Assembly (NCBI GenBank): GCA_024692185.1
Contig: JAILMV010000179.1
Coordinates: 1-35,494, forward strand
Reading direction: 5' to 3'
DNA length: 35,494 bases
Source of the DNA: Bacteroidales bacterium
GTDB lineage: Bacteria > Bacteroidota > Bacteroidia > Bacteroidales > UBA932
The position numbers and the translations under genes were made by a program. The notes beneath the pieces were generated by a model, which saw only the letters and a program-made list of their open reading frames with translations, did not search any database and had not been told where the DNA came from. Positions 1 to 35,494 of this stretch are shown here, piece after piece. Within the stretch, counting starts at the first letter, position 1, and each line of letters begins with the position of its first letter.

Positions 1-474
1 CGCGCCAAGAGCGTGATGTCCGGCCTGCTTTCCGGCGAACTTGACGAAAAAGCCGCTGCAAAGACTGCCGCAAAGGCCGTCGATACCGCTGCAGACCAGA
101 TACCTTCCGACGAGCTCATACGCGAAAAATGGCCCGAGCTCGTGAAGAAATGCGCGGCCGGCAAGCCCCGTCTGGAGAATACCCTGAGCGGCGCCCAGCT
201 TAGCATGGTCGAGGCCGACGGCTTCAAGGACGTCAGCTTCGAGGTTATCAACGAGGCCCAGAAGAAATGGATAGAGAACGGCCTGCTCCGCAATATGGAA
301 ACCGCCTTTGCGGGCATACTCGGAAGCGGCAAGGTGCGCCTCTTCGTCACGGTGAAGGCATCCGAAGAAATCGAGCATAAAGTATATATGCCGGCCGAAA
401 AGGCACAAGAATTGATGAACGCCAACCCGGAGGTCATGAATCTGGTAAAAGACCTGGGTCTTGACGCAAACTGA
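1..474 (+). CDS. dnaX: DNA polymerase III subunit gamma/tau, C-terminal part (5' truncated by window)
   Basis: Frame 1 is open from base 1. The C-terminal pattern (KWPELVKKC...LENTLSGAQ...[27 protein letters not shown]) resembles the Bacteroidota DnaX C-terminus. Gene context: next to lptB. Confidence 0.65.
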
Positions 475-481
475 CAATGTA

Positions 482-1255
482 ATGAAACTGCACTGCGAAA
501 ATCTTGTTAAGAAATACGGTGTTCGCACCGTCGTGAAGGGCGTGTCCATGGAGGTCAACCAGGGGGAGATCGTCGGTTTCCTCGGGCCCAACGGTGCCGG
601 AAAGACCACGAGCTTCTATATGATCACCGGACAGATAGTCCCCAACGAAGGCCGCATCTTCCTCGACGACGAGGAAATTACCGGCCTGCCTATGTACAAG
701 CGTGCGCAGAAGGGCGTAGGTTATCTCCCTCAGGAAGCATCAGTGTTCCGCCGCATGAGCGTGGAGGATAACATCCTTTCCGTTATGGAGATGGCCCATA
801 TGTCCAAAACCCAGCGCAAGGAAAGGCTCGAGCAACTGATCGACGAGTTCAATCTTTCGAAGGTCCGCAAGAGCCTGGGTATCCAGCTCTCCGGCGGTGA
901 GCGCCGCCGCTGCGAAATAGCCCGCGCACTGGCAATAGATCCCAAGTTCATCCTCCTCGACGAACCCTTTGCGGGCGTCGACCCCATTGCTGTCGAGGAC
1001 ATACAATACATCATCGCAAAGCTTAAATACCGCAATATCGGAGTCATCATCACCGACCATAACGTAGGTGAGACCCTCGCCATTACCGACAGGGCATATC
1101 TGCTCTACGAAGGAACCATACTCCAGCAGGGAACCCCCGAGGCCCTTGCAGGGGACGAGGACGTGCGTACCAAATATCTGGGCTCGGGCTTCGTGCTCAA
1201 GCGCTCCGTTTCGGTAGAAAGGGCCCAGCGTGAATACGAGAGTCAAAAGATATGA
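482..1255 (+). CDS. lptB: LPS export ABC transporter ATP-binding protein LptB
   Basis: Walker [10 protein letters not shown], signature [15 protein letters not shown], Walker [13 protein letters not shown], and typical LptB content. ATG at 482 is preferred over the TTG at 461. Confidence 0.93.
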
Positions 1256-2397
1256 AAATTCTGATCATAGACGACGAGCGCTCGATCCGCAATTCCCTCA
1301 AGGAAATCCTTTCCGACGAGGGCTATGAGGTGGATCTGGCCGAAGATGGGGCAGCAGGCATAGAAATGCTGTCCAAGGAACATTACGACGTTATTTTCTG
1401 CGACATCAAGATGCCCGTGAAGGACGGCAATGAAGTGCTGGACTATGTGCGGGAAGAGGGTATCGACTCCGCAATGGTGATGATTACCGGTCACGGGGAC
1501 CTGGAAACTGCCATCGACTGCATCAAGCGCGGTGCATTCGACTACATCCCCAAGCCCCTCGACCTGAACCGCATCCTCATCACGGTCAAGAATGCCGCCG
1601 AGCGCACCACGCTCGTGAAGGATAACAAAGTGCTTAAGAAGAAGGTCTATGGCCAGCAGATGATTGGTTCTTCCGCTGCTTTGCAGCAGATTCGCGATAT
1701 AATAGCCAAAGTGGCTCCTACCGATGCCCGCGTGCTGATTACCGGTGCGAACGGTACAGGAAAGGAGCTGGTGGCCAGGAGCCTGCATCAGCAGAGCGAC
1801 CGCAGTGCCATGCCCTACATCGAGGTCAACTGCGCAGCCATCCCCTCCGAACTTATAGAGAGCGAACTTTTCGGTCACGAGAAAGGCTCCTTCACCTCCG
1901 CAATCAAGCAGCACAAGGGTAAGTTCGAGCAGGCCGACGGCGGCACCCTCTTCCTCGACGAGATCGGCGACATGTCGCTGGCCGCCCAGGCAAAGGTGCT
2001 GCGCGTGCTCCAGGAGAAAAAGCTCTCCCGCGTGGGTTCCGACAAGGATATCCAGGTAGATGTCCGCGTGATTGCGGCTACCAACAAGGACCTGCGCAAG
2101 GAGATAGAGGCCAACCGTTTCCGCGAGGACCTCTACCACCGTCTGAGCGTCATCCTGGTCCGCGTTCCTTCCCTCGACGAGCGTAAGGAAGATATTCCCG
2201 AACTGGTGGAATACTTCGTGGAGCAGATCTGCTCGGAGAGTGGCAAGAGCAGCGTTTCCTTCAGCCCTGAGGCCATCAAGTGCCTGCAGGAGCGTCATTG
2301 GCCCGGCAACATCCGCGAGCTCCGCAACGTCGTGGAGCGTCTTCTCATTCTCGGCGGCAATCCCGTCAGCGAAAAGGACGTAAAAGATTTCGTATGA
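1252..2397 (+). CDS. NtrC/NtrX-family sigma54-type response regulator (REC + AAA+), no C-terminal HTH
   Basis: REC domain with IFCDIKMP phospho-Asp. AAA+ with [30 protein letters not shown] and [14 protein letters not shown]. The ORF ends just after [18 protein letters not shown]. Confidence 0.92.
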
Positions 2398-3113
2398 TAG
2401 CAGTACCCGACATAATCATCGCAGTGGACGGTTGGTCCTCGACCGGCAAGAGCACTTTCGCCAAAATGGTGGCCAAACATTTCGGATTCCTCTACCTGGA
2501 TTCCGGAGCAATGTACCGCGGGGTAACCCTGCTGGCCATGGAGAAGGGTCTTATCGGCGCGGAGGGCATCCGTGAAGATGAACTCAAGGCAGAGCTGGAT
2601 GCCGGTTTCGACCTGCATTTCGAGCGCCCCGCTGACGGCACCACCCAACTTTTCAGCGACAGCCGCAACATCGAGAAGGAAATCCGTACCATGGAGGTTT
2701 CTTCGTACGTAAGTCCCATTTCTGCAGTAGCATTCGTGCGCAGCTGGGTGGATGAGCATCTGCACGATTTCAGCAAGAACGGCCGGGTAATCATGGACGG
2801 CCGCGACATAGGTACTACCGTGTTCCCCAATGCGGAACTCAAGATATTCATGACGGCCAGCGACGAGGTCCGTGCGCAGCGCCGTTACGACGAACTGATT
2901 GCCAAGGGCACTCCTGCCAGTATGGAGGAGGTGTCCAAGAATCTGAAGGAGCGCGACTACATTGATTCTCATCGCGCTACTTCTCCTCTGCGCAGGGCGG
3001 AAGATGCTTTCGAACTGGATAATTCCGAGATGACTATGCACGAGGAACTGGTTTGGATCCAGGGTCTTATCCAGGGCAAATTCGGAATTCTGGACTATGA
3101 CGGTAGAGATTGA
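2394..3113 (+). CDS. cmk: (d)CMP kinase
   Basis: IIAVDGWSSTGKSTFAKMVAKHFGFLYLDSGAMYRG and GRVIMDGRDIGTTVFPNAELKIFMTAS. ATG at 2394 overlaps the preceding stop. Confidence 0.93.
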   Translation: MIAVPDIIIAVDGWSSTGKSTFAKMVAKHFGFLYLDSGAMYRGVTLLAMEKGLIGAEGIREDELKAELDAGFDLHFERPADGTTQLFSDSRNIEKEIRTMEVSSYVSPISAVAFVRSWVDEHLHDFSKNGRVIMDGRDIGTTVFPNAELKIFMTASDEVRAQRRYDELIAKGTPASMEEVSKNLKERDYIDSHRATSPLRRAEDAFELDNSEMTMHEELVWIQGLIQGKFGILDYDGRD

Positions 3114-3999
3114 CCGTAATTCCGGCTTCTGCGGGGGTGTTATCCGGGCCATAGACGGTGCGGAGAAGTTCCTTGCGGAGGGCGGGCCGTTGTATTCTCT
3201 GGGAGCCATTGTCCACAATGAATCGGAATTGGCCCGCTTGCGTGCCAAGGGTTTGGTCACCGTCTCTCTTGATGATATTTCTTCGCCTTCGCCGGAGTCA
3301 TTGTCAGGCGATGCTTCGCGTCGGACCTTGCTGATCAGGGCCCACGGAGAACCGCCGGAGACGTACAGGATTGCGAAGGAGAGGGGATGGAAGGTGGTGG
3401 ATTTCACCTGTCCTGTGGTGCTGAAGATACAGAAAAGCATACGCGAGGCAAGGGAAAGGAACGCTCCGGACGGACAGATAGTGATTTTCGGAAAGATAGG
3501 CCATGCGGAAGTGCTGGGCCTGGTCGGCCAGGTCGGGGGAGATGCCACCGTGGTGGAGAATCTTGCCCAACTGAAGGAGGCCATAGCATCCGGAACCATC
3601 GACCTCGGGAGGCACGTGGACATCTTTTCACAGACCACCAAGAGCCCGGTTGAGTACGAGGAAATCTGCTCGTATCTTTCTTCCAGGATTGCGGATAAGG
3701 CTTTGCTCAGCATCCATAATACCATCTGCCGCCAGGTCGCATCCCGCCATAAGGAACTTGCCGAGTTCGCGCGTTCCCACGACGTGGTGGTGTTCGTGTC
3801 CGGGAAGGAGAGTTCGAACGGCAGGGTGCTCTCGGAGCTTTGCAGGAGCGTGAATCCCCGTACCTACAAGGTCGGAAGTGCTTCGGAGCTGGATTCTTCT
3901 TGGTTCCGCCCCGAGGACAATGTAGGGGTGTGCGGCGCCACTTCCACGCCTAAATGGTTGTTGGAGGAAGTGGCTGTGCAAATCAAAAATTTGCATTAA
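3097..3999 (+). CDS. ispH: 4-hydroxy-3-methylbut-2-enyl diphosphate reductase
   Basis: RNSGFCGGVIRAID, LGAIVHNE, DFTCPVV, HAEVLGLVGQV, NTICRQVASRHKEL; typical IspH/LytB cysteines. Confidence 0.93.
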   Translation: MTVEIDRNSGFCGGVIRAIDGAEKFLAEGGPLYSLGAIVHNESELARLRAKGLVTVSLDDISSPSPESLSGDASRRTLLIRAHGEPPETYRIAKERGWKVVDFTCPVVLKIQKSIREARERNAPDGQIVIFGKIGHAEVLGLVGQVGGDATVVENLAQLKEAIASGTIDLGRHVDIFSQTTKSPVEYEEICSYLSSRIADKALLSIHNTICRQVASRHKELAEFARSHDVVVFVSGKESSNGRVLSELCRSVNPRTYKVGSASELDSSWFRPEDNVGVCGATSTPKWLLEEVAVQIKNLH

Positions 4000-4021
4000 T
4001 GCCTGATAATCCTTACTTTTG
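3990..4021 (+). promoter_or_regulatory. Bacteroidota-type promoter upstream of efp
   Basis: TTTG (3990-3993), N20, TACTTTTG (4014-4021; matches TAnnTTTG), 36 nt before the efp ATG. Confidence 0.75.
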
Positions 4022-4056
4022 TATGTTATACCCGAAACTAATCAATTGAATTTTAT

Positions 4057-4620
4057 ATGGCAACAACAGCTGATTTCAAAAACGGCCTCTACCTGAATTT
4101 CAACGGAAAACCTTGTATGATCGTATGGTTCCAGCACGTCAAACCCGGCAAGGGACCTGCTTTCGTGAAGAGCAAACTCCGTAACCTTGAAAATGGCCGT
4201 ATCCTCGAGAATACTTTCACCGCCGGTGCAAAGATCGAGACCATCAATGTTGAAAGGCGTCCTTATCAGTTCCTCTATGGCGACGAGGATGGTTTCAACT
4301 TCATGCACGAAGAGACCTATGAGCAGATTCACCTTCCTCACGACGTGGTTGAGAACTCCGACCTCATGAAGGAAGGCCAGCACGTGGAAATGATGTTCGT
4401 GGCCGACGAGGAGCGTTGCCTTACCTGCGAGCTTCCTACCTATGTGACCCTCAAGGTTACCTATGCAGAGCCTGCCGTAAAGGGTAACACCGCTTCTACT
4501 TCCGCCCTCAAGGAAGTCACGCTCGAGACCGGAGCCAAGATCATGGTTCCCCTCTTCATCAACCAGGACGACGTGATTACCGTGAACACTACCGACCGCA
4601 GCTACGGCCAGAGGGTCTAA
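4057..4620 (+). CDS. efp: Elongation factor P
   Basis: MATTADFKNGLYLNFNGKPCMIVWFQHVKPGKGPAFVKSKLRNL...; KPGKGPA tip loop; C-terminal SYGQRV. Confidence 0.95.
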   Translation: MATTADFKNGLYLNFNGKPCMIVWFQHVKPGKGPAFVKSKLRNLENGRILENTFTAGAKIETINVERRPYQFLYGDEDGFNFMHEETYEQIHLPHDVVENSDLMKEGQHVEMMFVADEERCLTCELPTYVTLKVTYAEPAVKGNTASTSALKEVTLETGAKIMVPLFINQDDVITVNTTDRSYGQRV

Positions 4621-4641
4621 ACTGACAAGTTCGAAGATCAA

Positions 4642-4668
4642 GGGCTTCCTTAGACGGAGGCCCTTTTT
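4642..4668 (+). terminator. Rho-independent terminator after efp
   Basis: GGGCTTCC-TTAGAC-GGAGGCCC stem-loop followed by TTTTT. Confidence 0.85.
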
Positions 4669-4716
4669 GTTTGCCTCAAAATCCTCTGGCGCAAATTTTG
4701 CAGAGGGTGCACACGT

Positions 4717-5124
4717 ATGCAACCAAGAATCAAGGCATTTACCGTAGTTATGCTTATGCTGTGCACTTCTCTGGGGCTCCAGGCCCAGAGCGGGAGCTAT
4801 GACGTGTTCGTGCCCATAAGCAAATATATCACTCAGGGGAATGCCGATGCACTTTCTGCCTGGTTCTCCGACAACCTCGATATTACTATTCTCTCCAAAG
4901 GCGGGAACTCCAGCAAGGTCCAAGCCAAGCAAATACTCAACAGCTTCTTCAATTCCCATACTCCCAGGTCGTTCGAGGTAACCTACACGGCCGGAAGGGC
5001 CAATATGAAGTATGCCTTGGGCAATTTGAATGCCGGTGGAGAATCGTATCTGGTGACAATTTTCGTATATTGCAACGAAAACAAGAATCAGATACAGCAG
5101 TTCAAGATCGAAAGGGTTCAATAA
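4717..5124 (+). CDS. DUF4783-like secreted protein
   Basis: Signal peptide MQPRIKAFTVVMLMLCTSLGLQAQ. Small SnoaL/NTF2-like domain between efp and rlmH, as often seen in Bacteroidota. Confidence 0.7.
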   Translation: MQPRIKAFTVVMLMLCTSLGLQAQSGSYDVFVPISKYITQGNADALSAWFSDNLDITILSKGGNSSKVQAKQILNSFFNSHTPRSFEVTYTAGRANMKYALGNLNAGGESYLVTIFVYCNENKNQIQQFKIERVQ

Positions 5125-5594
5125 TGAAGTTCATTCTGCTGACAGTTGGCAAGACGGACGTGCCTTGGGTGCGCTCCGGGCTGGATTTGTACGCCTCCCG
5201 TCTGCAGCATTACGTGAAGTTCGAGCTTAGGGAGATCCCCGAACTCAAGGGTGTCGCCTCCCTCAGCGAAGAGCAGATAAAACAGAAAGAAGGCGCCCTT
5301 ATACTCAAGGAAGCCGGAGATGCGGATATGATACTCCTCGACGAGCACGGGAAAGAGTTCCGCTCGATGGAGTTCGCATCCCAGGTCCAGAAGTACATGA
5401 ACCGCGGCGGGAAGGACATTTTCTTCGTTATCGGAGGTGCCTACGGGTTCAGCGAAGAGGTCTATGCCAAGGCTTCCGGCAAGATATCCCTAAGCAAGAT
5501 GACCTTTTCCCACCAGATGGTCCGGACGATTTTTGCCGAACAGCTGTACCGTGCCTTTACCATAATCAAGGGAGAACCTTACCATCACGAATGA
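5124..5594 (+). CDS. rlmH: 23S rRNA (pseudouridine(1915)-N(3))-methyltransferase RlmH
   Basis: MKFILLTVGKT, ILLDEHGKEFRSMEFA, DIFFVIGGAYGFSEEV, LSKMTFSHQMVRTIFAEQLYRAFTIIKGEPYHHE. Confidence 0.95.
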   Translation: MKFILLTVGKTDVPWVRSGLDLYASRLQHYVKFELREIPELKGVASLSEEQIKQKEGALILKEAGDADMILLDEHGKEFRSMEFASQVQKYMNRGGKDIFFVIGGAYGFSEEVYAKASGKISLSKMTFSHQMVRTIFAEQLYRAFTIIKGEPYHHE

Positions 5595-8500
5595 ACAGGC
5601 GTAAGATATTGGATTATATTGCCGGCGGCCTTATGGCAGCCTGCATCGTGCTTGTGCTCTTCTCCAGCATAGGCACCTATCCTACCAGCCGTTCCGAAGT
5701 GTTAGCAAAAAAGGTCGAGAAGCAGACCAACAAGAAGATAAAGGTCCTGGATGAATTCGTGGCCAGGGCAATGGCCCTTCCTACTGACGAATGGATGTCG
5801 TTCAAGGACCTGCCGTCCGACATGGTGCTCTACCGTTATGTGGACGACTCCCTCCAAAGCTGGTGCAATCGCTTCCCGGTAATGAACGACGGGCTTTCTT
5901 CCGGCATGTTCTTCGATGCCATCGTAAGCCCCCGCTCGCCAGGGCGCTCGCCTCTGGCCTCCATAGGTAAGGAGTTGACATTCTGTAATTTAGGCCCGAA
6001 GTGGTATCTGGTGAAGGCGGTTGACAGCCTGAACGTGAGGATTATTGCCGGACTGGAGATGGACGACGCCAATTCAGGCGAGTTGAGGAGCTATTCCATA
6101 CAGCCCATATCCTATAGCGAGGGCAGGGAAGTGAAGGTGGAAGGAGTCCCTAAGTTCAAGATTTCCTCGGAGTCTCCGGAGGTGACGGTGACGGTCAATT
6201 TCGTGCTGCTATACTGCGCCCTTGTGCTGTTCATACTGTGCGGATTCGCCTTCCTGCTGGCCAAACCGGTGCTGCAGCGCTTCTGGATAGCTGTCATCCC
6301 CATAATCCCGATACTGATAATCCTGCACCTGCTGGAGCATAACGTGGGAACCGACCTTCCCATGTTCTCTCCCACGCTCTATGCGGACAAGGGCCTCTTC
6401 CATTCTTTGGGAGCGCTCATCAACTATATGACCGCCATACTGGTGATAGTCAGCTATCTCTACATAGTCCGCAGGGATGTGTACAGGCGGCTGCGCACCC
6501 GTAAATCGAAGGTGATATGGACCGTCGGCCTGTCCTTTGCCGCCGTGGTCATACTCTGCTTCACCGTGCTGGCACTCAGGAGCATAGTGCTCAACTCCCA
6601 CATCTCCCTGGAATTATACAAGCCGGAAATGTTCACCTGGCCGAGCGCAATAATAATCCTTGCCTACATACTGCTGCTGTCGGCAGTGGTGATGATAGTG
6701 CAGATGGTCTCGCCGGTGTTCTCCCGCTATCTGGGCAGCCGCATCCTGATGTCGCTGCTGGGAGCCCTGATCTTCGTCAGCATCACCGCCTCCCTCGGCC
6801 TCAAGAAGGAGCAGGCCAGCCTCGAGGTATGGGCCCGCCGTCTTGCCGTAAGCAGGGACATCTCCCTGGAGATGCGCCTGAGATCGACCGAAGAGCGCAT
6901 AGCATCCGACCCGATAATTGCCTCCCTGGCCGCCCTCCCCAATGGCGGTGCCAGCATCAGCAGCCGCCTGGAAGAAAGCTATTTCCGCAGGATAATGAGG
7001 GATTACGACGTGACCGTCTCCCTGAAGTCCGAGGATATGAAAGTGCTCAACGGCGCGGAGCCGATCGCACCTAACTCGCATTTCTCGTACTACGATTCCG
7101 GCACCGGCCTGGTGAGCTATGTCGGGGCCTTCTTCTACAACCTCGGGAAGTACGGCTATACCCAGGTAATGATCAAGATAGAGCAGAAGACCGACTGGCG
7201 ATACAGCGGTTATGCCGCCATAATCGGGCCTACCATGCCGGGCGAAGTGCTGATCCCGTCCAAGTACTCCTTCGCCCGTTACGACGATGGCCGCCTGCTT
7301 ACCTTCAAGGGCAATTACGCCTATTCCATGAGGATGGACGAATCCTGGTCGAAGGATTTCTCCACTGCCCAGAAAAACGGATGGGTGCATTTCGTGTACA
7401 AGGTCACGGACAATGAGACCGTGGTCATCTCCCGACTCAAGATAAAGGGATACAACTACATCATCTCCATCATTTTCATAGGGCTGATCTGCTTCCTGGT
7501 ATTCACCCTGCTGCTCTTCCGCAAGTCGGGGCAGAAGGCCTTCGGACAGAGCTATTTCCAGACCAGGATAAGGATGGTGGTGCTGGTCTCGCTGGGCCTG
7601 ACCCTGGTTACCATGGCCGTGGTCAGCGTGCTGTTCGTATTCAACAGGAACGAAGTCAGCCGGAATACCCTGATGTCGGAGAAGATCAATTCCATCCAGG
7701 CCTCGCTGTCCGCCAGGGTGAAGGGCTTCTCCAGCCCGGAAGAAATCCGCACGCCGGAAATGATCCGTATCCTCGGCGACGTGGGCAACAATTCCAACTC
7801 GGATATTACCCTCTATTCGCCCGCCGGAATGGTGATGATGTCCACGGCTCCGGACGTGTTCTATCAGATGCAGGTAGATCCCAGGATGGATCCTGACGCA
7901 TATAATTCGATTGTCCGCAACACCAGCCGCTATTTCATCCATCAGGAGAAGGTCGGCAACCGGACGTTCTACAGTATGTACGCCCCCCTGATGGGCAGCG
8001 ATGGATCCATACTTGCCATCATCTGCGCCCCCTACACCGACGAGAGCTACGATTTCGAGACCTATGTGGTAAGCCACTCTCTGACTATCATATCGCTTTT
8101 CATCTTCCTGCTGCTGGTGGCAATATATATGGCCTCCAGGGTGCTGAGCCTGATGTTCCGTCCGCTGGTGGAGATGGGGACCAAGATGGATGCCGCCGGA
8201 CTCGGCGACCTGGAATACATACGCTACGACAACAAGGACGAGATTTCCGGCCTTGTGAGCGCCTACAACAGGATGGTGACGGAACTCTCCGAGAGCTCCC
8301 GCAAGCTCGCCCAGGCGGAGCGTGACAAGGCCTGGAGTGGAATGGCAAGGCAGGTTGCCCACGAAATCAAGAACCCTCTGACTCCGATGAAGCTCCAGAT
8401 CCAGCGTCTGATACGCCTGAAGGCCAAGGGGGATGACAGCTGGCAGGATAAATTCGACGAGATCAGCAAGGTTCTTCTGGACCACATCGACATACTTACC

Positions 8501-8998
8501 GAGACGGCCAACGAGTTCTCCACTTTCGCCAGGCTCTATACCCAGGAACCGGACGACATCGATCTTTCCGCCCTGCTTCAGGAAGAGATTTCCATTTTCG
8601 ACAACAGGGGGAACATCAAGTTCGAGTATCTTGGCCTGGAAGGCGTGCACGTAATCGGCCCTAAACCGCAGCTTACCCGCGTTTTCGTGAACCTCATCAA
8701 CAATTCCGTGCAGGCCTTGACGGATCACGGCGAAAAGGAGGCCATTGTGCGCGTGATACTGCGCAAATCCATCAAGGAAGGCTTCTACGACATAGTTTTC
8801 GAGGACAGCGGTCCCGGTGTGGCGGAGGAAAACGTCGAAAAGCTCTTCACCCCCAACTTCACTACCAAGAACAGCGGCAGCGGCCTCGGTCTGGCCATCT
8901 CCAGGAGCGTGCTGGAGCGCTGCGGCGCGAGCATCTCCTACTCCCGTTCCTTCTCCTTGGGAGGGGCCTGCTTCACGATTCTGTATCCTAAAGGATAA
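5591..8998 (+). CDS. Large multi-TM NtrY-like sensor histidine kinase (1135 aa)
   Basis: Many hydrophobic helices, HAMP-like segment, H-box ARQVAHEIKNPLTPMKLQIQRLIRLK, N-box NLINNSVQAL, G-box GSGLGLAISRSVLERCG. Confidence 0.9.
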   Translation: MNRRKILDYIAGGLMAACIVLVLFSSIGTYPTSRSEVLAKKVEKQTNKKIKVLDEFVARAMALPTDEWMSFKDLPSDMVLYRYVDDSLQSWCNRFPVMNDGLSSGMFFDAIVSPRSPGRSPLASIGKELTFCNLGPKWYLVKAVDSLNVRIIAGLEMDDANSGELRSYSIQPISYSEGREVKVEGVPKFKISSESPEVTVTVNFVLLYCALVLFILCGFAFLLAKPVLQRFWIAVIPIIPILIILHLLEHNVGTDLPMFSPTLYADKGLFHSLGALINYMTAILVIVSYLYIVRRDVYRRLRTRKSKVIWTVGLSFAAVVILCFTVLALRSIVLNSHISLELYKPEMFTWPSAIIILAYILLLSAVVMIVQMVSPVFSRYLGSRILMSLLGALIFVSITASLGLKKEQASLEVWARRLAVSRDISLEMRLRSTEERIASDPIIASLAALPNGGASISSRLEESYFRRIMRDYDVTVSLKSEDMKVLNGAEPIAPNSHFSYYDSGTGLVSYVGAFFYNLGKYGYTQVMIKIEQKTDWRYSGYAAIIGPTMPGEVLIPSKYSFARYDDGRLLTFKGNYAYSMRMDESWSKDFSTAQKNGWVHFVYKVTDNETVVISRLKIKGYNYIISIIFIGLICFLVFTLLLFRKSGQKAFGQSYFQTRIRMVVLVSLGLTLVTMAVVSVLFVFNRNEVSRNTLMSEKINSIQASLSARVKGFSSPEEIRTPEMIRILGDVGNNSNSDITLYSPAGMVMMSTAPDVFYQMQVDPRMDPDAYNSIVRNTSRYFIHQEKVGNRTFYSMYAPLMGSDGSILAIICAPYTDESYDFETYVVSHSLTIISLFIFLLLVAIYMASRVLSLMFRPLVEMGTKMDAAGLGDLEYIRYDNKDEISGLVSAYNRMVTELSESSRKLAQAERDKAWSGMARQVAHEIKNPLTPMKLQIQRLIRLKAKGDDSWQDKFDEISKVLLDHIDILTETANEFSTFARLYTQEPDDIDLSALLQEEISIFDNRGNIKFEYLGLEGVHVIGPKPQLTRVFVNLINNSVQALTDHGEKEAIVRVILRKSIKEGFYDIVFEDSGPGVAEENVEKLFTPNFTTKNSGSGLGLAISRSVLERCGASISYSRSFSLGGACFTILYPKG

Positions 8999-9036
8999 TT
9001 TTTGAGAAAGCCTGTTATTTTGTGCGCAGATTTCGC

Positions 9037-9044
9037 TATCTTTG
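9037..9044 (+). promoter_or_regulatory. Bacteroidota -7 box immediately upstream of engB
   Basis: TATCTTTG (TAnnTTTG) ending 4 nt before the ATG at 9049. The -33 element is weak: TTTG at 9019-9022 with short spacing. Confidence 0.5.
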
Positions 9045-9048
9045 TGCT

Positions 9049-9645
9049 ATGAAGATAACGGATGCAAAGTTCGCCGGCAGCTGCACAAGGGTTTCCTCAA
9101 AACCCGGTCGTCGGTTGCCCGAATTTGCTTTCATCGGGAGGTCGAATGTGGGCAAGAGTTCGCTCATCAACATGCTCACGGGCAACGGACGTCTGGCAAT
9201 GACTTCCTCCACCCCTGGCAAGACCAAGCTCATAAATCACTTCCTGATCAATGACAGTTGGTATCTGGTCGATCTTCCTGGCTACGGCTACGCAAGGATG
9301 GGCCGCGACTCACGCGACGAGCTCCAGAAGATAATCAGCGACTACATCCTTTCTTCCGAAGAGCTGGTCTGCCTTTTCGTGCTGGTGGACTCCCGCCACG
9401 ACATCATGCGTTCCGACCTTGATTTCCTGGCAGGCCTCGGAGAGAACGGAGTGCCCTTCGCAATCATCTTCACCAAATGCGACAAGCAGAGCGCCACTGC
9501 TACGGCTGCCCAGATAGAGAAGGATAAGGAACTCCTTCTCCGCGAATGGGAGGAGCTGCCCCCTATGTTCACCAGCTCATCCGCCAAGAAGACGGGTCGG
9601 GAGCAGATACTGGATTACATTGAATCCTTATTGTCAGTCAAATAG
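9049..9645 (+). CDS. engB: Ribosome biogenesis GTP-binding protein YihA/EngB
   Basis: FIGRSNVGKSSLINMLTG, TSSTPGKTKLINHF, LVDLPGYGYA, FTKCDK; ATG at 9049. Confidence 0.93.
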   Translation: MKITDAKFAGSCTRVSSKPGRRLPEFAFIGRSNVGKSSLINMLTGNGRLAMTSSTPGKTKLINHFLINDSWYLVDLPGYGYARMGRDSRDELQKIISDYILSSEELVCLFVLVDSRHDIMRSDLDFLAGLGENGVPFAIIFTKCDKQSATATAAQIEKDKELLLREWEELPPMFTSSSAKKTGREQILDYIESLLSVK

Positions 9646-9648
9646 AAT

Positions 9649-10638
9649 ATGCAACACGAACACAGAATGTTGGTTTTCAGCTGCAAAGCCTCAGAGGCCT
9701 TTGCACGGGAAGTAGTTAAGTATCTTCAGGATACGGGCGGAGCCGATGGCGAGCACATCGAGCTCGGAGCTCTCGAAGTCGACAAGTTCAGCGACGGAGA
9801 GTTTCAGCCCTCTTATCGCGACAGCGTCCGCGGAGCGACGGTGTTTCTTATCCAGAGCACCTTCCCCCCTGCAGATAATCTGATGGAACTTCTTCTCTGC
9901 ATCGATGCCGCCAAGCGCGCTTCTGCCGACAAGGTTATTGCAGTTATCCCTTATTTCGGATGGGCCCGTCAGGACCGCAAGGACCGCCCCCGCGTCAGCA
10001 TCGGGGCTAAACTGGTAGCCAATCTGCTCCGCGCAGCAGGCGCCGACCGCGTGATGACCTGCGATCTCCACGCAGATCAGATTCAGGGCTTCTTCGATAT
10101 CCCCGTGGACCACATCTACGCCAGCGGAGTGTTCGTGAAGGCCATCTCCGAATCAATGAAGTTCAAGGACCTGGCCATCGCAGCTCCCGATATGGGTGGC
10201 GCAAAGCGTGCCAACGCCTATTCCAAGTTCTTCAGCCAGCGCAGGGACTGCCCCGTGATCATCTGCCACAAGACCCGCGAGCGTGCCAACGTAGTGGCAG
10301 AAATCAAAGCAATCGGCGATGCCGATGGTAAGGATGTGGTCATAGTGGACGATATGATAGATACCGCCGGCACCCTCTGCAAGGCTGCCGATGTGCTCAA
10401 GAAACTCGGCGCAAAGACGGTCAGGGCCTGTGCAAGCCACGGCGTCCTCTCAGGCAATGCCATCCAGAGGATAGAGGATTCCGCCCTCGACGAGGTCTTC
10501 ATCACCGATACCATCCCTCATCCCGAGCTGGATCCCAACGGAAAGATCACCGTGCTCAGCATAGCTCCCGTATTCGCCAATATAATGCGCAGGGTCTATA
10601 TGTACGAGCCCGTAAGTCCTGAATTCGAAATCAAATAG
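9649..10638 (+). CDS. prs: Ribose-phosphate pyrophosphokinase
   Basis: DGEFQPSYRDSVRGATVFLIQST, IPYFGWARQDRKDRPRVSIGAKLVANLL, DLHADQIQGFFDIPVDH, VVIVDDMIDTAGTL (PRPP loop). Confidence 0.95.
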   Translation: MQHEHRMLVFSCKASEAFAREVVKYLQDTGGADGEHIELGALEVDKFSDGEFQPSYRDSVRGATVFLIQSTFPPADNLMELLLCIDAAKRASADKVIAVIPYFGWARQDRKDRPRVSIGAKLVANLLRAAGADRVMTCDLHADQIQGFFDIPVDHIYASGVFVKAISESMKFKDLAIAAPDMGGAKRANAYSKFFSQRRDCPVIICHKTRERANVVAEIKAIGDADGKDVVIVDDMIDTAGTLCKAADVLKKLGAKTVRACASHGVLSGNAIQRIEDSALDEVFITDTIPHPELDPNGKITVLSIAPVFANIMRRVYMYEPVSPEFEIK

Positions 10639-10640
10639 TC

Positions 10641-10871
10641 ATGAAGGTTTTTCTTGCTGCCATACTCCTTGTCGGAATCTGCGTCCTGCTCCTCAGCGTG
10701 GGGATCTTGATGAAACGCGGCTTCCCCCAATACGACGTTGGCAGCAACGAAAAGCTGAAAGCCCGCGGAATCACCTGCTACAAGGACGAGGACGCGAAAC
10801 TTCACCAACCCAAGGTCTGTTCCGGGAATTTTTCGGACGCCTGCAAGGATTGTAATCTCTACAAAACATGA
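10641..10871 (+). CDS. Small single-TM protein with Cys-rich C-terminus (unknown function)
   Basis: 76 aa: N-terminal TM ([21 protein letters not shown]) then C46-X13-C60-X7-C68-X2-C71. Fits tightly between prs and der (2-nt gap, 4-nt overlap). Confidence 0.75.
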
Positions 10872-12178
10872 ACGGATTAGTAGCTATAGTAGGCCGGCCT
10901 AATGTCGGCAAATCTACCCTCTTCAACCGCCTGGTGGGAATGCGCCAGGCGATTGTTGACGATACTGCGGGTGTGACCCGCGACCGCCATTACGGCAAAA
11001 GCGACTGGAACGGCCGCGAATTTTCGGTGGTTGACACGGGAGGCTATACCTCCAACTCGGACGACATCTTCGAGGCAGCCATTCGTTCGCAGGTGCAGAT
11101 TGCCATCGAAGAAGCGGACGTAGTTCTCTTCATGGTGGAGGCCGCCACCGGCATCACCGACTACGATTCCGAGATAGCCGACGTGCTGCGCCGTTCCCGC
11201 AAACCTGTGATCCTCTGCGTCAACAAGGTGGATTCCGGGGAAAAGATGTACGATGCCTATGAGTTCTACAGCCTCGGCCTGGGAGAGGTCTATAGCATCT
11301 CCGCAGCCAACGGAAGCGGCACAGGTGACCTGCTGGACGCCGTGGTTAAGGCCCTTCCCGAGGAGACCGAGACCGTTGATCCCTATGCCGGCCTTCCCCG
11401 CATCGCAATCGTGGGCAAGCCTAACGTGGGCAAATCCTCCATCACAAACGCCCTGCTGGGCGAGGAGCGCAACATAGTGACCCCCATCGCCGGTACCACC
11501 CGCGATTCCATCGAGACCCACTACAACAAGTTCGGTCATGAGTTCATGCTGGTCGATACCGCCGGTATCCGCCGCAAGGGCAAAGTGAACGAGGACCTGG
11601 AATTCTACTCCGTGATGCGTTCCATCCGTGCCATCGAGCACAGCGACGTGTGCGTGCTGATGATCGACGCCACCACCGGAATGGAGGCCCAGGACATGAA
11701 TATCTTCAACCTTATCCTGCGCAACCGCAAGGCCTGTGTGCTGGTGGTCAACAAATGGGACCTTTTCGTGAAGGATTCCCAGACCCTCAAGGAGTACACG
11801 GATTCCCTCAAGTCCAGGCTGGCTCCCTTCGACGACGTGCCCATCATCTTTACCTCCGTGGTCAAGATGCAGCGCATCCAGGACGTGCTGGACGCCGTTT
11901 CCGAGGTCTATGCCAACTATAGCCAGAAGATTCCTACGGCCCGCCTGAACGAGGCCCTGCTGCCCATCATCGAGGAGACCCCTCCTCCGGCTTGGAAGGG
12001 AAAATACGTCAAGATCAAGTACATTACCCAGCTGCCTACGAAGTTCCCTTCGTTCGCATTCTTCTGCAATCTTCCGCAGTACATCAAGGAGCCTTACAAA
12101 CGCTTCCTCGAGAATCAGCTGCGCAAGAACTTCAACCTGACCGGATGCCCGGTGCAGATTTATTGCCGTCAGAAGTAG
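10868..12178 (+). CDS. der: Ribosome biogenesis GTPase Der (EngA)
   Basis: Two G domains: [15 protein letters not shown]...DDTAGVTRD and [37 protein letters not shown]-terminal KH-like domain. Confidence 0.96.
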
Positions 12179-12184
12179 TTTCCT

Positions 12185-13291
12185 ATGTCTGCAGTGGATG
12201 AAATATCCCTGCTGGAACTGCAGGAAATGATCCGGGATGGCGTAGAAAGCGCCGTTCCGGACAAACTGTGGGTAAAGGCGGAGGTGGCATCCATCCAGGC
12301 CAGGAGCAACGGACATTGCTATCTGGAACTCTCCCAGTCCGAGGACGGGAGATTGCTCGCCAAGGCCCGTGCGGTCATCTGGAAGGGCATCTGGTTCGCC
12401 CTGCGCAAATATTTCTCCGAGGCCACCGGTAGCGAGCTCGCCGCCGGAATGCAGATACTTGCCCGGGTTCAGGCCAACTACAGCGAACTCTACGGCCTCA
12501 CCCTGGTCATCGACGAACTCGAGCCCCAGTTCACCCTCGGAGCGGCTGAGCTGGAGAAGCGCAAGACCATCGCCCGCCTCGAAGAGGAGGGGCTGATGGA
12601 GAAGCAGAAAGAGCTTTCCCTGCCGGATCTGCCCTATTCCCTGGCGGTCATCTCCGCCTCCGACGCCGCAGGCTTCGGGGACTTCTGCAGACATCTGCAG
12701 GAGAATGAATTTGGCTTCAAGTTCCGGGTAGATCTCTTTCCGGCCCTGATGCAGGGGGAGAGCGCGCCCGAGAGCATCGTGGACGCCCTGCAGGCCATAG
12801 AGGCCGCGGGAGGCTACGATGCCGCCCTGATACTCAGGGGAGGCGGTTCCCGTCTGGACCTTGCCTGCTTCGACGATTATGGCCTGGCCTTCGCCATCGC
12901 CAATTGTTCCCTGCCGGTCGTAACCGCAATCGGGCACGACCGAGACTTCAGCGTCGCCGATATGGTGGCGTACGACTATGTAAAGACTCCTACGGCCCTG
13001 GCGGACCTCTTCATCGACTGTTTCGCCGCCGAGGACGAACGCATCAGCGCCTTCAGCACCCGACTGCGCCTGGCCATCTCCGGGAAGATCTCTTCGATGG
13101 AAAACGCGGTCAGCATGCTGGAGCAGCGCATCAAGGCCGCCGACCCCAGGAACATACTGAAGCGCGGCTATTCACTGGTCACCGACGAGGCCGGAGTGGT
13201 GCTTAACTCCGCTTCCAAACTCCGCCCGGGGCAGAAGCTGAACATTCTCTTCGCCGACGGCTCCGTGCAGGCTCAAATTGTTGACTTATGA
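12185..13291 (+). CDS. xseA: Exodeoxyribonuclease VII large subunit
   Basis: LWVKAEVASIQARSNGHCYLELSQ OB-fold; LILRGGGSRLDLACFDDYGLAFAIANCSLPVVTAIGHDRDFSVADMVAYDYVKTPTALADLF. Confidence 0.93.
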   Translation: MSAVDEISLLELQEMIRDGVESAVPDKLWVKAEVASIQARSNGHCYLELSQSEDGRLLAKARAVIWKGIWFALRKYFSEATGSELAAGMQILARVQANYSELYGLTLVIDELEPQFTLGAAELEKRKTIARLEEEGLMEKQKELSLPDLPYSLAVISASDAAGFGDFCRHLQENEFGFKFRVDLFPALMQGESAPESIVDALQAIEAAGGYDAALILRGGGSRLDLACFDDYGLAFAIANCSLPVVTAIGHDRDFSVADMVAYDYVKTPTALADLFIDCFAAEDERISAFSTRLRLAISGKISSMENAVSMLEQRIKAADPRNILKRGYSLVTDEAGVVLNSASKLRPGQKLNILFADGSVQAQIVDL

Positions 13292-13473
13292 AAGAAGAAT
13301 TCGACTATAAAAAGGCCCTGGAAGAGCTTGAGGCCATCGCTAAGAAGGTAGAAGACCCTGCGACGGCCCTGGGGGACATCGACAAGATGATAGCCCGTTC
13401 CGACGCCCTCATTGCATCCTGCCGCGAGTATCTCCGTACCGTGCGGGAAAACCTGGAATCGATGCAGCAATGA
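13288..13473 (+). CDS. xseB: Exodeoxyribonuclease VII small subunit
   Basis: 61-aa ORF with FDYKKALEELEAIAKKVEDP; ATGA overlap with xseA and with the downstream gene. Confidence 0.85.
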   Translation: MKEEFDYKKALEELEAIAKKVEDPATALGDIDKMIARSDALIASCREYLRTVRENLESMQQ

Positions 13474-15473
13474 AAACTAAGAAGATATACCAGAGCGATC
13501 CTTGGCTGGAGCCCTTCAAAGGCGCCATCGAAAGGAGGAACGAAAGGCTTAGGGACGAGATTGCCCATATCCAGGGGAAGCGTCCCAGCCTGTCCGACGG
13601 CATAAACAACCATCTCTACTACGGCCTCCACAAGACTGCGGAGGGCTGGGTGTTCCGTGAGTGGGCCCCGAACGCCACCCGAATCTACCTGATAGGCCAG
13701 TTCAACAACTGGAAGAAGGCCGAAGCCTGGGCCCTCAGCCCCATAGGGAACGGCAACTGGGAAATCAAGCTCCCGGCCATGTTCCTGCGCCACGGCGAGC
13801 TCTACAAACTCTTCGTGGAATGGCCCGGAGGCGGGGCCGAAAGGATTCCCGCATACGCCACCAGGGTGGTCCAGGACCCCGATACCAAGGTGTTCAGCGC
13901 CCAGGTCTGGGACGTGGCTCCCTACGAGTGGAAGCACCGCAAGGCAGGCAAGCGCCCCAACCCCCTCATCTACGAATGCCACATAGGAATGAGCTCCGAG
14001 AAGGAGACGGTGGCATCTTTCGACGATTTCCGCACCCAGGTACTTCCCAGGGTGCACAAGCTGGGCTATGACGTGCTGCAGATAATGGCCCTGCAGGAGC
14101 ATCCCTACTACGGCTCCTTCGGCTATCAGGTCAGCAACTTCTTCGCGCTCAGCTCCCGCTTCGGCACTCCAGAGCAGTTCAAGGCCCTGGTGGACGAGGC
14201 CCATGCCCGCGGAATAGCCGTCATAATGGACATAGTGCATTCCCACGCAGTATCCAACGAAATCGAAGGCCTCGGCCGCCTGGACGGCAGGGAGGACCTC
14301 TACTTCTATCCGGGAGATGCCGGGCATCATCCCGCCTGGGGCTCCCGCTGTTTCGATTATGGCAAGGACGCGGTCAAATACTTCCTCCTTTCCAACTGCA
14401 AGTACTGGATGGAAGAGTACCATCTGGACGGTTTCCGCTTCGACGGAGTGACCTCGATGCTCTACTGGGACCACGGTCTGGGAACGGACTTCGGCAACTA
14501 CGACATCTACTTCGGACAGGGCGTGGACGAGAATGCGGTGGCCTATCTGGGGCTGGCGAACACCCTCATCCACGAGATTGATCCGGACGCCATAACCATC
14601 GCGGAAGATGTTAGCGGAATGCCCGGTCTGGCAGCGCCCATCAAGGCCGGCGGAGTCGGATTCGACTTCCGTATGGCAATGGGAATCGCCGACCACTGGA
14701 TCAAATGGATCAAGGAGAAGAGCGACGAGCAGTGGAGTCCCGGGGAGATCTGGTACGAACTCACCAACAAGCGTGCGGACGAGAAGACAGTCAGCTATGC
14801 GGAATGCCACGACCAGGCCCTGGTGGGGGACAAGACCATCATCTTCCGCCTGATCGACAAGGAGATGTACTTCTCGATGGATAAGGGTAAGCAGAACCTC
14901 ACTGTGGAGAGGGGAGTGGCCCTGCACAAGATGATACGCCTGGTCACTGCCGCCACTGCCGGGGATGGATACCTGAACTTCATGGGCAACGAATTCGGCC
15001 ATCCGGAGTGGATAGACTTCCCCAGGGAGGGAAATAACTGGAGTTATTCCCACGCCCGCAGGCTGTGGTCGATAGCCGACGATGACAAGCTTCTGTACAA
15101 GGGGCTTGAGCTTTTCGACCGCGATATGGTGCAGTTCATCCGCAAAAACAGACTGCTCAGCGATAAACCCGTGCTGCTCACCGCCGACGAGCAGAAGGGA
15201 ATACTCGTTTTCCTACGGAAAAATTGTATCTTTGCATTGAATTTCAACCCGACAAGCTCCTTCGGAGACTACGGTTTTTCGGCACCGGAAGGCAAATACG
15301 AACTAGTGTTCAGCACCGACGATGCCCTATACAACGGACAAGGCAGACTCTCGGCCGCGGAAACGCACTTCAGCATGGATGCTAAGTGCCCCAATGGCAA
15401 TCAGGAGTTTGACCATACTTTGTACCTGTATCTGCCAAGCAGATGCGCTGTCGTGTTGAAAAAAACAAAATAG
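13470..15473 (+). CDS. glgB: 1,4-alpha-glucan branching enzyme, eukaryote-like (GH13_8-type)
   Basis: CBM48-like VFREWAPNATRIYLIGQFNNW; DGFRFDGVTSMLY; SYAECHDQALVGDKTI; RGVALHKMIRLVTAATAGDGYLNFMGNEFGHPEWIDFPREGNNWSYSHARR. Confidence 0.92.
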   Translation: MKTKKIYQSDPWLEPFKGAIERRNERLRDEIAHIQGKRPSLSDGINNHLYYGLHKTAEGWVFREWAPNATRIYLIGQFNNWKKAEAWALSPIGNGNWEIKLPAMFLRHGELYKLFVEWPGGGAERIPAYATRVVQDPDTKVFSAQVWDVAPYEWKHRKAGKRPNPLIYECHIGMSSEKETVASFDDFRTQVLPRVHKLGYDVLQIMALQEHPYYGSFGYQVSNFFALSSRFGTPEQFKALVDEAHARGIAVIMDIVHSHAVSNEIEGLGRLDGREDLYFYPGDAGHHPAWGSRCFDYGKDAVKYFLLSNCKYWMEEYHLDGFRFDGVTSMLYWDHGLGTDFGNYDIYFGQGVDENAVAYLGLANTLIHEIDPDAITIAEDVSGMPGLAAPIKAGGVGFDFRMAMGIADHWIKWIKEKSDEQWSPGEIWYELTNKRADEKTVSYAECHDQALVGDKTIIFRLIDKEMYFSMDKGKQNLTVERGVALHKMIRLVTAATAGDGYLNFMGNEFGHPEWIDFPREGNNWSYSHARRLWSIADDDKLLYKGLELFDRDMVQFIRKNRLLSDKPVLLTADEQKGILVFLRKNCIFALNFNPTSSFGDYGFSAPEGKYELVFSTDDALYNGQGRLSAAETHFSMDAKCPNGNQEFDHTLYLYLPSRCAVVLKKTK

Positions 15474-15476
15474 CTT

Positions 15477-17420
15477 ATGGCGTTCTTAAAATTCAATAAA
15501 GCGGAACTCGTGAATCTCTCCTATTCCTTGAAGAGGGAGATCATCTGCGTCAACAAGACGGGAGCTTATTGCAACACCAGCATCCTGACCTGCAATACCC
15601 GCCGCTACCACGGCCTGCTCTCCGTTACCCTGGACCGTTTCGGCGGGGACAAGTACCTGCTTCTGTCCGCCATCGACGAATCCATCATCGTGAACGGCAA
15701 GCAGTTCAATCTGGGAATCCATTGCTACGGGGATATCTACGAACCCCGCGGCCATAAGTACGTGGTGGATTTCGATGCCGATCCCATCCCCTCCATCACC
15801 TACAAGGTCGGGGACATCGTCTTCCGCAAATCCCTGCTGCTCCTTTCCGACAGCGACCGCCTGCTCGTCAAATACGAACTCCTGGAGAGCCCAGCAGAGG
15901 CCGAAGTCATCTTCAAGCCTTTCCTGGCCTTCCGCAACATACACGCCCTTACCGCCAAGAACGACGAGGCCAACCAGGGCTATTCACCGGTAGAGAACGG
16001 AGCAAAGTTCCGGATGTATTCCAACTTCCCCGACCTGGTGCTCCAGCTCTCTTCGCCCTCAGCCGTCTATAAGCACAATCCCGAATGGTACTTCGGCCTT
16101 ACCTACTCCGACGAATACCGCCGCGGCTTCGATTGCAAGGAGGATCTTTTCGTGCCCGGCAGCTTCAGCCTGAAGATGGGCAAGGGGGATTCCGTGGTGA
16201 TGTCCGCATCCCTCAAGGAAGAGAACCCCGGCTACTTCAAGCGCTGCTTCGCCAGGGCCTACGAGAAAGCCCCGGTCATCGACAACTACCGCGACTTGCT
16301 TGCCAGGTGGGCGAACCTTTTCATCTGCAACCATAACGGCCGCAAGCGCGTTACCGCCGGCTTCTCCTGGATGTACACCGGACTTCTGCGCGAGACCCTC
16401 ATCTCCCTTCCCGGTCTCACCCTCTATGCCAACGGGGACACCAAGACCTTCGAGGAAGTGCTGGACAACCTGATAGCCGACGAGCAGGAACGCCTGTTCC
16501 GCCGCACCACCCAGGTCGAGGCCCCGCTGCTGCTTACCACTGCCCTGCAGAGCTACATCGACTACGGAGTATCTCCTTCGAAGGTGTGGAAGAAGTACGG
16601 CGTGATAGTGCGCGGCATACTCGAAAGCTATCTGCCCGGCTGCCGCCGCGAGGTTACCATGCATCCCAACGGCCTGCTTTGGGCCCAGATGGACAATATG
16701 GCCCTCAGCTGGATGAACGCCTACGTGAACGGAGTTCCGGTCACCGAGCGTGCCGGATACCAGGTGGAGACCAACGCCCTCTGGTACAACAGCATCTGCT
16801 TTGCGGTGGATATGGAATGCAAATACGGCTCGGCCGCTTCCTTCGTGAAAGAATGGACAGCCATACGCGACCTCGTGAAAGAGAACTTCTGCAAGACCTT
16901 CTGGAACGAGAGCAAGGGCTTCCTGGCCGACTATGTGGACAATAACGGACAGAACATGGATGTCCGTCCCAATCAGCTGATAGCCATCTGGGTCAAGAAT
17001 TCTCCTGTTGACGAAGAACTCCATCCTTCAGTTTTCAAGGTGGTGTCCGCCGAACTGGAGACTTCCAGGGGCATACGCACCCTCTCGCCCCGCGACGCCA
17101 AGTACCGCAACGTGTACGAGGGCTCGCAGGTGGACAGGGATCTGGCCTACCATCAGGGGAGCACGAGGCCCTTCCTGCTGGAGTACTATGTGTCGATAGG
17201 CTACCGCGTCATCGGTCCCAGCTTCCGCAAGAAAGCCGAATGGCTCTGCGAAGGCTTGTACGAGGACCTGAACAAGCACGGCGTGGCGGCGTTCAGCGAA
17301 CTTTACGACGGAGATCCCCCGCAGGAACCGCACGGAGCCATAGCATCTGCGCTCAGCACCGCTGCACTCCTGGCGGTCAACCATATAACTGACAAATATT
17401 CCAAGGAGGAAAAGAAATGA
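15477..17420 (+). CDS. Amylo-alpha-1,6-glucosidase / glycogen debranching enzyme-like (GH133-type)
   Basis: NTRRYHGLL motif, bacterial GDE N-domain, VTAGFSWMYTGLLRETLISLPGLTL, QVETNALWYNSICF, FSELYDGDPPQEPHGAIASALS. Confidence 0.85.
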   Translation: MAFLKFNKAELVNLSYSLKREIICVNKTGAYCNTSILTCNTRRYHGLLSVTLDRFGGDKYLLLSAIDESIIVNGKQFNLGIHCYGDIYEPRGHKYVVDFDADPIPSITYKVGDIVFRKSLLLLSDSDRLLVKYELLESPAEAEVIFKPFLAFRNIHALTAKNDEANQGYSPVENGAKFRMYSNFPDLVLQLSSPSAVYKHNPEWYFGLTYSDEYRRGFDCKEDLFVPGSFSLKMGKGDSVVMSASLKEENPGYFKRCFARAYEKAPVIDNYRDLLARWANLFICNHNGRKRVTAGFSWMYTGLLRETLISLPGLTLYANGDTKTFEEVLDNLIADEQERLFRRTTQVEAPLLLTTALQSYIDYGVSPSKVWKKYGVIVRGILESYLPGCRREVTMHPNGLLWAQMDNMALSWMNAYVNGVPVTERAGYQVETNALWYNSICFAVDMECKYGSAASFVKEWTAIRDLVKENFCKTFWNESKGFLADYVDNNGQNMDVRPNQLIAIWVKNSPVDEELHPSVFKVVSAELETSRGIRTLSPRDAKYRNVYEGSQVDRDLAYHQGSTRPFLLEYYVSIGYRVIGPSFRKKAEWLCEGLYEDLNKHGVAAFSELYDGDPPQEPHGAIASALSTAALLAVNHITDKYSKEEKK

Positions 17421-18709
17421 GAGTTCTGATGTTCGGATGGGAGTTTCCCCCGCACATTGCGGGAGGGCTCGGGACTGCCTGCGAAGGCATTGTCAAAGGT
17501 CTAGCCTACAATGGGGTGGAGAGCATTTTCGTGATGCCCTCTGCCAGCGGTGACGAAGACCAGACTGCGACCCGCATCATCAATGCGAGCGACGTGGCGG
17601 TGGAGAATTTCACCGGCACGGTGGATGAGTTCCTGGACAAGGTGAAATTCATCCACATCGATTCGAACCTGATTCCCTATGCCGATCCAGAAGAATTCTC
17701 CAAGATAGTCGAAGATGAGCGGGCCCGCCAGGTAAAGGACTTCCGCATCAGCTTCGGACAGAAATACAAGTTCTCCGGAAAATACGGGGCCAACCTCCTG
17801 GAAGAGGTGGCCAGGTATGCCATGGTGGGCGGAACTATAGCAATGCAGCACAAGGATGAGTTCGACGTCATCCACGCTCACGACTGGCTAACCTACCTTG
17901 CCGGCATCGCCGCCAAGGAACTCACCGGAAAACCGCTGGTGGTGCATGTACACGCCACCTCCTTCGACCGCGGGACCGACGATATGGTCGATTCCCGCGT
18001 ATATGCCATCGAACGCCGTGGCATGGAAGCCGCCGACAGGGTAGTGACCGTCAGCGACCTCACCCGCGGCATCGTCATAAACAAATACGGCATCGATCCT
18101 TCCAAGGTCGTGACCGTGCATAACGCCGTGGACTTCAGCGGGCGCGAGAACCTGCAGGTAGAACGCGGCGTAAGGGACAAAGTAGTGACTTTCCTCGGGC
18201 GTATCACCTTCCAGAAAGGTCCTGAGTACTTCATCGAGGCGGCCGCCAAGGTGCTGAAGCGCACCAAGGGCGTACGTTTCGTGATGGCCGGCAGCGGGGA
18301 CATGATGAACCGCGCCATCAGGATGGTCGCCCGGCTGGGGATATCCGACCGCTTCCACTTCACCGGCTTCCTCCGCGGAGCCGACGTGCAGAAGATGTTT
18401 GCGCTGTCGGATGTCTATATAATGCCTTCGGTATCCGAGCCTTTCGGCATCTCGCCCCTCGAGGCAATGCGTACCGGAGTGCCTTCCATCATCTCGCACC
18501 AGAGCGGCGCCGCCGAAGTGCTGCGCTACGCCCTTAAGGTGGACTTCTGGGATGTCGACGCAATGGCCGACGACATCTATGCCCTTCTTACCTATCCCGC
18601 CCTTTCCCGCTTTGCGGCTTCGCAGGGATACGACGAAGTGAACGAGCTCAAGTGGAACAACGCCACAGCCAAGCTCAAGAAAGTTTATGAATCAGTCTTA
18701 GCCCAGTAG
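17417..18709 (+). CDS. Glycogen synthase-like GT4 glycosyltransferase
   Basis: FGWEFPPHIAGGLGTACEG, VIHAHDWLTY, TVSDLTRGI, LGRITFQKGPEYFIEAA, EPFGISPLEAMRTGVPSI (EX7E). Confidence 0.88.
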   Translation: MRVLMFGWEFPPHIAGGLGTACEGIVKGLAYNGVESIFVMPSASGDEDQTATRIINASDVAVENFTGTVDEFLDKVKFIHIDSNLIPYADPEEFSKIVEDERARQVKDFRISFGQKYKFSGKYGANLLEEVARYAMVGGTIAMQHKDEFDVIHAHDWLTYLAGIAAKELTGKPLVVHVHATSFDRGTDDMVDSRVYAIERRGMEAADRVVTVSDLTRGIVINKYGIDPSKVVTVHNAVDFSGRENLQVERGVRDKVVTFLGRITFQKGPEYFIEAAAKVLKRTKGVRFVMAGSGDMMNRAIRMVARLGISDRFHFTGFLRGADVQKMFALSDVYIMPSVSEPFGISPLEAMRTGVPSIISHQSGAAEVLRYALKVDFWDVDAMADDIYALLTYPALSRFAASQGYDEVNELKWNNATAKLKKVYESVLAQ

Positions 18710-18712
18710 CAT

Positions 18713-19888
18713 ATGAAAAAGCTTTGTTTCTATTTCCAGATACATCAGCCTGACCGCCTCCGCGTCTTCAGGTTCTTCGACATCGGAAAGGATTCCCATT
18801 ATTACGATGACTTCGTGAACCGCACCATACTGCGGCGCATCTCCTCGAAGTGCTATCTCCCCATGAACGACCTTCTGCTGAAGGCGATCCAGGAGAGCAA
18901 AGGCAAGTTCAAAGTGGCCTTCTCCATTACGGGAAGCGCTCTTGAGCAGTTCGAGCGCTATGCACCGGAGGTCATCGACAGCTTCCGGGCTCTTGCCGCG
19001 ACCGGCAACGTAGAGTTCCTCTGCGAGACCTGCAACCACTCCCTCTCCTCCCTCAAGAGCGAGAACGAGTTCCGTCATCAGGTGCTCAAGCACAAGGCTA
19101 CGATCGAACGCTACTTCGGGCTGACTCCCGTGACCTTCCGCAACACCGAGCTCATCTATTCCGACTCCATCGGAAAGACGGTCTATGATCTTGGCTTCAA
19201 GACCATACTCACCGAAGGCGCCCGCCACATACTCGGCTGGAAGAGCCCCAACTACATCTACAACAACGATGCAAAATCCTCGCAGAAACTGCTTCTGCGC
19301 AACTATATGCTCAGCGACGACATTGCATTCCGCTTTGCCGGCTCCGGCCTCACGGCCGAGCAGTTCGCAGCCAAGGTCAACGCCGAAGAGGGCGATATAG
19401 TGAACCTCTTCATGGACTACGAGACCTTCGGCGAGCACCAGAGTGCCGAGACTGGTATCTTCGACTTCATGCGCGCCCTCCCCAAGGCCGCGCTGGATGC
19501 AGGAATCAAGTTCGTGACCCCTTCCGAGGCGGCCTCCGGCATAAAGAGCATCGGCGGCCTCAGCGTGCCTCAGCCCATTTCCTGGGCAGATGAGGAGCGC
19601 GACGTTACTGCCTGGCTCGGAAACGAACTCCAGCAGGATGCCTTCAACAAGCTCTACTCCCTGGTGGAAAAACTTTCGATTATCGACAATGCCGACCTGT
19701 GGGCCGATTTCGGCCGTCTGCAGGAAAGCGACCATTTCTATTATATGTGCACCAAGTTCTTCTCGGATGGCGACGTGCACAAGTATTTTAACCCCTATGA
19801 CACTCCGTACGAAGCATTCATCAACTATATGAACGTACTCAGTGACTTCATTATCAGAGTAAACGACGAATATGCAACAAAACATTGA
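18713..19888 (+). CDS. GH57-family alpha-amylase/glucanotransferase-like
   Basis: CFYFQIHQPDRL (GH57 motif 1), TFRNTELIYSD (nucleophile-region Glu), LFMDYETFGEHQ (acid-region Asp). Confidence 0.9.
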   Translation: MKKLCFYFQIHQPDRLRVFRFFDIGKDSHYYDDFVNRTILRRISSKCYLPMNDLLLKAIQESKGKFKVAFSITGSALEQFERYAPEVIDSFRALAATGNVEFLCETCNHSLSSLKSENEFRHQVLKHKATIERYFGLTPVTFRNTELIYSDSIGKTVYDLGFKTILTEGARHILGWKSPNYIYNNDAKSSQKLLLRNYMLSDDIAFRFAGSGLTAEQFAAKVNAEEGDIVNLFMDYETFGEHQSAETGIFDFMRALPKAALDAGIKFVTPSEAASGIKSIGGLSVPQPISWADEERDVTAWLGNELQQDAFNKLYSLVEKLSIIDNADLWADFGRLQESDHFYYMCTKFFSDGDVHKYFNPYDTPYEAFINYMNVLSDFIIRVNDEYATKH

Positions 19889-22430
19889 GATCAGCAGCCC
19901 CAGCTGGGCAAGCGTGCGCGTGACGCGTCACCTTCCCGGTGAACTCGAGGGACTGGAGAAACTGTGCAAGAACCTTTGGTGGTGCTGGAACGACAACGCG
20001 AAAGCACTGTTCAAATATATAGACCCGGAAATCTGGCACCGCAGCGGACATAATCCCATGGTCATCATGGACACCGTGTCGCTCAAGCGTTACAAGCAGC
20101 TGTCCAAGGATTCCAACTTCCTGGACATGCTCCATTCGGTGATGAGCGAGTTCGATGCCTATATGGCCGAGAAAGAGCGCAGGGGCAACCCTTCCATCGC
20201 ATATTTCTGCATGGAATACGGTCTGGACACCTCGCTTCAGATTTATTCCGGCGGCCTCGGCATCCTTGCCGGTGACTACCTGAAGGAAAGCAGCGACATG
20301 AACGTGAACCTGGTGGCAGTGGGCCTCCTCTACCGTTACGGCTACTTTACCCAGAAAATCACCCCTCAGGGCAATCAGGTTGCCGAATACAATGCCCAGG
20401 ACTTCCTTAAGATCCCGGCCGAACCTGTTACCGACGCCGAGGGCAAGTGGATTACCGTCAGCTGCCAGCTTCCCGGCCGCGAGCTTCACGCCCGCATCTG
20501 GAAAGTGCCTGTGGGCCGCACCGACCTCTACCTGCTCGACACCGACTTCGAAGATAACCTCCCCGAGGACCGTCAGATTACCTATCAGCTCTACGGCGGC
20601 GACTGGGAGAACCGTCTGAAGCAGGAAATCCTGCTCGGCATCGGCGGTATCAGGGCTCTCCGCGCCATCGGCCTGCATCCTACCATCTACCACTCCAATG
20701 AGGGCCATGCCGCCTTCATCGGACTGGAGCGCCTGCGCGAATATATGTTCGAGCAGAAGATGGATTACAGCGAGGCAATGGAACTGGTGCGCGCCAGCGG
20801 CCTCTTCACCACCCATACCCCCGTTCCCGCAGGGCACGATGCCTTCGACGAGGATATGATGGCCTCCTACTTCGGCCATTATCCTTCCCGCTTCGGTATC
20901 AGTTGGGAAACCCTCCTTGGGCTCGGAAAGGTGAACGTGAACGACCATAACGAGCGCTTCAGCATGAGCATCCTGGCAGCCAACTGCTCCCAGAACGTGA
21001 ACGGCGTGTCCATGCTGCACGGCAAGGTCAGCCAGGACATCTTCGCGAACATGTACCCCGGCTATCTGCCCGAGGAACTCCATATCAGCTATGTCACCAA
21101 CGGCGTGCACTATCCCACCTGGGCATCCAGGGAGTGGAAGGCCGTCCACGCAAAGGTGTTCGGGCCCGAATTCCAGACCCACCACTACGACAAGCGCTGC
21201 TTCGAGGGCATCTACAATGTGTCCGACGAGGAAATCTGGGGCACCCGCAAGCAACTCAAGCAGGAGCTTATCCGCATCATCAACGACCGTCTCGCCAATC
21301 CCGAGATCAGCAGCCACTATTCTCCCAGCGAGGTGGTGGAGATCAAGGAGAACCTCCGCGAGGACGTACTCACCATAGGTTTCGCCCGCCGCTTCGCAAC
21401 ATACAAGCGCGCCACCCTGCTCTTCTCGGACCTCGACAGGCTCGATGCCATTGTGAATGACCCCGAGCATCCCGTGCAGTTCGTGTTCGCAGGCAAGGCC
21501 CACCCCGCCGACGGCGCAGGCCAGGACCTCATCAAGCAGATAATCGAAATCTCCAAGCAGGACAGGTTCCTGGGCAAGATAGTCTTCGTGCCAGGATATG
21601 ACATCTCCCTCGCAAAGCGCCTGGTACAGGGCGTGGATGTGTGGCTGAACAATCCTACCCGTCCCCTCGAGGCCTCCGGTACCTCCGGCGAAAAGGCTTC
21701 CATGAACGGCGTAATGCACTTCTCGGTGCTGGACGGCTGGTGGGTGGAAGGCTACCGCGAAGGTTGCGGCTGGGCCCTTCCCATGGAGAAGACCTACGAC
21801 GACCAGAACTACCAGAACGAGCTGGACGCTGCCAAGATCTACAATATCATAGAGAACGAGATAGCGCCCGCATATTATAAGAAAGACGCCCGCGGCATAT
21901 CCCCCGAGTGGCTGAACTACATCCGCAACACCATTGCGCACGTTGCCTGCAACTTCACCACCAACAGGATGATGGAGGACTACTGTGTGCAGTACTATCA
22001 GCCCCAGTACGACCGCTTCAACTTCCTGCTGGCCGACGACTGTGCCAAGGCCCGCGAAATCGCAGCCTGGAAGAAGAAGGTGGAGGAAGCCTGGCCTTCC
22101 ATCGCCATCAAGTCCTACTCGGCCCCCAACGCGTCTTATGTACTTTCCCAGAACAATCCCCTGGTAAGCGAGGTGGTTGTCGATCTTGCCGGCCTGAGTC
22201 CGGAAGATATAGGCGTGGAAATGATCTTCGCCGTTACCGACAAGAAGAACGTACCTCACATCCAGGAAACCATAGAATATGATGTAGTCCGCTTCGAGGA
22301 CGGAGTGGCCACCTTCCATACTTCCATCATCCCTGAGCGTACAGGTATGTACCAGATAGGTGTCAGGATGTATGCCAAGAACACCCTCCTGCCTCACAGA
22401 ATGGACTTCCCGCTGGTGAAATGGCTGTAG
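19872..22430 (+). CDS. glgP: Alpha-glucan phosphorylase (GT35)
   Basis: YFCMEYGLDTSLQIYSGGLGILAGDYLK, HSNEGHAAF, RRFATYKRATLLF, GTSGEKASMNGVMHFSVLDGWWVEGY (PLP-site region). Confidence 0.95.
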   Translation: MQQNIEISSPSWASVRVTRHLPGELEGLEKLCKNLWWCWNDNAKALFKYIDPEIWHRSGHNPMVIMDTVSLKRYKQLSKDSNFLDMLHSVMSEFDAYMAEKERRGNPSIAYFCMEYGLDTSLQIYSGGLGILAGDYLKESSDMNVNLVAVGLLYRYGYFTQKITPQGNQVAEYNAQDFLKIPAEPVTDAEGKWITVSCQLPGRELHARIWKVPVGRTDLYLLDTDFEDNLPEDRQITYQLYGGDWENRLKQEILLGIGGIRALRAIGLHPTIYHSNEGHAAFIGLERLREYMFEQKMDYSEAMELVRASGLFTTHTPVPAGHDAFDEDMMASYFGHYPSRFGISWETLLGLGKVNVNDHNERFSMSILAANCSQNVNGVSMLHGKVSQDIFANMYPGYLPEELHISYVTNGVHYPTWASREWKAVHAKVFGPEFQTHHYDKRCFEGIYNVSDEEIWGTRKQLKQELIRIINDRLANPEISSHYSPSEVVEIKENLREDVLTIGFARRFATYKRATLLFSDLDRLDAIVNDPEHPVQFVFAGKAHPADGAGQDLIKQIIEISKQDRFLGKIVFVPGYDISLAKRLVQGVDVWLNNPTRPLEASGTSGEKASMNGVMHFSVLDGWWVEGYREGCGWALPMEKTYDDQNYQNELDAAKIYNIIENEIAPAYYKKDARGISPEWLNYIRNTIAHVACNFTTNRMMEDYCVQYYQPQYDRFNFLLADDCAKAREIAAWKKKVEEAWPSIAIKSYSAPNASYVLSQNNPLVSEVVVDLAGLSPEDIGVEMIFAVTDKKNVPHIQETIEYDVVRFEDGVATFHTSIIPERTGMYQIGVRMYAKNTLLPHRMDFPLVKWL

Positions 22431-23284
22431 TAGCGACAGGATTTTTCGATGGCGTGCATATTGGCCATCGTCTGGTTCTCGAGACTCTCGTATCCGAAGC
22501 GCGCAAGCGCGGAGAAGAGAGTCTCGTACTCACCTTTTGGCCCCATCCCCGCATAGTCCTGCAGGACGATGCCCTGGGTCTGCGCCTGCTGAACACATCT
22601 TCCGAGAAACTCGCCCTGCTGAGCAAGCTCGGGATCGACAGGGTGGAGCAGATAGAATTCACCAAAGAATTCAGCCAGATGAGTACCCGGGAGTACCTCA
22701 GCGACTTCCTGATAGGGAAATACGGGGCCAGCGCCATACTGCTTGGCTACGACAACCGCATCGGGCACGACAATCTGACCCCCGAGGCCACTGCGGCCCT
22801 TGCCGAAAGCCTGGGCCTCACCGTCATCCGCACCGAGAAGGTTTCGTCCGTGGGAATCGCCGTCAGCTCCACCAAGATACGCAACGCCCTCAAGGCCGGC
22901 GACGTGGCCACCGCCTCCAACTACCTCTGCTACGATTACAATCTTTCGGGAGAAGTCGTGCACGGGAAGAGGTTGGGGCACGTGATAGGCTTCCCCACGG
23001 CCAATCTGGAACCGGACGAGCCGCTCAAGCTGATACCGGCAATGGGAGTGTATCTTTCGAAGGTTACGATAGGGGACAGGCAGTTCTACGGAATGACCAA
23101 TGTGGGGCAGACTCTGGAGACCCATATCTTCGATTTCGACGAGGACATATACGGCGAGAACATACGCATCAGCTTCCTCGAAAGGGTGCGGGACGAAATC
23201 CGCTTCGACGATTTGGAGGAATTGAAAAAGCAGCTGGGCGCGGATGAGCAATATTGCAAAAATTTGTTATCTTTGCGTAAATAA
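22421..23284 (+). CDS. ribF: Bifunctional riboflavin kinase / FAD synthetase
   Basis: ATGFFDGVHIGHRLVL, LTFWPHPR, SSTKIRNALKAGDVATAS, GKRLGHVIGFPTANL, YGMTNVG. Confidence 0.94.
   Translation: MAVVATGFFDGVHIGHRLVLETLVSEARKRGEESLVLTFWPHPRIVLQDDALGLRLLNTSSEKLALLSKLGIDRVEQIEFTKEFSQMSTREYLSDFLIGKYGASAILLGYDNRIGHDNLTPEATAALAESLGLTVIRTEKVSSVGIAVSSTKIRNALKAGDVATASNYLCYDYNLSGEVVHGKRLGHVIGFPTANLEPDEPLKLIPAMGVYLSKVTIGDRQFYGMTNVGQTLETHIFDFDEDIYGENIRISFLERVRDEIRFDDLEELKKQLGADEQYCKNLLSLRK
23268..23275 (+). promoter_or_regulatory. Putative greA promoter -7 box inside the ribF 3' end
   Basis: TATCTTTG (TAnnTTTG) 58 nt upstream of greA. No ideal -33 found at the usual spacing. Confidence 0.5.
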
Positions 23285-23294
23285 CCAACCGAGG

Positions 23295-23324
23295 GTTCTG
23301 CTATTCTAAGCAGAACTCCTTTTT
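23295..23324 (+). terminator. Terminator/attenuator-like hairpin between ribF and greA
   Basis: GTTCTGCT-ATTCTA-AGCAGAAC perfect 8-bp stem followed by TCCTTTTT. Confidence 0.75.
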
Positions 23325-23332
23325 GATAAATT

Positions 23333-23803
23333 ATGGCAGCTATACATTATATGAGCCAGGAAGGGCTCGATAAACTCAAGAAGGAACTTGCTGACGCCCT
23401 TGCTCAGCGTCCTGTTATTTCCGCCGCGATTGCGGAGGCCCGCGAGAAAGGGGATCTTTCCGAAAATGCAGAATACGAATCCGCACGTGAGGCCCAGGGC
23501 CTCCTGGAGCTCAAGATTTCCCAGCTCCAGAACCAGGTGGCAAACGCCAAGGTGGTGGATGCCTCCCAGCTCGGTACCGACAAGGTGCAGATGCTCAACA
23601 AGGTGAAGGTGCAGAACCTTACTGCCGGAATGACCATGGAATTCACCATCGTAGGTGAGTCCGAGGCCGATTTCTCCAAGGGCCGCCTGGCCGCGACCAC
23701 TCCCATAGCCAAGGCTCTGCTGGGCCACGGCAAAGGCGAAGTGGTGGAAGCCCAGGTTCCTTCAGGTATAATGAAATTCAAGATTCTCGATATCTCCCTC
23801 TAG
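23333..23803 (+). CDS. greA: Transcription elongation factor GreA
   Basis: YMSQEGLDKLKKEL, AIAEAREKGDLSENAEYESAREAQGLLELKI. Confidence 0.95.
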   Translation: MAAIHYMSQEGLDKLKKELADALAQRPVISAAIAEAREKGDLSENAEYESAREAQGLLELKISQLQNQVANAKVVDASQLGTDKVQMLNKVKVQNLTAGMTMEFTIVGESEADFSKGRLAATTPIAKALLGHGKGEVVEAQVPSGIMKFKILDISL

Positions 23804-23804
23804 T

Positions 23805-24209
23805 ATGGCAACGATCTTCACCCGCATAGCCAAAGGGGAAATTCCTTCCTACAAGGTGGCTGAAAGCGCAGATTACTACGCTTTCCTGGACATCAGTCCC
23901 CTTGCCGAAGGTCATACCCTCGTCATCCCCAAGAACGTTGAGGACGACTATATCTTCAATCTCGATCCCGCAACCTACGAAGGCCTCTGGGCTTTCGCCC
24001 GCAAGGTGGCAGTAGCCCTCAAGGCCGCCGTACCCTGCAAGAGGGTGGGAGTGGCAGTGCTCGGAATGGAGGTCCCCCATACCCACATCCATCTCGTTCC
24101 CCTTCAGAGCGAAGCAGACCTCGACTTCCGCAAGAAGCGCCCCGAGGTTAGCCAGGAACGTATGGCGGAGATAGCTAAATCCATACTTGCAGAATATGAA
24201 AAGTTATAA
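23805..24209 (+). CDS. HIT family protein
   Basis: TIFTRIAKGEIPSYKV, GHTLVIPK, VPHTHIHLVPL (HxHxH). Confidence 0.93.
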   Translation: MATIFTRIAKGEIPSYKVAESADYYAFLDISPLAEGHTLVIPKNVEDDYIFNLDPATYEGLWAFARKVAVALKAAVPCKRVGVAVLGMEVPHTHIHLVPLQSEADLDFRKKRPEVSQERMAEIAKSILAEYEKL

Positions 24210-25305
24210 GATACTTACTGCCGCGGCACTCGTGCTCGCCCTTTCGGCCTGTCAGGGAAACAAGGCCAAGCTGGATTGCACAGTGAGCGATACTCCGGAA
24301 GCCTCCCTCGTGCTCAAGCAGCTCAACGGAACCGCTACCGAGGTCCTGGATACGGTAAAGACGGACGCCTCCGGCCACTTCGCCTACAAACTGGAAGTCA
24401 AGGAAGGCAATCCGGAATTCGTATATGTCTATAATGGAGATACCCGCCTGGCATCCCTCCTTCTCGAAAAGGGAGAGACTGCCGTGGTCAAGGCAGATGC
24501 CCTCGGTAATTACGAGGTTTCCGGTTCGGAAGGCTCGGTGCTGCTGAAGCAGGGGGACGACAGCTTCCGCGACTTCGCCGGCAAGCTCATCTCCATGTCC
24601 GAGTCCGGAGCCAGCCAGGGCGCCATCAACAAGGTATATGTGGACCATTATCGCCAGAGCGTGAAGTTCGTCCTGACCAACTGCAAGTCGCTGGCCGTGA
24701 TACCCGTGCTATACGAAAATATCGGAGGCAGTGCTGCCACTTTCTCCGGTGTCAACGACGCCCTCATCTTCCGCAGCGTCTGCGATTCCCTCAAGACCGT
24801 GTATCCCGACTCCAAGTACGTGCGCGCACTCGAGCAGGAGACCGCCCGCAGGGAGCAGCTCTTCAACCTTAACAACCGTCTCAAGGCCGCCGATCCCAGG
24901 TCTTATCCTGAACTGAAGATGCCCTCCGTCGACGGTACGGTCGCAAATCTGGACAGCCTCGGTGCCAAATACACCCTGCTCTATTTCTGGAACGACAGCG
25001 AATACACCCATAAGATCTTCAACCTGGAGACCTTGAAGCCCGTTTATGAGCAGTATCATTCCCGCGGTCTGGAAATCTATGCAATCAGCGTGAATGCGGA
25101 CAAGTCCGCCTGGGCCCAGGTGGTGAAGTCGCAGGAACTGCCTTGGGTGAACGTGAACGACGGTCTAGGCCTCTCCAGCGCTTCCCTGACTCTTTACAAC
25201 GTGCAGAGGGTACCTACCATACTGCTGGTATCGGAGAAGGGTATCGACCAGATCCCCGTGCGCGACAAGGCTGTGCGCAACGCGGTTGCAAAGGCCTTAA
25301 AATAG
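24196..25305 (+). CDS. Thioredoxin-fold (TlpA/DUF4369-like) lipoprotein lacking CXXC
   Basis: Lipobox LALSAC; C-terminal TlpA-like ELKMPSVDGTVANLDSLGAKYTLLYFWNDSEYTHK...VQRVPTILLVSEKG. ATG at 24196 is preferred over the upstream TTG. Confidence 0.82.
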   Translation: MKSYKILTAAALVLALSACQGNKAKLDCTVSDTPEASLVLKQLNGTATEVLDTVKTDASGHFAYKLEVKEGNPEFVYVYNGDTRLASLLLEKGETAVVKADALGNYEVSGSEGSVLLKQGDDSFRDFAGKLISMSESGASQGAINKVYVDHYRQSVKFVLTNCKSLAVIPVLYENIGGSAATFSGVNDALIFRSVCDSLKTVYPDSKYVRALEQETARREQLFNLNNRLKAADPRSYPELKMPSVDGTVANLDSLGAKYTLLYFWNDSEYTHKIFNLETLKPVYEQYHSRGLEIYAISVNADKSAWAQVVKSQELPWVNVNDGLGLSSASLTLYNVQRVPTILLVSEKGIDQIPVRDKAVRNAVAKALK

Positions 25306-25974
25306 TTTCTTAGGAGTAGTTGCAATAAACTGCTTAAGATAGAAGGGTTCGAAGTACGCTACGTCTTCGAACTCTTTTTTTGCGAGTTTCTCCATGGCGG
25401 GGACCAGCATTGCGGAGGCCTCCGGGCAGGTCTGGCAGAAGCTGGCGGCTGGAAGGAACTTGCACTTGTCGGCAGCGTCTCCTATTATGGCGACGGGCCC
25501 TGCGGCAAACAGTCCGGCAAAGCTGTTCTCGTCCAGCACAACAGGCGAAATCTCGCTCTGGCGCTCTCCGCTGGGGGAGTAGATGGCCGTATAGACCTCC
25601 ATCCTCCTGGCATCTACCATAGGAAGTATGGCCGTGCATCCCTCGGGAAGGCCGGCCTCGATGGCCTGGTGGGCCAGTATGTCCAGGGTGCTGACTGCTA
25701 TCAGCGGCAGCTTCCCTCCGAAACAAAGACCCTTTGCGGTAGATGAACCCACGCGCAGCCCGGTGTAGGAGCCGGGGCCCTTGCTGAGGCAGACGGCCTC
25801 CAGGTCGGAAACTTTCCAACCGAGCTCGTCGAGCATCTCTTTTACGAATACGGCGGTTTGCGATGCGTGCGCACGGGGCTCGCTGCTGCGGCGGGTGCAC
25901 ACGATGCGGCCGTCCTCCGCCAGGGCGGTGGAACAGAGGGCCGTAGAAGTTTCGATGAAAATCAGCCTATGCAT
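25297..25974 (-). CDS. tsaB: tRNA threonylcarbamoyladenosine biosynthesis protein TsaB
   Basis: IFIETSTALCSTALAEDGRIV, CLSKGPGSYTGLRVGSSTAKGLCFG, VDARRMEVYTA. Confidence 0.93.
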   Translation of the reverse strand: MHRLIFIETSTALCSTALAEDGRIVCTRRSSEPRAHASQTAVFVKEMLDELGWKVSDLEAVCLSKGPGSYTGLRVGSSTAKGLCFGGKLPLIAVSTLDILAHQAIEAGLPEGCTAILPMVDARRMEVYTAIYSPSGERQSEISPVVLDENSFAGLFAAGPVAIIGDAADKCKFLPAASFCQTCPEASAMLVPAMEKLAKKEFEDVAYFEPFYLKQFIATTPKKLF

Positions 25975-26461
25975 TTACCAGCAAATCTTTCAGATAGGGG
26001 AATACTTTGAGGGAGAGGTCGTGGAGTGCGGTGTAGATGACCGAGTTCTCCAGAACCTCGGGATTGACCAGTTGGAACTTTTCGATGACCGGATCCAGCA
26101 GGAAGATGAGCAGCCCTATCATCAGGGCGGCCTTGAGCAGCGAGAACACTACTCCAAGCACCCGGTTGAGGCCACCTAACATAGCGAGTTTCAGGGTTTT
26201 GGTAATCAGCTTGCCGATAAGCGTCAGCAAGAGTATGACCACCATTACGATGATTGCGAAAGCCACAATGTTGATTATCTTGGGGTCGGCCTGGATGAAG
26301 CCGCCTAGCCATTCTCCTACCAGCATCGAGAAGCGGAACGCCGCCCATACTCCGATGAAAATCGAGGCAAGTGCGACTACCTGTTCGACGAATCCTTTAG
26401 TGATGCCGGTAATGATCGAAGGTATGAAACATACCAGCAGTATTATATCAAGAGTTTCCAA
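25967..26461 (-). CDS. CvpA family protein (TTG start)
   Basis: LDIILLVCFIPSIITGITKGFVEQVVALASIFIGVWAAFRF; multi-TM CvpA pattern. The first codon is TTG (CAA on +). Confidence 0.83.
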   Translation of the reverse strand: METLDIILLVCFIPSIITGITKGFVEQVVALASIFIGVWAAFRFSMLVGEWLGGFIQADPKIINIVAFAIIVMVVILLLTLIGKLITKTLKLAMLGGLNRVLGVVFSLLKAALMIGLLIFLLDPVIEKFQLVNPEVLENSVIYTALHDLSLKVFPYLKDLLVNA

Positions 26462-26470
26462 AGAATTGAT

Positions 26471-26478
26471 TATATTTG
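26471..26478 (+). promoter_or_regulatory. Putative ileS promoter -7 box
   Basis: TATATTTG (TAnnTTTG) 36 nt before the ileS ATG; -33 not canonical. Confidence 0.5.
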
Positions 26479-26514
26479 TAAACTATTTAACAGGCACAAA
26501 ATTAAGGAAAAATT

Positions 26515-29500
26515 ATGACATTCAAAGAATATAAGGGATTGGATCTGGTGGCCACCGGCAACCGGGTTTTGGAGCGCTGGAAGAAACTTGGGGCTTTCGA
26601 GAAGAGTCTCGAACTCGCAGAAGGCGAACCCGAGTTCATTTTCTTTGAAGGTCCCCCGTCAGCCAACGGAATGCCCGGCATTCATCACGTGATGGCCCGT
26701 TCCATCAAAGATGCCATCTGCCGCTATAAATCACAGACCGGTTGGAAGGTCCGCCGCCGTGCAGGTTGGGATACCCACGGACTTCCCGTGGAGCTTGGCG
26801 TGGAGAAGAAGCTCGGAATCACCAAGGCCGACATCGGCAGCAAGGTGAGCATCGAAGAATATAACCGCACCTGCCGTCAGGAGGTGATGAAATATACCGC
26901 CGAATGGGAGAACATGACCCAGCGCGTGGGTTATTGGGTGGATATGAAAGACCCCTACATCACCTATGACAACCGTTATATCGAGACCCTCTGGTACCTA
27001 CTCAAGAAGATCTACGACAAGGGCCTCCTCTACAAGGGATACACCATCCAGCCCTACAGTCCTACCGATGGCACCGGCCTCAGCTCCCACGAGCTCAACC
27101 AGCCCGGCTGCTACCGCGATGTGTCCGACACCACTGCCACCGTACAGTTCGAGGTCGTGCGCGACGCCGCTTCCGAAAAGCTCTTCGGGGACGGCCCCGT
27201 GTACATCATCGCCTGGACTACCACTCCCTGGACCCTCCCTTCCAACACCGCCCTCTGCGTAGGACCCAACATCGAATACGTCAGGGTGCTCTCCACCAAC
27301 CAGTACACAGGCGAAAAGGCCGTCTATGTGCTTGCAAAGGAGTTGGTGGGCGCCTGGTTCAATGATAAGATTCCCTTCGAGATACTTCCCGGCAGCTTCA
27401 AGGGCTCCGAACTCGTGGGCATACGCTACAAGCAGCTCATCCCTTGGTTCAAGCCGGAAGGAGATGCCTTCCGCGTCATTCCCGGGGACTATGTGACCAC
27501 CGAGGACGGTACCGGCATAGTGCACATCGCACCCACCTTCGGCGCCGACGACAAGAGGGTCGCTGCCGCAGCCGGAATCGCAGGCATTATGCCCGTGGAC
27601 CAGAACGGCAACCCCATGGCCCAGGTAGATACCCAGGGCCGCTTCGTCCGCATCGAGGACCTCGACCCGGCATATGTGGCATCCAGCGTGGATCCTTCCT
27701 ACAAGCAGTTCTCCGGCAGGTACGTGAAGAACGCTATCGACGATTATTTCCGCAAACTCCACGGCGAGGAGCCTCTTGCTAAGGATGCTCCCGTGCTGGA
27801 TGTGGACCTTTGCGTGATGATGAAGCAGGACGGCCGCCTCTTCCGCATGCAGAAGCATGTGCACAGCTATCCCCACAGCTGGCGTACCGACTGCCCCGTG
27901 ATATACTATCCCCTTGATTCCTGGTTCATCCGCACCTCCGCAGTAAAAGACGAAATGGTTGCGTTGAACAAGCAGATACGCTGGAAACCGGAATCCACCG
28001 GTACCGGCCGTTTCGGAGTGTGGCTCGAGAACATCCAGGACTGGAACCTCAGCCGCAGCCGCTTCTGGGGAACTCCTCTGCCCATCTGGCGTACCGAGGA
28101 CGGAAAAGAAGAAATCTGCATAGGCAGCATCAAGGAACTCTACGATGAGATAGAGAAGGCCGTAGCCGCCGGAATCATGCCCTCCAACCCTCTCAAGGAC
28201 AAGGGCTTCGATCCCGCCGACATGGGCAAGGAAAACTACGACCGCATCGACCTCCACAGGCCTTATGTGGACAATATCTTCCTGGTCAGCCCCAGCGGCA
28301 GGAAGATGGTCCGCGAGACCGACCTGATCGATGTCTGGTTCGACTCCGGCTCAATGCCTTACGCACAGACCGGCCTCCGCGGCAAGGACAGCTCCGATTT
28401 CGGCAGCACCGCGGACTTCATAGCCGAAGGTGTGGACCAGACCCGCGGTTGGTTCTACACCCTGCACGCAATCCACACTATGGTCAGCGGCACCCCCGCC
28501 TTCAAGCGCGTGATCTCCAACGGACTCGTGCTGGACAAGGACGGAAACAAGATGAGCAAGCGCCTCGGCAATGCCGTGGATCCCTTCCAGCAGCTGGATA
28601 AATACGGCGCGGACGCCCTCCGCTGGTATATGCTTACCAACGCCCAGCCTTGGGACAACCTCCGCTTCGACGAGGCCGGCGTGGATGAGATCCGCCGCAA
28701 GTTCTTCGGCACTCTCTACAACACCTACTCCTTCTTCGCCCTATATGCGAACGTAGATGGATGGCAGCCCGGCGAAAGCAGCTCCGCTGCCCTCACCGAG
28801 ACCGACCGCTGGATAATCTCCCTGAAGAACAGCCTCATCCGCGACGTACGCGCCGCCTATGAGGACTATGATATCACCCTTGCAGGCCGTCTGATCCAGA
28901 ACTTCGTCTGCGACCATCTTTCCAACTGGTACGTGCGCCTTAACCGCAAGCGTTTCTGGGGAGGCGGTCTCACCGAGGACAAGAAAGCAGCCTACGAGAC
29001 CCTCTACGATGTGCTCAAGACAGTTACCCTGCTCTCCGCTCCTATCGCTCCTTTCTACGCCGACGAACTTTGGCTCGACCTGGTTCCCGGTGCGGAATGC
29101 GTGCACTTCGAGCGTATGCCCGAGGCCGACGAATCCCTCATCGACCACGAGCTCGAGCAGCGCATGGAACTTGCCCAGAAGGCAACTTCGCTGGTGCTGG
29201 CCCTCCGCCGCAAGGTTAACATCAAGGTCCGCCAGCCCCTCGCAAAGATGGTCATCCCCGTCATCTCCGACGAGGTCCGCAGCCGTCTGGAACTGGTCAA
29301 GAACCTGATACTTACCGAGGTGAACGTGAAAGAGGCCGAGTTCCTCGCGGACACCACCGGAATCATCACCAAGAAAATCAAGCCCAACTTCCGAGTGCTG
29401 GGCAAGAAATACGGAGCTCAGATGAAGGAGATCGCCGCCGCGTTCGCCAAGCTGGACCAGGCAACGATTTCCGCCATCCAGGCATCTTCTGAATATAGTC

Positions 29501-29898
29501 TGGACCTTCCCTCCGGGGCTGTGGTCCTGATTCCTGAGGATTATGAAATCAGCTCCGAGGATATGCCGGGCTGGCTCGTAGCTTCCGAAGGCAGCCTTAC
29601 CATCGCCCTGGACATCCAGCTGAGCGATGCCCTGCTCAAGGAGGGTACGGCCCGAGAACTAATCAACCGAATCCAGAATCTCCGCAAGGACAGCGGATTC
29701 GAGGTCACCGACCGTGTAGATGTTGCCATCATTGCCGATGGCGAGGCTCACGGCGAGATTGAAGCGGCCTTGGCCGACTTCAAGGAATACATAGCATCCC
29801 AGACACTGGCCCTTAGCGTGTCGCTCGCCAAGGAAGGCGAAGGCAGCGAGGTCGAGTGGAACGAGGGAACAATCAAGATTAAAGTAACTCGTAAATAG
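26515..29898 (+). CDS. ileS: Isoleucyl-tRNA synthetase
   Basis: EGPPSANGMPGIHHVMARSIKD (HIGH-type), AGWDTHGLPVE, KMSKRLGN (KMSKS), TTTPWTLPSNTAL editing motif; 1127 aa. Confidence 0.97.
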   Translation: MTFKEYKGLDLVATGNRVLERWKKLGAFEKSLELAEGEPEFIFFEGPPSANGMPGIHHVMARSIKDAICRYKSQTGWKVRRRAGWDTHGLPVELGVEKKLGITKADIGSKVSIEEYNRTCRQEVMKYTAEWENMTQRVGYWVDMKDPYITYDNRYIETLWYLLKKIYDKGLLYKGYTIQPYSPTDGTGLSSHELNQPGCYRDVSDTTATVQFEVVRDAASEKLFGDGPVYIIAWTTTPWTLPSNTALCVGPNIEYVRVLSTNQYTGEKAVYVLAKELVGAWFNDKIPFEILPGSFKGSELVGIRYKQLIPWFKPEGDAFRVIPGDYVTTEDGTGIVHIAPTFGADDKRVAAAAGIAGIMPVDQNGNPMAQVDTQGRFVRIEDLDPAYVASSVDPSYKQFSGRYVKNAIDDYFRKLHGEEPLAKDAPVLDVDLCVMMKQDGRLFRMQKHVHSYPHSWRTDCPVIYYPLDSWFIRTSAVKDEMVALNKQIRWKPESTGTGRFGVWLENIQDWNLSRSRFWGTPLPIWRTEDGKEEICIGSIKELYDEIEKAVAAGIMPSNPLKDKGFDPADMGKENYDRIDLHRPYVDNIFLVSPSGRKMVRETDLIDVWFDSGSMPYAQTGLRGKDSSDFGSTADFIAEGVDQTRGWFYTLHAIHTMVSGTPAFKRVISNGLVLDKDGNKMSKRLGNAVDPFQQLDKYGADALRWYMLTNAQPWDNLRFDEAGVDEIRRKFFGTLYNTYSFFALYANVDGWQPGESSSAALTETDRWIISLKNSLIRDVRAAYEDYDITLAGRLIQNFVCDHLSNWYVRLNRKRFWGGGLTEDKKAAYETLYDVLKTVTLLSAPIAPFYADELWLDLVPGAECVHFERMPEADESLIDHELEQRMELAQKATSLVLALRRKVNIKVRQPLAKMVIPVISDEVRSRLELVKNLILTEVNVKEAEFLADTTGIITKKIKPNFRVLGKKYGAQMKEIAAAFAKLDQATISAIQASSEYSLDLPSGAVVLIPEDYEISSEDMPGWLVASEGSLTIALDIQLSDALLKEGTARELINRIQNLRKDSGFEVTDRVDVAIIADGEAHGEIEAALADFKEYIASQTLALSVSLAKEGEGSEVEWNEGTIKIKVTRK

Positions 29899-29906
29899 AT
29901 ATTATT

Positions 29907-30311
29907 ATGGCAGAAGATCAGGTAAAAACACGCTATTCCGATGAAGAACTTGCCGAGTTCAAGCAGATCATCGAGGGTATGCTGGAGAAGGCCAGGGCCG
30001 AGTACAATACTCTGAGAGGAGTCGTGATGCACGGTGGTAACAATGACATCGAGGACACCTCACCTACCTTCCGTACCGTGGAGGACGATGGTGCCAACCA
30101 ACTTACCAAGGAAGAGGCGAGCCAGCTCGCACAGCGTCAGTACAAGTTCATCAAGAACCTTGAGGCGGCCCTTGTCCGTATCGAGAACAAGACCTATGGT
30201 ATCTGCCGAGTTACCGGCGAACTCATACCCAAGGAGAGGCTTCGCCTTGTTCCTCACGCAACCCTTACCGTAGAGGCTAAGGAGATGCTTGCAAAGCAAG
30301 GAAAGAACTAA
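29907..30311 (+). CDS. TraR/DksA family protein
   Basis: Coiled-coil N-terminus and YGICRVTGELIPKERLRLVPHATLTVEAK; located between ileS and lspA. Confidence 0.88.
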   Translation: MAEDQVKTRYSDEELAEFKQIIEGMLEKARAEYNTLRGVVMHGGNNDIEDTSPTFRTVEDDGANQLTKEEASQLAQRQYKFIKNLEAALVRIENKTYGICRVTGELIPKERLRLVPHATLTVEAKEMLAKQGKN

Positions 30312-30317
30312 AAAGTT

Positions 30318-30869
30318 ATGAAGGTTTCCAGAGGCACGGGTTTACTGGTGCTGGGAGTATTATTGGTGGTTGTTGACCAGGTTATCAAGTATCTGGTCAA
30401 GACCAATATGGGCCTCGGCGAGCAGATACCCGTAATAGGCAATTGGTTCCGTCTGTGCTTCGTGGAGAACGAGGGAATGGCATTCGGAATGAAGTTCGGC
30501 GGTTCCGTCGGAAAGTTCCTGCTGTCCCTTTTCCGCATAGTGCTCTTCGGTGCGCTCTGCTGGTGGATAGCTTCGCTGGACCGCTCCAAGAAGGCTCCTA
30601 CGGGCGTTCTGGTAGGCCTTACGCTGATTACCGCCGGCGCTCTCGGAAACATCATAGACTGCCTGTTCTACGGCCTTTTCTGGGACTATGCTCCCTTCAT
30701 GTTCGGCAAGGTGGTGGATATGTTCTACTTCCCGCTGATCCATAATTCCGCCGGAGAGGTGCTGTTCTTCAGCCCCGTGTTCAATTTCGCAGATTCCTGC
30801 GTCACGGTGGGCGCCTTCTATCTGCTGATATTCCACTGGAAATTCTTCGTAAAAGAAGAAAGCAAATAA
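30318..30869 (+). CDS. lspA: Signal peptidase II (prolipoprotein)
   Basis: VVDQVIKYLV, ENEGMAFGM, GALGNIIDCLFYG, GKVVDMFYFP, VFNFADSCVTVG. Confidence 0.93.
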   Translation: MKVSRGTGLLVLGVLLVVVDQVIKYLVKTNMGLGEQIPVIGNWFRLCFVENEGMAFGMKFGGSVGKFLLSLFRIVLFGALCWWIASLDRSKKAPTGVLVGLTLITAGALGNIIDCLFYGLFWDYAPFMFGKVVDMFYFPLIHNSAGEVLFFSPVFNFADSCVTVGAFYLLIFHWKFFVKEESK

Positions 30870-30900
30870 AAAAAGTCCTGCGAAACCGCAGGACTTTTTT
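30869..30900. terminator. Bidirectional terminator between convergent lspA and OMP gene
   Basis: AAAAGTCCTGCG-AAAC-CGCAGGACTTTT perfect 12-bp stem flanked by an A-tract and a T-tract. Confidence 0.9.
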
Positions 30901-30919
30901 GTTTCAGGATATCTTTCTT

Positions 30920-31489
30920 TTAGAAGAGATATGCAACACCGAAGTGGAGGCCGCTGGCCTTTGTGGTAACGTTGTCTGAGCTGTTACGGTCGAGCAGACC
31001 GGCATTGTAGCCGACGCTCACGCGCACCATATCCATTACATCGAGGGCAACACCGCCGCCGATAAGGATGTCGAGCGGTTTGTAGCTGGAATTGTCGCCA
31101 TAGTTGTCACCCTCTACGCTTACTCCACCGGCAGATACAGTCGTCTTTGAAGAAATGCCATAGCTGAGGGTGGGGCCTGCGAAGGGAACGAGCTTGAAGC
31201 CGTCTGCAACTTCGATTGCATAGTTGAACAGAACGGGAACAGCAAGATAGTTCTCTTTCGTGGTAACATTGTCGCCTTTGTAGCTATACATTGCGAAATC
31301 TACTCCGGGAGCAACTGCGAGGCCGCTCACAAGTTCGATGTTGTAGCTTGCACCTACATAAAGTCCGCCGAGGCTGTTGTCGTTGTCATTGAAGTTCTTG
31401 GTACCATAACCGACACCGACACCAATCTGTGCATTTGCACCAATAGCTGCTACAGCTGCAAGTGCAAGGGTAAGAATGATTTTTTTCAT
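30920..31489 (-). CDS. Outer-membrane beta-barrel (porin-family) protein
   Basis: Signal peptide MKKIILTLALAAVAAIGANAQ, alternating beta-strands, C-terminal LHFGVAYLF. Confidence 0.85.
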   Translation of the reverse strand: MKKIILTLALAAVAAIGANAQIGVGVGYGTKNFNDNDNSLGGLYVGASYNIELVSGLAVAPGVDFAMYSYKGDNVTTKENYLAVPVLFNYAIEVADGFKLVPFAGPTLSYGISSKTTVSAGGVSVEGDNYGDNSSYKPLDILIGGGVALDVMDMVRVSVGYNAGLLDRNSSDNVTTKASGLHFGVAYLF

Positions 31490-31539
31490 TTTTTAAGTGT
31501 TAAATATTAAGGGTTAAAATTATTCTGTCTATAAGATGC

Positions 31540-33786
31540 CTATTCGGCAGTCTCCGCTGCAACTTCTTCGGCCACAGGAGTTTCGCTTTCGGCGACTTCT
31601 ATTGTATTTTCGTCCACAGCCTCTGTGGCCGCAGCAGCCTCTTCGGCTGCTGCAGCTTCAGCTGCTTTGGCTGCCTTGCAAGCCTGATACTTGGTGTAGC
31701 CCCAGTATCCTCCGCCTGCAAGCAGGAGAATGACCAAAGTCCAGATCAAGAACTTGCGCCTGCGTACCTTCCTGGCCTCTGCGGGATCCACTGCCTTGAG
31801 CTTGGGATACTTCACGAGGCTGGTAAGGCTCTTTCCGAACTTGGGCTTCACATAGGCGGCGGAGTTCACGGCCCAGCCGTTGGCATTCAGCACGGGACCG
31901 AGGTCGCGCCTGCGGAGCTTGCGCCAGGCGATGAACATGCTGGGCAGCGAGATGATCAGCATGATGACAAGCACGATGAGCAGGAACTGCCAGAAATTGA
32001 GTTTTGAGATTCCCTGAGCGAGTTTCACCAGGAACTGACCAATCAGGCCGATAGCCATGCCAATGGCTGCGAATATACCGGCGAACTTGGCAATGTCGAA
32101 GGTGCTGGTCACGGCCGCTGCGGGATTGGTCCCGGAGGTGGCCTTGTCGGCAGATGCGGTCAGGTTGGCCATGGACTTGCCCTCCTTCTCGGCAGCACTC
32201 TTGTCCACCTTGTCGGAGATCCACTTGGCCACCTTCTTATAAGGTGCCCAGAAGGCTTGACGTATGCTTATGGGATTATCTACGATGCTGGTGACGGTGG
32301 CGTCGTACTGCTCTCCGTTGCGATCGTAGAAGATGGCGTTCTTGCCGGGGCGCAGGCCGTCCACGTCACCGTCGGTAAGCACTGCGGCGATGGGGAAGCC
32401 CTTTCCGGTAACCTTGTTGATGCAGTCGCAGTAGAGGATGTACATTCCGCTGAGGCTGGAGATATCTCCCTTCTTGCCGGCGTTGATCACCTTGATGCAG
32501 AGGTCGGTGCTGCGCTGCTCGATGTAGAGGCGGCCGGCCTGGAAGATGGCCTTATCTTCCTTGGAATAGAAATCCTGGAATACCACATAGTTCTTGAGGA
32601 ACTTGTAGAAGTCGCGCACATAGTGCAGGAGCTTGTCCACTGCCTCGATGCTGAGGGCTTCGGGCTCGAGGGCCTTGTCCTTTTCGATGAGCTCGAGCAG
32701 GGCTGCTTTCTGGTCGGCCTTGATGGCGGCCTTGACCGCATCGATTCCGAGAGGTTCTACCTCCGCACCCTTCTTGGCGCCCTTCCAGGCGGTATAGGCG
32801 TCGAACTTGGCGAGCACTGCCTGCCATTCTTCTTCTTTGATTCCATCCTTCTTGGGGAATTCCACGTCGAATACCAGGGCTTTTACGCTATCGAAAGCTG
32901 CCTTCCAAGCAGGGTTGATGCCGCCCTTCAGGGGAAGCACTCCGTCTGCGCTGGGGCGGGCGAGGGGATAGCCGGCAATCTGGTCCGCGGCTGCAGCCAT
33001 GTCGCCGTCGCTGATGGCGCCGACCTTATCGACCGAAACATCCACTACGCCGGCAACTGCATCGTCGAAGGAGATGAGCTTGCAGCGCATGAAGTAGTCT
33101 GCGACCTTGGCCTTGATGGCCTCGCAAGCTGCCAGGGCTGCCTCGGTATTGTCGCCGAAGGGACCTTTGACCTCTTCTGCCTTCCAGGCGCTGTAGTCCG
33201 CGCAAGCAGCGTAGAAGGCCTCGATCTGATCGGCATTCACGCCGTCCGCTCCGCTGCGGTCCTTGGCGGAACCGACTGTGGCGGCGATGTTCTTGATAGT
33301 CTCTTTCAGGGCCTCGTCATCGGCGCTGGCCTCGGTGATGATGCCGTCCCCGTTGAACTGGGTCTCGGCAAAGATCTTTTCGTTGTCGGCAGTGTCCTCG
33401 AGCGAGATGCTCTTCTTGTCGAGCTTGAGGTTGGCGAGTATCTGCTTTGCGGATTTCTGAAGCTTGGCACCCTCTTCGTTCTCGGTGTTGAAGTCGCTGA
33501 GTTTCAGTTCTCCCTGACCCTTGAGAAGGATGTCAGGATCCTTGATAGCGGAGGTGATCCACTGTGAGGTGGCAATCACTTCGTCCACGTGGATGCGCCC
33601 GTCGCCGTCGGTATCGAGCAGCTTGAGCGTCTTCTCGTCGAATTCCAGACCAGTGGTAGGGCAACTCAGAACCGTCCATTTCTTACGGTCCAGGCTTGCC
33701 AGATTAGCAATATCGGCTCCGCTCTCGAGCTTTACCCGGACGGACCCTCCTACGGAAGCATACTTCCAATTGTAGTTTTCTTTCAT
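31540..33786 (-). CDS. EF-hand-containing multi-TM protein of unknown function (748 aa)
   Basis: Canonical EF-hand loop DTDGDGRIHVDE and a second FNGDGIIT; three hydrophobic helices near the C-terminus; Ala/Glu-rich tail; no signal peptide. Confidence 0.85.
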   Translation of the reverse strand: MKENYNWKYASVGGSVRVKLESGADIANLASLDRKKWTVLSCPTTGLEFDEKTLKLLDTDGDGRIHVDEVIATSQWITSAIKDPDILLKGQGELKLSDFNTENEEGAKLQKSAKQILANLKLDKKSISLEDTADNEKIFAETQFNGDGIITEASADDEALKETIKNIAATVGSAKDRSGADGVNADQIEAFYAACADYSAWKAEEVKGPFGDNTEAALAACEAIKAKVADYFMRCKLISFDDAVAGVVDVSVDKVGAISDGDMAAAADQIAGYPLARPSADGVLPLKGGINPAWKAAFDSVKALVFDVEFPKKDGIKEEEWQAVLAKFDAYTAWKGAKKGAEVEPLGIDAVKAAIKADQKAALLELIEKDKALEPEALSIEAVDKLLHYVRDFYKFLKNYVVFQDFYSKEDKAIFQAGRLYIEQRSTDLCIKVINAGKKGDISSLSGMYILYCDCINKVTGKGFPIAAVLTDGDVDGLRPGKNAIFYDRNGEQYDATVTSIVDNPISIRQAFWAPYKKVAKWISDKVDKSAAEKEGKSMANLTASADKATSGTNPAAAVTSTFDIAKFAGIFAAIGMAIGLIGQFLVKLAQGISKLNFWQFLLIVLVIMLIISLPSMFIAWRKLRRRDLGPVLNANGWAVNSAAYVKPKFGKSLTSLVKYPKLKAVDPAEARKVRRRKFLIWTLVILLLAGGGYWGYTKYQACKAAKAAEAAAAEEAAAATEAVDENTIEVAESETPVAEEVAAETAE

Positions 33787-33801
33787 ATCGAGGGGTGTTT
33801 A

Positions 33802-34644
33802 TTAGAATTCGAGTACTGCAACTATGGGATAGTGGTCGGATATATAAGGAATATCCAGATAGGTCTTGGTGATGGTCTCGAACGAAGGCACGGCGCTGAA
33901 GTCGGACTCGTAGATGTAGTCGATGACATTGTGGCGGCCGGCATTGCCCCAGCCATTGTAGGTAGGCAGGCTGTCGGTCTTGGCAGCAACTTCGCGTGCG
34001 GATACCATCCGGCCCACGAGCGACAGCAGGCAGGAATCTCCGAGATGGACGTTGAAGTCCCCGGTGAGAATCATAGGATAGCCTTCGGGATTGATGTCTT
34101 TGATACGGTCCACTATCAGACTGAGGCCCTTTGCGCGGGCTTCTATTCCTCTATGGTCGAGGTGGGTATTCACATAATAGTAGTTCTTCTTGTCCTTCTT
34201 GTCCTTGAGCAGGGCCCAGGTGGCGGTACGGCGGCATCTTGCATCCCAGCCAAAGGAAGGCTCCTCGGGAGTCTCGGACAGCCAGAAGTTCCCCCATTTG
34301 ATCATTTCCTGGGTCTTGGTGTTCCAGAAGATGGCCATTACTTCACCTTTTTCTTTTCCGTCATCGCGAGGTACGCCCACATATTTGTAGTCGGGGCAGT
34401 TCTCGTCGAGATAAGCAAGCTGGTCCGGAAGGGCTTCCTGTACGCCGAAGATGTCCGGTTTCTGCTCCGCAATCATTGCGGCAGATGCGCTCTTGCGGTT
34501 TTCCCAGTTGTTGTCCCCGTCCTTGGCATTGCTGTTACGGACGTTATAAGAAATAACTTTCAGCGAGTTGTCGCCTTTCTGGCAACTCTGCACTGCCGGA
34601 AGAAGAATGGCAATGCTTGCAATGAACAAAAGAACCCTTTTCAT
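33802..34644 (-). CDS. Endonuclease/exonuclease/phosphatase-family lipoprotein
   Basis: Lipobox VQSC; LKVISYNVRNSN, KPDIFGVQEAL, NTHLDHRGIEARAKG, LTGDFNVHLGD, VIDYIYES, YISDHYPIVAVLEF. ATG at 34644. Confidence 0.9.
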   Translation of the reverse strand: MKRVLLFIASIAILLPAVQSCQKGDNSLKVISYNVRNSNAKDGDNNWENRKSASAAMIAEQKPDIFGVQEALPDQLAYLDENCPDYKYVGVPRDDGKEKGEVMAIFWNTKTQEMIKWGNFWLSETPEEPSFGWDARCRRTATWALLKDKKDKKNYYYVNTHLDHRGIEARAKGLSLIVDRIKDINPEGYPMILTGDFNVHLGDSCLLSLVGRMVSAREVAAKTDSLPTYNGWGNAGRHNVIDYIYESDFSAVPSFETITKTYLDIPYISDHYPIVAVLEF

Positions 34645-34667
34645 TAGTTTGGAATTAGTATAGTACA

Positions 34668-34698
34668 CAAATGTAGTTTTTTTCTCTCATTTGTCAAA
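34668..34698 (-). promoter_or_regulatory. Bacteroidota-type promoter for the minus-strand lipoprotein/EF-hand/OMP unit
   Basis: On minus: TTTG (34698-34695), N19, TACATTTG (34675-34668). Confidence 0.8.
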
Positions 34699-34721
34699 AT
34701 AAAAGAATTTCTCTACATTTG
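34690..34721 (+). promoter_or_regulatory. Bacteroidota-type promoter for tRNA-Ser
   Basis: TTTG (34690-34693), N20, TACATTTG (34714-34721). Confidence 0.8.
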
Positions 34722-34791
34722 CAGTCCCGTTCGTGGCCAGAACGCCCGGCGGGCACGCTTTGCAGCTTGAAATGCTGCACTGCGTCTTTAA

Positions 34792-34876
34792 GGAGGAATG
34801 GCCGAGTGGTCGATGGCGGCAGTCTTGAAAACTGTTGTGCGGCAACGCACCGGGGGTTCGAATCCCTCTTCCTCCG
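34792..34876 (+). tRNA. tRNA-Ser(TGA)
   Basis: Acceptor GGAGGAA/TTCCTCC, anticodon loop CTTGAAA (TGA), class II variable arm, T-loop GGTTCGAATCC. CCA is not encoded. Confidence 0.95.
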
Positions 34877-34888
34877 CAAAGCGGAAGC

Positions 34889-34925
34889 AAAAAGTCCTGA
34901 CGAGCTTGCTCGATCAGGACTTTTT
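34889..34925 (+). terminator. Rho-independent terminator after tRNA-Ser
   Basis: AAAAAGTCCTGA-CGAGCTTGCTCGA-TCAGGACTTTTT. Confidence 0.88.
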
Positions 34926-34942
34926 GATTATGGTTTGCAAAG

Positions 34943-35057
34943 CCCGCCGCAGGCGGGAGGGATGTCGGAGGGCGAAGCCCGACGAAATCCCTGAGGAAGA
35001 GTGCCTCCGCGGTTCGCGCTGTGGCGCTCATCTCCTATTCGTCGGGCAGCGTTGCCC
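34943..35057. repeat. Cluster of inverted repeats / possible structured RNA or intergenic repeat element
   Basis: CCCGCC-GCA-GGCGGG; AGGGAT-GTC-gga-GGGC-GAA-GCCC-GAC-gaa-ATCCCT; GAGTGCC-tc-CGCG-GTT-CGCG-ctgt-GGCGCTC; GGGCA-GCGT-TGCCC. Also a long-range GCCCGACGAA/TTCGTCGGGC pairing. Confidence 0.6.
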
Positions 35058-35178
35058 ACCAGCCGCACCCCATTTGTACCCAAAAACAATTAACCATATC
35101 ATACGAAGAGGATACGACACAGCAAAGAGCCCTACGCTTCACAAGCTTAGGTGAGTCAGCTGGTTTTCAAGTGATCCA

Positions 35179-35209
35179 TTGTAGCAGTCCTGAAAAATCG
35201 CTACCTTTG
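35179..35209 (+). promoter_or_regulatory. Bacteroidota-type promoter upstream of the protease-like gene
   Basis: TTG (35179-35181), N20, TACCTTTG (35202-35209), 60 nt before ATG 35270. Confidence 0.7.
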
Positions 35210-35269
35210 TGTCAATAAAGCGGAGTTTATCGGCATTGACTTTGATTAAACGCTTAATTTCTGATCGCC

Positions 35270-35494
35270 ATGAGATTTCGCATCACTTACTTGCTTTGCA
35301 TAATTGTTCTGGGCCTGCTCCCGGGATACCGCCAGTTCGTATGCTTCGGCCAAACGATACTGCAGCATAATTTTGCGGACACGTTGCATATAACGATCAA
35401 TAAAGGATTGATCACCGTGCCGGTAGAAATCGGAGGGCAGATCCGGCCGATGATTCTCGACACGGGGGCCGGGATGAGCGTCTGGACAGCAGAG
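35270..35494 (+). CDS. Retropepsin-like aspartyl protease family protein, N-terminal part (truncated by window end)
   Basis: Translation MRFRITYLLCIIVLGLLPGYRQFVCFGQTILQHNFADTLHITINKGLITVPVEIGGQIRPMILDTGAGMSVWTAE: hydrophobic leader plus DTGA motif. Runs off the end, so it is absent from the ORF track. Confidence 0.65.
   Translation, partial: MRFRITYLLCIIVLGLLPGYRQFVCFGQTILQHNFADTLHITINKGLITVPVEIGGQIRPMILDTGAGMSVWTAE

Follow-up and report, generated by a model that had tools for sequence, protein, structure and literature searches.

A 748-residue Bacteroidales protein with one EF-hand and a predicted membrane module, a candidate Ca2+-responsive switch

The window is the whole stretch of DNA analysed here, 35,494 nucleotides of a Bacteroidales bacterium (UBA932; contig JAILMV010000179.1). 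It encodes a 748-aa EF-hand protein on its reverse strand. The reading frame is translated without internal stops, has homologues, and shows dN/dS values of 0.10–0.14 against eight relatives. The gene is therefore real and under purifying selection. Hydropathy peaks lie only at residues 563–593, 592–624, and 679–697, so three transmembrane (TM) helices and no signal peptide are assigned; no N-terminal hydrophobic segment was found by hydropathy. A full AF2 model was built with 20 relatives and gave a mean pLDDT of 65.1, with a good N-terminal half (residues about 20–400) and a poor C-terminal half. The features of the gene are as follows.

31540..33786 (−), coding sequence of the 748-aa, predicted membrane-anchored EF-hand protein (stop-free translation, dN/dS, homologues)
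33547..33636 (−), EF-hand 1 helix-loop-helix, residues 51–80 (AF2)
33580..33615 (−), canonical EF loop DTDGDGRIHVDE, residues 58–69 (D58 in 106/106, ligand pattern in 102/106 homologues)
33172..33366 (−), dispensable second EF-like unit, residues 141–205 (missing in eight variants that retain EF loop 1)
33334..33357 (−), degenerate loop FNGDGIIT, residues 144–151 (N145 96/106, D147 97/106, G148 96/106)
33220..33261 (−), DRSG..G..(x6)E loop, residues 176–189 (D176 97/106, G182 96/106, E/D189 80/106)
32587..33174 (−), helical middle, residues about 205–400 (AF2 pLDDT mostly 80–92; 341–365 lost with 141–205 in short variants)
32266..32445 (−), predicted four-stranded beta segment, residues 448–507 (the two AF2 models agree on these strands, at low confidence)
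32233..32277 (−), conserved NPISIRQAFWAPYKK, residues 504–518 (P505 and P515 invariant, S507 and A511 at least 90%, A2 alignment)
32017..32094 (−), TM helix 1, residues 565–590 (hydropathy)
31924..31992 (−), TM helix 2, residues 599–621 (hydropathy)
31762..31923 (−), basic K+R-rich loop with KLRRRDLGPVLNANGWAVN, residues 622–675, predicted cytoplasmic
31693..31761 (−), TM helix 3, residues 676–698 (hydropathy)
31543..31692 (−), A/E-rich tail, residues 699–748 (not conserved; absent or unalignable in many members)

Most of this architecture had been read from the sequence in the initial annotation: no signal peptide, a textbook EF-hand loop, a degenerate FNGDGIIT, an all-helical middle, three hydrophobic helices, and an A/E-rich tail. 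All of these are found, the two loops at the positions given for them, the helices as the three C-terminal hydrophobic windows, and the middle as residues about 100–400, largely helix according to AF2.

The EF-hand gene is preceded, 15 bp upstream, by an Exo_endo_phos lipoprotein-like gene (33802–34668, −) and followed, 50 bp downstream, by a small outer-membrane barrel gene. Just past the Exo_endo_phos gene is a tRNA-Ser (tga) gene (34792–34877, +). Elsewhere the window encodes a sigma-54-type response regulator (1252–2397, +) and a membrane histidine kinase of 1135 aa (5591–8998, +) that matches sCache below threshold. Clustering of more than 100 loci revealed no conserved partner gene beyond sub-clades. 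The Exo_endo_phos lipoprotein and the small barrel recur only within the window's group; a calcineurin-like phosphoesterase recurs in a sister group and a 320-aa exported protein in another. The calcineurin-like phosphoesterase, an unrelated lipoprotein (L017:9066–9983), occupies the equivalent spot, often 2 bp upstream; that both upstream genes encode phosphoesterases, of different kinds, may be a coincidence. In two other Bacteroidota (L112:2060–8782 and L113:2188–8856), a conserved set precedes the EF-hand gene, identified by eye as alpha-amylase-like, 358-aa, VTC-like, and DUF4956-like membrane proteins. The Na+/Ca2+ exchanger PF01699 was present in 28 of 43 carriers versus 206 of 350 non-carriers, with no association.

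The window's loop has D, N, or S at positions 1, 3, and 5, G at position 6, I, L, or V at position 8, and E or D at position 12. This canonical pattern arises in 61 of 20,000 shuffles of the 748-aa protein (0.3%) and occurs in 4 of 673 neighbouring ORFs. Judged from sequence, the loop is above chance, and its conservation in 106 homologues is the decisive point. D58 is invariant, position 60 is D or N in 103, position 62 is D or N in 104, and position 69 is E or D in 103 homologues. In all, 102 homologues from two phyla retain D-x-[DN]-x-[DN]-x6-[ED] as ligand pattern, and 83 also have the strict form with G at 6 and I, L, or V at 8. Altered ligands are found in four homologues, of which three are divergent and come from the second phylum; the fourth is a copy from the window's genus. 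This same-genus copy, 48% identical and the sole one found in another genome of the genus, has the loop DWEQDGKIHLDD and is the exception to retention of the EF loop among close homologues.

In the AF2 model, the loop is flanked by helices 51–57 and 67–80 with strand 64–66 between them, all at fair to good pLDDT. A segment with strand 93–95 is a possible pairing partner of EF-hand 1. Lone EF-hands without a clear partner are often weak binders. A profile of 38 family members matched EF-hand chains in the PDB, best a CDPK (2aao, E=6.3e-5). EF-hand Pfam models fell below their cut-offs (PF13405, 16.6 vs 25 bits; PF13499, 17.2 vs 30; PF00036, 15.1 vs 25.4), and its classification as an EF-hand-containing protein therefore comes from the motif and the predicted fold instead of from Pfam. 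These scores, and the full ligand set missing in 4 of 106 members, would suit an EF-hand look-alike whose metal binding has been lost. Such a loss is improbable when the pattern persists in 102 of 106 members and even the very divergent ones all have D58.

The second EF-like unit behaves differently from loop 1 in natural short variants. FNGDGIIT has an acidic residue at neither loop position 1 nor position 12, and its FNGDG residues are nearly as conserved as EF loop 1 across the 106 homologues. DRSG...E (176–189) is perhaps a 14-residue pseudo-EF loop. Eight Bacteroidales members (L152–L159, 550–687 aa) lack residues 141–205 and most of 341–365, and two of them additionally lack parts of 241–300. 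EF loop 1 is intact in all eight, so FNGDG marks a conserved yet dispensable unit. On the tree the short variants form three well supported groups, of which two are possibly sisters; this requires a minimum of two separate losses. Most simply, 141–205 and 341–365 would pack against each other and be removable as a unit, leaving a core of residues 1–135, a helix near 205–235, and 365–700. The TDGDVDG segment, also flagged initially, is present and is not a further Ca2+ loop, because T471 and G473 alone are invariant in the family; its acidic positions are not conserved, and it was rejected as an extra Ca2+ site.

The C-terminal part was re-folded separately with a poorer result (mean pLDDT 48.7). 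In both AF2 models, beta segment 448–507 is followed by a long helix. Searched with Foldseek, neither the PDB nor viral models yielded a match at E≤0.001; no EF-hand structure is among the matches listed, none of which is significant. Tudor-like Foldseek matches to the beta segment were not significant. In the basic loop (622–675), R627 and G637 are invariant, and K623, L624, R625, W638, A639, and N641 are at least 90% conserved (A2 alignment). After TM2 there are on average 3.7 K+R vs 0.3 D+E per 11 residues, and the value is 0.4 for the TM1–TM2 turn. Given this K/R excess and the lack of a signal peptide, the N-terminal part with the EF-hand should face the cytoplasm; an N-in topology with a cytoplasmic EF-hand is predicted. 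The beta segment and TM module were found outside the full protein in none of 151 genomes, except for one short fragment. Their genomes and places coincide with those of the full protein, and the parts therefore act as one unit.

The window protein scores below the cut-off of every Pfam and NCBIfam model, and 38 diverse members, when scanned, had weak, scattered matches only. Together with the Foldseek result, this leaves the family without a confident match to a characterised one. Such a match, or loss of the DxDxDG loop in close homologues, had been named in the initial annotation as refuting its reading; neither was seen, apart from the altered loop of the same-genus copy. Several candidate identities were rejected. 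MFS_1 matched at 15.4 vs 33.4 bits in the TM region only, as fits hydrophobic composition. PAP_PilO, a pilin accessory protein family, matched TM3 and the A/E-rich tail at 21.7 vs 26.7 bits, and did so in only one of the 38 diverse members. The PilO, MFS, SrfA, and Zot matches are low-complexity or hydrophobic artefacts. No match to phage or viral proteins was found, with PHROGs matches weak only, and the sole match to a defence family scored 12.5 bits.

EF-hands regulate some eukaryotic mitochondrial carriers, and the TM module could likewise be a channel or transporter, or its regulator, gated by the EF-hand. Three TM helices with a conserved hairpin and basic loop, and the weak MFS_1 matches, are compatible with this. 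However, those matches are below cut-off, the TM helices have almost no charged residues, and the structure search returned no significant transporter match; this function is quite unlikely.

A protein scan of genome contigs found 40 loci, almost exclusively in rumen and gut Bacteroidales metagenome-assembled genomes. By profile search, the family is present in 6 of 297 sampled Bacteroidota genomes, in 43 of 393 genomes sampled from the window's order, representing 26 of 206 genera, and in 66 of 284 genomes of a second phylum, that of genome G297. The 16S genes of seven second-phylum genomes matched probe EUB338 and a DELTA495 probe at 0–1 mismatch, and did not match the planctomycete or verrucomicrobial EUB338 variants. 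Carrier genomes of this phylum are 2.6–12 Mb. The phylum is of deltaproteobacterial type and is probably Myxococcota. A family fragment (residues 331–474) lies on Aeromonas salmonicida plasmid pBY3 (L048:1697–2710), near tet(Y) and ISVsa3; it is truncated, unannotated, and runs into unrelated sequence. Intact relatives probably exist in gammaproteobacteria. The statement in the initial annotation that similar proteins occur in scattered phyla is supported by these finds in Bacteroidota, the second phylum, and the plasmid fragment.

The family tree has two deep subfamilies. Three second-phylum members (L077, L078, and L079) are nested among Bacteroidales with strong support, which suggests horizontal transfer. 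Within the window's genus, IleS is 73–74% identical in genomes G950 and G592; the EF-hand protein is 48% identical in G950 and was not found in G592. G978 has 58% identity to the window in IleS and 52% in the EF-hand protein. From these identities, and with no copy found in G592, the gene is patchy and has moved between lineages. No paper on the family was found in a literature search that reached few subscription journals. The family is probably already in public annotation as hypothetical or EF-hand domain-containing protein. The EF-hand itself is known; what is new is the architecture, its strict cross-phylum conservation, and the absence of a family model.

We propose, at just under an even chance, that the protein is a cytoplasm-facing, membrane-anchored, Ca2+-responsive switch acting on the conserved membrane module. 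It would be a three-TM inner-membrane protein with its N-terminal approximately 560 residues in the cytoplasm. The one canonical EF-hand (51–80) would bind a divalent cation, most likely Ca2+ because 95 of 106 members have E at loop position 12. Binding would alter the packing of the helical N-terminal part on a conserved core, made up of the beta segment (448–507), the NPxSxRQAFWxPYxK stretch, the TM hairpin, and the KLRxR...ANGWAxN loop. A rise in cytosolic Ca2+ would then switch the action of this core at the membrane. A cytoplasmic Ca2+-binding module coupled to a membrane anchor had been suggested at the outset. Loop conservation, the predicted helix-loop-strand-helix, the K/R bias, and the missing signal peptide support a cytoplasmic EF-hand module on such an anchor, with Ca2+ as its probable ligand. 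Further points in favour of the switch are the intact loop 1 of the eight short variants, the CDPK profile match, the co-inheritance of beta segment and TM module with the full protein, and purifying selection. Against it stand the low Pfam EF-hand scores, the Foldseek result, the often weak binding of lone EF-hands, the altered ligands of four members, and the lack of a general partner gene. The sensor role for Ca2+ or envelope state, also put forward at the outset, would be a further step, to which neither the gene neighbourhood nor the exchanger comparison adds.

The main rival to the Ca2+ switch is a constitutive structural metal site, for Ca2+ or Mg2+, that stabilises the N-terminal domain of a membrane scaffold or assembly factor without Ca2+ sensing. 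Strict conservation would be expected of such a site too. Only one canonical loop is present, the remaining EF-like units are deletable, and all parts are co-inherited. On the other hand, the ligand set is of Ca2+ type, most members having E at position 12, and the few divergent members with altered ligands retain the architecture, which a purely structural site would tolerate poorly. We consider the structural site rather unlikely. On the boldest version of the switch reading, Bacteroidota and a Myxococcota-like phylum share an undescribed family of membrane-anchored Ca2+ switches that face the cytosol, each with a single EF-hand governing the conserved membrane module; this is a shade more doubtful still.

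It has long been asked whether bacteria signal through cytosolic Ca2+, and few receptors for it have been defined. The family offers a conserved, mostly single-copy candidate receptor in which D58 and E69 give a clear mutational handle, and its natural short variants separate the retained EF-hand from the dispensable unit. Its taxonomic spread is wide and includes gut and rumen Bacteroidales. If the boldest version is correct, the family would provide a direct handle on bacterial Ca2+ signalling. The family merits a domain model even without Ca2+ binding, because in these searches no known fold or family matched its beta segment and TM module.

The closest profile match in the PDB, the CDPK EF-hands, shares the EF loop region only. 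Unlike CDPK, the window protein has no kinase and has one canonical loop, and homology is shown for the loop region only. CSE (Asr1131) of Anabaena is described as a small Ca2+-binding protein (PMC7065334). Like the window protein it is a bacterial EF-hand protein, and its chain 9qsb is a weak profile match to residues 51–76. The 9qsb chain is 96 aa and essentially EF-hands alone, whereas the EF-hand is a minor part of the 748-aa membrane protein. EfhP (PA4107) of Pseudomonas aeruginosa has two canonical EF-hands, is predicted to be periplasmic via a signal peptide, and binds Ca2+ at 13.7 µM, dependent on the +X and −Z residues (PMC9132961). The window protein resembles EfhP, which is of sensor type, as a bacterial EF-hand protein with a canonical loop and a proposed sensor role. 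In contrast to EfhP, it has one such loop, no signal peptide, and a predicted cytoplasm-facing orientation, and besides the EF-hand it has three TM helices, a beta segment, and an extensive helical part.
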